From Candidatus Desulfofervidaceae bacterium (lineage in GTDB: Bacteria; Desulfobacterota; Desulfofervidia; Desulfofervidales; Desulfofervidaceae): 64,000 nucleotides of DNA. The position numbers were made by a program, and so were the translations under genes. The notes under the pieces are model-generated. The model worked only from the letters and a program-made list of their open reading frames with translations. It was not told where the DNA came from and searched no databases. How positions within the stretch are numbered: the stretch's first letter is position 1; each line of letters starts with the position of its first letter. The stretch covers positions 62,001-126,000 of the forward strand of contig JALWFG010000011.1 of NCBI GenBank assembly GCA_027038965.1, in the 5' to 3' direction. Positions 1 to 64,000 of the stretch are shown piece after piece.

Positions 1-2
1 TG

Positions 3-134
3 GATATGCTTATGGAGAATGAGGATGTTTGCTATATCTATGCGGACATATTTAAAAAAGGTGAATACGACTTAATTTATAAAGAAGACTTCTTAGAAAA
101 GATAAGAAAGATCGGTGATCGTTCTCAAACATAG
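3..134 (+). CDS. C-terminal fragment of an unrecognised protein
   Basis: An open frame enters from the left window edge (codons from position 3) and stops at a TAG at 132-134, giving 43 residues. The tail is acidic and aromatic (MENEDVCYIYADIF, then YDLIYKEDFLEKIRKIG). No signature motif is visible, so I do not assign a function. It runs in the same direction as the universal stress protein gene that starts 67 bases later. That gap has no obvious terminator, so the two could share a transcript. Confidence 0.5.
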   Translation, partial: DMLMENEDVCYIYADIFKKGEYDLIYKEDFLEKIRKIGDRSQT

Positions 135-201
135 GTCAAATGTATTTTGAGGCAGGGCTGTTTTTGGCAGAAGTTTCAAAATAAAAAGTAGGAGGGGAAA
201 A

Positions 202-942
202 ATGGAAAAAAAGGTATTATGTCTTATTGACCACAGTTTGGAATCCAGCTATGCCCTTAGATTTGGATGTATGCTTGGTAAAAAGGGGGCTACTGTTCAT
301 GCTATGCATGTGATTCAAACTATTCCTTTTGTGCTTAGGTGGGGTATGGGATATGCCAGGAGACACTGGGAAAAAGAGCAGATTGAAAAAATGGAAAGAG
401 AGATTAAAAGAATGGTTACAAGCGAACCTCATTGCGATGCTGTTAAAATTAAGTCAGTAGTGAAGATTGGGAGTGTAAGTGGGGAAATATTGGATCAATT
501 GAAAAAAGAATCTTACGATTTGGTTGTGGCCGGGGTTCATTATTCCCAGATTTCGCAAAAGCCATATTTGGGCAGACTGCATACAGACCTGATAGATCAA
601 TCTCCTTATCCTATTGCTATGGTTACTTCATTTAAAATGCCAGACAAGGTTCTTTTATATCTAGACGGTACCATTTCTTCAGAGAAAACAAAGGAGTTTG
701 TGAAACGCTTTTTTGAGGGAACTCAAATAAGTATTGTTACAGATTCCCATGAGGTTTTGGAACATTTCAAAGACATTGGGGAGGCCAAAATTATAGATAG
801 AGACGAAGTTTTGGATGTCCTTAAGCAAATAGTGCCTAACATAGACACCTTTATAGTGGCTAGTGGGAATGTAGAGTTACTTTTATATCTATCTCGAGAA
901 ATAGTTCCCGAAATAATGGGGGCCTTAATCCTCTATCGGTAA
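202..942 (+). CDS. Universal stress protein (UspA) family protein
   Basis: A 246-residue cytoplasmic protein. The first ~145 residues follow the Usp fold: an N-terminal beta strand with Asp (KVLCLIDHS), a long amphipathic helix, and a central strand with YDLVVAGVH followed by a variable G-containing loop. The second half (~150-246) keeps an alternating strand/helix pattern but has lost the nucleotide-binding motif, so it looks like a degenerate second Usp domain. The start is supported by the strong Shine-Dalgarno AGGAGGGG about 8 bases upstream. Usp proteins bind ATP or other ligands and support stress survival; the exact role here is unknown. It is convergent with trxB. Confidence 0.8.
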   Translation: MEKKVLCLIDHSLESSYALRFGCMLGKKGATVHAMHVIQTIPFVLRWGMGYARRHWEKEQIEKMEREIKRMVTSEPHCDAVKIKSVVKIGSVSGEILDQLKKESYDLVVAGVHYSQISQKPYLGRLHTDLIDQSPYPIAMVTSFKMPDKVLLYLDGTISSEKTKEFVKRFFEGTQISIVTDSHEVLEHFKDIGEAKIIDRDEVLDVLKQIVPNIDTFIVASGNVELLLYLSREIVPEIMGALILYR

Positions 943-958
943 CATTATAATTTTCTTG

Positions 959-981
959 CCCCGTCTTAGCCAAAGACGGGG
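959..981. terminator. Stem-loop between usp and trxB
   Basis: A perfect 9-bp inverted repeat (CCCCGTCTT at 959-967, AAGACGGGG at 973-981) with a 5-nt loop lies between two convergent genes and overlaps the trxB stop codon. It could end transcription from both sides. Neither flank carries a clean U-tract, so it may instead be a 3'-end protecting hairpin. Confidence 0.45.
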
Positions 982-1901
982 TCGTGACCATTTAAATATT
1001 TTTCTGCACTTATAGCGGCAATGGCTCCATCCCCTACGGCGGTAGCGATTTGTTTTAAGGGGCCCTTTCTTACATCACCAGCAGCAAATATTCCAGGTGT
1101 AGAAGTGCGACCAAATTCATCGGTAATAATAAATCCATTCTCATCAAGCTCCACTAAATTTTTTACCAGATCCGAATTGGGCACAATTCCAATAAATATG
1201 AAACAACCATCCACCTTAAGTTCTGAGGATTCTCTGTTTTTTACATTTTCAAGCACCAAGGATTCTACGTTTTCCTTGCCTTTTATTTCTTTAACAATGG
1301 TATTCCAAATGAACTCTATTTTTTTATTGGCAAAGGCCTCTTCTTGGAGGGCTCTCTCGGCCCGAAGCTCATCCCGACGATGGATGACATAGACCTTTTG
1401 AGCAAATTTGGTGAGGTGAAGGGCCTCCACAATGGCTGTATTGCCGCCCCCTACAACGGCTACCTTCCTATCTCTAAAAAACGGAGCATCGCAAGTGCCA
1501 CAATAAGACACCCCCTTGCCGGTAAAATCCTTTTCACCAGGTACATTTAATGTTTTAAGATGAGCCCCTGTAGCTAGAATGATTGCCTTTGTCTCTATGG
1601 TTTCATTATCAGTATAGATAATCTTTTTATTACCGTTAATTTCCATTTTTTTCACTTCCAAAGGGGCTTTGATTTCCACACCTAGATTCTTTACTTGTTC
1701 TTCAAACCGCATCATAAGCTCTGGGCCATCTATACCGTTTGGAAAGCCGGGATAATTTTCTATCTTGGTAGTGGTTATTACCTGTCCGCCAGGAAGCATC
1801 TTTTCTATAATGATACTATTTATCCTGGCTCTGGCAGCATAAATGCCTGCTGTAAGCCCCGCTGGTCCTGCTCCAATGATTACTAAATCATATTGCAGCA
1901 T
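966..1901 (-). CDS. trxB: Thioredoxin reductase
   Basis: A 311-residue FAD/NADPH oxidoreductase that reduces thioredoxin in the cytoplasm. The N-terminal FAD-binding motif GAGPAG is at residues ~10-15, the redox-active CGTC is at ~134-137, the NADPH-binding GGGNTA follows at ~152, and the second FAD motif GIFAAGDVR is near residue 275. Length matches the family (310-320). The start has AGGAGGGG just upstream. No thioredoxin gene is adjacent. It lies 113 bases downstream of the HIT gene on the same strand and may be read through from it. Confidence 0.95.
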   Translation of the reverse strand: MLQYDLVIIGAGPAGLTAGIYAARARINSIIIEKMLPGGQVITTTKIENYPGFPNGIDGPELMMRFEEQVKNLGVEIKAPLEVKKMEINGNKKIIYTDNETIETKAIILATGAHLKTLNVPGEKDFTGKGVSYCGTCDAPFFRDRKVAVVGGGNTAIVEALHLTKFAQKVYVIHRRDELRAERALQEEAFANKKIEFIWNTIVKEIKGKENVESLVLENVKNRESSELKVDGCFIFIGIVPNSDLVKNLVELDENGFIITDEFGRTSTPGIFAAGDVRKGPLKQIATAVGDGAIAAISAEKYLNGHDPVFG

Positions 1902-2014
1902 TTTCCCCTCCTAGAATTATTAGATGTTCAAATAGTAAATGACCGTCTTTTCCTTAACTACCAGTTCAAACAGAACAACCTTCCCTACCCATTGCTAGTC
2001 ATTAAAGCTGGATT

Positions 2015-2428
2015 CTACAACTCTGCTTTAATTTTAGCACCTATTTCTTTTATTTTTTCCATATCTCCAGCTACAGGTTCCCAACGGGAAATCTGAAGTT
2101 CATCACCTTCCCACCGAGGGATAAGATGGACATGGAGATGGGGGATTACCTGCCCGGCAGCTCTTCTATTTAATTGGATCACGGTAATTCCATCAGGGTT
2201 TAAGGCCTTCTGAATAGCCTGAGCGATTCTTTGAGCCGTTTTCATAACCGCTGCCAATTCATCGGGGTCAATTTCCAAAATGGTTTCGGCATGTTTTTTG
2301 GGAATAATCAAGGTATGACCATTATTTAAGGGATTAATATCCATAAAGGCTAAAACTTGATCGTCTTCATATACCTTCACGGCTGGAATTTCACCACCAA
2401 CAATTTTGCAAAAAATGCATTCACTCAT
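2015..2428 (-). CDS. HIT family nucleotide hydrolase (Hint-like)
   Basis: A 137-residue protein with the N-terminal zinc-type CIFC motif (residues 4-7) and the defining histidine triad HLHVHL near residues 97-102. This is the layout of bacterial Hint/HinT-like purine nucleoside phosphoramidases or Ap4A hydrolases, where the middle histidine is the nucleophile. Substrate cannot be told from sequence. AGGGAGG precedes the ATG. The gene is divergent from groES, and the ~215-bp spacer carries the groE control region. Confidence 0.88.
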   Translation of the reverse strand: MSECIFCKIVGGEIPAVKVYEDDQVLAFMDINPLNNGHTLIIPKKHAETILEIDPDELAAVMKTAQRIAQAIQKALNPDGITVIQLNRRAAGQVIPHLHVHLIPRWEGDELQISRWEPVAGDMEKIKEIGAKIKAEL

Positions 2429-2556
2429 AGGCCCTCCCTTTCGAAAAAAACTTTATATTCATATTAGCCACATTAAATGTTAAAGTCAAATCCCGCCAGG
2501 GCATTGTGCAGGTAGGACCTGATTTTGCCAATCCCTAAAAAATTTTTATCCCCCTC

Positions 2557-2586
2557 TTGCATTTTTAGAAAAAGTGTTTATATATT
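2557..2586 (+). promoter_or_regulatory. Sigma70-type promoter of groESL
   Basis: TTGCAT (2557-2562), 18-bp spacer, TATATT (2581-2586). The expected transcription start falls inside the CIRCE element, which is the usual arrangement for HrcA repression. Confidence 0.65.
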
Positions 2587-2588
2587 TG

Positions 2589-2615
2589 CTAGCACTCAGC
2601 TAGAGTGAGTGCTAA
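2589..2615 (+). promoter_or_regulatory. CIRCE operator (HrcA-binding site)
   Basis: TAGCACTC, 9-bp spacer, GAGTGCTAA. Only the first base of the 9-9-9 CIRCE consensus differs (C for T at 2589). It lies between the promoter -10 box and the groES start, so HrcA should repress groESL until heat stress. hrcA itself is not in this window. Confidence 0.95.
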
Positions 2616-2642
2616 TAAAAATGAAGGAAGGAGGTTGAAGCG

Positions 2643-4585
<1,943 letters not shown>

Positions 4586-4599
4586 TAGACGATTAAAAG

Positions 4600-4625
4600 G
4601 CCCCGCCTTCAAGCGGGGCTTTTTT
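4600..4625 (+). terminator. Intrinsic terminator of groESL
   Basis: GCCCCGC (4600-4606), 6-nt loop, GCGGGGC (4613-4619), then six T (4620-4625). The run overlaps the stop codon of the convergent gene. On the minus strand the hairpin is followed by a short CTTTTAAT, so it may also stop transcription from the other side. Confidence 0.9.
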
Positions 4626-5232
4626 ACTTCCTAACCCACCTGCCGTTTTCTTTTTGAATCCAAGTTCCTTGAGGGGCCGTTTTTTGCCATTCCTTGGCAA
4701 ATATTTTCTGGAGCTTTTCTATTTGAGAGGGGTCAATCTGCAATGCCTTGGCTACTTCTTGATAAAGCCGCCTTCTATCCTGGTTTTCTGCTTCTAAGAG
4801 GCGCTTTAACTGGGCCCTTTGCCTTAAATTTAATCCCTGCCAGCTTCTAACTGCTATGAAGCCTTTGTTATTCTCACCCAGATTGCCTTTTTGCAAAAAG
4901 GACATTAATGATGGATACCTTTTTTTCATAGAGGCCTTTAGGGCCCGAATTGTGGTATTAGAAACCTCCAATGCCCCTTCTTGGGCATAGGCAGAAGTAA
5001 TAAACAACCGCCCTATTCTGGATATTTGCGCCGGTTCTGTCTTTAGATGCCAAGATTCTGGCTTTGTTTTTTTAGGTTTCTTTTTAGGAAGGGTAGATTT
5101 TCCTCGAATGTCCTTTACGATTTTTTCGGCTGTCTTCTGGGCCTCTACCGCGGGGAAATAGATGTTTACAGTAACACAAGCCAGAAAACAAACTAACATA
5201 AAAACAACCGTACTCAAACGCTTGGTCTTCAT
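4624..5232 (-). CDS. YdbL-like DUF1318 protein, exported
   Basis: A 202-residue exported protein. A hydrophobic signal segment (residues ~8-24) leads into CVTVNIYFPAVEAQKTAEKI, a hallmark of DUF1318/YdbL-type proteins; the Cys may be lipidated. A Lys/Pro-rich linker follows. The C-terminal DUF1318 domain (~125-200) has the ENQDRRRLYQEVAKAL helix and ends in GTWIQKENGRWVRK. In E. coli ydbL lies in an operon with ydbH, a TamB/AsmA-like protein proposed to move phospholipid across the periplasm. Here it overlaps the ydbH-like gene by 4 bases, so the same partnership is likely. Confidence 0.8.
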   Translation of the reverse strand: MKTKRLSTVVFMLVCFLACVTVNIYFPAVEAQKTAEKIVKDIRGKSTLPKKKPKKTKPESWHLKTEPAQISRIGRLFITSAYAQEGALEVSNTTIRALKASMKKRYPSLMSFLQKGNLGENNKGFIAVRSWQGLNLRQRAQLKRLLEAENQDRRRLYQEVAKALQIDPSQIEKLQKIFAKEWQKTAPQGTWIQKENGRWVRK

Positions 5233-6809
5233 TTTTTAACCTCCTTTAAAATTTGTTTAAATCGTTTTAACATTTCCTTAAATGGCACCCGTTGTCCTGG
5301 AGAACGGTTAATAATGTTTATACCAAAAAGACGCCTTTTAACCAAATATTCTACTCCATCTCTTTTTATAAGGCCATGAATAATAAAGATGTCATTTTTA
5401 AGAGTACACCGAATGCCAATTTTTTGATAGCTAAATTCCTTGGGTAGTAATCCTCCTAGGCTAATGGGATGTCCCTGGGCCAAAATGGCAATATTGTTAA
5501 CGGCTTTAAGACTGATACTCTGCCTTTTGCCTTTCTTTTTTACACTTTTTATGGTCATATCAAATGATTCAGGCTGCCCGTAGGCTATAACAAGGTTTTT
5601 GATTTGTCCTTTGACTATCCCCTGAATACGCCCCAAGGGAAATTGCTGAGAAAATTTCTCAAGGTCGATGTCTCTAAAAGAAATATCGGCCATTATTTTG
5701 GCTGAGGGAGAAAAGGGACTTTTTATAATGATGTTTTCTATTGAAATTTTTCCTCCATATGCCTTCAAATGCAATTTGCCTTTAACCCTTAAAAGGCTTA
5801 AATCCAGTTTGAAATCAAGTTTGGGACTTGAGAGCAAGCCCCTAAAATAGGGCCAAGATAAAAAAACGTTTTTTATCGAAAGGTTACCTTGAATCAAAAA
5901 GGGCCAGAAGATTTTAAAAGAATGAATTGTTAAGGACCCTTGGTTAAGTTTCAGTTGAGTAGGTTGGAACAAAGAAAAACCATTTTTAAAACTGAAAAGG
6001 CTTAAATTAAGAGATGGAATTCTCATTCCTTTTAAAGATATGTGCCTAATTTTTAGTTCTCCCCTTGCCTGTCCAGGGGTTTGAAAAAAGATGGGTAAGG
6101 CGAGGTGAATATCTTTAAAACTGGCATAGGGTAATTCAATATCTCCCTTAAATTTGCAAAAAATTTTGGCCCTTGGCTGGAGATAAATATTCCCACTTTG
6201 TCTTTGATATTCGCTTCGCTTCTGAGAAGCAAAGTAAATGCCCCTTGCTGTAGCCTCTAAACTTCCCTTAGCCTTTAAATCCGCTAAGAAGGGATAAGTC
6301 TCTTCAAAAGGTTGCCTCAAAAGAAGGTCAAAGATGGGGGCGATATCTTTTACCTCTAAGGTTATTCTTTTGATGTTTAATGCTTGGGGTGCCAAGACCG
6401 CTCCTGTCAATCTTAGATTTAAATTGTGGGCCAATTTCAAAACGATCTTTTTAAAGGTAACTACATTGTTGATTTTGTTTCTTTTAATAAATCTTAGTGC
6501 CCCGCCTGCCTTTAAATATAGTGGAGTTTTTTGCCAATCAAAAAACCACCTATCCCATAATGTTTGGCCTGATCTCAAGTTCAACAAGGCATTAATATCT
6601 ATCCCGCCCTCTGTCCGCCTTGTCTCTATTAGGGCCTTGCCCTGTAATCCTTCTATTCCCCAAGCCCCATTAGGGTCAAAATAACTTAAATTAGAAAAAG
6701 ACTGTTTGAGATGTAATGAAGAAATGGAGTTATAAAATGAGTTTATTCGTTCTGCCTCTAGTTGAAGCAAAGGGAAGATCAGGAATAAAACAGCAATCTT
6801 GCTTAACAT
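5229..6809 (-). CDS. YdbH-like AsmA/TamB-family envelope protein
   Basis: Chosen start is the ATG at 6809 (526 residues), which gives a signal-like N-terminus MLSKIAVLFLIFPLLQLEAE; an in-frame TTG at 6854 is possible but has no ribosome binding site. The rest is beta-rich with short amphipathic strands alternating LKLxL/IxIxxI, as in the periplasmic beta-groove of AsmA-like proteins, and has no enzyme motif. The C-terminal part (GQPESFDMTIKS..., YLVKRRLFGINIINR) resembles the YdbH C-terminus. E. coli YdbH is ~880 residues, so this is a short version. Assignment rests mainly on the linked YdbL-like gene and beta-rich composition. Confidence 0.7.
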   Translation of the reverse strand: MLSKIAVLFLIFPLLQLEAERINSFYNSISSLHLKQSFSNLSYFDPNGAWGIEGLQGKALIETRRTEGGIDINALLNLRSGQTLWDRWFFDWQKTPLYLKAGGALRFIKRNKINNVVTFKKIVLKLAHNLNLRLTGAVLAPQALNIKRITLEVKDIAPIFDLLLRQPFEETYPFLADLKAKGSLEATARGIYFASQKRSEYQRQSGNIYLQPRAKIFCKFKGDIELPYASFKDIHLALPIFFQTPGQARGELKIRHISLKGMRIPSLNLSLFSFKNGFSLFQPTQLKLNQGSLTIHSFKIFWPFLIQGNLSIKNVFLSWPYFRGLLSSPKLDFKLDLSLLRVKGKLHLKAYGGKISIENIIIKSPFSPSAKIMADISFRDIDLEKFSQQFPLGRIQGIVKGQIKNLVIAYGQPESFDMTIKSVKKKGKRQSISLKAVNNIAILAQGHPISLGGLLPKEFSYQKIGIRCTLKNDIFIIHGLIKRDGVEYLVKRRLFGINIINRSPGQRVPFKEMLKRFKQILKEVKK

Positions 6810-6865
6810 TGGTTCAGCCTTGTCTTCGTTAAAAGCGAAATGAACAATTATCAATAGATTGCTAG

Positions 6866-8482
6866 TTAAGAGGTTTTTCGTTCTGCTTCTAAAGCCACTA
6901 TTGGGCTTGCTGCAATCCCAGAGTTTTTATTCGCTTCTAATGAGAAGAAACTCCTTTTGAGCCATTGATAGGCCTCTTCTTTGGTTTTAACCTCACCCCT
7001 CAAGTATGCTTCTTCTACCTTGGCAAGCATTTTTCCTATTATTGGACCCGGTTTCAGACCGAACCAATTCATAATATCATAACCAGTTACCAAGCGAGGC
7101 ATTTGCCTAAAGTGGAGATATTTTTCTCTTTCTTTTAACAAAAACTTCAAGAATTTTTTGAATTCTTGGTCGTATTCTTTAGGTTTTCCTGGTCCTTGAG
7201 CGGCCAGATTATCGGCCATGGCCAAAAGAAGCAGTTCTAAGGTATAGGGTTCTGTTTTTCTTAAAAAGCGATGGATGGCCCTTGGTGTTAATCTGTTATT
7301 TTTCTGCCCCGAAGGGTTTATAAAAAGCTTAAATAAATGAAAGGGCCACATATGGTTCCTGATTAAAAAGACGATTTTCTGGGTTTCTTTTTTAGGGAAA
7401 CATAGCCTTAGAGCTATTTTCTGAAAGACTTCAGCCCCTACTTTATCATGACCATGGAAGGTAATTTGCCTTTGACATTGGTTGATAGAGTGTGATTGAT
7501 AGTTGATGGTTAAGGGTTTGCCAATATCATGGCAAAGAGCGGCCCATTTTAGTTGATGATTACTAGCCAATGGTGGATGGTAGATATCCTGTGGCCTATG
7601 GTCATAATTGATTAAATTTTCCATTTTTTCCAGGGTTAGCAAACTGTGATTAAAGACATCAAGGTGGTGAAATCCGTCTTGGGGTATATTTTTAAGTCTC
7701 TCTATTTCTGGAATAAGGACTTTTAAGACCCCTAAGCTGTCCATTTCTTTAACCCAAAAGGAAGTCAAAGGGGCTGAAAAAAGTTTTTTTAATTCTTGAT
7801 AGATTCTTTCAGAGGCCGCTGATTTGAGGTGGGGGGCATATTTTTTTATATATTGTTTTGTTTCTCCTTCTAAAGAGAAAAGGTGTAGATGTTGTAAATC
7901 CTTTATATAATTGGGACGGCTGAGGTTTGCAGCAAGCCTAAAACCTCTTAAAATCCGTAAGGGGTCATCTAAAAAGGCCTTAGGGTGGGTTACCCTTAAG
8001 ACACCATTTTTTAAATCTTGCTTGCCTCCCATTGGGTCAAGAATATTTGTTTCTTGAAAATTCTTCTCTAAGTCAAAGTCAAAGATATTTATCGCCATAG
8101 CGTTAATGGTGTAATCCCTTTGACAGAGGTCCTCTTCTATATTGTTCCCCCGCAAAGGGGCAAAATCAAATATGGTTGGTTTTTGGTTAATAGTGGATGG
8201 TGAATGGTTAACCATTACCCGATATGTTTGCCATTTATCATCCAAGACTACAAAGTGTCCTCCTATAGAACGGGCAAAGGAGATGGCAATAACATTTGCC
8301 TTGCTTGATTCCTTTGGCTCTGAACCGACTGCGATGTCCCAATCAGAAATAGGCCTTTTTAAGAGCAAGTCACGCACGCAGCCACCCACGAGATAAACTT
8401 CTCCTCCCTTCCCGAAGGTCTTAACAGTTACCTCCTTCAGTTTTTCTAAAAGGAAAATATGTCCTTTTTGTATTTGGTTCAT
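6866..8482 (-). CDS. cca: CCA tRNA nucleotidyltransferase with HD domain
   Basis: A 538-residue class II nucleotidyltransferase. The head domain has LVGGCVRDLLL (~28-38) and the metal-binding DWDIAV (~48-53). NYTIN-like DYTINAMAI and the RILRGFRLA motif follow, matching CCA-adding enzymes and poly(A) polymerases. The C-terminal half carries an HD domain with CHDIGKP near residue 317. It probably repairs or completes tRNA 3' CCA ends; a poly(A) polymerase role cannot be excluded by sequence. The two tRNA genes seen in this window encode CCA, so repair is the likely duty. No clear Shine-Dalgarno precedes the ATG. It lies 20 bases downstream of deoC. Confidence 0.88.
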   Translation of the reverse strand: MNQIQKGHIFLLEKLKEVTVKTFGKGGEVYLVGGCVRDLLLKRPISDWDIAVGSEPKESSKANVIAISFARSIGGHFVVLDDKWQTYRVMVNHSPSTINQKPTIFDFAPLRGNNIEEDLCQRDYTINAMAINIFDFDLEKNFQETNILDPMGGKQDLKNGVLRVTHPKAFLDDPLRILRGFRLAANLSRPNYIKDLQHLHLFSLEGETKQYIKKYAPHLKSAASERIYQELKKLFSAPLTSFWVKEMDSLGVLKVLIPEIERLKNIPQDGFHHLDVFNHSLLTLEKMENLINYDHRPQDIYHPPLASNHQLKWAALCHDIGKPLTINYQSHSINQCQRQITFHGHDKVGAEVFQKIALRLCFPKKETQKIVFLIRNHMWPFHLFKLFINPSGQKNNRLTPRAIHRFLRKTEPYTLELLLLAMADNLAAQGPGKPKEYDQEFKKFLKFLLKEREKYLHFRQMPRLVTGYDIMNWFGLKPGPIIGKMLAKVEEAYLRGEVKTKEEAYQWLKRSFFSLEANKNSGIAASPIVALEAERKTS

Positions 8483-8502
8483 TGGGTGCGTTTTTAGTTA
8501 TT

Positions 8503-9180
8503 TCACTTATAATGAGATGATAATTTATCTATAATAGCAGGTCCACTGCTGGTCCCAATACGATCTATACCTGCTTGGATAAACTTAAGGAAGGCTTGAA
8601 CATCTTTTATCCCGCCAGCGGCCTTGATTTTTTTACGTCCCTTAAGAAGGCGTTGCATCATTTTTACATCCTCCAATGTAGCCCCACCCGGGCCAAATCC
8701 TGTAGCCATTTTTAAAAAATCTACCGCCGAATCCGCAAGAGCAAGGATTAGCTCCCTTTTTTCTTCTTGAGACAGATAAGACAGTTCTAAAATTGCCTTG
8801 GTAGTGATAGTTTTAGGTAAGTGGGTACAAATGAGAGCTAATTCTCTTTTTATTTCTTGGTATTTTCTGGCCTTGGCCCATCCAATTTGGATGACGATAT
8901 CAAGTTCTGACGCCCCTCTTTCTACCGCCCTTTGGGCCTCAAAAATTTTGGTGTCTGTATCTGTATATCCCAAAGGAAAGCCAATAACCGTTGCTACTTT
9001 GACATTGCTTTTTCTAACTGTTTTTTGGGCCAATTCGACATAAACAGGGGGCACACAGACAGAATAAAAACCATAGTCAATAGCCCTTTGGCATTCAAAA
9101 ACAACCTCTGAAGGAAACATTGTGGGTTTTAAAAGGGCATAGTCAATAAATTGAGTGTAACAAATCCTCTCTTTAATCAC
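8503..9180 (-). CDS. deoC: Deoxyribose-phosphate aldolase
   Basis: A 225-residue class I aldolase that splits 2-deoxyribose-5-phosphate into glyceraldehyde-3-phosphate and acetaldehyde. The Schiff-base lysine lies in VDFLKMATGFGPGGAT (~150-165), and KAAGGIKDVQAF supplies the second conserved lysine; GTSSG near the C-terminus binds phosphate. Length fits (220-260). The start is GTG at 9178-9180 with no Shine-Dalgarno. A good promoter places the transcript start almost on this codon, suggesting a leaderless message. Confidence 0.93.
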   Translation of the reverse strand: MIKERICYTQFIDYALLKPTMFPSEVVFECQRAIDYGFYSVCVPPVYVELAQKTVRKSNVKVATVIGFPLGYTDTDTKIFEAQRAVERGASELDIVIQIGWAKARKYQEIKRELALICTHLPKTITTKAILELSYLSQEEKRELILALADSAVDFLKMATGFGPGGATLEDVKMMQRLLKGRKKIKAAGGIKDVQAFLKFIQAGIDRIGTSSGPAIIDKLSSHYK

Positions 9181-9186
9181 GAATTT

Positions 9187-9215
9187 AGACTAAAAATAAT
9201 TTTTTCTAATGTCAA
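9187..9215 (-). promoter_or_regulatory. Promoter of deoC
   Basis: On the minus strand: TTGACA (9215-9210), 17-bp spacer, TAGTCT (9192-9187). The predicted start site is within a few bases of the GTG at 9180. Confidence 0.5.
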
Positions 9216-9237
9216 GGTTGTGAAAAATAAAAAACTT

Positions 9238-9639
9238 TTATTCGGCCCCTTGCGATAAGGGATAAAAATTCCTATGATTAACCATAGAAGGTTGAGGGGG
9301 AATAATTTTCTTTATAGCAGATTGAAATTGGGCAAATGTGAAGGGTTTGGGAAGAAAGGCATTAACGCCTGCATAATAAAACTCTTCGGCATAAAAGCCA
9401 CTACCAATGCCTAGGATAGGGAGAGAAGGCTGGATGAATTTGATTTCTCTAACCAGAAGAGGACCTTCTTTATCAGGTAGTCCACCGTCAATGACTGCCA
9501 GATCAAAGGTTTGGGTCTGGCATTGGCTCAACCCCGCATGGGCTGTATGGACCACCTGCGAAGAAAAACCCATGATTTTTAAGAATTCAGAGATAACTTC
9601 AGCTACAGCAGGCATATCTTCCACAATTAAGGCCTTCAC
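9238..9639 (-). CDS. Stand-alone response-regulator receiver protein
   Basis: The GTG at 9637-9639 is taken as the start (133 residues) because GGAG sits 8 bases upstream and because the longer open frame would run into the divergent XRE gene and add ~63 residues unrelated to the fold. A single CheY-like receiver domain: acidic pocket VED near the N-terminus, phospho-acceptor Asp in LAVIDGGLPDKEG, and the conserved Lys in PKPF. There is no output domain, so it likely works through protein contacts. No cognate kinase is adjacent. Confidence 0.8.
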   Translation of the reverse strand: MKALIVEDMPAVAEVISEFLKIMGFSSQVVHTAHAGLSQCQTQTFDLAVIDGGLPDKEGPLLVREIKFIQPSLPILGIGSGFYAEEFYYAGVNAFLPKPFTFAQFQSAIKKIIPPQPSMVNHRNFYPLSQGAE

Positions 9640-9794
9640 GATGCTTACTCCAATGGGCTCATTCGCTTTTTTACATCGGAGCGGTATACTACTACTATTG
9701 ATTGCGATTGTCAAGATTTCAATAGACAGTTTGTAGACAATTTTTAAAAATAGATGTAATTGGTTGCTACAAAAATCAAAGAGAGAGGTAAGTA

Positions 9795-10229
9795 ATGGAA
9801 ACAAAGGGCAAAAAAAAGGGGCGGCCAAAGGCTACAAGGAAGAGTATTCCAAACAAAGAGATTGGGGCACGCATTAGGGTAGCGCGTAAGGAAAGAGGAC
9901 TTACTCAGATGCAGTTGGCGGATAAGGTGGGTGTTTCTTTTCAGCAGATCCAGAAATATGAAACTGGCAAAGATAGAATTTTTGTAGAGCGTCTCCAGCA
10001 AATTGCAAAGGCATTGGATGTTCCAATGGCCTATTTCTTTGAAGAATATGGAGACAAGGATTTTTCCTCAAAGCTTGTTCCCAAGGAGGTAAAGGAGCTT
10101 TTACCTTTGTCTAAAGAAGAAGTAGTTATTGTTAGAAAATTGAGAGCCATGGGAGAAAAACTCCGCAAGAACTTCTTAAATCAACTGGAAACAATTTCAG
10201 AAATGGTTTCAGGAGCCAAGAAGACTTAA
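9795..10229 (+). CDS. XRE-family HTH transcriptional regulator
   Basis: A 144-residue cytoplasmic protein. A basic N-terminal tail (KKKGRPKATRK) precedes a clear Cro/C1-type helix-turn-helix at ~23-80 (IGARIRVARKERGLTQMQLA, then FQQIQKYETGK). The C-terminal ~60 residues are helical. AGAGAGG lies ahead of the ATG. This architecture is common among short alphaproteobacterial and deltaproteobacterial regulators. It is divergent from the receiver protein, and the ~155-bp spacer could hold autoregulatory sites. Targets are unknown. Confidence 0.85.
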   Translation: METKGKKKGRPKATRKSIPNKEIGARIRVARKERGLTQMQLADKVGVSFQQIQKYETGKDRIFVERLQQIAKALDVPMAYFFEEYGDKDFSSKLVPKEVKELLPLSKEEVVIVRKLRAMGEKLRKNFLNQLETISEMVSGAKKT

Positions 10230-10654
10230 GAAGCTAGCTGTCATAAAAGTGAAATGATAAGTGGGCTTTGGCAACAAATAGAAAAAATTTATTATATAAA
10301 AGCACACCTTTTGATGTCTTTTTAGTATCATTCAAAGGACGAAATTGTTTTTTTATTTTTTTGTTAAATTTTGTTTCAGAATTTGATAGGTTGGAATTGT
10401 TGCCATTAAGGGGGTTGCTATTAACTTGGGATATATCGAGATTCCTGTAACAAAGCAGGGCTTAAAATGTTTATTTACGCTTTAGATGTTTTAGTTTCTA
10501 TTTTTCCTACTAGACGTTTGCCTTTGGCTCCCTTTCGTTACTCAATCATTTATTCACCTGTGTTTTTTATTTCTTCCGTTTTACTATTTTCCCATGAAGA
10601 TTTGAAACCAGAAGCCTTGATTAAGGAGTAAAATAAATTTTTTGGGAAGGCCTG
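10230..10654. other. Gene-poor AT-rich spacer
   Basis: About 425 bases without a convincing gene. It holds long T-runs. A possible 54-codon frame runs from an ATG at 10467 to a TAA at 10629-10631, encoding a hydrophobic peptide (MFIYALDVLVSIFPTRR, later FFISSVLLF) with only GGG near the start. I regard it as unproven. A second 60-codon frame (10268-10450) has no ribosome binding site. No strong hairpin was seen. Confidence 0.4.
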
Positions 10655-10683
10655 TTGACTTTTATGTTTTTTGCCGCTAATGT
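10655..10683 (+). promoter_or_regulatory. Promoter of hflKC
   Basis: TTGACT (10655-10660), 17-bp spacer, TAATGT (10678-10683), 23 bases before the hflK ATG, which has GAGGGAG as ribosome binding site. Confidence 0.55.
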
Positions 10684-10706
10684 GATTAGCAAAAGAGGGA
10701 GCTTTT

Positions 10707-11747
10707 ATGCCTTGGGATTGGGAAGAGTACCAAAAAGAAAGGGAGATAAACATTCCCTCTTCTTTCAAAAAGTGGGGAAAACAGTGGCGGGACTTCAAAA
10801 ATAGACTTGGCATTCCTGTTGTCCTGTTAATTTTTGTTGCCTTATGGTTGCTTTCAGGGGTCTATATTGTCTCGCCAGATGAAGTGGGGGTAGTGAAGCG
10901 TTTTGGAGCCATGGCTAGAATTACCCTTCCTGGCCCTCATTATCATTTGCCTTATCCCATTGAGACCGTTATCAAACCTAGGGTGACGAAGGTAAGAAGA
11001 TTGGAAATTGGTTTTCGCACTATATCTCCTGGTCCTCCAGCTAGATATAGAAATGTGCCAGAAGAGTCCCTTATGCTTACCGGGGATGAAAATATTGTGA
11101 GTGTGGAGTTTATTGTCCAATATAAAATTAAAGACCCAGCCGCTTACCTTTTTAATGTGAAGGACATTCCCAAGACTATAAAGGATGCAGCTGAGGCAGC
11201 CATGCGAGAGGTGATTGGGAGGACACCAATAGATGAGGCCTTGACAACAGGCAAATTTAGGATTCAGCAAGAGACCAAAGGACTTTTGCAAGACATTTTA
11301 GATAGATATGACTGTGGTTTAACTGTAGTGGCCGTCCAACTTCAAGATGTCCATCCCCCTCAAGCCGTGCTTGATGCCTTTAAGGATGTTGCTAGTGCTA
11401 AGGAGGACATGAGTAAATACATTAATGAGGCCGAGGCGTATAGGAACGATATTTTACCTAAGGCTAAGGGAAAGGCTGCCCAAATCATCAACGAAGCTAT
11501 GGCATATAAAGAGACAAAGATTAAAATGGCTCAGGGAGAGATGGAGCGTTTCCTAAGCCGTTTAAAGGCCTATAAAATGGCCCCTCAAATTACCAAAGAG
11601 CGTCTTTATCTGGAAACCATGGAAAAGGTTCTTTCCCAAACAAAAGAAATTATTGTGCCTTCAAATACCCAAAAGGTGATTTTACCCTTAGGTCAAACAA
11701 ATTCATTGTCTCCCTTGATTAAAAAACAATTGGAGGGGAGGCAATAA
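10707..11747 (+). CDS. hflK: HflK, membrane protease regulator (SPFH/stomatin family)
   Basis: A 346-residue type II membrane protein. The short N-terminal tail begins PWDWEEYQKE, a HflK trait; the single transmembrane segment is at ~33-55. The SPFH domain follows (SPDEVGVVKRFGAM, then LPGPHYHLPYPIE). A long charged helical region at ~230-310 (EAYRNDILPKAKGKAAQIIN) is typical. HflK and HflC form a cage around the FtsH protease in the inner membrane and limit its access to substrates. The stop overlaps the hflC start by one base (TAATG). Confidence 0.93.
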   Translation: MPWDWEEYQKEREINIPSSFKKWGKQWRDFKNRLGIPVVLLIFVALWLLSGVYIVSPDEVGVVKRFGAMARITLPGPHYHLPYPIETVIKPRVTKVRRLEIGFRTISPGPPARYRNVPEESLMLTGDENIVSVEFIVQYKIKDPAAYLFNVKDIPKTIKDAAEAAMREVIGRTPIDEALTTGKFRIQQETKGLLQDILDRYDCGLTVVAVQLQDVHPPQAVLDAFKDVASAKEDMSKYINEAEAYRNDILPKAKGKAAQIINEAMAYKETKIKMAQGEMERFLSRLKAYKMAPQITKERLYLETMEKVLSQTKEIIVPSNTQKVILPLGQTNSLSPLIKKQLEGRQ

Positions 11748-12607
11748 TGAGAAAATATTCAGTTTTTTTTATACTCTTTTTGATACTCCTAACCTGTTCT
11801 CAAGTGATTTTTACCGTAGACCAGACAAAACAGGCCATTGTTCTCCAATTAGGGAAACCTATAGATGGCGTGTTAAAGCCCGGTCTTCATTTTAAAATCC
11901 CTTTTCTGCAACAAGTGGTATATTTTGACCATCGAGTGCTGGAATATGATGCAGCGCCGGCTGAAATTCTTACCAAAGATAAGAAGGCCCTGGTAGTAGA
12001 TAATTATTCTAAGTGGCAGATTGAAGATCCGCTTACTTTTTATAAAACGGTAAAGACAATTGCAGGGGCACAATCTCGTTTGGATGATATTATCTATGCC
12101 CAACTAAGAGTAGAATTGGGGCAACATACTCTTACAGAGGTAGTTTCTCTCAAAAGAAGTGAGATTATGAAAAAGGTTACTCGCAAATGCAATCAACTGG
12201 CGGCGGATTATGGTATCAAGGTGATTGATGTTCGGATCAAAAGGGCCGATTTGCCTCCTGAAAACGAGCGCCATGTCTTTGAACGGATGCGGGCCGAGAG
12301 GGAAAGGGAGGCCAAACGTTATCGGTCTCAAGGAAAAGAGCAAGCCATGAAAATCAAGGCTGAAGCAGACAGGCAGCGGGCTATCATCCTTGCTCAGGCC
12401 TATAAAGAGGCCGAGCAGATAAAGGGTGAAGGAGATATGAAGGCAATTGAGATATATGCAAATGCTATCAAAAAAGACCCTGATTTCTTTGCATTTATTA
12501 AGTCTATGCAGATTTATAAAAAGGGCTTTGATAAAAATACCAATCTTGTGATTACTCCCAAAGAGCCGCTTTTGAAATATCTTTATCTGTTTAATTCCCA
12601 AAAATAA
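11747..12607 (+). CDS. hflC: HflC, membrane protease regulator
   Basis: A 286-residue partner of HflK with an N-terminal transmembrane anchor (~5-22), SPFH domain (VDQTKQAIVLQLGKP, then LKPGLHFKIPF), and a helical C-terminal part rich in Arg/Glu/Ala (ERMRAEREREAKRYRSQGKE). Translationally coupled to hflK. ftsH is not in the window. The next gene, mutT, is convergent, and the 70-bp space between them has no clear terminator. Confidence 0.93.
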   Translation: MRKYSVFFILFLILLTCSQVIFTVDQTKQAIVLQLGKPIDGVLKPGLHFKIPFLQQVVYFDHRVLEYDAAPAEILTKDKKALVVDNYSKWQIEDPLTFYKTVKTIAGAQSRLDDIIYAQLRVELGQHTLTEVVSLKRSEIMKKVTRKCNQLAADYGIKVIDVRIKRADLPPENERHVFERMRAEREREAKRYRSQGKEQAMKIKAEADRQRAIILAQAYKEAEQIKGEGDMKAIEIYANAIKKDPDFFAFIKSMQIYKKGFDKNTNLVITPKEPLLKYLYLFNSQK

Positions 12608-12676
12608 GGCGGCTAAACTTGGGCAAGGTTTGATAGAGAGAGCCCCTAGCTGAGCCAAAATCCAGGATTGATTAAT

Positions 12677-13069
12677 CTAGATAAGGACCTGCCTCAATTT
12701 TTCAAGGGCGATTTTATCTGCCTCTAAGAAGTGAAAATTTGCCAACTCTTGAAGAGAAACCCATTTGTAATTTACCCCAGGTAAAGGGGAGATTTTTCCT
12801 CCTAAATACTTACATAAAAAGATATGGAGTCGGATGCGAAATTCAGGATAGGTATAGTCTACACAGAAAAGGTATCGCTGAAGAGCAATTTTTATTCCCA
12901 ATTCCTCTTTGATTTCCCTTATAAGGCATTCTTCTAAGGTTTCCCCATCTTCTAGCTTCCCACCAGGAAACTCCCAAAGACCGGCGTAGGAATCTCCTTG
13001 AGGCCGTGAGGTAATGAGCACCTTATCTTTGGATAAGATGACCCCAGCCGCAACTTCGTAGTGTCTCAT
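12677..13069 (-). CDS. mutT: MutT-like Nudix hydrolase
   Basis: A 130-residue Nudix protein with an intact box: GGKLEDGETLEECLIREI, then KEELGI. The preceding GLWEFPGGK and the start AAGVILSKDKVLI match MutT, which removes 8-oxo-dGTP from the nucleotide pool. Substrate is inferred from family resemblance. It is the last gene of a minus-strand group with the small lipoprotein 14 bases upstream; AGGTAG precedes the ATG. Confidence 0.85.
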   Translation of the reverse strand: MRHYEVAAGVILSKDKVLITSRPQGDSYAGLWEFPGGKLEDGETLEECLIREIKEELGIKIALQRYLFCVDYTYPEFRIRLHIFLCKYLGGKISPLPGVNYKWVSLQELANFHFLEADKIALEKLRQVLI

Positions 13070-13083
13070 GGTCTACCTGATGG

Positions 13084-13374
13084 TTACTTCTGTTGTTCTA
13101 CAACTACCACTCCGCCCCAGGCCCCAATCCGAATAATGCGTCCCTGAGCGTCTTTGAAAAAGACCACGCCGGGCTGGGTTTCTTCAAACCAAACATATCC
13201 GTTTTTTACCATATATTCAGCTAATTGGTGACCGTAATTGTAAACCTTGACTTTGAAATTACCGCCCGTGATTCGTAATATCTTCTTGCGAAGCTTAATT
13301 TGAGACTTTTCAGTACACCCAAACGTGGCCAATCCCAAAAAGATAATGAATAAAAGCCACCATCCCTTTTTCAT
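13084..13374 (-). CDS. Small exported protein, probable lipoprotein
   Basis: The ATG at 13374 is preferred (96 residues): AGGAGG lies 5-6 bases upstream and the peptide then starts MKKGWWLLFIIFLGLATFGC, a signal sequence ending in a Cys that fits a loose lipobox. The ~75-residue mature part is basic then beta-like, with ETQPGVVFFKDAQGRIIRIG. No known domain recognised. It follows purL by 17 bases, so it is probably co-transcribed, but nothing suggests a role in purine synthesis. Confidence 0.65.
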   Translation of the reverse strand: MKKGWWLLFIIFLGLATFGCTEKSQIKLRKKILRITGGNFKVKVYNYGHQLAEYMVKNGYVWFEETQPGVVFFKDAQGRIIRIGAWGGVVVVEQQK

Positions 13375-13391
13375 ATTTCCTCCTGATATTA

Positions 13392-16379
13392 TTATTCCCA
13401 AAGGCCTTTTAGTGTCTGTTGCCAGGCCTTCTTGAGGCTTAGAATGTCTGTATTTATGATTGTTTCACCCTTAAGTCCTTTTACCTCAAAGCCCTTTTCC
13501 TCTAATACCTGACCAATACGAGCCAGGATATTACCTTGAAGGGTCTTTTCAAACTCCTCTCGGTTTTCAGGATGGATAGTGACTATGAAGCGGCTTTGAG
13601 ATTCAGAAAAGAGTACGAAGTCATCCCTCCTGATTCCCTCATAAGGAACTTGCCTTAAATCGATTTCCATGCCAAATCCCCCAGCAAATGCAGTTTCGGC
13701 CAAGGCCACTCCCAAGCCGCCATCTGAGCAATCATGGCAGCTAGCCACTAGACCTTTTTCAATGGCGGCATGTAGGCTTTCATAAAGTTTTTTAGCTACT
13801 TCAGCCCTTACCTGAGGGACTTTGTTGCCAATAAAACCCATTTCATGAAAATATTCACTTGCACCCAGCTCATCATAGGTTATCCCCAGGATATAAACCA
13901 AGTCTCCTGGTCTTTTAGCATCCATACTTACAGCCTTACGCACATCTGGAATTCTTCCAATTACTGAAAACAGGATAGTTGGGGGAATGGAAATTTTAAT
14001 ATCTCCAATCCGATAGTCGTTTTTCATGCTATCTTTGCCGGAAATACAGGGGACTCCATAGGCAACGGTATAATCGTAAAGGGCTTGATTGGCCCGGACT
14101 AACTGGGCCAATTTATAATCCCCATCTGGATTTTTCTCTGACAAAATGGGGTCACACCAACAGAAATTGTCCAAAGTGGCCATGTGTTTTAGACTTCCCC
14201 CTACAGAAATAGCGTTGCGGACGGCCTCATCTAAGGCACAGGCAGCCATGTGATAGGTATCTATGTCGCCGTAACGGGGACATATTCCATTAGCGACCAC
14301 TACGCCTTCAAGACTATCAAGGAGCGGCCTTACAATAGCAGCATCGCTTGGCCCATGGTCCCAAACCCCTACAAGTGGTTTTAAAGCGCTTCCACCTTGG
14401 ACTTCATGGTCGTATTGTCTTACTACCCCCTCTTTGCTACAGATATTCAAGCGTCCTAGCATTCTTTTAAGCATTTCATTTAAATCCTGAGGGCAGGGGA
14501 ATTCGGGTTCTGGATGTTTAGGGGGAGACCATTTGGCCACCATTTCTTTTTGGGGAACACCATGATGCAGGAACTCCAGATCCAGGTAAAAGATGGTTTT
14601 ACCTTCAAATAATACCTGAAATTTGCCGGTGTTTGTAAATCTTCCCAAAACTGTGGCCTCAACGTCCATCTTTTTGGCCAGCTCTAGGAATTCTTCTAAA
14701 TGTTTTTCTGGAACGGCTAAAGTCATTCTTTCCTGAGATTCTGATACAAAGATTTCCCAGGGGTCAAGGCCGGCATATTTAAGAGGGGCCTTATTTAAAT
14801 GCAATTCCGCTCCTCCAGATTCTTGGGCCATTTCTCCTACCGAACAGGAGAGCCCTCCGGCCCCGTTATCGGTAATGGAGTTATACCAGCCCCTGTCCCT
14901 GGCAATGAGTAAAAAATCAAACATCTTTTTTTGCGTAATCGGGTCACCAATTTGAACCGCCGTTACCGGTGAACCTTCATGAAGTTCCTCAGAAGAAAAG
15001 GTGGCTCCATGAATCCCATCTTTACCAATCCGTCCCCCAACCATAATGATATAATCACCGGGTTTAGCCTGTTTTTCATAACTTGGTTGCCCGTTTATTT
15101 TGGCAGGCATAATACCGCCTGTACCACAATAGACTAAAGGTTTGCCAAGATAGCGATCATCAAAGACGATACATCCATTGACTGTAGGAATACCGCTTTT
15201 GTTACCCCCATGTTCCACTCCTTCTCTTACGCCTTCAAAGATGCGTCTTGGGTGCAGAAGTCTGGGGGGAAGGGGCTTATCATAAAAGGGAGAGGCGAAA
15301 CAAAAGACATCGGTATTGAAAATGAGCTTAGCACCCTTTCCAGTCCCAAAGGGGTCTCGGTTTACCCCCACAATGCCTGTCAGGGCCCCGCCGTAGGGAT
15401 CAAGGGCCGAAGGAGAGTTGTGGGTTTCTACCTTAAAGACCAGATTCCAGTGTTCATTGAATTTAATGACGCCAGCATTGTCTTTAAAGACCGAGAGGCA
15501 AAAATCGTCCTTTCCCTTCTCACGGCGTATTCTATCTGTGGCCCCCTTGATATAGGTATCAAACAGACTATCTATCACCCTGGAGTTTCCGTTTTCGTCA
15601 GTATAATGGATAATACCATTGAAAATTTTGTGTTTACAATGTTCAGACCATGTTTGGGCGATGGATTCAAGCTCTACATCTGTAATTCGCTCGTCAAGCC
15701 CTACCTTTTCCCTTTCGGCTATTACCTTAGGGTCTTTAAAATATCTAACAATGGCCTTCATTTCATTCAAATCCAGGGCTAAAAGCCTGCTTTTGCTTAA
15801 CTCTAAAAGCTCTTCGTCAGACATAAGACTGAGATTGTACCTTTGCACAGTGGGTTCTTTAATAAGCTTTACTTTGGGCACATAAAGGAGGACACTTCCA
15901 TCCCATTTTGTTCTTTCGGTAATGTGATAACGGTGGATTAAGGGATTGGCCAAAAGTTCGGTCGCGATATGTTCTACCAAATCTCTGTTAAGGGTTTTGC
16001 CCTTGAGGAGGTAAAGGATAGAGGTGTAAAGTTTTTCTTCGGGATTTAATTTCCTGGAAAGCCGCCATTCAATGGCTTCTTTAGCAGTTTTGCCCACATT
16101 GTCGGTTACCCCTGGCTTGAACCCTACCTCTATCATCCAATCAAATTCAGTAGAAAGGGGATGATCAATGGCATATTCTTGAATTACAGGGTCACTAAAA
16201 GGACCACTGGCAACAAGCTCTATCTCCTCTTGAGAGAGATGGGCATCTATGGTATAGACAAAGACGGTTTTGACCTCATCTACCTCTATATCTAAAAAGT
16301 TTCTTATCCGCTTGGCAATCTTCTCCCCTTGGGCATCTTTTATGCCCGATTTGAAACCGACTTCAATTCTTGTGGGCAT
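13392..16379 (-). CDS. purL: Phosphoribosylformylglycinamidine synthase, PurS-PurL fusion
   Basis: A 995-residue enzyme of de novo purine synthesis (FGAR to FGAM, ATP-dependent). The first ~165 residues are two PurS-like repeats: RIEVGFKSGIKDAQG and MIEVGFKPGVTDNVG each begin a unit, and the units end PVIQEYAI and PLIHRYHI. The PurL ATPase part starts near residue 190, with TWSEHCKHKIF (~240), NPGGALTGIVG-like DPYGGALTGIVG, and the second half SCHDCSDGGLGVAL. There is no glutaminase domain, so PurQ must be separate; it is not in this window. The length lies between Bacillus PurL (~740) and E. coli PurL (~1,295). Its start overlaps the upstream gene by 17 bases. Confidence 0.93.
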   Translation of the reverse strand: MPTRIEVGFKSGIKDAQGEKIAKRIRNFLDIEVDEVKTVFVYTIDAHLSQEEIELVASGPFSDPVIQEYAIDHPLSTEFDWMIEVGFKPGVTDNVGKTAKEAIEWRLSRKLNPEEKLYTSILYLLKGKTLNRDLVEHIATELLANPLIHRYHITERTKWDGSVLLYVPKVKLIKEPTVQRYNLSLMSDEELLELSKSRLLALDLNEMKAIVRYFKDPKVIAEREKVGLDERITDVELESIAQTWSEHCKHKIFNGIIHYTDENGNSRVIDSLFDTYIKGATDRIRREKGKDDFCLSVFKDNAGVIKFNEHWNLVFKVETHNSPSALDPYGGALTGIVGVNRDPFGTGKGAKLIFNTDVFCFASPFYDKPLPPRLLHPRRIFEGVREGVEHGGNKSGIPTVNGCIVFDDRYLGKPLVYCGTGGIMPAKINGQPSYEKQAKPGDYIIMVGGRIGKDGIHGATFSSEELHEGSPVTAVQIGDPITQKKMFDFLLIARDRGWYNSITDNGAGGLSCSVGEMAQESGGAELHLNKAPLKYAGLDPWEIFVSESQERMTLAVPEKHLEEFLELAKKMDVEATVLGRFTNTGKFQVLFEGKTIFYLDLEFLHHGVPQKEMVAKWSPPKHPEPEFPCPQDLNEMLKRMLGRLNICSKEGVVRQYDHEVQGGSALKPLVGVWDHGPSDAAIVRPLLDSLEGVVVANGICPRYGDIDTYHMAACALDEAVRNAISVGGSLKHMATLDNFCWCDPILSEKNPDGDYKLAQLVRANQALYDYTVAYGVPCISGKDSMKNDYRIGDIKISIPPTILFSVIGRIPDVRKAVSMDAKRPGDLVYILGITYDELGASEYFHEMGFIGNKVPQVRAEVAKKLYESLHAAIEKGLVASCHDCSDGGLGVALAETAFAGGFGMEIDLRQVPYEGIRRDDFVLFSESQSRFIVTIHPENREEFEKTLQGNILARIGQVLEEKGFEVKGLKGETIINTDILSLKKAWQQTLKGLWE

Positions 16380-17340
16380 AGCCTTCTCCTTTCCACAAAC
16401 AAAATATTCCGTTTGTTTCTTTGGTTTCTAAATTGCCTTTTAGGACATCGCTGGCAGGGTGTCTAGGCACAAAGATAATCTCTAGGCTTATATTGCCTGA
16501 GTTGTTAATTCCTTGATTGTTATGAAGATAGGGCGTAAGTAACTCTGAAACGGCCGTATAATCTCTCCCATCGCAATAAATTTCTAACAGGGAGTTCCAA
16601 AAATAATTTAGGTTATCACAGGGGTAAGGCAAAATAAGACTAAAAATCTTATAAGGGAGCTTTTGCAAACGCATCTTAAGATATTCATGGACAACTTCAT
16701 CTTCAGTAAAGGCCATTTTTAAATCAAGACCTGCCTTTTTTAAAAGAATGGAAAAGGCAAAAAGAACCTTGTCCATAAAGGGCCAGATATCTTCATCCGG
16801 ATGGACATAATCCAGATTGATCTCTAAGAGGTTTTTCTTAATTTCCAAAAGTGAGGTGTTGTCTGTTTCCAAAGGGCTGTCCAAAATTTGCTTTAAATTT
16901 TCTTCCTGCTGTTTAACAAGCCTGATACTTTGATAAATGGCCTTTATGTCTTGACTATATTGCCTGGCAAGATGAAGAAAAAGGGCACAAGTTACTTCTG
17001 GAGGAAAAGATTCCTCTGGTTTATCTACTTGGTTGCCTCGGAGAAATCGCATAAGCGAAGTCATGGCTTCAAAGTCTGGCTGAGCTGGAGGAACATGTTT
17101 GAGATACTCTAGGAAGCTTTTATCAGTATAAACTTGCTTAAAAATTTGGTACTGGCTTATAAGAGAACGAAATTTTTTGGACCATTCAGAGGGTAAAGGC
17201 TCAATGAACTTTACCTTAGGGATAACAAACCGAGGCCGCAATGCCAGAGGTGACAAGACAAAGACCTCTTCAAAGCACGAGGCCACTTTGTTTAGGGAAG
17301 TGGTTTCTAAGGTCAAGTAAGGATAATAAAGCACCTTCAT
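16363..17340 (-). CDS. Uncharacterised helical protein upstream of purL
   Basis: A 325-residue protein I do not recognise. It has no signal peptide or membrane segment. It is Leu-rich and mostly helical (FEEVFVLSPLALRPRFVIPK near the start; later EEVTCALFLHLARQYSQD-like and LPYKIFSLILPYPCDNLNYF), with short Pro-containing breaks. It ends GIFCLWKGEGYAHKN. The 17-base overlap with purL implies tight translational coupling. A promoter just upstream makes it the first gene of the purL operon, and the ATG lacks a Shine-Dalgarno. A role linked to purL expression or stability is only a guess from position. Confidence 0.7.
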   Translation of the reverse strand: MKVLYYPYLTLETTSLNKVASCFEEVFVLSPLALRPRFVIPKVKFIEPLPSEWSKKFRSLISQYQIFKQVYTDKSFLEYLKHVPPAQPDFEAMTSLMRFLRGNQVDKPEESFPPEVTCALFLHLARQYSQDIKAIYQSIRLVKQQEENLKQILDSPLETDNTSLLEIKKNLLEINLDYVHPDEDIWPFMDKVLFAFSILLKKAGLDLKMAFTEDEVVHEYLKMRLQKLPYKIFSLILPYPCDNLNYFWNSLLEIYCDGRDYTAVSELLTPYLHNNQGINNSGNISLEIIFVPRHPASDVLKGNLETKETNGIFCLWKGEGYAHKN

Positions 17341-17349
17341 ACTAATGTT

Positions 17350-17378
17350 ATGATACTCTAAACAAAACTTATTATCAA
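17350..17378 (-). promoter_or_regulatory. Promoter of the purL operon
   Basis: On the minus strand: TTGATA (17378-17373), 17-bp spacer, TATCAT (17355-17350). The predicted start is about 3 bases before the ATG at 17340, another near-leaderless arrangement. Confidence 0.55.
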
Positions 17379-17425
17379 GCCAGAATAGTGTCCGAACTTT
17401 GGCTGATCTAATATTTTAAAATAGC

Positions 17426-17455
17426 TTGACATACGTTAAGCGTTCACAGTATTAT
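17426..17455 (+). promoter_or_regulatory. Promoter of the pyruvate-kinase-C-like gene and pgi
   Basis: TTGACA (17426-17431), 18-bp spacer, TATTAT (17450-17455). One of the best sigma70-type matches in the window, 33 bases before the ATG. Confidence 0.65.
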
Positions 17456-17488
17456 CCTTAAATATGAGGTTGTGTGAGAGGTGAAGAG

Positions 17489-18058
17489 ATGAAAAAGAGA
17501 GAGGTAATTTATTTTGAGGGGGCGGGAGTAGAAAATACAGAGGCATGTATAGAGATTTTGGTTTCCCTTGCCAAAGAAGGTTTTAAAGACTTTGTGATTG
17601 CTTCTACTACAGGTCGTACAGGTCGACTTGCGGCCGAGCGTTTGAAGGATTTTGGTGTTAATTTAGTGGTAGTAGCCCATTCTGTGGGGTTTAAAGGGCC
17701 TAATGAGGATGAATTTTTGCCTGAGAACCTTGAAGCCCTTACCAAATTAAAGGCCAAAGTTTATAAAGGCACCATTCTTACTCATTCTTTGGAAACGGCC
17801 CTGGCCAAAAAGTTTTCTGGCGTTTATCCTACTTTGCTTATTGCTCAAAGCCTGAGAAGATTGGGAGAGGGGATGAAGGTATGTTGCGAAATTGTTATGG
17901 AGGCTTGTGATGCAGGGTTAATTAAAGAAGGACAAGAGGTGGTGGCCATGGCAGGTACGGCCAAGGGGGCGGATACCGTGACCATTATTAAGTCTGCGGC
18001 CTCAAAGCGTTTTTTGGATTTGAGGGTGCTTGAGATTTTGGCAAAACCTAGAGTTTAG
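17489..18058 (+). CDS. Stand-alone pyruvate kinase C-terminal-like protein
   Basis: 189 residues from the ATG at 17489, with AGAGGTGA as ribosome binding site; a GTG five codons upstream is possible. The sequence resembles the alpha/beta C-terminal domain of pyruvate kinase without the catalytic barrel: an N-terminal FEGAGVENTEACIEILVSLA, then DFVIASTTGRTGRLAAE (the TxTGRTA-like ligand loop), a central strand NLVVVAHSVGFKGPN, and VVAMAGTAKGADTVTII near the end. Such free-standing domains are known in archaea and deep-branching bacteria, but their function is not established. It lies 9 bases before pgi, so a sensor or allosteric role in sugar-phosphate metabolism is an inference from context. 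Confidence 0.75.
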   Translation: MKKREVIYFEGAGVENTEACIEILVSLAKEGFKDFVIASTTGRTGRLAAERLKDFGVNLVVVAHSVGFKGPNEDEFLPENLEALTKLKAKVYKGTILTHSLETALAKKFSGVYPTLLIAQSLRRLGEGMKVCCEIVMEACDAGLIKEGQEVVAMAGTAKGADTVTIIKSAASKRFLDLRVLEILAKPRV

Positions 18059-18067
18059 GAGGAAGAA

Positions 18068-19402
18068 GTGCTTACCTATAAATTTGGGAACTTGATGCAA
18101 AAAAACATTGGCAGCCATGGTTTGCCTGACGACTTTTTTGAAAACAATAGAGAGCTATTGGCCGAAATTCATCAAAAAATAAATGAGGGTTTTAACAAGG
18201 GAGATTTTGGTTTTATGAAGCTTCCCTTTGAGCAGCCTGAACTTGACCGAATCAAAAAGATAGCGGTTGATATAAGACAGAAATTCAAAAGTGTAATAGT
18301 TTTGGGCATTGGCGGGTCTTGTTTAGGAGCGCTGGCCTTGCATCAAGCCTTTAATCATCCGTTTCACAATCAGTTTTCTTCCCCTCAGATTTACTTTTTG
18401 GATAATGTTGACCCAGAGCTTATTCAAGCCCTATTGGATGTTATAGAGATCAAGAAAACCCTGATCCTTGTTATTAGCAAGTCAGGCAAGACGGCCGAGA
18501 CCCTTTCCCAGTTCCTGCTTTTTTTTGAAAAAATAAAAAGGGCTGGTTCTCCTAAAGAGCAAATAATTATTATTACAGATCCCCAAAAGGGGCCTTTACG
18601 GGAAATTGCTCAAGAAGAGGAGTTTGTCTCTTTTAGTATTCCCCCAGAAGTAGGGGGAAGATATTCGGTCCTTACTCCTGTAGGTCTCTTGCCTGCGGCC
18701 ATTTTGAAAATAGACATAAATGCCCTTTTAAAAGGGGCTCAAACAATGGCCAAACGTTGCCAGGAGATAAAAAATCCTGCTTATCTTTATGCCTTAACTC
18801 ACTTTCTTTTATTACAGCAGGGCTATAATATCCATGTGCTTTTCCCTTATGTTTATGCCTTGAGGGGACTGGCTGATTGGTGGCGTCAACTTTGGGCTGA
18901 AAGCTTGGGTAAAGAAGGTAAGGGGCCTACACCAGTGAAGGCCTTGGGGGTAACCGACCAACATTCCCAACTCCAGCTTTATATGGAAGGTCCTTTAGAC
19001 AAGGTAATTACCTTTGTGACTGTAAAACGATTTCGGTCTCGATTGGATATTCCTATCCATTTTGCACCTTTTGCAGATATTGCCTATTTAGGAGGACATA
19101 CCTTTAATGAGCTAATTTACACCGAGCAGACCGCTACTGAAGCCGCTTTGACAAAGGCAAAGAGACCCAATGCTAAACTTGAAATGGATGTCGTAAGCCC
19201 ATTTGAGCTGGGAGAATTTTTTTATTGCTTAGAGCTGGCTACTGTGTGCTGTGGCTTGATGATGAGAATTAATCCTTTGAATCAGCCTGGTGTAGAACTT
19301 GGGAAACGTTATACCCAAGCCCTTATGGGACGGGAGGAATATCAAAATGAAAGGTTAGAACTGACAGATTGGTTTTTCAACCTGTCTCAGGACGAAGTTT
19401 GA
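18068..19402 (+). CDS. pgi: Glucose-6-phosphate isomerase
   Basis: A 444-residue phosphosugar isomerase (glucose-6-phosphate to fructose-6-phosphate). The start is GTG with TAGGAGGAAG upstream. SIS-type binding motifs are visible: VLGIGGSCLGALAL (~79-92), SKSGKTAETLSQF (~138-150), and the catalytic-region pattern WAESLGKEGKG. It ends shortly after the conserved C-terminal QPGVELGKRY. Length matches the shorter bacterial Pgi type. Probably co-transcribed with the preceding gene and the sensor kinase that starts 4 bases after its stop. Confidence 0.92.
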   Translation: MLTYKFGNLMQKNIGSHGLPDDFFENNRELLAEIHQKINEGFNKGDFGFMKLPFEQPELDRIKKIAVDIRQKFKSVIVLGIGGSCLGALALHQAFNHPFHNQFSSPQIYFLDNVDPELIQALLDVIEIKKTLILVISKSGKTAETLSQFLLFFEKIKRAGSPKEQIIIITDPQKGPLREIAQEEEFVSFSIPPEVGGRYSVLTPVGLLPAAILKIDINALLKGAQTMAKRCQEIKNPAYLYALTHFLLLQQGYNIHVLFPYVYALRGLADWWRQLWAESLGKEGKGPTPVKALGVTDQHSQLQLYMEGPLDKVITFVTVKRFRSRLDIPIHFAPFADIAYLGGHTFNELIYTEQTATEAALTKAKRPNAKLEMDVVSPFELGEFFYCLELATVCCGLMMRINPLNQPGVELGKRYTQALMGREEYQNERLELTDWFFNLSQDEV

Positions 19403-19405
19403 GGA

Positions 19406-20767
19406 ATGCAACCAGAACCGGTAAGACCGTTTAAACTGGTCAAATACTTTGCCTATAGTAGTCTTTTGTTGCTCTTTGTCGCCTTTTTGGCCCTGGTTTT
19501 TATTGTATCCAAAGGGGCCAAGGGGCTTATTTTGCAAAAAAATGAGGAATATGCCTTTTTGGTAGCCGAAAATTTAAACCATCAGGTTTTTTTACAGTTT
19601 ACCCTACCTACGGCCCTTATCTTTGGCCACATCCGTTTAAGGGAAAAAACTCAATTTAATCGCCTTGACTTTATTGTTCGTAACACAATCCATGGTTTTG
19701 ATATTGAGCAGGTAAATATTTATGACCTAGAAGGCACCATTGCTTATAGCACAAACCCTAAGTTGGTTGGCAAGAAGGTAGTAGTACCTCCAGAGTTTTA
19801 TCTTGCCAAACAAGGGACTATTGCTTCCAGAGTAGAAGGTAACAAGTTAAAAACCTATGCCCCATTCAGGGCCGAGCGGGCCCCAGCTCAAACGACAAAA
19901 CTTGTGCTGGGAATCTTTGAAATTACCCAAGACCTTACCAAGGACTATCATACGATAAAACGGTTTAAATTTACGGTAGCGGCAAGTGCTATTGCTATCA
20001 TGAGTTTGCTTTTTTTGGGCTTGACCCTAATTGTAAAAAGGGCCGAGCACATTATTACAATGAGGGTGGAGGAGCAAAGAAGGCTAGAGGATAAGTTGAG
20101 ACAAACCCAGCACTTGGCTACCTTGGGAGAAATGGTGGCTACGGTCTCACATGAGATTAGAAATCCCTTAGGGGTAATTAATAGTACAGCCGAACTTTTG
20201 TTAAAGAGAGAGCAAAAAAATCCCACCAATGCCCAATTGGCGCAAATAATCGTTGATGAAGTGAAAAGACTTAATCGGATTCTGACCGAATTCTTAGATT
20301 TTGCCCGACCTCAACTTCCTAATCCGAATCCTTGTAGGATAAGTGCCATAATCGATAAAGTATTGAGCTTTTTGAAGTCTGATTTAGAACAAAAGGATAT
20401 CAAAATAGTCAAAGATTACATAAATGATCCGGTCATCAAAGCCGATCCAGATTTGCTTTACCGGGCCTTTTTGAACATTTTGATTAATGCCATTCAGGCC
20501 TTGCCCACTGGAGGGATAATCCAAATAGAATTAAAGCGAGACTTCAAGAAAAGGGGGGTGTTGGCTACCTTTACTGATAATGGCCCTGGGATCCCAGAAG
20601 AGGTCTTAGAGAAGGTATTTAATCCGTTCTTTACTACCAAGGAACAGGGTAGCGGTTTAGGATTGCCTATTGTGAAGAAGATTATTGAAAATCATGGAGG
20701 AGAAGTTAAAATTGAGAGTGAAGAGGGGAAGGGAACAAAGGTAATTCTTTTCTTCCCTGAGGGATAA
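19406..20767 (+). CDS. Sensor histidine kinase, NtrB/AtoS-like
   Basis: A 453-residue inner-membrane kinase. Transmembrane helices at ~12-37 and ~190-212 bracket a ~150-residue extracytoplasmic sensor region (IYDLEGTIAYSTNPKLVGKK suggests a PAS/Cache-like fold). The dimerisation domain has the phospho-accepting His in VSHEIRNPLG (~248). The ATPase domain has NILINAIQALP (N box), DNGPGIP (G1), FFTTKEQGSGLGL (F and G2). TGAGGA ahead of the ATG. It is 5 bases upstream of its partner, an NtrC-type activator. The signal is unknown. Confidence 0.9.
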   Translation: MQPEPVRPFKLVKYFAYSSLLLLFVAFLALVFIVSKGAKGLILQKNEEYAFLVAENLNHQVFLQFTLPTALIFGHIRLREKTQFNRLDFIVRNTIHGFDIEQVNIYDLEGTIAYSTNPKLVGKKVVVPPEFYLAKQGTIASRVEGNKLKTYAPFRAERAPAQTTKLVLGIFEITQDLTKDYHTIKRFKFTVAASAIAIMSLLFLGLTLIVKRAEHIITMRVEEQRRLEDKLRQTQHLATLGEMVATVSHEIRNPLGVINSTAELLLKREQKNPTNAQLAQIIVDEVKRLNRILTEFLDFARPQLPNPNPCRISAIIDKVLSFLKSDLEQKDIKIVKDYINDPVIKADPDLLYRAFLNILINAIQALPTGGIIQIELKRDFKKRGVLATFTDNGPGIPEEVLEKVFNPFFTTKEQGSGLGLPIVKKIIENHGGEVKIESEEGKGTKVILFFPEG

Positions 20768-20772
20768 AAGAT

Positions 20773-22140
20773 ATGGAAACTATTCTCGTAGTAGACGATG
20801 AACGAAACTTCTTAGTGGTGCTGAAAAGCCTCTTGGAAGAAGAGGGTTATGAAGTATTGACTGCCGCGGATTCCTTGGTGGCCTTAGACGTTGTAGAGCA
20901 CACAGATTTGGATGCCGTGGTGACAGATATGAAAATGCCTCATTTGGATGGTATTGGCCTCCTTGAAAGGATAAAGAAGATAAATCCTGATTTGCCGGTA
21001 ATTATGATGACTGCTTATGGCACGATTGAGAAGGCCGTAGAGGCCATGAAAAAAGGGGCTTATGACTATATTACTAAACCATTTTCTAACGAAGAGCTGA
21101 AGGTTACTATCCGAAAGGCTGTAGATATCTATCGGTTGGTTAAGGAAAATAGGTATCTTAATCAAGAATTGAGGAACCAATATAATTTTGGGAATATCGT
21201 TGGGAAAAGCAAGCCCATGCAAGAGATATTCTCTTTAATTCAAAAGGTGGCCAAAACAAGGGCAACGGTTTTAATTACTGGAGAGAGCGGGACTGGAAAG
21301 GAACTTGTGGCCAGGGCCATTCATTACAATAGTCCCCGCCAAAATAAACCCTTTATTTCTGTTAATTGTGCTGCCCTTCCAGAGTCATTGCTTGAAAGTG
21401 AGCTTTTCGGACATGAAAAGGGTTCTTTCACTGGTGCCGTGAGTATGCGTAAGGGTAGATTTGAGCTTGCAGATAAAGGAACCCTCTTTCTTGATGAAGT
21501 GAGCGAGATGTCTCCTACCCTTCAAGTGAAGCTATTACGGGTTTTACAGGAAAGAGAATTTGAGAGGGTAGGGGGCACAAAAACATTAAAGGTAGACGTA
21601 CGAATAATTGCGGCCTCTAACCGTGATTTAAAGGAAGAGGTGGAGGCAGGGCATTTTAGAGAAGATCTTTTTTATCGGCTTAATGTAGTTCATATTCACC
21701 TCCCTCCTTTGAGAGAGCGTCCAGATGATATCCCCCTTCTTGTAGCCCACTTTTTGCAAAAGTATGCCCAAGAAGTAGGAAGGCAAAGAGTGGAAATTTC
21801 TCCAGAGGCCCTCAATCTTATTTATACCTATACTTGGCCTGGTAATGTAAGGGAGCTTGAAAATGCTATAGAAAGGGCCGTTATCCTTTCTTCAGGTCAA
21901 GAAATTACTCCCGAACATTTGCCTCCTCATCTTTTTCAGAGCCAGCAATCTTATTCTGACATCTTCAAGCAGATTCCGACTACCCTTACTTTGCCTCAGA
22001 TTTTAGAGGAAGTTGAAGTGAAACTAATCCGCCGCGCCCTGGCCCAGGCCAATTACGTTCAGAGTAAGGCCGCCAAGATTTTGGGTATTACCAAAAGCCT
22101 TTTACAATACAAGATCAAAAAGTACAATTTGTTGTCTTGA
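20773..22140 (+). CDS. Sigma54-dependent response regulator, NtrC family
   Basis: A 455-residue activator with all three parts. Receiver (1-120): phospho-acceptor Asp in VVTDMKMP (~53) and Lys in TKPF. AAA+ domain (~145-375): Walker A GESGTGKE (~171), the sigma54-contact loop appears as GSFTGA in place of GAFTGA, Walker B TLFLDEVSEM, and the arginine-finger region. Fis-type HTH at the C-terminus (~415-455, AKILGITKSLLQYKIKKY). It should drive sigma54 promoters. A strong candidate target promoter lies only 146 bases after its stop, preceded by inverted repeats. Confidence 0.93.
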   Translation: METILVVDDERNFLVVLKSLLEEEGYEVLTAADSLVALDVVEHTDLDAVVTDMKMPHLDGIGLLERIKKINPDLPVIMMTAYGTIEKAVEAMKKGAYDYITKPFSNEELKVTIRKAVDIYRLVKENRYLNQELRNQYNFGNIVGKSKPMQEIFSLIQKVAKTRATVLITGESGTGKELVARAIHYNSPRQNKPFISVNCAALPESLLESELFGHEKGSFTGAVSMRKGRFELADKGTLFLDEVSEMSPTLQVKLLRVLQEREFERVGGTKTLKVDVRIIAASNRDLKEEVEAGHFREDLFYRLNVVHIHLPPLRERPDDIPLLVAHFLQKYAQEVGRQRVEISPEALNLIYTYTWPGNVRELENAIERAVILSSGQEITPEHLPPHLFQSQQSYSDIFKQIPTTLTLPQILEEVEVKLIRRALAQANYVQSKAAKILGITKSLLQYKIKKYNLLS

Positions 22141-22163
22141 GCTACCTTTGGGTACAAAAAATT

Positions 22164-22234
22164 GAATCTTAAAAAGATTCCTATATAACGCCGTTTTTTC
22201 ACAACGGAATTCCTGAGGGTTCAAATTTTTGAAC
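22164..22234 (+). promoter_or_regulatory. Candidate enhancer sites for the adjacent NtrC-type activator
   Basis: Three inverted repeats lie upstream of the sigma54 promoter: GAATCTT-AAA-AAGATTC (22164-22180), CCGTT...AACGG (22191-22207) and GTTCAAAT/TTTTGAAC (22219-22234). Their centres are about 140, 115 and 86 bases before the predicted start, the usual distance for enhancer binding. Which of them the activator binds cannot be told. They could also be RNA hairpins at the 3' end of the activator mRNA. Confidence 0.4.
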
Positions 22235-22285
22235 TTGCAGCAAGGATGACTACAAGAAAAGTGTCGGTTTTCCCGCCTTCACCTT

Positions 22286-22302
22286 TTGGCAAGGTATTTG
22301 CA
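22286..22302 (+). promoter_or_regulatory. Sigma54 promoter (-24/-12)
   Basis: TTGGCAAGGTATTTGCA. The GG (22288-22289) and GC (22300-22301) are separated by exactly 10 bases as sigma54 requires, and the -12 half TTGCA is perfect. The -24 half TTGGCA-G is near consensus. Predicted transcription start is close to 22313. Confidence 0.75.
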
Positions 22303-22312
22303 TAAGAAAAAA

Positions 22313-22370
22313 GCAGTAGTGATCGTTTTCTCCCTCCTCTTGGCCGGTGACCGAGGTCACCGGCTTTTTA
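22313..22370 (+). ncRNA. Candidate sigma54-dependent small RNA (~58 nt)
   Basis: A transcript from the sigma54 promoter would run only ~58 nt before the strong terminator at 22343-22369. The 5' part is unstructured and contains a pyrimidine block TTTTCTCCCTCCTCTT (22326-22341) with the anti-Shine-Dalgarno core CCTCCT; the 3' part is a GC-rich stem, CGAG tetraloop and U-tail. This is the layout of a base-pairing regulatory RNA. No open frame with a ribosome binding site fits. The neighbouring NtrC-type activator is the obvious regulator. This is an inference from sequence; the alternative is a plain attenuator ahead of alr. Confidence 0.5.
22343..22369 (+). terminator. Intrinsic terminator
   Basis: Perfect 9-bp stem GCCGGTGAC (22343-22351) / GTCACCGGC (22356-22364), tetraloop CGAG, then five T. 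It closes the candidate small RNA and also separates the two-component genes from alr. Confidence 0.9.
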
Positions 22371-22476
22371 TTGCAGTCCTTAGTATTTGGTTGTTGAGGT
22401 TTCCCTCTATGACCTCTACACCCTTATTTTACTACCCTTACGGATTTTCTTTTAGAGTTTTTGTTTTTTAACTACA

Positions 22477-22504
22477 TTGACAAAGGTTTGAAATGGATTA
22501 TAAG
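22477..22504 (+). promoter_or_regulatory. Promoter of alr
   Basis: TTGACA (22477-22482), 16-bp spacer, TATAAG (22499-22504). The predicted start is at or next to the start codon at 22510-22515, so the alr message would be leaderless. Confidence 0.55.
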
Positions 22505-22512
22505 CAATTGTG

Positions 22513-23613
22513 ATGTCTGGTTGGGTGGAGATAGACTTAGCAGCCATTGCTCACAATCTTAGTGAGATAAGAAAGGTTATAGGCCGAGAAAGAAAGATTA
22601 TGCCTGTAATCAAGGCCGATGCCTATGGACATGGGCTTATTCCTGTAGCCCAAGTGTTGGCTAGAGAAGGGGTTGATTTTTTGGCCGTAAGTTATGTTCA
22701 TGAAGGGGTTGAGTTACGCCGGGCAGGAATAGACTTGCCTATTGTTATCCTTTTAGGGGTGTTACCGTGTGAGATAGAGGCCTTATTCAATTATCAATTA
22801 ATTCCTGTTGTTTATCGATTGGAAGTGGCGCGGAATTTATCCCAAGAGGCCCAGAAAAAAGGTGAGGTTTTGCCCATTTTTGTAAAAATAGATACCGGAA
22901 TGGGGCGCTTGGGGGTTTACTATAAAGAAGCAATTTCCTTTTTGAAAGAAATTAAGCGGCTTAAAGGTATAAAGATTGAAGGTATTACTTCGCACCTGGC
23001 TGTGGCTGAGACCGATAGAGAATTTACTCAGAGACAGTTTAGGCGGTTTGAAGATATTGTCAGGGTAGCCCAGGCAGAGGGATTGGTCTTAAAATGTAAT
23101 CATATTGCCAATAGTGCCGGGGCCTTAATGTATGCTCAGAAGTTTCCTGTCATAAGACCTGGGCTAACGATTTATGGAGTTTATCCTACAACCAGTTTAA
23201 AAAGGAAGTTGAACTTAAAGGCAGTTATGTCCTTTAAGACCAGAATAGTCTACATAAGATGGCTTCCTTCGGGTGTAGGTGTGAGCTATGGGCATACCTT
23301 TGTTACATCTAGAGACACAAAGGTGGCCGTGCTTCCTATAGGATACGACCAGGGTCTCTTTCGGCAGCTCTCAAATCGAGGAGAAGTCCTGATTTGCGGT
23401 AAACGTGTGCCCATTATTGGCACCATCTGTATGCACCTTACAATGGTAGATATTACAGAAATAGAAGATGTTACTATAGGAGATGAAGTGGTAATCTTGG
23501 GCAGACAGGGTAAAGAGGAAATTACAGCCGAAGAAGTAGCTGCCAAGGCAGGCACGATCAGCTACGATGTCCTTTGTCGGATTGGAAGAGGCAACCCTAG
23601 GATTTACGTGTAA
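22513..23613 (+). CDS. alr: Alanine racemase
   Basis: A 366-residue PLP enzyme that makes D-alanine for peptidoglycan. The PLP lysine is in VIKADAYGHG (~34), the catalytic Tyr in GVSYGHTF (~258), with ITSHLAVAE and HIANSAGAL supporting barrel positions and GTICMHLTMVDIT near the substrate entrance. The ATG at 22513 is chosen; a GTG one codon earlier is equally possible. No Shine-Dalgarno is visible, consistent with a leaderless message from the promoter just upstream. Confidence 0.95.
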   Translation: MSGWVEIDLAAIAHNLSEIRKVIGRERKIMPVIKADAYGHGLIPVAQVLAREGVDFLAVSYVHEGVELRRAGIDLPIVILLGVLPCEIEALFNYQLIPVVYRLEVARNLSQEAQKKGEVLPIFVKIDTGMGRLGVYYKEAISFLKEIKRLKGIKIEGITSHLAVAETDREFTQRQFRRFEDIVRVAQAEGLVLKCNHIANSAGALMYAQKFPVIRPGLTIYGVYPTTSLKRKLNLKAVMSFKTRIVYIRWLPSGVGVSYGHTFVTSRDTKVAVLPIGYDQGLFRQLSNRGEVLICGKRVPIIGTICMHLTMVDITEIEDVTIGDEVVILGRQGKEEITAEEVAAKAGTISYDVLCRIGRGNPRIYV

Positions 23614-23656
23614 TTTGCCCTTCCCAACTCCCTGCTTTCAGATTAAAATATAAAAT

Positions 23657-24595
23657 ATGTCTTTTAGCCCTTTCTTTTCAAACAATAAGCGTTATTATGA
23701 TTTTAATACCTTTTTAAGACAACATTTTGGTTGTCGGGTGCAAAAGATTAGCCTTGATGCCGGTTTATCCTGTCCTAATCGAGATGGCACCAAGGGGACC
23801 GGTGGTTGTATTTACTGTAATCCCTTGGGGTCTGGAACCGGAGCCTGGGCAAGGGGATTGAGCATTTCTGAACAAATCCTTCAGGCAAAGGACTTTTTAC
23901 GCCGTCGTTATAAGGCAAAAAAGTTTATTGCCTATTTCCAGTCCTTTTGCAACACCTATGGTCCTTATGAAAAACTAAAGGCACTTTATGAAGAGGCCCT
24001 ATCTCATCAGGACATTGTAGGGCTTGCAATAGGAACCAGACCGGATTGTGTCAATGAGAGGATTCTTTCCCTGTTGGCTAGTTACACCTCCAGATATCAA
24101 GTCTGGATAGAATATGGTCTTCAATCTATTCATAACCGAACTTTAAGATTAATCAATCGGGGACATAGTTATGAAGATTTCTTGAGGGCCATAGAAATGA
24201 CTCAAAGATACCCACTTTTAATCTGTGTCCACATTATTTTGGGGCTCCCAGAAGAAACTAAAGAGGACATGCTGGCTACGGTGAAGGCCCTCTCTACGTT
24301 GCCCATTCATGGGATTAAGTTCCATCATCTTTATGTGGTTAAAGGAACAAAGATGGCGGAAATGTATCTTAAAGGCCAATATACACCTCTATCCCAAGAT
24401 GAATATATAGACATTCTCATTGAGGCCTTGGAACAATTACCTTCACAAGTTGTTATCCAGCGCCTTATGGGGGATCCCAGAAAAGATGAACTCCTGGCCC
24501 CTGAATGGTCGTTGCACAAACGGGAGACCTTAAACCTCATTGAAAAACGCCTTAAAGAAAGGAATACCTGGCAAGGCAGGCGGTTTAAAATTTGA
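23657..24595 (+). CDS. Radical SAM protein, YhcC family (TIGR01212)
   Basis: A 312-residue radical SAM protein. The cluster-binding cysteines are in LSCPNRDGTKGTGGCIYCN (~33-51), the spaced C-x(10)-C-x2-C variant seen in the YhcC family, and the protein starts with the family-typical YDFNTFLRQHFGCRVQKI. GLPEETKEDM lies in the barrel. The reaction is not known. A weak TTCCCA/TAAAAT promoter would place the start almost on the ATG, and no Shine-Dalgarno is seen; it may otherwise be read from alr. Confidence 0.88.
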   Translation: MSFSPFFSNNKRYYDFNTFLRQHFGCRVQKISLDAGLSCPNRDGTKGTGGCIYCNPLGSGTGAWARGLSISEQILQAKDFLRRRYKAKKFIAYFQSFCNTYGPYEKLKALYEEALSHQDIVGLAIGTRPDCVNERILSLLASYTSRYQVWIEYGLQSIHNRTLRLINRGHSYEDFLRAIEMTQRYPLLICVHIILGLPEETKEDMLATVKALSTLPIHGIKFHHLYVVKGTKMAEMYLKGQYTPLSQDEYIDILIEALEQLPSQVVIQRLMGDPRKDELLAPEWSLHKRETLNLIEKRLKERNTWQGRRFKI

Positions 24596-25134
24596 GGCGG
24601 CTGAAGTTTTATCTAAACTATCTTCACTTTGCAGTTTTAGGTTGGCCTTTTGTAGGCCTAAGTTTAAACCATAAACTGTGTGGGCTTGTTATGTCTGATT
24701 TAAAAACCAAAGAATTGCCATCTATTGAATCCTCTCATTGTGTAAAGCACCTCAAAAGACATTTGGGCAGAATAGGGTTTGGCGGAGAAGACCAGAGACT
24801 TAAAGAGGTATGTCAAGACCAAATAGAGGCCTATTTTAAAGGCCAAAGAAGGACATTTTCTGTGCCTTTAATCATGATTGGGACCCCATTTCAAAAAAGG
24901 GTTTGGCAGAGCTTACTAAATATTCCTTATGGCCAAACCGCAACCTACTCTCAACTAGCGGCTTGGATGGGTAACCCCAGGGCCTCACGGGCAGTAGCGG
25001 CCGCCTGCAAGGCCAATCCCTTGCCTATTTTTTTCCCATGCCATCGGGTTATCGGAAAGCAGGGCCTTACTGGATATAGCTCAGGACTGCCGTGGAAACA
25101 GTATTTACTTTCCCTGGAAGGGGCTTGTTGGTAA
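24592..25134 (+). CDS. ogt: Methylated-DNA--protein-cysteine methyltransferase
   Basis: A 180-residue DNA repair protein that removes alkyl groups from O6-alkylguanine by a suicidal transfer to Cys. The acceptor is in PCHRVIG (~149), preceded by the helix-turn-helix and arginine finger region (YGQTATYSQLAAWMGNPRASRAVAAA, quoted in parts: YGQTATYSQLA; NPRASRAV). The TTG start overlaps the upstream stop by 4 bases; the N-terminal ~40 residues fit the weakly conserved family N-domain. The 3' end overlaps the convergent glycosyltransferase gene by 68 bases. Confidence 0.9.
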   Translation: MRRLKFYLNYLHFAVLGWPFVGLSLNHKLCGLVMSDLKTKELPSIESSHCVKHLKRHLGRIGFGGEDQRLKEVCQDQIEAYFKGQRRTFSVPLIMIGTPFQKRVWQSLLNIPYGQTATYSQLAAWMGNPRASRAVAAACKANPLPIFFPCHRVIGKQGLTGYSSGLPWKQYLLSLEGACW

Positions 25135-26722
25135 TGACTGCGTATTTACGCCTTTGAGTGACGAAAAAATAACCCTTCCCCAAAAAATCCTTCAAAATTC
25201 GTTTTGGCACAACGCAATAAATGCGTTCTGGGCCCTGCCACAATTTCCAAAATTTTTGAGAGTTAATTAAAATCCTTTTGTAATTTAAATCGGTTTCAAA
25301 TTGGGTTTCTCTGGGTATATCTACTAAAATAGTTGGCCTTTTTACATAAAAGGGCAGGGCCCTGAGGTAGCACCTGTATTGAACTACCAAATCATCTGGC
25401 TGCGCCAGTTTGTAAATGGTTTGAGCTAGGCTGCGATAAGTGTTGATGGGAAGTTTATTCCCGTAACATAGAAGCGGCAGACAGATGGCGTTAGTTATGC
25501 CCAAAAGGCATACTAGGGTGATTAACCTCTGCCGCAAACGAAGGCTCATTCCAAAGGCCAGGGCAATGAGCAAAAACATGGCTGCTTCAGCATACCAAAG
25601 CCGTTTTAATTGTTGCCATTCAAGGATATTGCCGTGGCCTCTGAACATAGGGATGGCCATTGCCAGGGCTGTTAGGGCCATAACAACGCACCCGCCCAAC
25701 ATTGCATAATGACACCAGCGTATGACTTGGCTGTTTTCACTTACACTTATCCACCAAACCGCTGTTAAGATTGCTAGGGGTGGTAGACATGGAATGATAT
25801 AAAAGGGCAACTTGGTGCGCATCAAGCTGTAAAGGCCAAAGGGCACTGCTGACCAGAGAATAAAAAACAGCTTTTCTTTGTCCATATGGCGGACAGAAAA
25901 TAAGAAGCCAACGAATGTATAAAGAGTCCAGGGAAAAATAAGGGCAGGAAGGATGGGAAAATAATAATACCAGGGATGAGGATGTCCCATAGTGCCAGTT
26001 TCTAGGCGGGAGAAAAACTGGGTTTTGATAAAATAAGTGAAAAGTCCTTTATTATGTGAACACACCCAAAGATACCATGGCAAGGCAATAATAAAGAATA
26101 AAATCAGCCCTTTATCAATATCGGCTGCCTTAAGGCGTTTAATTTGTCCAGAAAAAAGCAAATAAAAAAAACAAACGCTTCCTACAATAATAGGCGCTAC
26201 TGGTCCCTTTACCAAGGTGCTTATTCCCAAAGTGGCCCAGCCCCACAGAAGAGAGCCTTTACCCCTTTCCCAACGGAGGAAGAAATAGATGGCCAGACAA
26301 ATGAAGAAGAGCAGATAAAGGTCCGTAGCTACCACATGAGTTACTCCCAGAAATCCTATCATGGATAAAAGGATAATCACTGCATAAGGGGCTACCTCTT
26401 TGTCAAACATAAGTCGAGAAATTAAAAAGACAATGCCCAGGGTTAACAGTCCAAAGACACCCAAAAAAAACCTGGCACCCCATTCATTTTCCCCTAAAAG
26501 GGCATAACCCAGGGCAGTCATCCAATAGGTAAAAGGGGGTTTATGAAAATGCTTGATAAAATCAAAATGAGGAGTGATAAAATTGTGACTTCTAAACATC
26601 TCCCAACCAATCTCGGCATAACGGGCATCAGTGGTCTCTAAAAGTCCATAGCTACCCAGATGGAAAAACAAGAAATAGCCGCAAATTCCTATTAAAACAA
26701 TGAGTGAAATAAATTTCCTCAT
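25067..26722 (-). CDS. ArnT/PMT-like membrane glycosyltransferase (GT39/GT83 type)
   Basis: A 551-residue polytopic inner-membrane protein with about ten hydrophobic segments. The first extracytoplasmic loop contains LLETTDARYAEIGWEMF, the conserved acidic site of the ArnT/PMT family, followed by KPPFTYWMTALGYALLGENE. Family members move a sugar from an undecaprenyl-phosphate carrier to lipid A, protein or other acceptors. The acceptor here is unknown. GGGAG precedes the ATG. A paralogue is at 40258-41835. Confidence 0.85.
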   Translation of the reverse strand: MRKFISLIVLIGICGYFLFFHLGSYGLLETTDARYAEIGWEMFRSHNFITPHFDFIKHFHKPPFTYWMTALGYALLGENEWGARFFLGVFGLLTLGIVFLISRLMFDKEVAPYAVIILLSMIGFLGVTHVVATDLYLLFFICLAIYFFLRWERGKGSLLWGWATLGISTLVKGPVAPIIVGSVCFFYLLFSGQIKRLKAADIDKGLILFFIIALPWYLWVCSHNKGLFTYFIKTQFFSRLETGTMGHPHPWYYYFPILPALIFPWTLYTFVGFLFSVRHMDKEKLFFILWSAVPFGLYSLMRTKLPFYIIPCLPPLAILTAVWWISVSENSQVIRWCHYAMLGGCVVMALTALAMAIPMFRGHGNILEWQQLKRLWYAEAAMFLLIALAFGMSLRLRQRLITLVCLLGITNAICLPLLCYGNKLPINTYRSLAQTIYKLAQPDDLVVQYRCYLRALPFYVKRPTILVDIPRETQFETDLNYKRILINSQKFWKLWQGPERIYCVVPKRILKDFLGKGYFFVTQRRKYAVITNKPLPGKVNTVSTAVLSYIQ

Positions 26723-27016
26723 ATACTCCCACCCTTAAAGGCAAACGTCCAGTCCTGATTTTTTCTTCATTTTTACCATTCTTTAACAGCCCTTAACGGA
26801 AGCTAGTTCTAACATCAACTTTGGATTCAGGCAAGGGAAAACAAAAATCTTGTTCTTAATCTGGATTGGTAATGAAGCTCACCCACCCAAAAGGATTTTT
26901 TGAAAAAGGCGAAATTCCCGCTGTAAAAATAGAATTTAGAGAAAAATAAGGTTATAATCCGAATTCCTTAAAGTCAGGAATTAATAAAAAGGGTAAAACC
27001 AATTTCTGGAAGAAAA

Positions 27017-27109
27017 TGGCGGAGAGAGAGGGATTCGAACCCTCGGTGGGGCTTTTAACCCCACACTCGCTTAGCAGGCGAGCGCCTTCGACCACTCGGC
27101 CATCTCTCC
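27017..27109 (-). tRNA. tRNA-Ser (GCT)
   Basis: Cloverleaf on the minus strand: acceptor GGAGAGA pairs with TCTCTCC, D-arm TGGCCGAGTGG, anticodon loop CTGCTAA with anticodon GCT, a long variable arm (GTGGGGTTAAAAGCCCCAC) as expected for Ser, and T-arm GGTTCGAATC. The 3' CCA is encoded (27017-27019). Confidence 0.97.
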
Positions 27110-27158
27110 GCAGCTATTACAATACGCAAATTATCTACCTGTACTACAACGCCCCTCT

Positions 27159-27252
27159 TGGCGGAGGGAGAGGGATTTGAACCCCCGGAGGGCCCTTTAA
27201 GACCCTCAGCGGTTTTCAAGACCGCCGCCTTCAACCACTCGGCCATCCCTCC
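27159..27252 (-). tRNA. tRNA-Ser (TGA)
   Basis: Acceptor GGAGGGA, D-arm TGGCCGAGTGG, anticodon loop CTTGAAA (anticodon TGA), long variable arm (GAGGGTCTTAAAGGGCCCTC), T-arm GGTTCAAATC, and encoded CCA at 27159-27161. It is 49 bases upstream of the tRNA-Ser(GCT) gene on the same strand, so the two are probably co-transcribed. Confidence 0.97.
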
Positions 27253-27262
27253 TTTACTCAAA

Positions 27263-27291
27263 TAGGTAACATGGTTTTAAATCCTAGTCAA
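27263..27291 (-). promoter_or_regulatory. Promoter of the tRNA-Ser pair
   Basis: On the minus strand: TTGACT (27291-27286), 17-bp spacer, TACCTA (27268-27263). The same hexamers and spacing occur before paaK. Confidence 0.5.
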
Positions 27292-27465
27292 GCAACCAAA
27301 TGGCCCAAATTTGCGATTAGATTTGTTTGACCACTGTGCTTACTCTATTATCTTCTTTGATTTTTAAACTTGCATTGTCATTGTCGCTTTTTCTAAGTCT
27401 CTTAATCAAGACGCTTGCTACTTAGGGGGAAAATGATTAAAATTTTTTTAGGAGGTAAAGGAGTT

Positions 27466-27783
27466 ATGGCATCTATCTCAGCACCGAGTATCAATGATCT
27501 TTATTCAATATTAATTTCTCCTTACACTTCGATAGATACTAGTAGTTTTGCATCTTCTCCTAACCAAACATCAAATACCCTTCAAAGTCAGCCTATTACC
27601 TATCTCATAAATGCCAATCTCAATCCAGATAGTGCTAATGCCCAAGCCCAAACTGACTATGTTCTAAGCACTCTTTTGTTTTCAGAATTTGGACAGATTC
27701 CCAAATGGCAAGCTACAGGGCTTTATCTTCAGTATCAGAATATGAGTTACTTATTGGATTCTAATTTAAACATTCGTGTTTAA
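27466..27783 (+). CDS. Orphan 105-residue Ser/Asn/Gln-rich protein
   Basis: The ATG at 27466 is preferred, with AGGAGGTAAAGGAG upstream; longer in-frame starts exist. The first half is low-complexity and rich in Ser, Thr, Asn and Gln (SIDTSSFASSPNQTSNTLQS). The second half looks folded, with an amphipathic helix DYVLSTLLFSEFGQIPKW and the aromatic run LYLQYQNMSYLL. No signal peptide, membrane segment or recognised domain. A good ribosome binding site and its own terminator argue that it is real. Function unknown. Confidence 0.65.
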   Translation: MASISAPSINDLYSILISPYTSIDTSSFASSPNQTSNTLQSQPITYLINANLNPDSANAQAQTDYVLSTLLFSEFGQIPKWQATGLYLQYQNMSYLLDSNLNIRV

Positions 27784-27792
27784 ATAAAAAGA

Positions 27793-27819
27793 GGGAGTTG
27801 GTTGAGGACTCCCCCTTTT
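27793..27819 (+). terminator. Intrinsic terminator of the orphan small gene
   Basis: GGGAGT (27793-27798), 9-nt loop, ACTCCC (27808-27813), then CCTTTT. Upstream A-run can extend pairing with the T-run, so it may act in both directions, also serving the convergent pstS. Confidence 0.7.
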
Positions 27820-27844
27820 ATTTTGCTCACCATAACCCTACCGT

Positions 27845-28885
27845 CTAGGGGATGATTCTTTTGCCATCATAGGTTATACTTTTAATTATGGCTTCGGCCT
27901 TTCTGACGGCAGATTTTGGCAACGGAGCGTAAAGAAGCTCAGCATTGTATTTTTGTCCTTGATGAATCATCCACCAAAGAAGCTTGGCTAGGGTCTTGGC
28001 CCTAGTGTAAGAGCGCCCATTGTAATGCTGTTCTTTGTAGAAAATAATCCAGGTGAAACTGCTAATAGGGTAGCCATCAGGGGCATCGGTGTTGGTAATG
28101 ATGATTCTAGTGTCATCAGGCAGTTTGACATTAGCAGCGGCAGAAACAGATTTTAAACTTGGTTTAATGAAATTTCCTGATTTATTTTGAATAAGGGCTA
28201 CAGGCATTTTATTTTCCTCGGCATAGATGAGTTCCACATAACCAATACTGCCGGGAATTTGTCTAATCAAGCCGGCTACGCCTGGATTGCCCTTGGCCCC
28301 AAGTCCAGTAGGCCAGTTGACTACCTTTCCATAACCAATCTGTTTTCTCCACTCAGGGCTTACCTTGCTCAAATAATTGGTAAAGTTAAAATTCGTACCA
28401 CTACCTTCAGACCTGTGGACGACTACGATTGGTAGGTTGGGCAAAGAAACCTTGGGGTTAAGCTTCACAATTCGCGGGTTATTCCATCTTTTTATTTTGC
28501 CCATGAAGATATCGGCCAACACATCTGGAGAAAACCTTAACACCGGATTGCTGGGCAAATTATAGGTAACCACAATGGCCCCAATGCAGGTAGGGATGTG
28601 TAAAATTTCCCCAGGGGCCTTGGCCATTTCTGCATCACTCATATAGGCATCAGTACCGCCAAAATCCACTATTTGGTTTAATAGTTGCCTGATCCCACCC
28701 CCTGAACCGATGGCCTGATAATTAACCTTTATACCCGTTTGATGATGGTAAATGCTGAACCACTTGTCATAAAGGGGATAGGGAAAGGTGGCTCCAGCCC
28801 CTATCAGGGTTTGTCCCCCCCTGGCAACATGAACCATGCCTAAACACAGACCCAATGCCAAAAAACAAACCATTAACTTTTTCAT
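27845..28885 (-). CDS. pstS: Phosphate ABC transporter substrate-binding protein
   Basis: A 346-residue periplasmic protein with a cleavable signal (MKKLMVCFLALGLCLGMVHV). The mature start LIGAGATFPYPLYDKW and the phosphate-binding pieces IGSGGG, GGTDAYMSDAEM and HRSEGSGTNFNF are those of PstS. AAGGAGG precedes the ATG. The permease and ATPase genes (pstCAB) are not adjacent; neighbours are an orphan gene and divergent emrAB. Direct repeats of Pho-box type lie 60-90 bases upstream. Confidence 0.93.
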   Translation of the reverse strand: MKKLMVCFLALGLCLGMVHVARGGQTLIGAGATFPYPLYDKWFSIYHHQTGIKVNYQAIGSGGGIRQLLNQIVDFGGTDAYMSDAEMAKAPGEILHIPTCIGAIVVTYNLPSNPVLRFSPDVLADIFMGKIKRWNNPRIVKLNPKVSLPNLPIVVVHRSEGSGTNFNFTNYLSKVSPEWRKQIGYGKVVNWPTGLGAKGNPGVAGLIRQIPGSIGYVELIYAEENKMPVALIQNKSGNFIKPSLKSVSAAANVKLPDDTRIIITNTDAPDGYPISSFTWIIFYKEQHYNGRSYTRAKTLAKLLWWMIHQGQKYNAELLYAPLPKSAVRKAEAIIKSITYDGKRIIP

Positions 28886-28945
28886 AGCTACCTCCTTTCA
28901 AACTTTTTGGTTGTCTTCTAATTATTCACTCGTGTTTGAAATAAG

Positions 28946-28973
28946 GATTAAATTTTTGTTAGTTTTTTGTTAA
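28946..28973 (-). promoter_or_regulatory. Pho-box-like direct repeats upstream of pstS
   Basis: On the minus strand, read 5' to 3': TTAACA-N5-CTAACA-N5-TTAATC, three hexamers repeating every 11 bp. This is the geometry of PhoB/PhoP binding sites and close to the TTAACA-type half-site of the Bacillus PhoP box. It suggests phosphate-starvation control of pstS; no phoBR genes are in the window. Confidence 0.55.
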
Positions 28974-29094
28974 GTTTGTTTTGCTTCATTAATTTTCCGC
29001 TTCTTGCCATCATTCATTGAGTGGTTTTCAAGTTTGCCAATTTTGGGGTTCTGGGTTTTAGGTAGCAGCGGTTAGTGATTAGTTAAAATACCTC

Positions 29095-29123
29095 TTGACT
29101 TAAGAGTAAAAGAAAGATATAAG
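29095..29123 (+). promoter_or_regulatory. Promoter of emrAB
   Basis: TTGACT (29095-29100), 17-bp spacer, TATAAG (29118-29123). Predicted start near 29130, leaving a ~28-nt leader without a Shine-Dalgarno. Confidence 0.6.
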
Positions 29124-29132
29124 TGGTCAATC

Positions 29133-29152
29133 AATCAATCGGCTGATTAATT
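29133..29152 (+). promoter_or_regulatory. Candidate operator in the emrAB leader
   Basis: AATCAATC-GGCT-GATTAATT, an 8-bp inverted repeat with one mismatch, directly after the predicted start site. Position and size suit a MarR- or TetR-type repressor. No such regulator gene is adjacent. Confidence 0.4.
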
Positions 29153-29157
29153 TTGTT

Positions 29158-30168
29158 ATGGAAGCACAAAATAAGGATAAAAATAACCAAAGGCCACCTA
29201 GGTTCGTAAAGCTGATTTTAGTTACTATCCTTTTCTCACTTCTGTTGGGAGGAATTTTCGTTTTTATCCAATATAAAAAGACTCATATCACTACTGATGA
29301 TGCCTATGTTAAAGGCTCTATCCACTGGATTTACCCCCGAGTAAATGGCACGGTAGTAAAAGTTTTGGTCAGAGACAATCAATTTGTTAAGCAAGGGGAT
29401 ACCTTGGTACTTCTTGATCCTAAAGAATACCAGGTAAGGTTTTCTGAAGCCCTAGCGGAATTGAACCTGGCCATTTCAGCCTTGAAAGAGGCCAAAGTAG
29501 ATGTCAAGGTAATGGAGACAGAGATAAATCTCGCCAAGGCCGAGTTTTTTAAGTCCAAAGCCGATTTTCACCGGGCTCAAGCCCTTTTTAAGAGTAAGAC
29601 CATTTCTAGGCAAAGGTATGAAGTCTATCTTACCTCCTACAAAATAACCAAGGCCAAGTTGGCTGCTGCCAAGCAGAGATTAAGGCAGGCTCAAAGCAGG
29701 GTAAAAACAGCCCAGATGAGAATAGAAGTTGCTAAATCAAGGTTAGAAGAGGCCAAACTTAATTTAAAATATACCACTATCAAGGCGCCTGTGGCTGGGT
29801 ATATTACCAAAAAAACAGTTGAAATAGGCAACAGAGTAAATCCTCAAATGCCCATTTTAGCGATTGTTCCCTTAAATGATGTTTGGATAGAGGCCAATTA
29901 CAAAGAAAACCAATTAGAAAAAATTACACATGGACAGAGGGCTATTGTCAAAATTGATGCCTATCCAGGAAAGAAATTTTATGGAAGGGTAGAGAGCATT
30001 CAGGCTGGCACAGGGGCTGCCTTTTCGCTTTTCCCACCTGAAAATGCCACTGGTAACTGGGTAAAAATCACTCAAAGGATTCCTGTTAAAATTGTGCTTA
30101 ATCCATCTGATAAGAGAAAGGTGTTAAGAATTGGCATGTCTGCCGTGGTCACAGTTTTGGTCAAATGA
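29158..30168 (+). CDS. emrA: EmrA-type membrane fusion protein of a multidrug efflux pump
   Basis: A 336-residue HlyD-family adaptor. Cytoplasmic tail, one transmembrane helix (~19-38), a biotinyl-lipoyl-like half (TTDDAYVKGSIHWIYPRVNG, then VLVRDNQFVKQGDTLVLLDP), a long coiled coil (~75-205), the second lipoyl half (YTTIKAPVAGYITKK) and a beta-barrel end. It links the inner-membrane pump EmrB to an outer-membrane channel, which is not encoded nearby. No clear Shine-Dalgarno. Stop overlaps the emrB start by 4 bases. Confidence 0.9.
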   Translation: MEAQNKDKNNQRPPRFVKLILVTILFSLLLGGIFVFIQYKKTHITTDDAYVKGSIHWIYPRVNGTVVKVLVRDNQFVKQGDTLVLLDPKEYQVRFSEALAELNLAISALKEAKVDVKVMETEINLAKAEFFKSKADFHRAQALFKSKTISRQRYEVYLTSYKITKAKLAAAKQRLRQAQSRVKTAQMRIEVAKSRLEEAKLNLKYTTIKAPVAGYITKKTVEIGNRVNPQMPILAIVPLNDVWIEANYKENQLEKITHGQRAIVKIDAYPGKKFYGRVESIQAGTGAAFSLFPPENATGNWVKITQRIPVKIVLNPSDKRKVLRIGMSAVVTVLVK

Positions 30169-31673
30169 AAGGGATAAATAAGTGGCTTGTAGTGCCTGTA
30201 GTAATGATTCCTACCATGATGGAGATCATAGACACCACTATTGTCAATGTCTCTTTGCCTCATATTCAGGGCAGTCTTAGTGTAGGAGCTGAAGAAGTTA
30301 TTTGGGTGCTTACTTCTTACCTTATTTCTAACGCCATTATTATTCCTATTACGGCCTGGCTGGCAGGCATCTTTGGACGCAAGAGATACTTGCTATTTTC
30401 TGTATTCCTTTTTACCTTTAGCTCATTTTTATGTGGAATGGCGGGAAGTCTGGCTTTTTTAGTCTTCTCCCGCTTTTTACAAGGCATTGGAGGTGGGGGA
30501 TTGCAGCCCGTTACTCAAGCCATTCTTCTGGAGTCATTTCCTTTAGAGGAGCGGGGACTGGCCATTTCCATTTATTTAATGGGGAGTATTGTTGGACCTA
30601 CTATTGGCCCCATTTTGGGGGGCTGGATTACAGATAACTGGGGCTGGAGGTGGATATTTTATATAAATTTGCCTTTGGGGATGGTTTCTCTCCTTTTAAT
30701 TTTTCTTTTAATTCAAGACCCTTCTTATATCAAACACCAGGTGAAAAAAATTGACTATTGGGGATTGGGCCTTTTGGCTATAGGACTGGCCAGTTTGCAG
30801 ACGGTATTAGATAAAGGGCAGTTAAAAGACTGGTTTAACTCCAGATTTATAACTATATTTTCATTTATAGCCGTGTTCTGCTTAATTATGTTTGTAATTA
30901 ATGAACTAAAAAACAAAGAGCCGTTGGTTAAGCTAAGTATTTTTAAAAAGAGGTCTTATGCAACCGGATGCGCCATTATCTTCTTAGGATTTCTAGCATT
31001 TTTTGGAAGTGTGGTACTTTTGCCCCTTTATATGCAAAAATTAATGGGATACACGGCATTCCTGGCTGGACTTGTCATGGGACCGGGTGCCCTTGCCAGT
31101 ATCTTTGTCTTACCCCTTGTAGGGAAAATGACTCAAAGGGTGGATGCCCGCTGGTTATTGGGAATTGGGTTTGGAGGCCAGCTTTGGGCCCTCTATCTGA
31201 TGTCTCACTTTAGCCTAAACTTGGGTTTTTGGCAAATTGTTTTGCCCCGAGTAATTCAAGGTATAGGAATTGGCTTCTTTTTTGTGCCTTTGGCCACAGT
31301 CACCTTTATGGAAATAAAAAAGGAAGAAATGGGTAATGCCACTGCCATTTACAATTTGCTTCGCAATTTAGGGGGCAGCTTTGGCACCGCTATTGTGATC
31401 ACCATTCTTACCAGAAGGATTCAGTTCCATCAAAACAGGCTTATAGAACACTTAACCCCTACAGATATTTCCTTACAGCAGGCCTATACTCATTTGAAAA
31501 TGATTTCCCCTTCACACCTGCCTAGGCTTGGAATTATTTATAAATGGCTTTTACGTCAAACTTCAATGATGGCTTATAATGATGCCTTTTTCTTCTGCTT
31601 TATGCTCTTTGTCATCTTGCTTTTCAGTCTGCTTATTTTGAAGAAAACATCTCCTTCTCGCAATTCTAATTAA
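30165..31673 (+). CDS. emrB: EmrB-type MFS drug exporter (DHA2, 14 TM)
   Basis: A 502-residue proton-driven exporter of the DHA2 family with about 14 transmembrane helices. Family motifs are present: an acidic residue in TM1 (MMEIIDTTIVNVSLPHIQG), motif A-like GIFGRKRYL after TM2, and motif C GSIVGPTIGPILGG in TM5. Works with EmrA as a trans-envelope pump. Substrate unknown. The palindrome ATTAAGCGCTTAAT (31669-31682) covers its stop codon. Confidence 0.92.
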   Translation: MKGINKWLVVPVVMIPTMMEIIDTTIVNVSLPHIQGSLSVGAEEVIWVLTSYLISNAIIIPITAWLAGIFGRKRYLLFSVFLFTFSSFLCGMAGSLAFLVFSRFLQGIGGGGLQPVTQAILLESFPLEERGLAISIYLMGSIVGPTIGPILGGWITDNWGWRWIFYINLPLGMVSLLLIFLLIQDPSYIKHQVKKIDYWGLGLLAIGLASLQTVLDKGQLKDWFNSRFITIFSFIAVFCLIMFVINELKNKEPLVKLSIFKKRSYATGCAIIFLGFLAFFGSVVLLPLYMQKLMGYTAFLAGLVMGPGALASIFVLPLVGKMTQRVDARWLLGIGFGGQLWALYLMSHFSLNLGFWQIVLPRVIQGIGIGFFFVPLATVTFMEIKKEEMGNATAIYNLLRNLGGSFGTAIVITILTRRIQFHQNRLIEHLTPTDISLQQAYTHLKMISPSHLPRLGIIYKWLLRQTSMMAYNDAFFFCFMLFVILLFSLLILKKTSPSRNSN

Positions 31674-31789
31674 GCGCTTAATCACTTAGGCTACTAGGAC
31701 CAATTTTAATTGAAGTGGAGCTGTTGTTTTTAAAATGACTTAGTAATAAAATCCGATTTAAAAAAGATTAACTGAGGGTGTAATGACCT

Positions 31790-32434
31790 ATGGACAGTAA
31801 AAAGCTTATTCCTATTCCTCCGAGGCATTTTTCTACTCAAACGGCCTTAATCATTTCTCATCCCTTAGATTTAAAATACCTTCTAAATTTGCTTCCTAAA
31901 CCGCAGAGTAAGCAGTCTCTTGCCCTAGCAAGGATTTACGAATTTGATAAGATGGTCATTGGAGGCCCTTGTCTGGGACGTCCCCAACTGTTTGTGATTT
32001 TGGAACATCTTTATGCCTGGGGCATTACCAGCCTTTTCTTTTGGGGATGGTGTGGGGCCATAGCCCCAGAGATAAAAATTGGGGATATTGTTATCCCTGA
32101 AAATTCCGATAAATGTCCAGCCTTTGAGGATGTTTTAAACAATTTAGAACAATCCAAACATTGGGGGCCCGTTCTCTCTATAGACAATCCCTATGCCCTT
32201 GAAAGAAAATGGGTAATTCAGCTTCAGGCTAAAGGGGTAATGGCCTTAGACATGGAAAGTCAGGGTCTTCTTGAATGGGGAAAATCTCATGCTCTCAAGA
32301 CAGGGGCTATTTTGGTGGTTTCTGACCTCTTATATACTAAAGAGTGGACTCCTGGTTTTAAAAATGGGCGGTTCCGGCATTCAAGACAATCACTGGCCAA
32401 GGAGTTTAAAAGGGTGTTATCTAAAATAACTTAA
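31790..32434 (+). CDS. Nucleoside phosphorylase-like protein (PNP/UDP family)
   Basis: A 214-residue protein of the PNP_UDP_1 fold. Visible pieces are GWCGAIAPEIKIGDIVIPE (the phosphate/ribose loop region of the family) and the nucleoside-binding MALDMESQGLLEWG, which has the conserved Met-Glu. The N-terminal phosphate-binding strand is not typical (IISHPLDLKYLLNLLP). It could be a phosphorylase, a 5'-methylthioadenosine or futalosine nucleosidase, or a degenerate relative. The 3' end overlaps the convergent TauE/SafE gene by 18 bases. Confidence 0.7.
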   Translation: MDSKKLIPIPPRHFSTQTALIISHPLDLKYLLNLLPKPQSKQSLALARIYEFDKMVIGGPCLGRPQLFVILEHLYAWGITSLFFWGWCGAIAPEIKIGDIVIPENSDKCPAFEDVLNNLEQSKHWGPVLSIDNPYALERKWVIQLQAKGVMALDMESQGLLEWGKSHALKTGAILVVSDLLYTKEWTPGFKNGRFRHSRQSLAKEFKRVLSKIT

Positions 32435-33235
32435 GATATACTTAAAGGCAGGTACAAAGATTAAAAGGCCAAGGATTAGCTTTATTAAAAATGAAGGGAT
32501 ATGTTTTTGTAATCTTGCTCCAATATACATACCTCCCATCCCACCTATTCCAAACAAGGCTGCGATTTTCCAATTAGGAGAATAACCAAATTTTATATAA
32601 GAAATGACTCCAATTCCAGAAGTGACAAAAGTTCCACTTAAGGTAGCACTAGCAATGGCGTGAGGGGGGAGACGAAAAGCAGAGATTAAAAGGGGTGAGA
32701 GCAAGGCCCCTCCACCAATACCATAAGCCCCACTAATAGTACTTGTAAGCAAGGTAATGAAAAAGATGAGTATAGGAGAAAAGGAAAAGACCCTTTGTCC
32801 AAACCCAAACTCAACTTTTAAAAAAGAATGTCTTTTTATTTTGACTTGGGTTACAGAAAGGTTTTGTCTTTTTTGAGGAAGCAAAAGGCGAATTCCAAGC
32901 AAGCCCAAAACAATGCCCACAAAAAGCTTAAATGGTTTGGGATTAAGCAAAAAGGTGGTTCGTAAAAAGCTTCCCAAAATGACCCCGGGAATGGCGCCTG
33001 AGGTTATGGCTAAAATGAGAGGCAAAAGCACTCTTTTTTCTTGTTTAAAGCGCAGAATGGCTACAGGGATAGCAATAAGATTGTAAGCTAGATTGGTGGC
33101 ACTGGCTACAGGAGAAGTTATACCAAGCAGACTTATCTGAACAGGCAATAAGAGGAATGCCCCTGATACCCCTGCTTGAACTGTAAGCAATCCTACAACA
33201 AAGGCAATGAATGGCAGAAAAACAAATTTATCCAT
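32417..33235 (-). CDS. TauE/SafE (TSUP) family membrane transporter
   Basis: A 272-residue inner-membrane protein with ~8 hydrophobic segments in two similar halves. The half-repeats GVSGAFLLLPVQISLLGI-SPVASATN and GIGGGALLSPLLISAFRL-PPHAIASAT are the defining TSUP motifs. Members export or import sulfonates, sulfite or organic anions; the substrate is unknown. The ATG has no Shine-Dalgarno and lies about 5 bases after the predicted start of a strong promoter. Confidence 0.88.
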   Translation of the reverse strand: MDKFVFLPFIAFVVGLLTVQAGVSGAFLLLPVQISLLGITSPVASATNLAYNLIAIPVAILRFKQEKRVLLPLILAITSGAIPGVILGSFLRTTFLLNPKPFKLFVGIVLGLLGIRLLLPQKRQNLSVTQVKIKRHSFLKVEFGFGQRVFSFSPILIFFITLLTSTISGAYGIGGGALLSPLLISAFRLPPHAIASATLSGTFVTSGIGVISYIKFGYSPNWKIAALFGIGGMGGMYIGARLQKHIPSFLIKLILGLLIFVPAFKYILSYFR

Positions 33236-33246
33236 AATTTATGGCA

Positions 33247-33275
33247 AACATATCCAAATGATAAATAAAAGTCAA
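33247..33275 (-). promoter_or_regulatory. Promoter of the TauE/SafE gene
   Basis: On the minus strand: TTGACT (33275-33270), 17-bp spacer, TATGTT (33252-33247). Predicted start near 33240, about 5 bases before the ATG at 33235. Confidence 0.6.
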
Positions 33276-33324
33276 GTTTTTATTTTATTTTTAAAACTAG
33301 GGTAAAGCAAAATCTTTGTTTATC

Positions 33325-33353
33325 TTGACTTTTTGTCAAAACCATTTTACCTA
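33325..33353 (+). promoter_or_regulatory. Promoter of paaK
   Basis: TTGACT (33325-33330), 17-bp spacer, TACCTA (33348-33353), the same hexamers as before the tRNA-Ser pair. The mRNA would carry GGGAGGAG ahead of the ATG. Confidence 0.5.
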
Positions 33354-33381
33354 AACGAAAAATTTTTGAAGGGAGGAGATA

Positions 33382-34659
33382 ATGCCTTTTGTGTCAGAAG
33401 CGGAAGCAATGTCCAGAGAAAGATTAAAGGAACTCCAGCTTGAAAGGTTGATAAGCACCCTTGAACATATTGAAAGGAACAATTCCTTTTATCAAAGGCA
33501 TCTGCAGGGACTTGGAGCAAAGGACATTGAAAGTTTGGAAGACATTCAAAAATTTCCCTTTCTTACCAAAGAGGATTTAAGAAAGGGTTATCCCTTTAAA
33601 TGGGCATGTGCTCCTCAAAAGGCCTTTGTGAGAATGCACATGAGCTCCGGCACTACAGGCACACCTGTAATCAATCCCATGACGGCCTCAGATGTCAGAC
33701 AATGGGGCGAAATAATGGCTAGATGTCTAGCAGCAGCCGGTCTGAATTCAGAAGATGTTTTGCAAATTACTCCCTCTTTTGGACTTTTTAATGGCGGTTT
33801 TGGTTTTCACTATGGGGCCGAAAGACTGGGGGCAATGATTGTTCCTATCGGACCAGGGAGGTCAGAGCTTCAGCTTAAATTTATCAAGGAGCTTGGGACT
33901 ACGGCCATTGCAGGAATTGCTTCATATCCTTTACGCTTAATAGAAGTGGCCAAAAAGATTGGTTTTGATTTTAAAGATACCAAACTGAGAGTGGGCATAT
34001 TTGGGGCTGAAGTCTGGAGTGATGAAATGCGCCAAAAGATAGAAGAGCAAATGGGAATTAAGACCTTTGATATCATTGGTATGACCGAAACCGGTGGCGT
34101 CGGGTTAGGAATTGATTGTGAATACAGAGAAGGAATACATGTCTGGGAAGACCATTATCTTATTGAAATTATTGACCCTCAAACCGGGGAGGTGCTTCCT
34201 GATGGACAGGAGGGAGAGATGGTTGTTACTACCCTGACTAGAGAAGGTCTGCCTTTAATTCGTTACCGTACTGGAGACATTACTTCTATCTTGTCTCGAG
34301 AGATATGTAAATGTGGCCGTAGCTCACTTAGGATTAATCGCATTAAGGGGCGCACTGATGATATGATTGTGATTAAAGGCGTAAACTTTTATCCCAAACA
34401 GATTGAGAGTCTTATTATGAGCCTTGATGGTGCCTATGGCCAGTATCAAATTTTACTTAAGAAGATTGAAGGCAAGGATTACATGCTGCTTCAAGTGGAA
34501 TATGAAGGAGACAATGCAGAAGACTTTAAAGAGAATTTACATAAAAAGATTTATGACTTCTTAGGATTTAATGTGGATATTAACATCTTGCCGGTAGGCA
34601 AACTGCCTCGCCAGCCAGGCAAGGCCGTAAGGGTGATAGATGAAAGGTTCAAGTATTGA
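33382..34659 (+). CDS. paaK: Phenylacetate-CoA ligase (adenylate-forming)
   Basis: A 425-residue acyl-CoA synthetase that adenylates an aryl acid and transfers it to CoA. The P-loop MSSGTTGTPVINPM is at ~90-103, the adenylate-binding IIGMTETGGVGLG near 231, and RYRTGDIT near 294, with the hinge RINRIKGRTDDMIVIKG and a C-terminal domain ending PGKAVRVIDERF. Preceded by GGGAGGAG. In anaerobes this enzyme often serves amino-acid or aromatic degradation next to an indolepyruvate oxidoreductase, which is absent here. The exact acid is inferred from family. Confidence 0.9.
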   Translation: MPFVSEAEAMSRERLKELQLERLISTLEHIERNNSFYQRHLQGLGAKDIESLEDIQKFPFLTKEDLRKGYPFKWACAPQKAFVRMHMSSGTTGTPVINPMTASDVRQWGEIMARCLAAAGLNSEDVLQITPSFGLFNGGFGFHYGAERLGAMIVPIGPGRSELQLKFIKELGTTAIAGIASYPLRLIEVAKKIGFDFKDTKLRVGIFGAEVWSDEMRQKIEEQMGIKTFDIIGMTETGGVGLGIDCEYREGIHVWEDHYLIEIIDPQTGEVLPDGQEGEMVVTTLTREGLPLIRYRTGDITSILSREICKCGRSSLRINRIKGRTDDMIVIKGVNFYPKQIESLIMSLDGAYGQYQILLKKIEGKDYMLLQVEYEGDNAEDFKENLHKKIYDFLGFNVDINILPVGKLPRQPGKAVRVIDERFKY

Positions 34660-34691
34660 TTGTTCTTGCCTTTTTTAGCCCTTTAAGATAA

Positions 34692-36014
<1,323 letters not shown>

Positions 36015-36053
36015 ATAGTGATTGTTAAAATTAAGAGCAAAGGTGTAGAAAAT

Positions 36054-36392
36054 ATGAACAAACAGGTGACAGAAGGTAGCCTTGTAGGGCTGACACTGGC
36101 CTTAGAACAGGATGGCCAGCGGGTAACGGCTGAAACCGAAATATTATATGGCTTTCAATCGGTATTGCCTGTTATTGATGAGCATCTAAAAGGGAAAAAG
36201 GAAGGAGACAAATTTAAACTTTGTCTTTCTCCCAGACAGATGAGGCGCTGGAGAAGGCAAAAGCTGGCTGAGGTGGATTTGAATCGGCCTTTAAAAGTGG
36301 AAGTAGTTATAAAAAGAGTAGAGATGCCCAACCCAGATGAGCTTTTACATCGGGTAAGGCAACTCTTTGCCGGCTGTAGTGCCGGTGGCTGA
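36054..36392 (+). CDS. Degenerate FKBP/SlyD-like peptidyl-prolyl isomerase
   Basis: 112 residues from the ATG at 36054 (AAGGTG upstream); an in-frame GTG at 36018 would add 12 residues. The sequence follows the FKBP pattern of SlyD (VTEGSLVGLTLALEQDGQRV, then YGFQSVLPVIDEHLKGKKEGDKFKL), but lacks the inserted chaperone flap and several aromatic active-site positions. After SPRQMRRWRRQKLAEVDL it returns to the last beta strand and ends in a Cys/Gly tail. Catalytic activity is doubtful; a binding role is possible. Confidence 0.65.
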   Translation: MNKQVTEGSLVGLTLALEQDGQRVTAETEILYGFQSVLPVIDEHLKGKKEGDKFKLCLSPRQMRRWRRQKLAEVDLNRPLKVEVVIKRVEMPNPDELLHRVRQLFAGCSAGG

Positions 36393-36418
36393 GGTATTTA
36401 AAACTCCCAGTTAGGGAG

Positions 36419-36592
36419 CAGGTGTTATCCAGGTGCTGCAAGGCTTAATAGGGAAGTCCGGTGCAAGTCCGGCGCGGTCCCGCCGCTGTAACCGGGAACG
36501 AAACCCACAAAAGGCCACTGGGTATTGAGCCTGGGAAGGCGTGGGGAGTAGGAAGATCCGGAAGCCAGAAGACCTGCCTGGATAACGTTCTT
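36419..36592 (+). promoter_or_regulatory. Cobalamin riboswitch (AdoCbl aptamer)
   Basis: The class hallmarks occur in order: P1 strand GTTATCC (36424-36430), AAGTCCGGTGCAAGTCCGGC, CGGTCCCGCCGCTGTAA, GCCACTG, GGAAGGCG, and the B12 box AGCCAGAAGACCTGCC, closed by GGATAAC (36580-36586). It lies between the FKBP-like gene and btuB. Binding of B12 should switch off btuB-btuF through the downstream platform. Confidence 0.96.
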
Positions 36593-36651
36593 GCCGCCTC
36601 GCGCGGACGGGTGTGGCAAGAGGAGGAAAGGGCGAAGAAGAACGGGTGCAG

Positions 36652-36678
36652 CCCTTGGCGTTTGCCAAGGGTTTTTTT
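36652..36678 (+). terminator. Intrinsic terminator of the B12 riboswitch
   Basis: CCCTTGGC (36652-36659), loop GTTT, GCCAAGGG (36664-36671), then seven T (36672-36678). Placed between the aptamer and btuB, so it is probably the off-state terminator. Confidence 0.88.
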
Positions 36679-36686
36679 GATGCCTG

Positions 36687-36719
36687 CCTCCTCTTGCAAA
36701 AAATTTAAAAGAGAGGAGG
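36687..36719 (+). promoter_or_regulatory. Sequestering hairpin over the btuB ribosome binding site
   Basis: CCTCCTCTTGC (36687-36697) can pair by its first 8 bases with the btuB Shine-Dalgarno AGAGGAGG (36712-36719). The same 11 bases are perfectly complementary to GCAAGAGGAGG (36616-36626) just after the aptamer. The two pairings are mutually exclusive, suggesting translational control on top of termination. Confidence 0.5.
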
Positions 36720-36725
36720 TTGGTG

Positions 36726-38504
36726 ATGAAAAAGGTGGGTGTTTGTGTCTTATTTTGGTTCTTGCTTTTTCCTGTCTTTGTCTTGGCCCAGCAAAATGCA
36801 GTTCCTCTGCCTGAAGTAGTGGTAACGGCCTCACGGATTAAAGAAACACAAACTGCCAGTTCAGTAACGGTGATTACGGCCAAAGAACTTAAGGCCCAGG
36901 GCGTTACCAATGTGGTGGATGCCTTAAGAGAAGTACCCGGGGTGATAGTTACCCAAAATGGTTTTGGCGGAACAGCTTCAGTTTATGTCAGGGGTGGTGA
37001 CAACGGACAGGCAGTCATTATGATAGATGGCGTGCCCGTATATGACCCAAGCGGACCAAATAAAGGTGATTTTTCCGCATTTTTGCCTCATTTAAGTGTG
37101 GCAGATATTGACCGTATTGAGATTGTGCGCGGTCCTCAAAGTGTGCTTTATGGCTCCAGTGCCATGACTGGGGTGATTAATATCATTACAAAGAAGGGTA
37201 AAGGGAAACCCCAGACAACCGCTCGCCTTGAGGGAGGCTCGTTTAATACCTTTACAGAAACGCTAGGTCTTAGTGGTGCTAATGAAAACGTAAGTTATAA
37301 CTTAAACCTAGGGCGTTTTGACAGCAGTGGCATTTCCAAAACACCTGATGAGCCGGATAAAGATGGCTATCGTTTTAATAATGCCGGCGGCAGTCTAACT
37401 GCCCATATAAATGAGAAGGTTGAAATAGGCACCTCCTTTTCCTATCTTGATGCCGAGCAAGGGTTGGATGGCTGGGATGATTTTGAAAAGGATAGGCTGG
37501 AATTTGTGCAAACCTATTATAAACAAAAAATCTTGCCTAGGTGGCAACATACTTTAAAGCTGGCTTACACGGGTACCCATCGCACCTATCCTAGCAGTGC
37601 CAGTTTTTATGATGGTGATTTGTATTTCCTTTCGTGGCAGCATAATGTAAACATCTTGCCTGATTTGAAATTTATTGGTGGTTTTGATTATCAGCAGGAG
37701 CGGGCCAATACCAAATGGATGGATGAAAAAACTCAGGATGAAAGGGCCTGGTTTGGAGAGATGGTCTTTGACTGGCAAAATGTCTATTTTAATGCCGGAG
37801 TGCGTTATGACCGCCATCAAACCGCGGGAGATAAGGTCACCTATCGCTTGGCAGGGAGCTATCTTTTACCAACCGAAACAAGGCTTCATGCCAGCTTTGG
37901 CACTGGCTTTCGGGCCCCAAGTTTGTATCAATTATATGGTTCTTACGGAAATCCTGATTTAAAACCTGAAAAAAGTCAGGGATATGATGTTGGTATCTCT
38001 CAATCTTTTTTGAATGAAAGGGTTAAAGCAGATGTTACATATTTTTTTAACTGGCTCAGAGATGAAATTGATTGGATCAACAATCAGTATGTTAATACCA
38101 GCAAGTCGCATATTCAAGGAGTGGAATTGAATGTAGCCGCTACCCCCTTGGCATGTTTAAAAATCCAGCTTTTTTATACTTGGTTGAATGCTAAGGATGT
38201 AACCAGACATACCTGGCTTTTAAAACGGCCTCATCATCGGGGTGGCTTTGAATTGACCTATTTCTTGCCTCACAAAAGGGGAACGGTTGACTTTAGAGGT
38301 ATTTATACCGATAGATATTATGATTACGGTCAGGTCTTAGTCCCCAGCTATTTTGTGGCTTATGTATCTGCCAGATGCCGTCTTTCATCTCATTTAAGCG
38401 TGCTTACCAGGGTGAACAACCTCTTTAATGCCCATTATCAAGAAACTTATGGTTATAATACGATGCCTTTTAACCTTTATGGAGGCATAGAATTTAAATG
38501 GTAA
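36726..38504 (+). CDS. btuB: TonB-dependent outer-membrane cobalamin receptor
   Basis: A 592-residue outer-membrane receptor. Signal peptide ~1-20, TonB box and plug start PLPEVVVTASRIKE, plug domain to ~150 (VRGGDNGQAVIMIDGVPVYD, RIEIVRGPQSVLYGSSAMTG), then a 22-strand-type barrel with alternating aromatic strands. Ends GGIEFKW, with Trp in place of the usual terminal Phe. Function as B12 receptor is supported by the riboswitch and btuF. The ATG at 36726 has AGAGGAGG six bases upstream; in-frame TTG and GTG codons lie just before it. Confidence 0.93.
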   Translation: MKKVGVCVLFWFLLFPVFVLAQQNAVPLPEVVVTASRIKETQTASSVTVITAKELKAQGVTNVVDALREVPGVIVTQNGFGGTASVYVRGGDNGQAVIMIDGVPVYDPSGPNKGDFSAFLPHLSVADIDRIEIVRGPQSVLYGSSAMTGVINIITKKGKGKPQTTARLEGGSFNTFTETLGLSGANENVSYNLNLGRFDSSGISKTPDEPDKDGYRFNNAGGSLTAHINEKVEIGTSFSYLDAEQGLDGWDDFEKDRLEFVQTYYKQKILPRWQHTLKLAYTGTHRTYPSSASFYDGDLYFLSWQHNVNILPDLKFIGGFDYQQERANTKWMDEKTQDERAWFGEMVFDWQNVYFNAGVRYDRHQTAGDKVTYRLAGSYLLPTETRLHASFGTGFRAPSLYQLYGSYGNPDLKPEKSQGYDVGISQSFLNERVKADVTYFFNWLRDEIDWINNQYVNTSKSHIQGVELNVAATPLACLKIQLFYTWLNAKDVTRHTWLLKRPHHRGGFELTYFLPHKRGTVDFRGIYTDRYYDYGQVLVPSYFVAYVSARCRLSSHLSVLTRVNNLFNAHYQETYGYNTMPFNLYGGIEFKW

Positions 38505-39340
38505 TTCTAATAAGGGCCTCTCTTCAGAGGGGCCTTCTGGTTCTTTTTTGTCTTATCATGGCCTGCAAGGCCTGGGCTGCACCCAGGCGCATCATTTCCC
38601 TTGCCCCCAGTGTAACCGAGATGATTTATGCCCTAGGGGCAGGAGAGGAAGTAGTAGGGGTGAGTTCTTTTAGCAATTATCCTCCTCAGGTTAAATATTT
38701 ACCCAAGGTGGGGCCTTTTACCTCTCCTCAACTGGAAAGGATTGTGGCCTTGAAACCAGATTTGGTTATTGGACTGGCCCAAAGTAACCCTCAATGGATT
38801 TTCACCCGTCTGAAGAGTTTTCACATTAAGGTAGTGGTTTTAAAAAATAACGGCATAAAAGGTATTTTTGAGAATGTGGCCTTGCTTGGAAGGGTGCTTG
38901 AAAGGAAAAAGCAGGCCCAGAAGTTGATTTTTAAACTTAAAGCCGAGATCAAGAAGCTCCATGAGAGGGTTAAGAATTTACCCAGGCCCAAGGTCTTTCT
39001 CCAACTCAGTCTCAGGCCCCTTTTTACTTGTGGTCGTTCTTCATATCTTCATGAATTGATTGAATTGGCCGGCGGAAATAATATTGCTGGCCACATTGAC
39101 ATTCCCTATCCAATTTTGAGCCTGGAAACAGTAGTCCATAAATCTCCTGACATTATTGTTTTATGCTTAATGCAAGAGGATGCGAGGAGTGCTGTGAAAT
39201 TTTGGCAACGTTTTCCTTCCATTCCGGCCGTAAAGACCCACCAAATCTATGTGGTTGACCCTGATATCTTTGCCCGACCCTCTTTAAGGGTAGTTCAAGC
39301 GCTGAGAATATTGATAAAAATTTTCCATGGCCAATTGTGA
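38498..39340 (+). CDS. btuF: Periplasmic cobalamin-binding protein
   Basis: A 280-residue class III solute-binding protein. Signal peptide ~1-27 (LLVLFCLIMACKAWA), then RRIISLAPSVTEMIYALGAGEEVVGVS and ALKPDLVIGLAQ, typical of BtuF. The long bridging helix is at ~150. The start overlaps btuB by 7 bases. The inner-membrane transporter genes btuC and btuD do not follow; the next genes are a toxin-antitoxin pair. The ABC components must be elsewhere. Confidence 0.9.
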   Translation: MVILIRASLQRGLLVLFCLIMACKAWAAPRRIISLAPSVTEMIYALGAGEEVVGVSSFSNYPPQVKYLPKVGPFTSPQLERIVALKPDLVIGLAQSNPQWIFTRLKSFHIKVVVLKNNGIKGIFENVALLGRVLERKKQAQKLIFKLKAEIKKLHERVKNLPRPKVFLQLSLRPLFTCGRSSYLHELIELAGGNNIAGHIDIPYPILSLETVVHKSPDIIVLCLMQEDARSAVKFWQRFPSIPAVKTHQIYVVDPDIFARPSLRVVQALRILIKIFHGQL

Positions 39341-39532
39341 TATGCAATATTTTAGTAACTGACCTTACGCAAAAAAAGGAATATAATTTGGCTGGATAAT
39401 CCTCAACACTTCTTGAATTTCTGCTATCAAAATAATATAATACTTCTGGGCGTTCCAAATTTGCCTTGCAAATAAAAAGTATTAAAATCTTTATAGACAA
39501 AGGTTTAAGTTGGGGTACGGAATTTGTGATGT

Positions 39533-39569
39533 GCCTAACATCAGTTAATAAGAAAGATTTTAGTTAGGC
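39533..39569 (+). promoter_or_regulatory. Candidate hicBA operator
   Basis: Inverted repeat GCCTAAC (39533-39539) ... GTTAGGC (39563-39569) with 23 bases between, 25 bases before the hicB start. Such sites are often bound by antitoxin or toxin-antitoxin complexes. The HicB here lacks an evident DNA-binding tail, so this is uncertain. Confidence 0.35.
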
Positions 39570-39593
39570 AAAGATAAAAAACAGGAGGAACGT

Positions 39594-39806
39594 ATGAAAT
39601 ATCAAGTTATTATTGAACAAGATGAAGATGGAATGTTTGTGGCAGAGGTCCCTGCTCTACCTGGTTGTATTTCTCAAGGAAAAACACGGACAGAAGTATT
39701 AAGAAATATTCAAGAAGCAATTAAAGTTTACATTGAAAGTTTGAAAGCACATAATGAGCCTATTCCGCCATCCATAGATGAAGAAACTGTAGAGGTAGCA
39801 GTGTGA
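39594..39806 (+). CDS. hicB: HicB antitoxin
   Basis: A 70-residue protein with the partial RNase-H-like HicB fold: YQVIIEQDEDGMFVAEVPALPGCISQGKTR, followed by EVLRNIQEAIKVYIESL. It should neutralise HicA. No C-terminal helix-turn-helix or ribbon-helix-helix is present, so this is the short form. AGGAGG is five to ten bases upstream. The antitoxin gene comes first, the reverse of the classic hicA-hicB order. Confidence 0.88.
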   Translation: MKYQVIIEQDEDGMFVAEVPALPGCISQGKTRTEVLRNIQEAIKVYIESLKAHNEPIPPSIDEETVEVAV

Positions 39807-40027
39807 GTGTGCTTCCACGAATATCCGGACGAGAGGTAGTAGCAGCTTTGTTAAAAATAGGCTATGAAAAAGATAGACAGAAAGGAAGTCATATAGTCTT
39901 ACGGCAAGCCGCATATCCTCATAGACGCGTTGTTGTTCCAGACCATCGTGAAGTGGCAAAAGGGACATTGCGAAAGATTATAAGGCAAGTTGGATTAACT
40001 GTTGAAGAATTCAAGAAACTTTTATGA
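39803..40027 (+). CDS. hicA: HicA toxin (mRNA interferase)
   Basis: A 74-residue dsRBD-like toxin that cuts mRNA. The start GTG overlaps hicB by 4 bases. ISGREVVAALLKIGYEKDRQ leads to the catalytic-His motif KGSHIVLR, followed by a basic strand RRVVVPDH and the C-terminal helix GTLRKIIRQVGLTVEEF. All parts are intact, so the toxin is probably active. Confidence 0.9.
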   Translation: MSVLPRISGREVVAALLKIGYEKDRQKGSHIVLRQAAYPHRRVVVPDHREVAKGTLRKIIRQVGLTVEEFKKLL

Positions 40028-40100
40028 AATAATATATTGCATACCTAACAAATTACTCCACCTGACAGCTATTCCGCTGACGCTCCATAGCGGCAGGGAG

Positions 40101-40130
40101 TTGTCTTGCACCCCTAGGGGTGCAAGACAA
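40101..40130. repeat. Perfect 30-bp palindrome beside hicBA
   Basis: The arm TTGTCTTGCACCCCT (40101-40115) is followed with no spacer by its exact reverse complement (40116-40130). Just before it, ~40066-40100 can form an imperfect hairpin (CCTGACAGCTAT ... ATAGCGGCAGG). No U-tract follows, so it is not a typical terminator. It could be a protein-binding site or a remnant of a mobile repeat. Confidence 0.85.
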
Positions 40131-40222
40131 TATTAGATATATTATACACCATCTCAACCAAGAAAGGAGGCCCTTTTTATTTTTGGGAAGCTCTATAAGC
40201 AAATTAGGAAGCCAGAGCGTTG

Positions 40223-40251
40223 TTGCCATTGGAGCCTGTTTCTGTTAAATA
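40223..40251 (+). promoter_or_regulatory. Promoter of the second ArnT-like gene
   Basis: TTGCCA (40223-40228), 17-bp spacer, TAAATA (40246-40251). The predicted start is at the ATG at 40258. Confidence 0.4.
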
Positions 40252-40257
40252 GAGGCT

Positions 40258-41835
40258 ATGCTCATTTTAAAAAAGGTTTCAGCATTATCTTTACTGGTTA
40301 TTTTGAGTAGTGTCCTATTTTTTAGTGGTCTAGCGAAGTCCAGCCTTTGGGATATCGATGAACCAAACAATGCCGAATGTGCTAGGGAAATGATGGTTCG
40401 TCATGACCCTATTGTGCCTACCTTCAATTGGGAGCTACGTACCGATAAACCGGCCTTGGTTTATTGGTGTATGTGGGCAGGCTATAAACTCTTTGGGGTA
40501 AATGAATTTGGGGCCCGCTTTGCTTCTCCCCTTTTTGGGGTTGCTACCATAATACTTGTTTTTTGTGCTGCCAATGCCCTTATGGGTTGGCCTGGAGGAT
40601 GGTGGGCGGGACTCATTCTGATGACCACCCTTTTTTTTAATATAAGTGTTCGGATTGCCACCCCTGATGCGGCCCTTATCTTCTTTATCAACCTGGCCAT
40701 TTTTTCCTTTTTGTTGGGGTATGAAAAGAAAAGTTCCCTTTATTTTTACCTTTTTTACATCGCCATGGCGGCCGCGGTATTGGCCAAAGGCCCTATGGGA
40801 ATTGTGTTGCCCTTGGCAACAATTTTTGTTTTTTTGCTTATTAAACGAGATTTTTCTATCTTAAGACAGGCAAGGGTAGTTCAGGGAATCGTAATATTTC
40901 TTCTTATCGCCTTGCCATGGTACATTTTGGTAGGCATAAAGACCCATGGGGCCTTTTTGTTTTCTAACCAAGGATTTTTAATAAAACACAACCTGCACCG
41001 TTTCTTAAGGCCTATGGAGGGTCACCAAGGCCCAATCTTTTTTTACCTCCTTGTTTTGCCGTTTGCCTTTTTTCCCTGGGGTGGTCTTTTGCCTTATATA
41101 CTTTGGGCAGGACATAAAAGCCGCATCTCCCGAAAGATTTCAAATACTGAAATCTTCCTCTGGCTTTGGATTGCGATCTTTATTACCTTTTTTTCTTTGG
41201 CAAGGACAAAACTTCCTACCTATATTAATCCTATCTATCCGGCCTTGGCGATTTTAACGGCCTTTTATATCCAAAGGTGTCCTCAATGGGCCCAAAACCT
41301 CCTTCTATGCTTTAATGCCTTTTTGGGTTTGGTCTTAATGATTGGAGGGGGGGCAGTCCTGGCCTACTTTTATCCTCATCTTGTATGGATTGCCTTTTTA
41401 GGTTTTTTCCCCATTTTGGGGTGGCAAGTTGGTCTTTATTTAAAGAAACGCTCTCCAAGATGGGTTCTTGTCTCTCAAGGATTCATGGCGTATTTTTTTA
41501 TTATAACAACCACACTTTGGGTTGTTCCAGCCATTGATCAATTAAAAATCACAAAGCCGTTTGCCTTAGATATTAAATCAAAAATGACTCCCAAGGCCAC
41601 AATTGTGGCCTATAAATATTTTCAGCCCAGTTTGGTTTTTTACACTCAGCACAAGATTATTAAGGCCGGACGACCCTCTGAGATAGAAAGGGTTGGACAG
41701 AGAAGTCCTTTGGTGTTTATCATTGGGCCTCAAAGGGCACTTTTGAAATTGACTACGGTTCCAGTAAAGATTCTGGATTGTCGCCCAGGATTTTATGTGA
41801 GAAAAAAGATTTGCATAGGGAAGATAGGAAAATAA
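40258..41835 (+). CDS. ArnT/PMT-like membrane glycosyltransferase
   Basis: A 525-residue polytopic protein and paralogue of the gene at 25067-26722. The first loop holds SLWDIDEPNNAECAREMM, the acidic family motif, then TDKPALVYWCMWAGYKLFG and GARFASPLFG. About ten to eleven hydrophobic segments and a short soluble C-terminal domain follow. Presumed to transfer a sugar from a polyprenyl-phosphate carrier on the outer face of the inner membrane. Acceptor unknown. There is no strong Shine-Dalgarno, only GAGG four bases before the ATG. Confidence 0.85.
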   Translation: MLILKKVSALSLLVILSSVLFFSGLAKSSLWDIDEPNNAECAREMMVRHDPIVPTFNWELRTDKPALVYWCMWAGYKLFGVNEFGARFASPLFGVATIILVFCAANALMGWPGGWWAGLILMTTLFFNISVRIATPDAALIFFINLAIFSFLLGYEKKSSLYFYLFYIAMAAAVLAKGPMGIVLPLATIFVFLLIKRDFSILRQARVVQGIVIFLLIALPWYILVGIKTHGAFLFSNQGFLIKHNLHRFLRPMEGHQGPIFFYLLVLPFAFFPWGGLLPYILWAGHKSRISRKISNTEIFLWLWIAIFITFFSLARTKLPTYINPIYPALAILTAFYIQRCPQWAQNLLLCFNAFLGLVLMIGGGAVLAYFYPHLVWIAFLGFFPILGWQVGLYLKKRSPRWVLVSQGFMAYFFIITTTLWVVPAIDQLKITKPFALDIKSKMTPKATIVAYKYFQPSLVFYTQHKIIKAGRPSEIERVGQRSPLVFIIGPQRALLKLTTVPVKILDCRPGFYVRKKICIGKIGK

Positions 41836-41841
41836 AATTTC

Positions 41842-41870
41842 TTGACTCTCAGCTACGCCATGTTTATTTT
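41842..41870 (+). promoter_or_regulatory. Promoter of the coiled-coil/Nudix genes
   Basis: TTGACT (41842-41847), 17-bp spacer, TATTTT (41865-41870), just after the glycosyltransferase stop. Confidence 0.5.
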
Positions 41871-41942
41871 TTAAGCAAAGGTTGGGTATATGTTGTATTT
41901 AGTGATTTTAAAAAGTTTTGGGTTTAAATTTATCAGGGGGTA

Positions 41943-42350
41943 ATGATGATGAATCCCGTTGAACTTTGGAATCAAGTAAAGGAAACCTTTTATTCTACCA
42001 TGGAAGTGGTGATAGAAAAGGCCCATAAATTGGCTACCAAGACAAAAGAAAGCGCTGAAGTGGCCAAGCTCAAGATAGATATTAAAAAACTAGAGATGAG
42101 GATTGCGGAAAAGTTTGCCGAATTAGGCAGTAAGGTATACGAACTTAGTTACAAGGCAGGAGAACAAAATCCCCTCTCCAATGAGACAGTGAAAACCCTT
42201 TTATCCGAAATTGCCACTTTGGACAGCAATCTGACCCAGGCTCAGGCCTCATTAGAGGAAAAATTGGCTGAAGAAAAACAGCAAAAAGAAGGGGAAAGCC
42301 CTGAAGTTACAGAACCTAAAGAAACTGAAGAAGGGGCTGAGCAAGAATAA
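41943..42350 (+). CDS. Small coiled-coil protein with acidic tail
   Basis: A 135-residue cytoplasmic protein of unknown role. Three successive ATG codons (41943, 41946, 41949) follow an AGGGGG ribosome binding site; the exact start is unclear. Residues ~8-100 are nearly all helical with heptad-like spacing (KLKIDIKKLEMRIAEKFAEL). The last ~35 residues are Glu/Pro/Lys-rich. It looks like phasin-type or generic coiled-coil proteins, but no family motif is certain. It ends 12 bases before the Nudix gene. Confidence 0.65.
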   Translation: MMMNPVELWNQVKETFYSTMEVVIEKAHKLATKTKESAEVAKLKIDIKKLEMRIAEKFAELGSKVYELSYKAGEQNPLSNETVKTLLSEIATLDSNLTQAQASLEEKLAEEKQQKEGESPEVTEPKETEEGAEQE

Positions 42351-42362
42351 TTTTGAGAAAGG

Positions 42363-42872
42363 GTGGCCTTAAAACTTGCCTTTTTAAATATTAGAATTAA
42401 TGGGAGCCCTACCTTGGCAAAAAAAATTTTGCGATGCCCTAAGTGTGGAGCAGAAGTTTTTGTTTACAAAAATCCCATCCCTACAGTGGACATAATTATT
42501 GAAATTGATGGCGGAATCGTTTTAGTGAGGCGGAAGAATCCCCCTTATGGCTGGGCCTTGCCGGGGGGATTTGTGGATTATGGAGAAAGTCTTGAAGCAG
42601 CCGCTATTAGAGAGGCCAAAGAGGAAACTGGCCTTGATATAGAATTGATAAGGCAATTTCACACCTATTCTAACCCCAAGCGAGACCCTAGGTGTCATAC
42701 GATTACTACAGTTTATATCGCCAAGGCCAAGGGTAAGCCTCATGGTGGAGATGATGCGGCTGAGGCCAGGATTTTTGGCTTAAATGAGCTTCCTGATTCG
42801 TTTGCCTTTGACCATGGCCAAATAATCAAAGATTATCTGCAACAGAGAAATGGGAGCAGCCCAAGTAGATGA
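42363..42872 (+). CDS. Nudix hydrolase, ADP-ribose pyrophosphatase-like
   Basis: 169 residues from the GTG at 42363; a TTG at 42414 with GGGAG seven bases upstream is a credible alternative start. A CPKCG pair near residue 25 suggests a partial zinc knuckle. The Nudix box is intact: [18 protein letters not shown], then [10 protein letters not shown]. The preceding [12 protein letters not shown] and the later [19 protein letters not shown] resemble ADP-ribose pyrophosphatases. Substrate is inferred. Confidence 0.82.
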
Positions 42873-42979
42873 GTAAAGGGGAGTATCTATATCGAGTTCA
42901 ATGCTCCTTTTAGCGGGGCTAGCCAAGGTTAAGAGGCATGAGGAAGGGTTTCAATCAAATCCAAGATTAAGGGATATCA

Positions 42980-44578
42980 ATGTTTCCTAATTCAGGATTT
43001 GCCTTTCATAGCCAGGGCAAATATTCTTTGGCAGTGCTCTTTTTTAGAGGCCTCCTAGTTGCGATTTTAGTTTTAGTTTTTCATCTTGGATATGCCTTCG
43101 ATTCTGGGCTTCAGGAAAAATATGACCAGGGGATGGAGTATTTTCACCAAGGTCGATATCAAAAGGCCCAAGAGGTTTTTAAAAAAATCATTACTCAGGA
43201 CCCTAGCGAAGCCAAGGTTTACAACGATTTAGGTATGACCTATGTGAAAACCGGTCATTTGAAGAAGGCAGTTGAGGTTTGGGAAAAAGGGCTTAATGTA
43301 AATCCTTCCTTTCTTACCATTCGCTATAATTTGGTGAAGGCATACATTGATATCCATAATTACGACAAGGCCATTATTCATTTAAAGTTCATTATAAACA
43401 ATTTTCCCAAAGAAGCCAAGGCGTACAATACCTTAGGGGTCGTTTATTGGATTCAAGGGAGGCTTGAGGAGGCAGAGGCTGCTTTTAAAAAGGCAATTTT
43501 GATAGAACCTAGTTATAAAATAGCTCATTTCAATTTGGCTCGCCTTTATTTAAAAAAGGCCATTTTAGAATATCAAGTTCTTTACAAGAGTGAGCAGAAT
43601 AACGCTAAATTGAGGGAGGAATATAAGCGGATTCTCAAGGTAAATCCTCAGGATGCTAAGTCTCACTTCCTTTTGGGGCAGCTTTATCTTCAAGAGGGTA
43701 ATTTTGAGCAGGCAATAAGTGAATACCGCCTAGCTGCGAGATTAGACGAAACTTATGGATATTCCCTTTTTATTCATAAAGCAATCGAAGCTCGAAGCCA
43801 AGGAGACATTCAAAGGGCCATCCAGAACTATAAAATTGCCTTAAATTTGGTATCTAATTCCAAAAAACAAAAGCAGGCAAGACAGATTTATTATGAATTG
43901 GGCAAACTCTATTATCTCTCCCAAAAATATGAAGATGCACTCTTCATGTTTAAAAGGGCCGTTTGTTTATGGCCGAGATATTCATATGTCTATCATTACT
44001 TGGGGTTGACTTATTTTCAACTGGGAGAATATTCCAAGGCAATAGAGGCCTTTAAAAAGGCCATCTTATATGAAAATAATTACAAAAGCCATTATGCCTT
44101 GGCCTCTGTATATGAGAAAACGGGGCAATACCGCTTGGCGCAAAGAGAATACAAACAGGCCATTGTTTTAAATCCAAGACTAAAGGACAAAATAAAAATA
44201 AAATCCATATCTCTGTCTCAAAGATCTACTGCCAGAGGGTTGAACAAAGAAGTTAAAGAATTCATTTCCCATTGGCTTTATCTTTGGCAAAAAAGAAAAT
44301 TTAATGAATATGCTGCCTGTTACAGTGCTCACTTTTACACTAAAGGCAAAAATCTCAGGAAATGGCTGGAGTGGAAAAGACATTTATTTGCGACTCGGAA
44401 GAACGTCAATGTTAAGATAGATAACTTAAGAATTATCCCTGTTAATAAAATAATAATGGCCTGTTTTGACCAAGTTTACCAGGATAATGTCCATATGGAT
44501 AAGGGCCTAAAATGCCTCTATTTACACAAAGCAAGAGAAGGCTGGAAGATTCTTAAAGAGGAATGGCACAAAAAATGA
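42980..44578 (+). CDS. TPR protein with C-terminal NTF2-like domain
   Basis: A 532-residue envelope protein with an N-terminal membrane or signal segment (~20-42). About ten TPR units follow between ~48 and ~415 (GMEYFHQGRYQKAQEVFKKI; NDLGMTYVKTGHLKKAVEVW; YHYLGLTYFQLGEYSKAIEA). The last ~110 residues are not TPR: VKEFISHWLYLWQKRKFNEY, CYSAHFYTKGK and GWKILKEEW match the NTF2-like domain that ends the PilO-PilP fusion at 55298-56506. It may be a pilus or envelope assembly factor; this is inferred from the shared domain. Confidence 0.8.
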   Translation: MFPNSGFAFHSQGKYSLAVLFFRGLLVAILVLVFHLGYAFDSGLQEKYDQGMEYFHQGRYQKAQEVFKKIITQDPSEAKVYNDLGMTYVKTGHLKKAVEVWEKGLNVNPSFLTIRYNLVKAYIDIHNYDKAIIHLKFIINNFPKEAKAYNTLGVVYWIQGRLEEAEAAFKKAILIEPSYKIAHFNLARLYLKKAILEYQVLYKSEQNNAKLREEYKRILKVNPQDAKSHFLLGQLYLQEGNFEQAISEYRLAARLDETYGYSLFIHKAIEARSQGDIQRAIQNYKIALNLVSNSKKQKQARQIYYELGKLYYLSQKYEDALFMFKRAVCLWPRYSYVYHYLGLTYFQLGEYSKAIEAFKKAILYENNYKSHYALASVYEKTGQYRLAQREYKQAIVLNPRLKDKIKIKSISLSQRSTARGLNKEVKEFISHWLYLWQKRKFNEYAACYSAHFYTKGKNLRKWLEWKRHLFATRKNVNVKIDNLRIIPVNKIIMACFDQVYQDNVHMDKGLKCLYLHKAREGWKILKEEWHKK

Positions 44579-44724
44579 TTTATTCTCCGCTTGGTGGGAA
44601 TTGGACCGAACAATTGAGTAATTTGAGTGGGATAGAAGGGAGAAAGGGCAGTTAGTAACAAACTTTCATTGGTCTAGTTGCAATTGAATAAACTATTGAA
44701 TAAGCGATTTGGAATCGCGCTTCC

Positions 44725-44753
44725 TTGACATCAACTTATGGCAATGTTAAATG
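44725..44753 (+). promoter_or_regulatory. Promoter of the serine biosynthesis genes
   Basis: TTGACA (44725-44730), 17-bp spacer, TAAATG (44748-44753), 40 bases before the ATG of the aminotransferase. A small hairpin (GCGATT...AATCGC) lies just upstream. Confidence 0.5.
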
Positions 44754-44792
44754 TTAGCCTTGTCAATTAAGTTTGTTAAAGGAGATGAGAGG

Positions 44793-45947
44793 ATGAAGAA
44801 ACCCTTAAAGTCCTATTTATTGGCTCCAGGTCCAACCCCTGTTCCACCTCAGGCGCTTCTGGCTATGGCCCAACCTATTGTTCACCACCGCTCACCTCAA
44901 TTTAAGCCTATCTTAGAGGAGGTGAAAGAGGATTTACAGTACGTTTTTCAGACGAAAAATGATGTTTTAATTCTGGCTTCTACCGGTACTGGCGGTATGG
45001 AAGGGGCGGTGACCAACACCCTTTCTTCTGGTGATAAGGCCATTGTCGTCCGGGCAGGAAAGTTTGGAGAACGCTGGGCTGAGATTTGTGAGGCCTATGG
45101 TGTAGAACCAATTAATATAGATATCGAATGGGGCAGATGTGTAACACCAGAACAAATTAAGGCAGCTCTAGAGAAACATCCTGAAGCCAAAGCCGTTTTT
45201 ATTCAGGCTCATGAGACTTCAACAGGGGTTAAATTCCCTTTAAAAGAAATTGGGGAAATTGTTAAAGATAAAGAGGGAACCATTTTGGTTGTAGATGCCA
45301 TTTCTGCCATGGGGGCTATGGAAATTAAAACCGATGCCTGGCATTTGGATGTGGTAGTAGCGGGTTCTCAAAAGGCCCTTATGTTGCCTCCAGGTCTTGC
45401 CTTTGTAAGCTTAAGTGAGAAGGCGTGGCGATTTGTAGAGCGCTCAAATCTACCTAAATACTATTTTAATTTTGCCAAGGAAAGAAAGTCCTTGGCCAAA
45501 AACCAAACGGCCTTTACGGCAGCAGTGTCTTTAATTATTGGTTTGCGTGAGACCTTAAGACAGATTAAAGAAATTGGGCTTGAGAATATTATTGCCCATA
45601 ATCAGCGACTTTCTGAGGCGGTAAAGGCCGCAGTGAAGGCGATGGGACTTAAGATATTTACCAAAGAAGGTCTTTCAGAGGTTGTAACTGCAGTAGAGGC
45701 TCCTCACGGAATTGATGCCCAAGAGATTACTAAGATTATGCGCGAGGATTATGGGATTACCATTGCTGGAGGGCAAGCGCAGCTTAAAGGTAAAATCTTT
45801 CGCATATCTCATATGGGATATGTAGATGAACATGAAATTATTATGGTCATTGCGGCCTTGGAGAGAACTTTAATAAAATTGAGATATAATCTTACCCCTG
45901 GAGTAGGATTAAAAGTAGCCCAGGAGATCTTGTTAAAAGACAAATAA
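44793..45947 (+). CDS. Class V aminotransferase, serine/alanine-glyoxylate type
   Basis: 384 residues from the ATG at 44793, chosen because AAAGGAGATGAGAGG lies just ahead and the peptide then begins with the family-typical LLAPGPTPVPPQALLAMAQP. PLP is bound by the Lys in SQKALMLPPG (~194), with the Asp in VDAISAMGAM. Annotated relatives include serine-glyoxylate and serine-pyruvate aminotransferases. Because it lies 35 bases before serA, it is likely to act as the phosphoserine aminotransferase step in place of SerC; this is an inference from context. Confidence 0.87.
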   Translation: MKKPLKSYLLAPGPTPVPPQALLAMAQPIVHHRSPQFKPILEEVKEDLQYVFQTKNDVLILASTGTGGMEGAVTNTLSSGDKAIVVRAGKFGERWAEICEAYGVEPINIDIEWGRCVTPEQIKAALEKHPEAKAVFIQAHETSTGVKFPLKEIGEIVKDKEGTILVVDAISAMGAMEIKTDAWHLDVVVAGSQKALMLPPGLAFVSLSEKAWRFVERSNLPKYYFNFAKERKSLAKNQTAFTAAVSLIIGLRETLRQIKEIGLENIIAHNQRLSEAVKAAVKAMGLKIFTKEGLSEVVTAVEAPHGIDAQEITKIMREDYGITIAGGQAQLKGKIFRISHMGYVDEHEIIMVIAALERTLIKLRYNLTPGVGLKVAQEILLKDK

Positions 45948-45982
45948 TTGGAAAATTGGAAAAACTTTAAGGAGGGTAATCA

Positions 45983-47578
45983 ATGCCACAACGCTATAAA
46001 ATCTTGATTACTGATAATCTTTCTCCTAAGGGGATAGAACTTTTGGAGAAGGAGCCCTTATTTGATGTTGAAATAGCCACAGGCCTTTCTCCAGAGGAAC
46101 TGAAAGAAAGGATAAAAGACGCTCATGCCTTGATAATTAGAAGTGCTACCAAGGTTACGGCAGATGTTATTGAGGCGGCAGAGAACTTGAAAGTTATTGG
46201 AAGGGCAGGCATTGGACTCGATAATGTGGATATTAAGGCCGCTACCAAACGAGGCATTGTGGTAATGAACGCCCCTGAGGGCAATGTAGTGACTACGGCT
46301 GAACATACCATTGCCATGCTTATGGCCTTGGCGCGTAACATTCCTCAGGCCACGGCTTCTTTAAAGGCAGGGAAATGGGAGAAAAAAAAGTTTCAGGGAC
46401 GAGAGCTTTTTAGAAAGACGTTAGGAATTATTGGTTTAGGGCGAATTGGAAGCATTGTAGCTGAGCGAGCTAAGGGGTTAAAGATGCAGGTAATTGCCTA
46501 TGACCCCTTTGTTCGACCAGAAATAGCGGAGAAATTGGGTGTGGAGGTTGTTAGTTTAGAGGAACTGTATGAAAGGGCAGACTTTATTACAATTCATACT
46601 CCCCTAACCCCAGAAACAAAGTATCTTATTGATAAAAAGGCAATTGCTCGAATGAAGGATGGGGTGATGATCATCAATTGTGCCCGAGGCGGGATTGTGA
46701 AGGAGGCGGATCTATATGAGGCCATTGAAAGGGGTAGGGTGGCTGGTGCTGCTTTGGATGTATTTGAAAAAGAGCCCCCTACGGATAATCCCTTATTAAA
46801 ATTAGAAAAGGTAATTTGCACTCCTCATTTAGGGGCCTCTACTCAAGAAGCTCAAACAAATGTAGCCACGGCCATTGCTGAACAGATTATAGATTATTTA
46901 ATAAAAGGTATCCTCAGAAATGCCGTTAATGTTCCTTCTATCAGCCAAGAATTGCTTTCCGTAGTAGGGCCATACCTTGGTTTGGCAGAAAAAATGGGGG
47001 CCTTTCATGCCCAGGTGGTGAAAGACCCCATTAAAGAGGTAGAGATAGAATACATTGGAGAAGTAAGCAAGATAGATACTGAACCCATCAAAATTGCGGC
47101 CCTTAAAGGTTTACTTACCCCCATTGTAGGTGAACAGGTTAACTTTGTTAATGCAATTTGGATTGCGCAAGAAAGAGGTATTCAAGTGAAAGAATCAAAG
47201 CGCGAGGTGCCTACAGATTTTACTAATGTAATTGTCCTCAAGGTACTTACTGAAAAAGGCGAAGAAAAATCGCTTACTGGCACTCTGTTTGGAAAAAGAC
47301 AGCCACGGATAGTGCGTATAGATGGTTTTGCCTTAGAAGCAGTACCTGAAGGACATATGCTCCTCATCCAAAATGTAGACCGGCCAGGTGTTATCGGCAA
47401 TATCGGAACAATTTTGGGACGGCACCAAATTAACATTGGACGAATGCACGTGGGGCAAGATGAGATTACAGGCCAAACCCTGATTCTGCTTTCCGTAAAC
47501 ATTCCTGTTCCCAACCCTGTGTTAGAAGAAATTAAAGAACTTCCTCATGTAATATCAACTGTGTCTTTAGAATTATAG
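45983..47578 (+). CDS. serA: D-3-phosphoglycerate dehydrogenase
   Basis: A 531-residue long-form PGDH, first step of serine synthesis. The NAD motif [15 protein letters not shown] is at ~152-166, catalytic Arg in INCARGGIV, Glu in DVFEKEPP, and His in [13 protein letters not shown]. An intervening domain (~320-450) leads to a C-terminal ACT domain ([20 protein letters not shown]), which in other species allows feedback by serine. AAGGAGGG precedes the ATG. It forms an operon with the aminotransferase and probably the two genes downstream. Confidence 0.96.
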
Positions 47579-47589
47579 GAGGCTTAAAC

Positions 47590-48018
47590 ATGGGGGAGGA
47601 AAAGGGGTTTAAATTTGTAGATAAACGCAAGATTTTTAAGGAAGATGAACCATCACAAACAGAAGAAATTTTCAAATCTCCGTCTAAAGACAGGGAGGAT
47701 TCTTCTGCTCATGATAAACATAAACCGGAGGGACCTAAATCTCTACCACCAGTAAGTTTTTCTACATTCATTGTTTCCTTAAGTTCTTCGGTTCTAATGC
47801 ATCTGGGAGAGATACCTGATCCCACTACAGGACAGTATAATAAGAACCTAACCTTGGCCAAGCAAACAATAGATGTTCTTGAAATGTTAAAAGAGAAGAC
47901 GAAGGGCAATCTTGACGCAGAAGAAGAAGGACTTTTGGCCAATATCCTCTTTGATCTCCGAGTGAGATATGTGAAACAGGTAGAAACAGAGCAGAAGGAG
48001 TCTAAGCAGATTAAGTAG
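47590..48018 (+). CDS. DUF1844 protein
   Basis: A 142-residue protein. The N-terminal third is charged and disordered (FKFVDKRKIFKEDEPSQ at the start). The DUF1844 core at ~58-135 is clear: VSFSTFIVSLSSSVLMHLGE, then NLTLAKQTIDVLEMLKEKTKGNL and LFDLRVRYV. The family is widespread in Desulfobacterota and has no known function. TAGGAGG is upstream; it follows serA by 11 bases. Confidence 0.85.
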   Translation: MGEEKGFKFVDKRKIFKEDEPSQTEEIFKSPSKDREDSSAHDKHKPEGPKSLPPVSFSTFIVSLSSSVLMHLGEIPDPTTGQYNKNLTLAKQTIDVLEMLKEKTKGNLDAEEEGLLANILFDLRVRYVKQVETEQKESKQIK

Positions 48019-48073
48019 GGCAATTGGTTGAGAGTTGGTGCCTTGGTAATAGAATAAAGATTAGGAGGACTTT

Positions 48074-49534
48074 ATGTTTAAAAAACGTGTTCCACTGTGG
48101 TCTTTATTACTGGTTGGTTTATGTGCCTTTGTGTTGTCTTTTGTATGGTTAACAGGCATGCAGTTTACTAATAATCTACCAGCAGTTTCTAGTCCAGATA
48201 CGGCTTCTAACAAAACCGCAGCACCCTTGCCGTCCCTGGCTCCGATTGTCAGAAAGGCAGAGCCAGCGGTGGTCAATATTAGCACTGTAAGGATTGTAAG
48301 GGGGCCAGGCCCTGTTTTTAAATATTTTTTTGGGCCTTTTGGTGAAGAGGACCCCTTTAAAGACTTTTTTGACCAGTTTTTTGGCAATGTGCCCCAACAG
48401 GAGATGAAAGAGAAGAGCTTGGGTTCTGGGTTTATTATTGCACCTAATGGATACATCTTAACCAATAATCATGTGGTGGAGAAGGCGACCGAAATTACAG
48501 TTACACTTTTCAATCATAAAAAGTATAAGGCCACAATTGTAGGGAGAGACCCTAAAACAGATATTGCTTTGCTGAAAGTGAATGCCAATAATTTGCCAGT
48601 GCTTCCTTTAGGAAATTCAGATGACCTTCAGGTGGGAGATTGGGTGATTGCGATTGGGAATCCATTTGGGCTGGGACATACCGTAACTGTAGGGATTATT
48701 AGTGCTAAGGAAAGGGTAATTGGAGCTGGACCCTATGACAACTTTCTTCAAACTGATGCTGCCATTAATCCTGGCAATAGTGGTGGACCACTTTTAAATC
48801 TCAAAGGCGAAGTGGTAGGAATCAATACGGCTATTATTGCCCAAGCTCAGGGGATTGGATTTGCCATTCCTGTCAATATGGCCAAGGCTATTGTAGAGCA
48901 ACTTAAAACCCATCACCGGGTGATAAGGGGCTGGCTGGGAGTAATGGTTCAAGAGGTTACCCCGGCAGTAGCTAAGGCTTTGGGTTTGGAAGAACCCAAG
49001 GGGGCTTTGGTGGCCGATGTAACTCCAGGAGGTCCTGCGGCCAAGGCAGGGATTCGAAGAGGGGACGTTATCTTGGAATATGATGGGCATCCCATTCATA
49101 AAATGAATGAACTACCCCGTTTGGTCGCCACGACCCCAGTAGGTTCCGAAGTAAAAGTGAAAATCTTTCGCAATGGAAGGATAAAGACCTTGAGAGTTAA
49201 AATAGGAGAATTAAAGGAACAAACAGTTCAGGCAGAGGCAAGAAGCTACAATGCTACTGATTTGGGCATTCAGGTAAGAGAAGTTACTCCAGAGCTTGCC
49301 ATGAGATTGGGGGTGAATCGGGGTGTAGTGATAAGTGCAATAAGACAAGGTAGCCCGGCTGCTGAGGCCGGTTTGAGGCCAGGGGATGTGGTCTTGGAAA
49401 TAAATAGACGTCCGATTCGGAAACTGGACGATTATTTTAACATTATTAAAAAGGCCAAACCAGGTGAGGTGCTTTTGTTTTTAGTAAAGCGTAGGGAAGG
49501 GACCCTTTTTATCCCAGTGGAGATTCCTAAATAA
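48074..49534 (+). CDS. degP: DegP/HtrA-type periplasmic serine protease
   Basis: A 486-residue envelope protease/chaperone. N-terminal signal or anchor segment (~9-27). Catalytic triad: His in LTNNHVVEKA (~133), Asp in DPKTDIALLKV, Ser in NPGNSGGPLLNLKG (~235). Two PDZ domains follow (~280-365 and ~395-480), each with a substrate-binding loop (GWLGVMVQEV, DLGIQVREV). Length and two-PDZ layout match DegP/DegQ. TTAGGAGG precedes the ATG. Confidence 0.95.
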   Translation: MFKKRVPLWSLLLVGLCAFVLSFVWLTGMQFTNNLPAVSSPDTASNKTAAPLPSLAPIVRKAEPAVVNISTVRIVRGPGPVFKYFFGPFGEEDPFKDFFDQFFGNVPQQEMKEKSLGSGFIIAPNGYILTNNHVVEKATEITVTLFNHKKYKATIVGRDPKTDIALLKVNANNLPVLPLGNSDDLQVGDWVIAIGNPFGLGHTVTVGIISAKERVIGAGPYDNFLQTDAAINPGNSGGPLLNLKGEVVGINTAIIAQAQGIGFAIPVNMAKAIVEQLKTHHRVIRGWLGVMVQEVTPAVAKALGLEEPKGALVADVTPGGPAAKAGIRRGDVILEYDGHPIHKMNELPRLVATTPVGSEVKVKIFRNGRIKTLRVKIGELKEQTVQAEARSYNATDLGIQVREVTPELAMRLGVNRGVVISAIRQGSPAAEAGLRPGDVVLEINRRPIRKLDDYFNIIKKAKPGEVLLFLVKRREGTLFIPVEIPK

Positions 49535-49541
49535 TATTGTT

Positions 49542-50573
49542 ATGCTTTTCATAGATGGGAGTTTTGGAGAGGGTGGCGGCCAAATTATAAGAACTGCCTT
49601 GGGGTTGGCCGCCCTATCTCAGACTCCGCTACATATCCTTAATATTCGGGCCAAAAGGTCTAAGCCAGGTCTTCGACCCCAACATCTTGCCTGTGTCAAG
49701 GCAATGCAGGTCATCACTCAAGCTGAAGTAAGGGGCGTTCATGTAGGCTCCAAAGAACTTATTTTTGTGCCCAAAGGTATTTTCCCCGGGGACTATAAGT
49801 TTGACATTGGCACCGCTGGTTCAACAAGTCTTTTACTCCAGTGTTTGCTTTTGCCCTTGTCTCACGCCAACAGGCCTTCAATGCTTGTTCTAAAGGGAGG
49901 AACCCATGTGCCCTTTAGTCCACCCTTTCATTATTTAAAGCATGTCTTTGTCCCAATACTTTCCAAAATAGGGATTAAATTAGAGCTTGAGCTTATAAAT
50001 TGGGGATGGTATCCAAAAGGTGGAGGAGAGATTAGGGTTAAGATTTCACCTCAACAAAGGGAATTGACAGAGCATCAAAGAAAATGGGAAGATCCCCCTA
50101 GTTTTGTTTCCTTAAAGGCCCTTTCAGCGGCTGCAAATCTCCCCCATCATATAGTAACACAGCAGGCAAAACGACTTAGTGAGTGTATGCAAGTTCAGGG
50201 TTTTTCTTTACAAATGCTCGAAGAAACTGTTCAAAGTAAAGGCAAAGGGAGTTTTTTGTTTCTCTGGATTGATGAGGAAATTAAGGCGGGTTTTTCGGCT
50301 CTTGGTGCTAGGGGTAAACCTGCTGAAAGGGTGGCTGAAGAGGTATGCCATTGTTTCATTCGCTATTTAAAAGCAAAGGTTGCCCTTGACGAACACTTGG
50401 CGGATCAACTTATACCCTTCCTTGCCCTTACCCCAGGTGTTTCTTCATTTACAACAGTAGTTTCCTCTCATTTGATAACCAATGTTGAAGTGACAAAAAA
50501 AATCCTAAAATGTAATATTTTAGTTGAGGGAAAAATGGGATATCCAGCCAAAGTAACGGTTATTACTATTTAG
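49542..50573 (+). CDS. rtcA: RNA 3'-terminal phosphate cyclase
   Basis: A 343-residue enzyme that converts RNA 3'-phosphates to 2',3'-cyclic phosphates with ATP. It opens with the signature DGSFGEGGGQIIRTALGLAA, then IRAKRSKPGLRPQHL, and has GTAGSTSLLLQCLLL and LKGGTHVPFSPPFHY. The candidate nucleophile His is in SSHLITNVEV near the C-terminus. Neither rtcB nor the sigma54 regulator rtcR is adjacent. It starts 7 bases after degP and is convergent with pilC. Confidence 0.92.
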   Translation: MLFIDGSFGEGGGQIIRTALGLAALSQTPLHILNIRAKRSKPGLRPQHLACVKAMQVITQAEVRGVHVGSKELIFVPKGIFPGDYKFDIGTAGSTSLLLQCLLLPLSHANRPSMLVLKGGTHVPFSPPFHYLKHVFVPILSKIGIKLELELINWGWYPKGGGEIRVKISPQQRELTEHQRKWEDPPSFVSLKALSAAANLPHHIVTQQAKRLSECMQVQGFSLQMLEETVQSKGKGSFLFLWIDEEIKAGFSALGARGKPAERVAEEVCHCFIRYLKAKVALDEHLADQLIPFLALTPGVSSFTTVVSSHLITNVEVTKKILKCNILVEGKMGYPAKVTVITI

Positions 50574-50576
50574 CCC

Positions 50577-51782
50577 CTATCCTCTAACTATTTGTCCCAA
50601 TTTAAAAATTGGCAGAAATACAGATAGAAGAATAAATCCAATAATTCCACCCAGAAAGATAATCATTATTGGTTCGAGCATAGTAGTGAGATTCCGAGTG
50701 CTGAGTTTAACTTGTTCTTCATAAAACCTTGCTACCTTTTCAAGCATGGCATCAAGCATACCTGTTTTTTCTCCTGTAGCGGTCATTTGAATAACCAATC
50801 CTGGAAATAATCTTGTTTTTTTTAAGGCTTCAGCCAAGGAATCTCCCTTTTCAACAGAAATAATCACTTCATCCAATCCCAATTCTATAATTTTGTTTTG
50901 AACTACATTTCTGACTAATCTTAGGGTAGAGACTAAAGGGACCCCACTTTTGATGAGAATGGCAAAGGATGTGGCAAACCGTGCCAAGGCCGTTTTTTTT
51001 ATGAGGGGCCCTACAAGGGGTAGCCGGAGTTTTAAAGCATCTAACTGGATTTGAAAATCTTTGTTTCTTTTAAGCCCTAAAAACAAAGATATAAGGGCAA
51101 GAATACCTCCTAGGATAAAAAGGATATTTTGACCAATAGCATGGCTTATTCCCAATAATATTCTTGTAGGTAAGGGCAAGGAGAATTTGAACCGAGCATA
51201 TATTTTTGCAAAAATGGGCACGATTTTGGTTAATAGAAAAAGGATTGCCATTGTAGCAAATAAAATTAGGAATATAGGATAAGTAAGGGCCGACTTTATC
51301 TGTTGTTTTAGGGTATTTATTTCTTCGAGATAGGAAACTAATTGATTTAGGCTTATATCAAGCTGTCCACTGGTTTCCCCGGTCTTAACTAAGGTAACAA
51401 CAAGGGGGTCAAAGATTTGCATTTTGGCTAGGGCTTCAGCGAATGATGCCCCCTGCGAAATTTCTTGGATGATAGAACTGAGAATACCCTTCAAACGTTT
51501 ATTTTCTATTTCTTCGTTCAATCCCTGAAGGGCCGTTATAAGGGGAATTCCAGCTTCTAACATAGCGGCTAGCTGTGAGAATAAAATTAAGAGTTCCTTT
51601 GTCTTAATTTTAGGTCTTAACAATGAATGTCTAAGGGCCTTAGAGGAAGCTTCCTTTACGGTAAGGACAATAAACCCCTGTTTTTGAAGGGTTTCAACGA
51701 GCACCTCCTTACTTTCTGCTTCTAGGCTTCCTTTAATCCTTTTCCCTTGATTGTTAACAATTTTGTATACGAAAGTAGGCAT
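50577..51782 (-). CDS. pilC: PilC/GspF-type inner-membrane platform protein
   Basis: A 401-residue polytopic protein at the end of the pilus operon. Two T2SSF domains are visible, each with a short conserved element (LAAMLEAGIPLITAL; FAILIKSGVPLVSTL). Hydrophobic helices at ~165-190, ~215-240 and ~370-395. It anchors the assembly ATPase and rotates or lifts pilin subunits. It overlaps pilB by one base. Confidence 0.92.
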   Translation of the reverse strand: MPTFVYKIVNNQGKRIKGSLEAESKEVLVETLQKQGFIVLTVKEASSKALRHSLLRPKIKTKELLILFSQLAAMLEAGIPLITALQGLNEEIENKRLKGILSSIIQEISQGASFAEALAKMQIFDPLVVTLVKTGETSGQLDISLNQLVSYLEEINTLKQQIKSALTYPIFLILFATMAILFLLTKIVPIFAKIYARFKFSLPLPTRILLGISHAIGQNILFILGGILALISLFLGLKRNKDFQIQLDALKLRLPLVGPLIKKTALARFATSFAILIKSGVPLVSTLRLVRNVVQNKIIELGLDEVIISVEKGDSLAEALKKTRLFPGLVIQMTATGEKTGMLDAMLEKVARFYEEQVKLSTRNLTTMLEPIMIIFLGGIIGFILLSVFLPIFKLGQIVRG

Positions 51783-53482
51783 TAAACTACCCTCATAACC
51801 TCTTCTATGGTAGTAACCCCTCTCAAAACCTTTTTAATCCCATTTTCTCTAAGACTGCACATTCCTGCCCTCTGGGCCACGTTTCTCATTTCTTCTAAGG
51901 ATGCCTGTTTGAGAATCAAATCTTTAATTTCTGGGGTAATTTCTAAGAATTCATATATTGCCGTGCGTCCAAAGTATCCAGTATACCGACAATGGGGACA
52001 TCCACGTCCCCTAAAAAGGGTTGCCTCCTTTTCTGAATAATCAATACCTAGAGATTTTAAAATTTCAGTTTGGGGAGCAAATGCCTCTTTACATTTGGGA
52101 CATATCTTTCGAACCAACCGCTGAGCGACTACTAAGTTAAGAGAAGCACATACCAAAAATGGTTCTATTCCCATATTTACAAGTCTTATTACTGTACTTA
52201 CTGCATCGTTAGCGTGGAGGGTGCTTAAAACTAAATGCCCTGTAAGGGCCGAGCGTACAGCCATTTCTGCTGTTTCTAAATCTCTAATTTCTCCTACTAA
52301 AATAATATCAGGGTCCTGACGAAGAATTGTTCGTAGGCCTCGTGCAAAAGTAAGTCCTATTTTGGGGTTTATCTGAACTTGTTCTACTCCCTCGAGTTTA
52401 TATTCTACAGGGTCTTCGAGGGTAATGATATTCTTCTCGGGCGTTTTGATAAAATTTATTGCGGCATAAAGAGTAGTGGTTTTTCCACTTCCTGTAGGGC
52501 CTGTAAGAAGAACCATCCCATAAGAGCGCTTTATCCATTTTTTGAATATTTTAATATCGTCTTCTTCAAAACCTATTTCTTCCAGTCCTAAAAGGGCATT
52601 TTTTTCTAACAGGCGAATAACAATCTTTTCGCCAAAAATCGTAGGAAGGGTGGAAACACGTAAATCGACATTGCGATGTTCGTATTCTACAGTAAAACGG
52701 CCATCTTGAGGTAATCTCCTTTCGGCTATATCCATTCCGGCCAGAATTTTGATTCTGGAGATAATGGCATGTTGTAAGTCCTTTGGGGGCGAAAGGATTT
52801 CATGAAGGATACCATCTATCCGGAAGCGAATACTCACGCTGTCTTCACGAGGTGAAATATGAATATCGCTGGCACGTTCTTTGATAGCATCAAAGATAAG
52901 CTGGTTGACAAACTTCACAACCGGAGCCCTATCAACTTGCTCTTTTATAAGTTCTAAGTCAATTTCCTTTTCACTCTTTTCATCTTCTTTTCCCTCTTGA
53001 AGCTGAAATAAATTTTCCAAGGCATCAATGGCCGATTCTTTTTTAGAATACAGTTGGGCAATGGCCTGCTTTAACTTTAACCGAGGGGCAATGTAAAGTT
53101 TGAGTTTTAAATAAGTGAGGTTTTCTATGGCCTCGATGGAGGTTAAGTCTAAGGGATCTGCTGTCACAATATGTAAAAAATCACCTTCTTTTTTTAAGGG
53201 CAAAACCGTATAACGCTCGGCGATATCCTTAGGGATTATTTTAATGGCTTCCCTTTGAGGTCTTACCTCAGAGAGGTTGCAATAGGGGATGTGAAGTTGT
53301 TCGCTGAGTGCCTTGGCAATGTCTTCTTCTTGAATGAATCCAAGTTGAACTAAAATGCTTCCAATTCTTTCTCCTGTTAATTGTTGCCGTTTAATTGCAT
53401 GTTCTAATTGTCCTGGTGTGATGAGTCCCTTTTTTAATAAAACTTCGCCTAACTTAACAGAACTCAAACGGTATTTTTTCAT
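51782..53482 (-). CDS. pilB: PilB/GspE-type assembly ATPase
   Basis: A 566-residue cytoplasmic hexameric motor. N-terminal GspE-N domain (~1-150). NTPase domain: Walker A GPTGSGKTTTLYAA (~327), Asp box IITLEDPVEY, Walker B DPDIILVGEIRDLETA, His box LSTLHANDA. A four-Cys zinc site is present (CPKCKEAF ~460 and CPHCRYTG ~495), as in extension ATPases. It powers pilus or pseudopilus assembly. No PilT retraction ATPase is adjacent. Confidence 0.94.
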   Translation of the reverse strand: MKKYRLSSVKLGEVLLKKGLITPGQLEHAIKRQQLTGERIGSILVQLGFIQEEDIAKALSEQLHIPYCNLSEVRPQREAIKIIPKDIAERYTVLPLKKEGDFLHIVTADPLDLTSIEAIENLTYLKLKLYIAPRLKLKQAIAQLYSKKESAIDALENLFQLQEGKEDEKSEKEIDLELIKEQVDRAPVVKFVNQLIFDAIKERASDIHISPREDSVSIRFRIDGILHEILSPPKDLQHAIISRIKILAGMDIAERRLPQDGRFTVEYEHRNVDLRVSTLPTIFGEKIVIRLLEKNALLGLEEIGFEEDDIKIFKKWIKRSYGMVLLTGPTGSGKTTTLYAAINFIKTPEKNIITLEDPVEYKLEGVEQVQINPKIGLTFARGLRTILRQDPDIILVGEIRDLETAEMAVRSALTGHLVLSTLHANDAVSTVIRLVNMGIEPFLVCASLNLVVAQRLVRKICPKCKEAFAPQTEILKSLGIDYSEKEATLFRGRGCPHCRYTGYFGRTAIYEFLEITPEIKDLILKQASLEEMRNVAQRAGMCSLRENGIKKVLRGVTTIEEVMRVV

Positions 53483-53496
53483 TGTGCACCTTTATT

Positions 53497-55332
53497 TTAA
53501 TCCTCTAGGATTCTTGGAGTTATAAATATGAGCAATTCTTCGTTGGTTTTGCTTTGATGCTCTCCTTTGAAAAAATATCCTAAAAGGGGAATTTTCTCTA
53601 ACCAAGGGACTCCTCTTTTTTCTTTGTTTTGGTTTTCTTTATATAGTCCTCCAATTACAACAGTTTCTCCGTTTCTAACCAATAGAGTTGTGGCCGCCTT
53701 TTTCTTTACAATAGTAGGAGCACCTAGGACTGTCTTGGTGAAATCGGCCTCTTCTTTAGAGGCTAAGATATCCATTTTGATAAGATTTTCAGAAATAATA
53801 TGAGGTTTTATTTTTAGTTCGAGCAAGGCATCAATCCAAGATAGAGTAGGATAAGCCTCGGTCGTGCCTGGTAGAGGAGTAAGTTCTTGATAGGGAATAC
53901 GACGCCCACTTTCTATAACAGCTTCTTTGTTATCCATAGTAGCAATTCTAGGACTGGAAAGAATTTTTACCTTTCCTTGAGATTCAAGGGCAAGCAGTTT
54001 GGCATCTATATTAAAGGTGTTACCTGTTAATTTAGTAAAACTTAAATCAAGACCCCCAGTAGGGTTGTTTTGGGTCGAAATAGGTAAGTTGACTATGTTG
54101 CCATTTGCTGCCCCCGAAATTCCCACAGACCCAATTTGGGCGTTGGTCCCCCATTGAATTCCTAATTCTCTTTCAGAATCTGTACTGATCTCCGCGATTC
54201 GGGCTTCAATTACAACCTGAGGAATCTTGACATCCAATTGCCTGATAATTTGCACAATTTGAGATATATTTTGCTTAACATCACAAATAATAAGGGCATT
54301 TTTGTCTTTGTTTACTTGAATGAACCCATAGGGTTTACCATCAAGGTCTTTGCTTAAAAAGGGTTCCAAATTTTTCTTTAATTCTTCTGCATCCAAATAT
54401 TTTACCGGTTGCACCCACGTAATTAAGGGTTGAGCAATCTTCTGAGCCTTCTTAAGCTTGGTTTCCACCTCTAAGCTGAGCTTGGCTGCTTGTTCTTTTT
54501 CCTCAAGTTCCATCTTCTTTACTTGGGCCTCAATCCGCCTCAGGGCCAGTTCCTTTTTCTTCTCTTTTTCATAAGTCTCATTGGTAACAATCCGAATTAA
54601 ATTGCCCATTTTTGAGGCTACCAACTCATGAGAAACCAATATGGAGCGAAAGGCTTCATTCCAAGGAACATTGTTCAAATGGATGCAGATTTTCCCCTTT
54701 ACCTTTTTGCCAAAAACAACATTTAAACCTGCCTCTTTGGCCATCCACCTTAAAACAGACCTGAGATCAGCTTGATCAAAATCAATAGAGATCAAATCTT
54801 GCGGATATTCATCACGTTTGGTTTCCTCTTTTTTAGGAATAGGCTGTGGTAAAGGCTTATATTTGATAAGGCCAGGGGGTACAGAGATCGAAGCTGGCTT
54901 TAAGGGAGTTAGTTCTATAACCAGACCGTTGTTTTGTGGAAAAACATTTCTTCTTAAGGGTTTTGTTAGGTAAGCAATAAACTTTACAATGTTATCTGAT
55001 GCCATAGAGTGGATCACAATAGTTTTAATACCCCAATTATTCAAGTTTTTACTTCTTATTGTAGGATCAATCCTTGCCCCAGAAATTTCTAGGACAAGTC
55101 TTGAGGGATTAAGAAGTTCATAGAGGGTATAGGCAAAAGGCTGGGTGGCCACAACTTGCCATCTTATTTTATCCTTTTGAACCTTTATTTTCATGTTGGT
55201 AATTAAAGGAATTTGGGACTTGGGAGTCTTATAAGACAAATTGACCTTTTGTTCAGGGGCACAGGCTGAGAGAAGAAAAAGGAGTATTATAAGGATTTTA
55301 ATTTGGTATTGGTTGCCAACTTTCTTTAACAA
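53497..55332 (-). CDS. pilQ: Secretin lipoprotein (PilQ/MshL family)
   Basis: A 611-residue outer-membrane ring protein. A lipobox LLSAC marks it as a lipoprotein with Cys near residue 24. Next come an AMIN domain (~50-150), an STN/N0 domain (IDFDQADLRSVLRWMAKEAG, ~185-260), a charged helical linker, an N1 domain and the secretin core (~375-610) ending PLLGYFFKGEHQSKTNEELL. Start TTG with GGGGAG upstream. It overlaps the PilO-PilP gene by 35 bases. A lipidated secretin is typical of MshL-like proteins. Confidence 0.92.
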   Translation of the reverse strand: MLKKVGNQYQIKILIILLFLLSACAPEQKVNLSYKTPKSQIPLITNMKIKVQKDKIRWQVVATQPFAYTLYELLNPSRLVLEISGARIDPTIRSKNLNNWGIKTIVIHSMASDNIVKFIAYLTKPLRRNVFPQNNGLVIELTPLKPASISVPPGLIKYKPLPQPIPKKEETKRDEYPQDLISIDFDQADLRSVLRWMAKEAGLNVVFGKKVKGKICIHLNNVPWNEAFRSILVSHELVASKMGNLIRIVTNETYEKEKKKELALRRIEAQVKKMELEEKEQAAKLSLEVETKLKKAQKIAQPLITWVQPVKYLDAEELKKNLEPFLSKDLDGKPYGFIQVNKDKNALIICDVKQNISQIVQIIRQLDVKIPQVVIEARIAEISTDSERELGIQWGTNAQIGSVGISGAANGNIVNLPISTQNNPTGGLDLSFTKLTGNTFNIDAKLLALESQGKVKILSSPRIATMDNKEAVIESGRRIPYQELTPLPGTTEAYPTLSWIDALLELKIKPHIISENLIKMDILASKEEADFTKTVLGAPTIVKKKAATTLLVRNGETVVIGGLYKENQNKEKRGVPWLEKIPLLGYFFKGEHQSKTNEELLIFITPRILED

Positions 55333-56506
55333 TTTTCCACTCCCCGCTTTCTTTTTTAAGAAGTAATATTTTTAGCCCTACATCTGAATATTTATCCGTA
55401 ACAAAGTGTTGTTTAAAGGTAACTTCTATGCAGTCATGTTTTTGCCTTTGCTTGAAGTCCGACAGGGTTATCTTTATTTGATGATATCGTTTAAATAGCC
55501 CTTTTTTATAGTTTGCCCATGCTTTTCTATCCATACCTCGGAAGGAGAAGTTAGAGGCATAGCATTGCAAATAGCCTTCTATATCTTTGTTTTCCCATGC
55601 TTGCTTCCATTTGTTAATAAATTTTGTAATATCTTCAGAAATTTGAGCAATCCTTGGCAGTTCGGTTTTTGTTCCAGGCTTTAAGACAATGTAATTTCCA
55701 TTACCAAACAAAACTACCCGATCTTTGCCAATGAAATACACTTTGTAGCCTTTAATTACCTCTCCTTTTTTGACAACCTTGGTGTTAATCATGGCTTCAT
55801 AGATATTTTTATATCTCATTATCCCCTGTAAAGAGATAAGAATCCTATTGGAAGGCAGTTTTTTCTGTGAAGCTTGAGACTTAAGGATGTAAGTGGAAAA
55901 GGGATCCCTTTTGGTTTTAGGAAATCTAGGGAGAGGTGTTTTTATCTTTATTTGAGAAAAGTTTTTGCCCTTCATTTCAATGCTGTTTAACTCTACTGTT
56001 AGTATGGGCGTAGGTTTACTTGGGTCTTTAATAACATTTATCTTTTCAACATTAAGTCCTAGGGTATATTCCAAATCTTTTAAAAGAGACAACATCTGAC
56101 TATAGGTGGCCTTAGTTTTTATAATAAAAGGGATTTTGGTAAAATAGCTCGTTTCTTCTTTAGGTAAGGGTTTAATCTGAAAGACTTTTATCTTCTTTGC
56201 ACTGGCCAATGTGGCTATCTTACGTAAGAAAAAAGAGGTCCATTCATGGGGAGACACATGATTAATCTGAAAGAAATTAATTCGGGCAATATTGCCTTGA
56301 GCAAATATTTGTTTTTCTCGCTCAATCTCGGCGCTTAGGTTTTCAACCTGCTGACGCAAAGCCAAGTTTTTCTGTTTCCATCTCTTTAATTCTGCTTTTT
56401 TATGAAAGATAAAGGAAACAATGCCCAAATTTATCCCTAACACAATAACTCCGGTAATCAATAATAAAATATTCTTTTTATTTAGCATATTCTGCTGCCA
56501 ATTCAA
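55298..56506 (-). CDS. Fused PilO-PilP-like protein with NTF2-like C-terminus
   Basis: A 402-residue inner-membrane protein with three parts. PilO-like: one transmembrane helix (~12-32), coiled coil, and a ferredoxin-like fold to ~180. PilP-like: KRDPFSTY linker, then LQGIMRYKNIYEAMINTKVVK and the HR-type strand GYKVYFIGKDRVVLFGNG (~200-290), which in other systems contacts the secretin. NTF2-like: ~300-402 with INKWKQAWENKDIEGYLQCY and GEWKIVKESW. Normally PilO and PilP are separate proteins. A later ATG at 56488 would reduce the 29-base overlap with pilN. Confidence 0.75.
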   Translation of the reverse strand: MNWQQNMLNKKNILLLITGVIVLGINLGIVSFIFHKKAELKRWKQKNLALRQQVENLSAEIEREKQIFAQGNIARINFFQINHVSPHEWTSFFLRKIATLASAKKIKVFQIKPLPKEETSYFTKIPFIIKTKATYSQMLSLLKDLEYTLGLNVEKINVIKDPSKPTPILTVELNSIEMKGKNFSQIKIKTPLPRFPKTKRDPFSTYILKSQASQKKLPSNRILISLQGIMRYKNIYEAMINTKVVKKGEVIKGYKVYFIGKDRVVLFGNGNYIVLKPGTKTELPRIAQISEDITKFINKWKQAWENKDIEGYLQCYASNFSFRGMDRKAWANYKKGLFKRYHQIKITLSDFKQRQKHDCIEVTFKQHFVTDKYSDVGLKILLLKKESGEWKIVKESWQPIPN

Positions 56507-57050
56507 ACAAAAATTTGTTGTTAGAGCGAGGTAGTGGTTGAATCCCTCTCAATTCTACCGATTTTAATCCATATAAAAAACGAGGATTGCTATTCAGGGC
56601 ATAAATCAAATTTCCCACCGCCTCAGGCGGATCTTTTTGGGAGGTGCTTTCTACAATGCCTTTAATGACCAAAATCTTTTGATATCTCTTAGAATCTTGC
56701 TCCTTTTCTACCTTGATTTCTCTCAAATAAATCTCTGGTGGGAGGGCCTTGGCTAAATAGGCAATTTTCTCTGCCCAGTTAAATCTCTCAGCAACTAGGG
56801 CATCTAACACTTCCTTCATATCTCCAATTCGTTCTCGTTGTAGGGAATGCAATCTTGTTATTAATCTTTGATATTCCATTCTTGCCTTGCTAATATTGTC
56901 TTGAAATGGCATATAAAACACGAAATATGCCCAACACAATTCTAATAAGGCAAAGATCAAGATTACAGGTATCCAAAATGAACTTAGTGATAACACATCA
57001 AATGAAGATTTTTCTCTAGTTAGATTGATCTTATATTTAACCTTAGTCAT
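56478..57050 (-). CDS. pilN: PilN-like inner-membrane assembly protein
   Basis: A 190-residue bitopic protein: short cytoplasmic tail with the PilM-binding-type start KYKINLTREKSSFD, one transmembrane helix (~28-50), a coiled coil (~55-95) and a PilN-type periplasmic fold (WAEKIAYLAKALPPEIYLREI). It links PilM in the cytoplasm to the PilO part. The start overlaps pilM by 4 bases. Confidence 0.85.
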   Translation of the reverse strand: MTKVKYKINLTREKSSFDVLSLSSFWIPVILIFALLELCWAYFVFYMPFQDNISKARMEYQRLITRLHSLQRERIGDMKEVLDALVAERFNWAEKIAYLAKALPPEIYLREIKVEKEQDSKRYQKILVIKGIVESTSQKDPPEAVGNLIYALNSNPRFLYGLKSVELRGIQPLPRSNNKFLFELAAEYAK

Positions 57051-58072
57051 CTTATTCCCAATCCCAAGGCTATTGAAAATCGAGTTTTATGTGGTTTTAA
57101 TAAACTTGCAAATTGATTGTCAACTTGAACCCTATGCCAGGGATCAAAAATTTCCACTTCTATCCCTAGCTCCTTTTTGATAAACGATTTAAATTCTAGA
57201 TCCGCATACCCTCCACTTAAAATAATCTTTGCAAAAGTCACCTGTTTATGTTGGTCCTCATAGTAAGTAAGTGCCCTTTTAATTTCAAAAATGACGGGGT
57301 TCCATTCGTTTAACGATTTAACAGTTGGAATAGGGATATAGCGATTTAATAAGGTTTCTCCCTCGGTATAAATATTTAAAAAACCTGTTTGAGCCTCAGC
57401 GTGAAAAAAGACGATTGTTCCTTTAGGTATTAACCTAAAATTAAACAAGTAGGCATTTATCAAGGCTAAAGGGGCTACATCTGTGATTGTCCACCTAATC
57501 TTATGGGTATAAAGAATATTTATAATCCTGTTTAAGTTTTCTTGAGGGATGGCTACCAGGAGGATATCCATTCCACTTCGTTTTTTGGCCAAGATTTGAT
57601 AATCAAACGCAACCGTATCCAACTCGTAAGGAATGTAACGTTTGGCCTCCCAGGCAACAGCATCTCTTAATTCTCGGCGGGAAAGACGCGGCATTTTTAT
57701 TTGTTTGATAATCAAACTAGGGTCATTAAGGCCTATAGTTAATTGATCAACTTTGCCTAAATCTTTAGTGATAAACTTAACTGCTTCGAGGAGTTGCTCT
57801 GATTTAAACTTGACAAATCTAAAGCCTAGAAGTCGAACATAGCCCAATCCCATCTCTAAACCTACCAAAGCGCAATGGTGTTTGGCTATTTCCAGTCCCA
57901 ATTTAAACTTGCTTAAGGGAAAGGGGGCCTTTCTTTTAAGAAAGGGAGAAATAATATTTTCTTCAAACTCTTGTGTTGGCTTAGTTTCTGACTCCTTATC
58001 AGAACCCTGTCGGATTACCTCAAGGAGCCTAGCCGTGGCTGCAAGTTCCTTTTCTTTTTTATCCCTCTGCAT
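57047..58072 (-). CDS. pilM: PilM-like cytoplasmic assembly protein
   Basis: A 341-residue actin-like protein. The first ~45 residues are a charged tail. The fold then shows GLEMGLGYVRLLGF, PRLSRRELRDAVAWEAKRYIP (the PilM family block) and a late GGYADLEF phosphate-2-like loop. PilM binds the N-terminal tail of PilN beneath the inner membrane. Several nucleotide-binding residues look weak, as in MshI-type proteins. It follows the ExeA-like gene by 12 bases. Confidence 0.83.
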   Translation of the reverse strand: MQRDKKEKELAATARLLEVIRQGSDKESETKPTQEFEENIISPFLKRKAPFPLSKFKLGLEIAKHHCALVGLEMGLGYVRLLGFRFVKFKSEQLLEAVKFITKDLGKVDQLTIGLNDPSLIIKQIKMPRLSRRELRDAVAWEAKRYIPYELDTVAFDYQILAKKRSGMDILLVAIPQENLNRIINILYTHKIRWTITDVAPLALINAYLFNFRLIPKGTIVFFHAEAQTGFLNIYTEGETLLNRYIPIPTVKSLNEWNPVIFEIKRALTYYEDQHKQVTFAKIILSGGYADLEFKSFIKKELGIEVEIFDPWHRVQVDNQFASLLKPHKTRFSIALGLGIR

Positions 58073-58084
58073 ATGAACCCTTTG

Positions 58085-58975
58085 TTACTCCCTGTTTTTA
58101 AAAGGTAAAAATCTTCTTTTGGTTGATTTAACCCAGTTTAAAATTCTCCCTGGAGAGTGTTCAGTTGCTTCATCAATAACATGATTTATTACACTTTTGT
58201 CTACAAGCTCCTTTTCTTTGATGAGCATTGAAAGCAATGCCTGGTGACATAGGGTGATTATCCTTCGAGGTTTTCCTTGGGAATAGCGATAGATAAGCTT
58301 GATGGCCTTTTTTGTGAACAGATTTTTTTGAGGAGACAACCCGGCCTTTATTAACCGATATTTTATCATCTCCTCGGTTTCAGATAGGCTTAAGGGTTTT
58401 AAAGTAAAACTAAAATTAATTCTGTCTATAAAGTTCTTTAAATTATTCAACTTTTGGATGATTTCAAGTTGGGCAAAGATAATTATCTGCAGTAACTTGG
58501 ATTCATTTGTCTCATAATTGAGCAAGTTCCGAAGAATTTCCAAGGAATGAACATTTAAATTTTGTCCTTCGTCAATAAAGAGAACTACAATCTTGTTTTC
58601 CTCAATTCCTTTTTGAAAAAGATAGTTTTGTAAGCCCTCCTTTTGGGCCGCCCAACTAGAACTGGTAGTAGAAACCCCAAAGAGATAGAGTAAATGCTCC
58701 AAGAAATCATTGGGGGTATGAAAAATGGGGTCTAGGATAAGGTGAAAGATGAAGCGGTCCCTTTCTTTTGAAAAATGTTTTAATAAAAAACGACTAAGGG
58801 TAGTCTTTCCTGTACCGACATCACCCAGAATTAAGTTAAGCCCTCTTTTTAAACGCAAGGAGATTTCTAGGTTATATATACATTCTTTTAACCGAGGTGA
58901 GAGGTAAAAAAACTCTGGATTAGGGGAATTGGAGAATGGCTCCCTTTGCAAACCTAAGAGTCTATAGTAGCTCAT
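58085..58975 (-). CDS. ExeA/MshM-like AAA ATPase
   Basis: A 296-residue ATPase. It starts YYRLLGLQREPFSNSPNPEF, the ExeA/GspA signature, then Walker A GDVGTGKTTL (~51) and Walker B VVLFIDEGQNL (~130). No peptidoglycan-binding domain follows, which matches MshM rather than full-length ExeA. It likely helps insert the secretin through the cell wall or supports assembly. First gene of the pilus operon, which runs exeA-like, pilM, pilN, pilO-P, secretin, pilB, pilC, close to the msh order. Confidence 0.87.
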   Translation of the reverse strand: MSYYRLLGLQREPFSNSPNPEFFYLSPRLKECIYNLEISLRLKRGLNLILGDVGTGKTTLSRFLLKHFSKERDRFIFHLILDPIFHTPNDFLEHLLYLFGVSTTSSSWAAQKEGLQNYLFQKGIEENKIVVLFIDEGQNLNVHSLEILRNLLNYETNESKLLQIIIFAQLEIIQKLNNLKNFIDRINFSFTLKPLSLSETEEMIKYRLIKAGLSPQKNLFTKKAIKLIYRYSQGKPRRIITLCHQALLSMLIKEKELVDKSVINHVIDEATEHSPGRILNWVKSTKRRFLPFKNRE

Positions 58976-59074
58976 GGGCTATTTGATACCACAAAATATT
59001 TACCAAAGGCAAGTTTTTATGAAAAAAATTCTTTATAAAAGTTTTACATAATTTTAACAATGACAAATGCGCTT

Positions 59075-59377
59075 TTAGCGTTTTAGCTTTTCCTCCACCG
59101 ATTTTAACTTTTTTTCCATGGTAGCCACCTTGTCCCGACGGTCATCTATTTTGATGGTAGTGACTACCCGTTCTATGCCCTCTTTAAAGGGCACCTCATG
59201 CATTTGCCGAATAACTTCAAATATTTTGTCTAAATTGCCTTCAATAATTGTGCCCATAGGAGTAAGCTTATAGTTAAGTCCGCTTTTTTCTAAGACCATA
59301 AGGGCCTTAGCCACAAAGCGGCTAACGCTTGGAGTAGCCGTCCCTAAGGGAACTATACTTATTTCTACAATTGCCAT
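59075..59377 (-). CDS. MTH1187/YkoF-type thiamine-binding family protein
   Basis: A 100-residue protein of the DUF77 family, a ferredoxin-like tetramer: [20 protein letters not shown], then [20 protein letters not shown]. Structures from the family bind thiamine or related ligands; in vivo role is unclear. GGGGGGAG precedes the ATG. No thiamine genes or TPP riboswitch are near. Probably the last gene of the mltD-ade-dtd group. Confidence 0.85.
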
Positions 59378-59391
59378 TTTTTTTCTCCCCC

Positions 59392-59829
59392 CTATTTTTC
59401 TAAGATTAGGGTAACTGGACCGTCGTTGACCAAATAGACTTGCATATACGCCCCAAATTTCCCTGTAGCCACAGGGATACCTTCTGCCTTTATCATTTCT
59501 ACCAACCTTTCATAAAGCGGCTGGGCCTCTTGGGGGCGGGCAGCCATATCAAACGAGGGCCTCCTGCCCTTTCGACAGTCTCCATAAAGGGTAAATTGAG
59601 AAACGATAAGGGCCTTTCCGCCGATGTCCTTTAGAGACAGATTCATCTTTCCATTTTTATCCTCAAAGAGTCTCAAATGACAAATCTTTTGGGCCATCCA
59701 TGAAGCAATGTCTTCATTGTCTCCCTTAGCAATGCCTAAAAGGACCAGGAGGCCTTTTCCAATTTCCCCTACCACTTTACCTTCTACTTCTACTCTGGCC
59801 CTTTTTACCCTTTGTAAGACGGCTTTCAC
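59392..59829 (-). CDS. dtd: D-aminoacyl-tRNA deacylase
   Basis: A 145-residue homodimeric editing enzyme that removes D-amino acids (and Gly) from tRNA. The two signature motifs are intact: SQFTLYG (~78) and the cross-subunit Gly-cisPro motif in [10 protein letters not shown] near the C-terminus. It starts [15 protein letters not shown] as the family does. The start overlaps ade by 4 bases. Confidence 0.95.
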
Positions 59830-61598
59830 GAGGCCTCCAACGAAATAAACTCAAATTTTTCCACATCCACAAGCCCTTTGTCTGTAAGCCTGAGGCTTGG
59901 AATGACGGGCAGGGCCACAAAGGAAAGGGATAAAAAGGGATGAGCCAATTTTACTCCCAGCAGTTTAAGTTCTTTGTGCAAATGTCTCAAATGCATAGCC
60001 ACTTCTTCCGCCTTTAAGGGAGAAATAAGGCCGGCAATAGGCAAGGCCAGCCCTGCCCTGACCTGCCTGTTTTTGACCACCACAAAACCACCCTGCATCC
60101 GTTTTAGGGCCTTCACCGCCGTCCACATGTCCTCATCATTTGTACCTACTACAATAATGTTATGGCTATCATGGGCTACAGACTGAGCGACCGCCCCTTG
60201 CTTTAAGCCAAGGCCAGAGAGCAGTCCTAACCCTATACGACCACTGGCCCTGTGCCTTTCTACGACCGCTAGCTTAAGAATGTCTCTTTCAGGGTCTGAA
60301 ACGACATTGCCCAAATGGTCCTTTTTTACCTCTTTTATCAAGTGTTGGGTAATAATTTGTCCTTCTAGAAGTCCAATGACATGGGCATGAGAACCCTCAA
60401 GAGACAGCTTAAACGCCTGAGGCCTAGTGTCTTCGGCAAAAAAAGAATCGGCAATACGGATAGTGTTAACAACCTCGGGGAAGGCAGAGGTCTTTTGCTC
60501 TGCTTCTAGTGCCGATTGAACTTTTAAAACCCCATATTCAAATACCACTTCACCCTCTTTTATGCTCATCTCTATGTTGAAGTTGTCCAAATCATCCACC
60601 ACTATCAGATCAGCTAAGTAGCCAGGAGCCACTGCCCCCAACCGCTTTATGCCAAAACGCTGGGCAACATTAAGGCTGGCCATCTTTATGGCCCAAACGG
60701 GATTGAGTCCCGCCTTGATGGCCTTTTTAACAATGGCATCGATATGGCCCCTTTCCAATAAGTGACTGGCCTCTATATCATCGGTGCAAAAGAGGCAGCG
60801 ATGAAAATTGAATGAGTTGACAACTGACAAAAGACTTAAAAGATTTTGGGCAGCACTACCCTCTCTAAGCATGAGCCACATGCCGGCAGAGAGCTTTTCT
60901 TGAGCTTCATTAAGCTCACTGGCCTCGTGATCGGCATCTATTCCGGCCCCAACATAGGCCTGAAGCAAGTGTCCTTTTAATAAAGGGGCATGACCATCTA
61001 TAACCAACCTTTGTCTTTGAATAACCGCCATTTTTGTAAGGACGCTTTCATCTTGAGAGAGCACTCCTGGGTAGTTCATCATTTCAGCCAATCCAACGAC
61101 CCGAGGATGTCCTAGGAGCGTTTTGATTTCCTTTTCGGTAATCCTTGCCCCAGAGGTTTCTAGGTCTGTAGCTGGTACGCATGAGGGTATAAGCACAAAG
61201 ACATTAAGCCAGATACCTTCTGTGGTCTTAAGGATGTATTCTAACCCTTTCATTCCTAAAACATTGGCAATTTCGTGAGGGTCAATGAAAACTGTAGTAG
61301 TGCCATGGGGCAAAACCGCCGCTGCAAATGCCCCTGGGGTTAAGAGGGTACTTTCTAAATGGATATGGGCATCCATAAGCCCAGGGAGGAGATATTTGTT
61401 CTTTAAATCTATAGTTCGTTTGGCCCTTTTATATGTCCCCAGCCCAGCTATATAACAGCCCGCTATAATTACATCTGCCTTTTCAATCTCGCCTGTGAAA
61501 ACATTGACTACTTGAGCATTTTTAAGGAGTAGAGACCCTTCTTTTTCGCCCTTGGCCGTAGCAATAATGTCTTTTGTTTCCTTGATGCTGGGAACCAT
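59826..61598 (-). CDS. ade: Adenine deaminase
   Basis: A 590-residue metal-dependent hydrolase that converts adenine to hypoxanthine. The amidohydrolase metal site starts [19 protein letters not shown] (His-x-His); [23 protein letters not shown] and the Asp in [17 protein letters not shown] complete the binuclear site. The C-terminal Ade-specific domain contains [14 protein letters not shown]. Length matches Ade of Bacillus type. It lies 4 bases after mltD on the minus strand. Confidence 0.94.
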
Positions 61599-61602
61599 GC
61601 CG

Positions 61603-63300
61603 TTATCCTGAAATTCTGATTTTTAATTTATCTCCAGGTTTGATAATAGGGGAAGAAAGTTCGTTTAAAATCATAATCCTTCGAGGTGTAGTTTTAAACT
61701 TACGGGCAATATCCCACAGGGTATCTCCTCTTTTTACTTCATATATGATAAGTTGAGTGGGTAAGGGAATAATGAGTTGGTCTCCTGGGTGTAAAATGCC
61801 GCTTATTTTGTTAATTTGTTTGAGTCTTTCTACACAGATATTAAACCGCTTGGCGATTTTCCAAAGGCTGTCTCCAGATTTAACCGTGTAAACCACTTGG
61901 AGCCTACCTGTTTTTTTATCTCTTTCAGTATAGACCTGCTTTTGGGGTTCCCCATAAGGGATAATCAACTTTTGGCCTGGATGAATTAGATAAGGATAGG
62001 AAAGGTTATTTAACTTAGCGATAAAGTTGATATTTTTCCGAAACCGCTTGGCGATTTTCCAAAGACTGTCTCCAGATTTGACACAATAGGTTCGAAAGTG
62101 AGAAAAGACTTCCCGAATCTCTTCTTGTTCTTGAAGATAGGCTATTACTATGTCTTTTTTTTCTCTAGGCACCCGCAAAAAATATGGATAAGGAGGAGAA
62201 AAAACGGTTTTTAAGGCGGGATTTAAGTGCCTTAGTTTGGAAAGTTTGATATGGGTCTTTTGAGCTAAATATGAAATATCCACTAGCCCTGGGGTTTCCA
62301 CCTTTTCATAGGTCCAAGGGAGAGAAGGAGGGTCACTAAACCCATATTTCTTAGGGTTTTTAGCAATGATGATGGTAGCCAACCATTTGGGCACATAATA
62401 CTTGGTTTCCCTTTTTATTCTGGCCCTTTTAACCAGTTTCCAGAAGTTTTTTGTTTTGCATTTTTTTATGGCCCTGGCAATGATGCCATCTCCAGCATTA
62501 TAAGCGGCGGCGGCTAAATACCAATCCTGAAATTGATTATAAAGGTCTGATAAATACCTTGCGGCAGCTTTAGTAGCCAGCTCTGGGTCCCTTCTTTCGT
62601 CCACCCAATAGTCAATTTTTAACCCGTATCTTCTCGCCGTGCTGGCAATGAACTGCCAGGGGCCACAGGCATGAGATGCCGAATAGGCATGGTTGTCAAA
62701 GCCGCTTTCAATAAAGGCCAGATAAAAGACTTCTTTAGGTAGCCCCATTTTGACCAAGATTCGCTCCATGAAGGTTTGATATTCTTGAGCCCGCTTTAAG
62801 GTGCGCTGAAAATGAACCCTTCCGGAGGGATTTTTAGTGTAAAAGTTAATATATGCTTGAACCTGTTTGTTGATGATGATTGGGACAGCAGAAGAAAGAG
62901 GGGAGGGGGTTGAAGGAGAAGGTAAAGACGGGGGCTTATTAGACACATTTGATAATGTTGTTTTCTTTACCTTTAGGGGATGAGGGGGTTTTTCCTTTGT
63001 CTGGGTTTGTTGTAAGACCATCTTTGTATCCAACCTAGGAGGAATAATTTTGGATTGTTCCTTTTTGGATGTTGGGAAAACTGTTGACTTTTGACTCAAC
63101 CTTGAGGCAACGATTGCCTTTTTTTCGGCTTTATTTTGCTGAGATGGTTGAGGGACTGCTTTCTCAAGTTTAGAAGGCAGGATTTGGGGCTTTATATTGA
63201 TATCGCATCTCGGGGGATGATGTTTAGGAATCCTATAAGATGCGCAACTAAGACAAAATATCAACAATAAGTATATTAAATAGAGCCTTCCTTTTCGCAT
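61603..63300 (-). CDS. mltD: MltD-like lytic transglycosylase with three LysM domains
   Basis: A 565-residue envelope lipoprotein that cleaves peptidoglycan glycan strands. Signal ending LIFCLSCASY gives a Cys near residue 18-20. A Lys/Pro/Ser-rich linker (~25-150) spans toward the wall. The SLT domain (~160-320) has the catalytic Glu in LAFIESGFDNHAYS (~196), GPWQFIASTARRYGL and AAAAYNAGDGII. Three LysM repeats follow (~402, ~470, ~518), each starting VKSGDSLWKIA or VKRGDTLWDIA. E. coli MltD has two LysM. Confidence 0.94.
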   Translation of the reverse strand: MRKGRLYLIYLLLIFCLSCASYRIPKHHPPRCDINIKPQILPSKLEKAVPQPSQQNKAEKKAIVASRLSQKSTVFPTSKKEQSKIIPPRLDTKMVLQQTQTKEKPPHPLKVKKTTLSNVSNKPPSLPSPSTPSPLSSAVPIIINKQVQAYINFYTKNPSGRVHFQRTLKRAQEYQTFMERILVKMGLPKEVFYLAFIESGFDNHAYSASHACGPWQFIASTARRYGLKIDYWVDERRDPELATKAAARYLSDLYNQFQDWYLAAAAYNAGDGIIARAIKKCKTKNFWKLVKRARIKRETKYYVPKWLATIIIAKNPKKYGFSDPPSLPWTYEKVETPGLVDISYLAQKTHIKLSKLRHLNPALKTVFSPPYPYFLRVPREKKDIVIAYLQEQEEIREVFSHFRTYCVKSGDSLWKIAKRFRKNINFIAKLNNLSYPYLIHPGQKLIIPYGEPQKQVYTERDKKTGRLQVVYTVKSGDSLWKIAKRFNICVERLKQINKISGILHPGDQLIIPLPTQLIIYEVKRGDTLWDIARKFKTTPRRIMILNELSSPIIKPGDKLKIRISG

Positions 63301-63373
63301 GACAAATAACCCTTTATTTATTTGGACTTTTGTTTTAATATACTAACCAAGTTTATTTGGCAAGTGTTAAAAA

Positions 63374-64000
63374 ATGCGCAAGGTTTATCTTCTGGCTTTA
63401 GGATGTCCTAAAAATTTGGTAGATAGTGAGATTTTATCTAGTCTGCTTTCTCAAAATGGATTAGAACTTGTAGACAGGCCTGAGCAGGCCGATGTGTTTA
63501 TTGTGACTACATGTGCCTTTATTCGGCCGGCTGTAGAAGAAAGCATTGAAGCCATTTTAGAACTGGCCCAATTGAAAAAAAGACACAACCGCCTCATCGT
63601 AGCAGGTTGTTTAGTAGAAAGATATAAGAATGAGCTTCCTTCCCTTATGCCAGAAGTAGATAGCTGGATAGGATTTAAGGCCCTGTCCCAATTGCCTCAA
63701 TGGATAAAAAACGATACATTTCCCACCCTGGTCTTGACTGGTTCAGAATGGGAGCAAAGGGATTATTTGTCTCGTGTTCCTTCCCATCCCTTTAGTGCCT
63801 ATTTAAAAATTGCTGAGGGGTGTTCTAACCATTGCTCTTTTTGCACCATTCCCTTTATAAGGGGCAAATTGAGAAGTCGTCCGTTAGAGGAAATTTTGGA
63901 AGAGGCCCAGCGATTGGTCCAAATGGGAGTAAAAGAGCTTATTCTGGTTGCCCAAGAAACCACGGCCTATGGGATAGACCTTTATGGTCGGCCTTTGCTT
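63374..64000 (+). CDS. rimO: Ribosomal protein S12 methylthiotransferase (5' part)
   Basis: The first 209 codons, cut by the window edge. The N-terminal UPF0004 domain begins VYLLALGCPKNLVDSEILSS and has TTCAFI and AGCLVERY as cluster ligands. The radical SAM motif GCSNHCSFCTIPFIRGKLRSR lies at ~149 (CxxxCxxC). The pattern CPKNLVDSE marks RimO, which methylthiolates Asp of ribosomal protein S12, rather than MiaB. No clear Shine-Dalgarno precedes the ATG. Divergent from mltD. Confidence 0.93.
   Translation, partial: MRKVYLLALGCPKNLVDSEILSSLLSQNGLELVDRPEQADVFIVTTCAFIRPAVEESIEAILELAQLKKRHNRLIVAGCLVERYKNELPSLMPEVDSWIGFKALSQLPQWIKNDTFPTLVLTGSEWEQRDYLSRVPSHPFSAYLKIAEGCSNHCSFCTIPFIRGKLRSRPLEEILEEAQRLVQMGVKELILVAQETTAYGIDLYGRPLL

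Follow-up and report, generated by a model that had tools for sequence, protein, structure and literature searches.

The window considered here, i.e. the whole 64-kb stretch of DNA that was analysed, carries on its forward strand the genes for a sensor kinase and a sigma54-dependent response regulator, directly followed by a compact element that comprises a sigma54 promoter, a pyrimidine-rich segment and an intrinsic terminator:

19406-20767, + strand: sensor histidine kinase, ZraS-like (Pfam HisKA and HATPase_c)
20773-22140, + strand: sigma54-dependent response regulator, predicted activator of the small RNA (Pfam REC, AAA+ with GSFTGA loop, Fis-type HTH)
22152-22167, + strand: distal enhancer (UAS) candidate GTACAAAAAATTGAAT, with 3 mismatches to GTTCAAAWWTTTGAAC
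22219-22234, + strand: proximal enhancer (UAS) candidate GTTCAAATTTTTGAAC, matching exactly, as no other site in the window does
22286-22302, + strand: sigma54 promoter TTGGCAAGGTATTTGCA, with the -24 GG at 22288-89 and the -12 GC at 22300-01 (GG-N10-GC)
22313-22370, + strand: predicted small RNA of about 58 nt, its start deduced from promoter spacing and its end from the T-run
22326-22340, + strand: invariant 15-nt core UUUUCUCCCUCCUCU, anti-Shine-Dalgarno (anti-SD), predicted to be single-stranded and to be the target-pairing segment
22342-22365, + strand: stem-loop of the intrinsic terminator, with T's running on to 22369

Pfam assignments confirm the kinase/activator pair that an earlier note on this DNA had placed at 19406-22140. 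The kinase has two transmembrane helices and a periplasmic domain of mixed alpha/beta structure, and the best PDB match to its AlphaFold model (pLDDT 78.7) is the cytoplasmic domain of ZraS (9jfj). Activator orthologues (71-85%) are present in 6/6 genomes of the class in the collection, which include the source genome (G000), and kinase orthologues (63-76%) adjoin the activator throughout the class. A paralogue of the activator, 52% identical, lies outside the window in the source genome (L122, G000:C11:31063-32400); next to it comes a type IV prepilin gene that has the sigma54-like sequence TTGGTATAAATTTTGC upstream, and the paralogue is probably part of a PilR-type system. Elsewhere in the window there are a cobalamin riboswitch (36414-36595, + strand, 127 bits) and two tandem tRNA genes of about 90 nt each, of the type with a long variable arm (27020-27252, - strand).

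The exact GG-N10-GC spacing previously reported for the promoter is confirmed. The pattern TTGGCANNNNNNTTGCA has a single exact match within the window, at this site, and scanning the whole genome (2.19 Mb in 21 contigs) gives five exact matches against none for the reversed pattern; with two mismatches allowed, the window has 26 matches where 29 would be expected by chance. The terminator stem consists of 10 pairs (GGCCGGTGAC/GTCACCGGCT), the last of them G-U, around a 4-nt loop, and begins 29 nt past the predicted start at 22313. The earlier note had recognised this stem and its T-run, but had counted 9 pairs and a distance of 30 nt. The fold of 22313-22370 has an energy of -19.9 kcal/mol (z -2.4), with 3 of 200 shuffles equally good, and terminator-like sites by themselves are not enriched in the window (6 found, 5.9 expected). 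The combination of promoter and stem in one genome is thus moderate evidence, modestly above chance, and it is conservation that decides whether the element is real. A small protein was rejected as the product, as the open reading frame at 22286-22471 begins ahead of the transcription start and crosses the terminator, while a GTG frame within the RNA is unsupported, the 5' part of the RNA being variable.

Conservation in the class and spread across the phylum

A search of 59 relatives at the DNA level gave matches in G001 and G005: a strong one in a genome of the same genus, limited to query positions 146-229, which correspond to the promoter through to the terminator, and another in a genome of the same order. 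In all five class genomes whose contig continues beyond the activator gene (that of G004 ends there), the element lies directly 3' of the orthologous activator, with one predicted copy of the small RNA per genome. The conservation check proposed in the earlier note was run and passed: in 5/5 genomes the two promoter boxes (-24/-12) and the terminator stem are kept at this position, the -24 TGGCA and the -12 TTGC being identical in the alignment. The 15 consecutive columns TTTTCTCCCTCCTCT (22326-22340) are likewise invariant in the five genomes, while the stretch from the start site to the core varies freely. In the terminator 98% of cells are paired, and double (two-sided) changes are found in 5 of 11 pairs, a count reached by 0-1 of 500 shuffles; slid versions of the stem are 14-54% paired.

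Upstream of the promoter, each of the five class genomes with the element has two palindromes of the form GTTCAAA-WW-TTTGAAC, a proximal one at -67 to -71 and a distal one at -122 to -137 (counted from the GG). Together with the promoter these paired palindromes would make up the anatomy expected of an enhancer-dependent promoter, and they are candidate activator sites. From this anatomy and its conservation we infer that the activator drives the promoter at 22286-22302; the earlier suggestion that the kinase/activator pair controls the RNA is supported to the extent that two conserved upstream palindromes fit such control. The gene that follows the small RNA differs between genomes: G000 has alr there, G001 a methyltransferase-like gene and G002 another coding gene, and in both G003 and G005 the next gene is convergent. 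This implies that the element belongs to the activator, and not to its neighbour. The gene in G002 (L120) is on the same strand, and 11 nt of the core are complementary to its RBS (GAGGGAGAAAAATG); this may be a local target or a coincidence.

These comparisons bear on two other explanations of the element. The promoter and the hairpin might be unrelated, the latter ending the kinase-activator transcript and the former serving alr downstream. An operon terminator is indeed expected at this position, and the promoter and alr share a strand, but the terminator stands between them, the next gene is a different one in every genome and convergent in two, and the sequence diverges on either side of an unchanged core that separates promoter from stem; this arrangement is therefore very improbable. 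Alternatively, the RNA might belong to the alphaproteobacterial mmgR/suhB family (Rfam RF00519), which has a similar CGUUU-CUCCCU-hairpin plan, i.e. a pyrimidine-rich CUCCC core and then a terminator hairpin, and whose full model gives a match of 26.9 bits (E 0.0096). This is below the curated gathering cut-off of 41, however; the match in G001 is of 23.5 bits, making two of five orthologues with a sub-threshold match, and there is none in the others. As an anti-SD segment next to a terminator readily arises by convergence, membership of this family is scarcely credible. Two further Rfam candidates were rejected, namely the deltaproteobacterial atoC RNA motif (RF01733; 15.7 bits, E 2.2, gathering cut-off 50) and PyrR, for which the match is sub-threshold.

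Beyond the class, a close orthologue of the activator is present in 61 of 297 genomes of the phylum. The covariance model detects one copy of the RNA per class genome at 75-100 bits, and gives weak matches elsewhere; as an independent check, eight of the weak matches lie directly behind an orthologue of the same activator that is 57-69% identical. Scanning the DNA downstream of the 61 activator orthologues flagged 29 sites, of which 21 were accepted by reading as having a promoter, a pyrimidine anti-SD core and a terminator, most of them about 200 bp past the activator stop codon; with the addition of G231, about 22 of the 61 loci carry the element. The remaining flagged sites look like coincidences in coding regions, as do the matches of model R1 at L231, L233 and L235-L237. 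In the majority of the 61 orthologues this downstream scan found no recognisable small RNA, and model R1 missed the divergent tandem copies at L036. Kinase orthologues (40-49%) adjoin many of the activators with a small RNA elsewhere in the phylum; in family f19 the neighbouring kinase is only distantly related, and there is no small RNA. On the activator tree the presence of the small RNA needs 5 changes, compared with 12.9 in shuffles.

The number of units per activator is also seen to vary. At L261 (G272), L271 (G081), L272 (G010) and L036 there is a tandem pair of small RNA units behind a single activator, both units having a sigma54 promoter and a terminator of their own. A further four loci, L293 (G294:C83), L294 (G056:C1:230544), L295 (G028:C307) and L296 (G105:C29), have units resembling the small RNA, with a sigma54 site, a core of the CTTTTCCTCCT type or CTCTCC, and a terminator; a related activator is absent from the flank examined, and they are possibly orphan copies.

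Predicted pairing of the core with a porin start region

The complement of the 15-nt core, with G-U pairs allowed, was sought across the six class genomes. Besides the small RNA genes themselves, it forms the RBS of a convincing long gene only at one porin, in G000 (C16:99434), G001, G003 and G004. This gene is single-copy, its orthologues are 51-80% identical, and the complement lies at its RBS in 4/4 class genomes that have it; the orthologue is absent from G002 and G005, and G002 has an outer-membrane candidate target (L185) at one mismatch only. The protein is named as a porin-like outer-membrane protein on the basis of its signal peptide, its C-terminal QINF with an aromatic end, and a weak match to Alginate_exp (PF13372, E 0.0014, below cut-off), while a profile search of the PDB found no solved relative. 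In the three class genomes in which both partners are known, the predicted pairing is uninterrupted over 19, 20 and 24 bp and spans the start codon, with lineage-specific flanks.

Some degree of match to many RBSs is unavoidable for an anti-SD core, and the looser matches include many unrelated genes. In several genomes the 13-mer complement is hardly more frequent than its reversed control; it is therefore the long matches alone that carry information, and short counts were not used as evidence. When duplex energies were ranked over 730 sampled genes of G000 (about 0.8 Mb plus the window), the porin RBS came first (rank 1/730, -33.6 kcal/mol, z -3.6). Under 40 shuffled cores its rank was 2-242 with a median near 126, and with the small RNAs of other lineages it was 140 and 208. 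A second pair of outer-membrane genes, L346 (G001) and L347 (G004), which are 91% identical, have RBSs near the core complement; they came from a 19-mer start-codon pattern whose spacing is off by one and which scores the porin form poorly. In G001, the RBS for an exported protein of 275 aa (L138, G001:C37:35287) contains a 13-nt stretch, AGGAGGGAGAAAA, that is the exact complement, and this gene is a possible further target.

An independent lineage for comparison is that of families f50 and f35, distant from the class, in which the core has changed to ACUCUUUCCUCCU, or ACTCTTTCCTCCTA in most members. The corresponding complement, TAGGAGGAAAGAGT, was sought in eight f50/f35 genomes. Two exact matches serve as the RBS of a long ORF, and both of these are porins, in G184 and G106; matches with one mismatch include porins in G292 and G272, a lipoprotein and a few cytoplasmic genes. 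Over their full length, the porins of G184 and G106 show remote homology to that of the class, at 20-24% identity and with E values of about 1e-10 to 1e-20. Uninterrupted pairing in f50/f35 extends over 16-19 bp, and for both lineages together it is 16-24 bp within a lineage against 8-12 bp with partners swapped. Between the class and f50/f35, both the small RNA core and the start region of the homologous porins have thus changed, and yet they still match. By contrast, a prediction made beforehand of an outer-membrane target in G207 and G251 failed: they have no outer-membrane gene with a core-complementary RBS within one mismatch. The porin target is thus supported for the class and for some members of f50/f35, and not for every lineage.

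Two readings accept the small RNA and differ as to what it does. It could be a general anti-SD RNA that damps many mRNAs with a strong Shine-Dalgarno sequence, among which the porin merely has the strongest; this would suit the cores of other lineages, which are near the plain anti-SD CUUUCCUCCU, and the number of unrelated genes among the looser matches. However, the porin loses its first rank with the anti-SD RNAs of other lineages (140-208) as with shuffled cores (median near 126), and the pairing runs beyond the Shine-Dalgarno sequence into the start and second codons with flanks particular to each lineage, which makes such a general role unlikely. Still somewhat less likely is that the RNA is controlled by sigma54 and titrates a protein without pairing to the porin mRNA, either as CrcZ does with Hfq/Crc or as a sponge for CsrA. 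CrcZ has a like layout, lying behind cbrAB as its own transcription unit (PMC8871633), and the core consists of a short, repetitive run of pyrimidines. Against it, Hfq was not found in the class, the RNA sequence is without a GGA motif for CsrA, and the conserved core is one 15-nt anti-SD block that has its complement at one porin RBS in four genomes, core and RBS having altered jointly in another lineage. Pairing with the porin mRNA is supported by comparison, and we infer that it would repress porin translation. The earlier note had proposed the terminated RNA of about 58 nt, but missed both its anti-Shine-Dalgarno core and the porin target.

Proposed regulation and comparison with known systems

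From the sequence evidence, it is probable that the small RNA depends on sigma54, is activated by a ZraSR-like two-component system and in turn represses porin translation. The membrane kinase would sense an envelope-related signal and phosphorylate the activator; sensing of the envelope is suggested by the cytoplasmic part of the kinase being closest to ZraS, and by the predicted targets being outer-membrane proteins. The activator, as an oligomer, would then occupy both palindromes ahead of the promoter and set sigma54 RNA polymerase to work at 22286-22302, giving a transcript of about 58 nt that ends at the hairpin 22342-22365. The single-stranded anti-SD core and flanking bases are predicted to form a continuous duplex of 16-24 bp over the porin Shine-Dalgarno sequence, and mostly over the start codon too. 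This duplex would block ribosome binding on the mRNA of the major porin, and probably on those of a few other outer-membrane proteins. Hfq was detected in none of the six class genomes with a profile that recovers it in control genomes, among them E. coli and B. subtilis, and pairing would presumably depend on the long GC-rich duplex itself or on a chaperone of another kind.

A ZraSR-like assignment is appropriate insofar as the cytoplasmic domain of the kinase is most like that of ZraS and its partner is a sigma54 activator, with both below the NCBIfam cut-offs for ZraS/ZraR. We know of no small RNA directly downstream of zraR. The Qrr small RNAs are under the control of LuxO, a sigma54 regulator encoded nearby. 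GlmY is similarly under the nearby-encoded sigma54 regulator GlrR/QseF (PMC8745638). The parallel with GlmY-type RNAs drawn in the earlier note holds for this mode of control but not beyond it, as the present RNA has no match to the GlmY/GlmZ or Qrr families of Rfam, and the target logic of GlmY and Qrr differs from that proposed here. CbrAB-CrcZ of Pseudomonas (PMC8871633) is alike in having a kinase gene, a sigma54 activator gene and a separate small RNA gene activated by the regulator. It differs in that CrcZ titrates Hfq/Crc, whereas the present core is an anti-SD segment complementary to a porin RBS in a class in which no Hfq was found; the Rfam models of CrcZ and CrcY gave no match.

Also close are the non-coding RNAs of Desulfovibrio vulgaris that lie directly downstream of the sigma54 response regulators DVU0653 and DVU0679 and are targets of these regulators (PMC4641369, PMC3333781). 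That of DVU0679, Dv_sRNA2, is expressed in tiling arrays and its binding motif has been validated, with no function assigned to it (PMC4641369, PMC3333781). Going by their published description, these loci resemble the present one in layout, and the nearest Desulfovibrionaceae loci of the activator (L040, L067) have no such small RNA. The earlier surmise that this layout may be undescribed in the lineage must accordingly be narrowed: sigma54-controlled RNAs just downstream of their activator genes had already been reported in Desulfovibrio. Text searches of the literature turned up no publication about small RNAs in Desulfofervidus, nor any described sigma54-driven porin small RNA from the phylum. 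NcS25 of Burkholderia was discarded as a precedent for sigma54 control of a porin, being without a sigma54 motif according to its paper.

Control of porins by small RNAs is known mainly from the Hfq-dependent sigmaE systems of the Gammaproteobacteria. The present RNA is predicted to share with MicA and RybB (PMC1804206) the down-regulation of outer-membrane protein mRNAs, and its complementarity to an omp mRNA is likewise extended, covers the translation start and is kept in several species. The sequences are unrelated, and MicA and RybB depend on sigmaE and Hfq where the present system would rely on sigma54 and a two-component system, apparently free of Hfq. As a tentative, if plausible, generalisation, the RNAs described here may form a family of anti-SD small RNAs, governed by sigma54 and a two-component system, that provides, throughout much of the phylum, the omp-repressing arm of an envelope response, is apparently Hfq-free at least in the class, and has cores co-evolving with porin start regions by lineage. 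If so, the type of non-coding RNA seen beside the activators of sulfate reducers would have a likely role, and a cassette of kinase, activator and small RNA that works through sigma54, in genomes where Hfq was not found, would be an independent solution and the sigma54 counterpart of MicA and RybB.

Follow-up and report, generated by a model that had tools for sequence, protein, structure and literature searches.

A PilO–HR–NTF2 fusion protein as the proposed single-chain linker of a second type IV pilus-like machine in Candidatus Desulfofervidaceae

In type IVa pilus (T4aP) machines PilN heterodimerises with PilO, and PilP binds both that pair and the N0 domain of the secretin (PMC5285504). 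The HR domains of GspC and GspB are likewise described as binding N0 (PMC3169554, PMC9239104). How secretin machines are inserted and held in peptidoglycan is only partly understood; for the T4aP of P. aeruginosa, wall recognition is attributed to the AMIN domains of PilQ and to the LysM domain of FimV (PMC5285504). Fusions of PilO and PilP, for example Pseudomonas putida Q88CU9, were published in 2011 together with the argument that they imply a 1:1 stoichiometry (PMC3169554). The statement in the first-pass annotation of this DNA that the two are separate proteins in type IV pili is therefore not universal, and the PilO–HR half of the protein described here is not new. The third relevant component is the Cds6_C type of NTF2-like domain. 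In Pgp2 the Cds6_C pocket binds peptidoglycan, and substitutions of Y233, F242, K257, K307 and E324 impair helical cell shape (PMC8038945). The NTF2 domain of Bd1075 directs localisation to the convex cell face, wall binding being merely suggested in that account (PMC8938487).

The window (the whole stretch of 64,000 nucleotides that was analysed, from the genome termed G000 below) contains an operon of seven genes on one strand, the fourth of which encodes a protein with PilO, HR and NTF2-like parts. Coordinates are those of the window.

58085..58975, minus strand: AAA ATPase, ExeA/MshM-like
57047..58072, minus strand: PilM
56478..57050, minus strand: PilN, assigned by position; 50% identity to its positional counterpart in genome G004
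55298..56506, minus strand: three-part fusion gene PilO-HR-NTF2, 402 amino acids
55967..56506, minus strand: PilO part of the fusion, residues 1-180 (transmembrane helix, coiled coil and PilO core)
55655..55912, minus strand: HR domain of the PilP/GspC/MshK kind with a leading RDPF motif, residues 199-284
55307..55639, minus strand: Cds6_C NTF2-like domain, residues 290-400, with pocket residues Y312, F320, K334, K379 and E395
53497..55332, minus strand: PilQ-type secretin
51782..53482, minus strand: PilB/GspE-type ATPase with an MshE-like c-di-GMP-binding N-domain
50577..51782, minus strand: PilC/GspF-type platform protein

The fusion frame runs from 56506 to 55298 as 402 codons with no internal stop, and the plus strand over the same interval is closed by many stops. 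The interval given by the first-pass annotation thus stands, with the strand to be corrected to minus. Translation starts at a TTG at 56506, with an alternative ATG 18 nt further in; the 5′ end overlaps the end of pilN by 29 nt and the 3′ end overlaps the start of pilQ by 35 nt. An assembly or frameshift artefact that joined neighbouring genes has next to no probability and was dropped, since no point was found in its favour and G004 also carries all three parts in a single frame, at 49% identity. In addition, the PilO–HR join recurs in at least nine of 395 genomes, and a stop codon between the parts was found in none of the relatives that carry the fusion. The frame is neither a chance frame nor a frameshift artefact. 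A viral or phage origin was also considered and was dropped, with no PHROG family matched at E≤0.01.

The proposal that one frame joins a PilO part, a PilP-like part and an NTF2-like part was borne out by profile matches as well as by the uninterrupted frame. Taken as a single sequence, the fusion gave a Pfam PilO match at residues 44-144 below cut-off (E 0.003) and, among the relevant NCBIfam families, one sub-threshold match of GspM type. A profile of the PilO part built from eight relatives matched the canonical PilO encoded elsewhere in G000 with a probability of 97% (E 9e-11, hhalign) and, in a search of solved-structure profiles, PilO of M. xanthus (E 7e-9); its fold matched 2rjz with a target-TM of 0.66. 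Four mismatched pairings (the N-terminal part with PilP, the middle part with PilO, and each of the two with PilN) served as controls and none exceeded 1.1% in profile–profile comparison. The N-terminal part thus has the PilO-core homology behind a transmembrane helix and coiled coil that is expected of PilO.

The middle part had been annotated as PilP-like, and this holds in that PilP and HR profiles match it, although its nearest relatives are HR domains of the MshK/GspC type rather than canonical PilP. As a single sequence it had no Pfam PilP match even at E≤1. In profile–profile comparison (hhalign) it matched the canonical PilP of G000 at 94% (E 8.5e-8) and, at 98% (E 1e-13), an HR protein encoded in the MSHA-like cluster G000:C18; the latter protein has no NCBIfam match and is labelled MshK-like from its cluster context. 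Matches to solved-structure profiles were weak (GspC, 0.015), and the Foldseek and VIA lists were filled by NTF2 folds and say little about the HR domain, so that absence from them is no evidence. A strict assignment as PilP was dropped; because the MshK-like protein is closest, "HR domain of the PilP/GspC/MshK kind" is the more exact description. By homology of its HR beta-domain the middle part belongs with PilP, and it lies in a continuous frame with PilO instead of forming a separate inner-membrane lipoprotein. As judged from its sequence, it would fulfil the function of PilP without being an independent PilP protein.

The C-terminal part matches the Pfam family Cds6_C (PF24125) at residues 293-395 well above cut-off (E 4e-20, 72.6 bits against 27). 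Related domains of known structure are the accessory ones of Bd1075 (7o21, E 4e-21), Pgp2 (6xj6) and Csd6 (4xzz). When aligned with Pgp2, with the offset fixed by the residues named in PMC8038945, the five pocket residues Y233, F242, K257, K307 and E324 correspond to Y312, F320, K334, K379 and E395 of the fusion, and all five are identical. The first four are kept in G004, whose contig ends at the fourth. Compared with 26 other Cds6_C domains, these residues rank 9, 10, 11, 5 and 1 among 116 positions for matching the fusion (with some ties, and a mean match of 31% across positions). W397 of the fusion aligns with W303 of Bd1075, and tryptophan occupies this position in 14 of the 26 other domains. 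Eight hand-picked proteins that carry Cds6_C comprised six with the YkuD catalytic domain, one TPR protein and one OprF-like outer-membrane barrel. The AlphaFold models are of moderate quality (pLDDT 75.7, pTM 0.38); in the second of them the NTF2 part belongs to the most confidently predicted stretches, with a pLDDT of 79-93 in each block of ten residues but the last. The top structural match of this part is Bd1075 (Z 14.1, 32% identity), virtually tied with a ketosteroid isomerase-like protein (Z 14.0, 15% identity), and hence the fold alone does not decide which kind of NTF2 domain it is. The first-pass annotation had called its role unknown and placed it near the secretin gate. It can now be assigned to Cds6_C, a class with a peptidoglycan-binding member in Pgp2, and a role as wall anchor is accordingly the likelier one. 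That the fusion binds the wall is suggested by this class and by the conservation of the pocket, and is likelier than a part in the secretin gate.

The secretin of the operon, whose N0 domain lies at residues ∼184-248, passes the cut-off of the type IVa PilQ model TIGR02515 (324 bits against 284) and remains below those for GspD (223 of 351) and MshL (133 of 250). PilB falls below the cut-offs of both PilB (657.8 of 675.65) and GspE (622.2 of 630.25), and its MshE-type c-di-GMP-binding N-domain is above cut-off. The best platform match of PilC is to GspF, below cut-off (347.6 of 424). The Pfam search gave no match for the operon's own PilN, and its ortholog in G167 has a sub-threshold PilN match. 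The seven-gene operon encodes no retraction ATPase PilT; a two-gene PilT-family pair lies outside it, was found in all five genomes searched and probably serves the canonical pilus. That pilus is encoded in G000 by a T4aP cluster (G000:C15) with a separate PilO (198 amino acids) and PilP (144 amino acids), both above their Pfam cut-offs.

The fusion was aligned with its counterparts in G004, G025 and G008, and a search with the PilO–HR part through 395 genomes of the phylum found the two halves in one frame in at least nine of them among the matches listed: G000, G004, G008, G025, G161, G167, G278 (cut by a contig end), G354 and G392. The profile also matches, in many other genomes, two kinds of separate proteins, of PilO size (positions ∼9-165) and of PilP/GspC size (∼200-286). 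The operon recurs with its fusion gene at the corresponding position: the order AAA-M-N-OP-Q-B-C was found in G167 and G392 (all seven genes by blastp) and in G025 (PilN by position), the order M-N-OP-Q-B-C in G161, and parts of the operon in G004, G008, G278 and G354, where the loci are contig-limited or masked. G354 has an additional orphan fusion gene. The fusion was not found in G001, of the same genus, or in G002 and G003, of the same family, which have separate PilO and PilP.

The NTF2 part has a much narrower distribution. It is present in two of the nine fusion genomes, G000 and G004, both Candidatus Desulfofervidaceae, and missing from the other seven (by alignment of all, and by Pfam in four of the seven); therefore it is not needed for this type of machine. 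The three-part frame of G004 is 48-49% identical to that of G000 and is cut at a contig end. A scan of genome contigs gave nine loci, namely the G004 fusion and eight loci with NTF2 only, and no further fusion. Between G000 and G004 the NTF2 part (45 of 90 positions identical) is conserved equally with the PilO (53 of 100) and HR (44 of 87) parts. In a tree of 28 NTF2 domains those of the two fusions are sisters (support 94/91), and a single acquisition would thus be the simplest history. Tracing the donor by the tree was dropped, the deeper branches being unsettled.

No pilin is encoded within the seven-gene operon. G000 has 16 prepilin N-terminal matches above cut-off, among which a set of one PilA-like and three minor pilins at ∼28.1-30.9 kb of G000:C11, ∼80 kb from the operon, provides candidate cognates. 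The co-occurrence pattern was examined for this set and for one at ∼312 kb of G000:C5. Among six genomes of the family and order, the largest C11 pilin occurs in G000 and G004 alone, which are precisely the two genomes that carry the fusion. The G004 set is 43-57% identical member by member and adjoins a pilC whose product is 65% identical to the operon's PilC, compared with only 29-30% for two other GspF/PilC proteins of G000. From this linkage the C11 set likely represents the major and minor pilins of the fusion machine. The C5 set was dropped as a candidate, as it is present in G001 and G003, where no fusion was found, and was not found in the fusion-bearing G004. Candidatus Desulfofervidus auxilii is described as forming consortia with nanowire-like structures and expressing pili genes (PMC9539880); this is context only, and no link between the fusion operon and electron transfer was found here.

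We propose, with a probability of roughly 0.6, that the fusion serves a second type IV pilus-like machine as its single-chain linker and acts as a one-piece anchor between inner membrane, secretin and cell wall. The PilO part would pair with PilN in the inner membrane, the HR domain would bind N0 of the secretin, as is known for its relatives, and the Cds6_C domain, with a predicted periplasmic location, would grip peptidoglycan by means of its conserved pocket; domains of this kind mostly occur on cell-wall enzymes of L,D-transpeptidase fold. A single chain would then hold inner-membrane platform, secretin and wall in alignment with one another, as in GspB/OutB of type II secretion systems (T2SS), and the NTF2 domain would be a wall anchor specific to this lineage and carried by the linker. 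We propose this because no wall-binding domain was detected in the AAA ATPase of the operon, the AMIN match of its PilQ is weak (E 0.06), and the ATPase of G025 carries a LysM domain. No wall-binding domain was found in the ATPases of G167 and G354. There is about an even chance that the full account is correct, that is, that a core linker of the type IV pilus alignment complex with its own wall anchor joins PilN, the N0 ring and peptidoglycan, its NTF2 domain having been captured once from an enzyme of L,D-transpeptidase fold before G000 and G004 split.

Three other roles can be envisaged for the NTF2 domain. It could mediate self-association, making the linker dimeric or oligomeric and so setting the stoichiometry of the ring like a hub-type NTF2 domain, with no wall binding. 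CaMKII hub domains are indeed among the fold matches of the model, but at 11-14% identity compared with 32% for the NTF2 domain of the wall enzyme Bd1075, which is itself reported as monomeric (PMC8938487), and the conserved positions are those of the Pgp2 ligand pocket; we regard self-association as unlikely. The convex-face localisation of Bd1075 (PMC8938487), together with the tryptophan shared at W397, would fit a tag that targets the machine to a cell site, such as a pole or curved face, and bears no load. Targeting through wall chemistry would itself require wall binding, however, and so overlaps with anchoring, and a pure targeting role also seems unlikely. Contact of the domain with the secretin, the pilins or a transported substrate is more doubtful still: the domain directly follows the HR domain in the chain and this machine probably has pilins of its own, yet seven related machines lack it, and the papers cited, as far as they describe Cds6_C members, report none that binds a secretin or pilin.

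If the wall-anchor proposal is correct, the stoichiometry of PilO, HR domain and anchor would be fixed at 1:1:1, the fusion would offer a soluble construct with which anchoring of the alignment complex to the wall could be tested, and pilus machines would join the users of the Cds6_C/NTF2 module. Most related operons lack the NTF2 domain and the ATPase of G025 has LysM instead, which suggests that wall anchors are lineage-specific add-ons. No earlier report of an NTF2 domain on a pilus linker was found in the open-licence PMC literature.

Within G000, the canonical T4aP cluster at G000:C15 shares with the fusion operon homologous PilM, PilO, PilP/HR and PilQ and the order M-N-O-P-Q, but has PilO and PilP as separate genes and no NTF2 domain. 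The MSHA-like cluster at G000:C18 shares the ExeA/MshM-type ATPase, the MshE-type c-di-GMP domain and the closest HR domain, whereas its HR protein is separate and its secretin is best matched as MshL, in contrast to the PilQ cut-off passed in the operon. The P. putida Q88CU9 type, compared by its description in PMC3169554 alone, likewise has PilO and PilP in one chain with an implied 1:1 ratio, and no NTF2 domain is mentioned in that description. GspB/OutB of the T2SS resembles the fusion in combining an inner-membrane anchor with an HR domain for secretin N0 and with a C-terminal extension that attaches to peptidoglycan; as described, OutB lacks a PilO part, binds the wall through an extension of another kind than NTF2, and is an accessory scaffold outside the alignment complex (PMC9239104). 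With its PilO part the fusion falls outside the GspB/OutB type, defined by HR and wall extension without PilO, and the likeness is one of presumed function, an analogy only. Pgp2 of Campylobacter, Csd6 of Helicobacter and Bd1075 of Bdellovibrio have the same Pfam-type domain and fold, with the Pgp2 pocket residues identical in the fusion, which unlike these enzymes has no L,D-carboxypeptidase domain and carries Cds6_C on a pilus linker. While the canonical T4aP relies on separate wall binders, the AMIN domains of PilQ and the LysM of FimV, the machine proposed here would have its anchor on the linker.

At 611 aa, the secretin of the window operon is longer than those of the relatives compared (460-541 aa), and the additional length is N-terminal. 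The gene lies directly beside that of the extension ATPase:

53497-55332, minus strand: secretin with a lipobox-like N-terminus (LLSAC at the protein start)
51782-53482, minus strand: extension ATPase with an MshE-type c-di-GMP-binding N-terminal domain, which scores above the cut-off

The match of the secretin to AMIN is weak. Judged from its sequence, the protein may be a lipoprotein secretin with a wall-binding module of its own. Since the extension ATPase has the MshE-type domain, the pilus-like machine may also respond to c-di-GMP.

The same genome holds two more secretin clusters beyond the canonical type IVa pilus cluster and that of the window, and a two-component pair adjoins the pilin set inferred to be cognate to the window's machine:

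L143, contig C18: MSHA-like secretin cluster
L144, contig C4: secretin-GspE-GspF cluster
L175 5031-7744 (locus on contig C11): two-component pair resembling PilS/PilR, as judged by eye

At the equivalent position in G004, a genome with a counterpart pilin set, lies the end of a response-regulator-like protein.

Two other genomes with the PilO-HR fusion contain the following:

L095 (G025), 8860-10566: AAA ATPase of the related operon, with a LysM domain in a long C-terminal extension
L141 (G354), 5868-6845: orphan PilO-HR fusion gene

The LysM domain is a possible alternative wall anchor. No match to any other protein of the window operon was found within the 14 kb examined around the orphan gene; G354 also holds an operon copy of the fusion on a different contig (L142).

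The window's genome encodes three Cds6_C NTF2 domains in total. Hosts of this domain other than the fusion include:

42980-44578, plus strand, with the pilus operon ending ∼6 kb away: TPR-repeat protein of 532 aa with C-terminal Cds6_C (residues 425-528)
L021 (genome G035), 745-1845: OprF-like outer-membrane barrel protein ending in Cds6_C

In OmpA-type proteins a peptidoglycan-binding domain is usual at that C-terminal place, and the position of Cds6_C on the OprF-like barrel lends indirect support to wall binding by Cds6_C.
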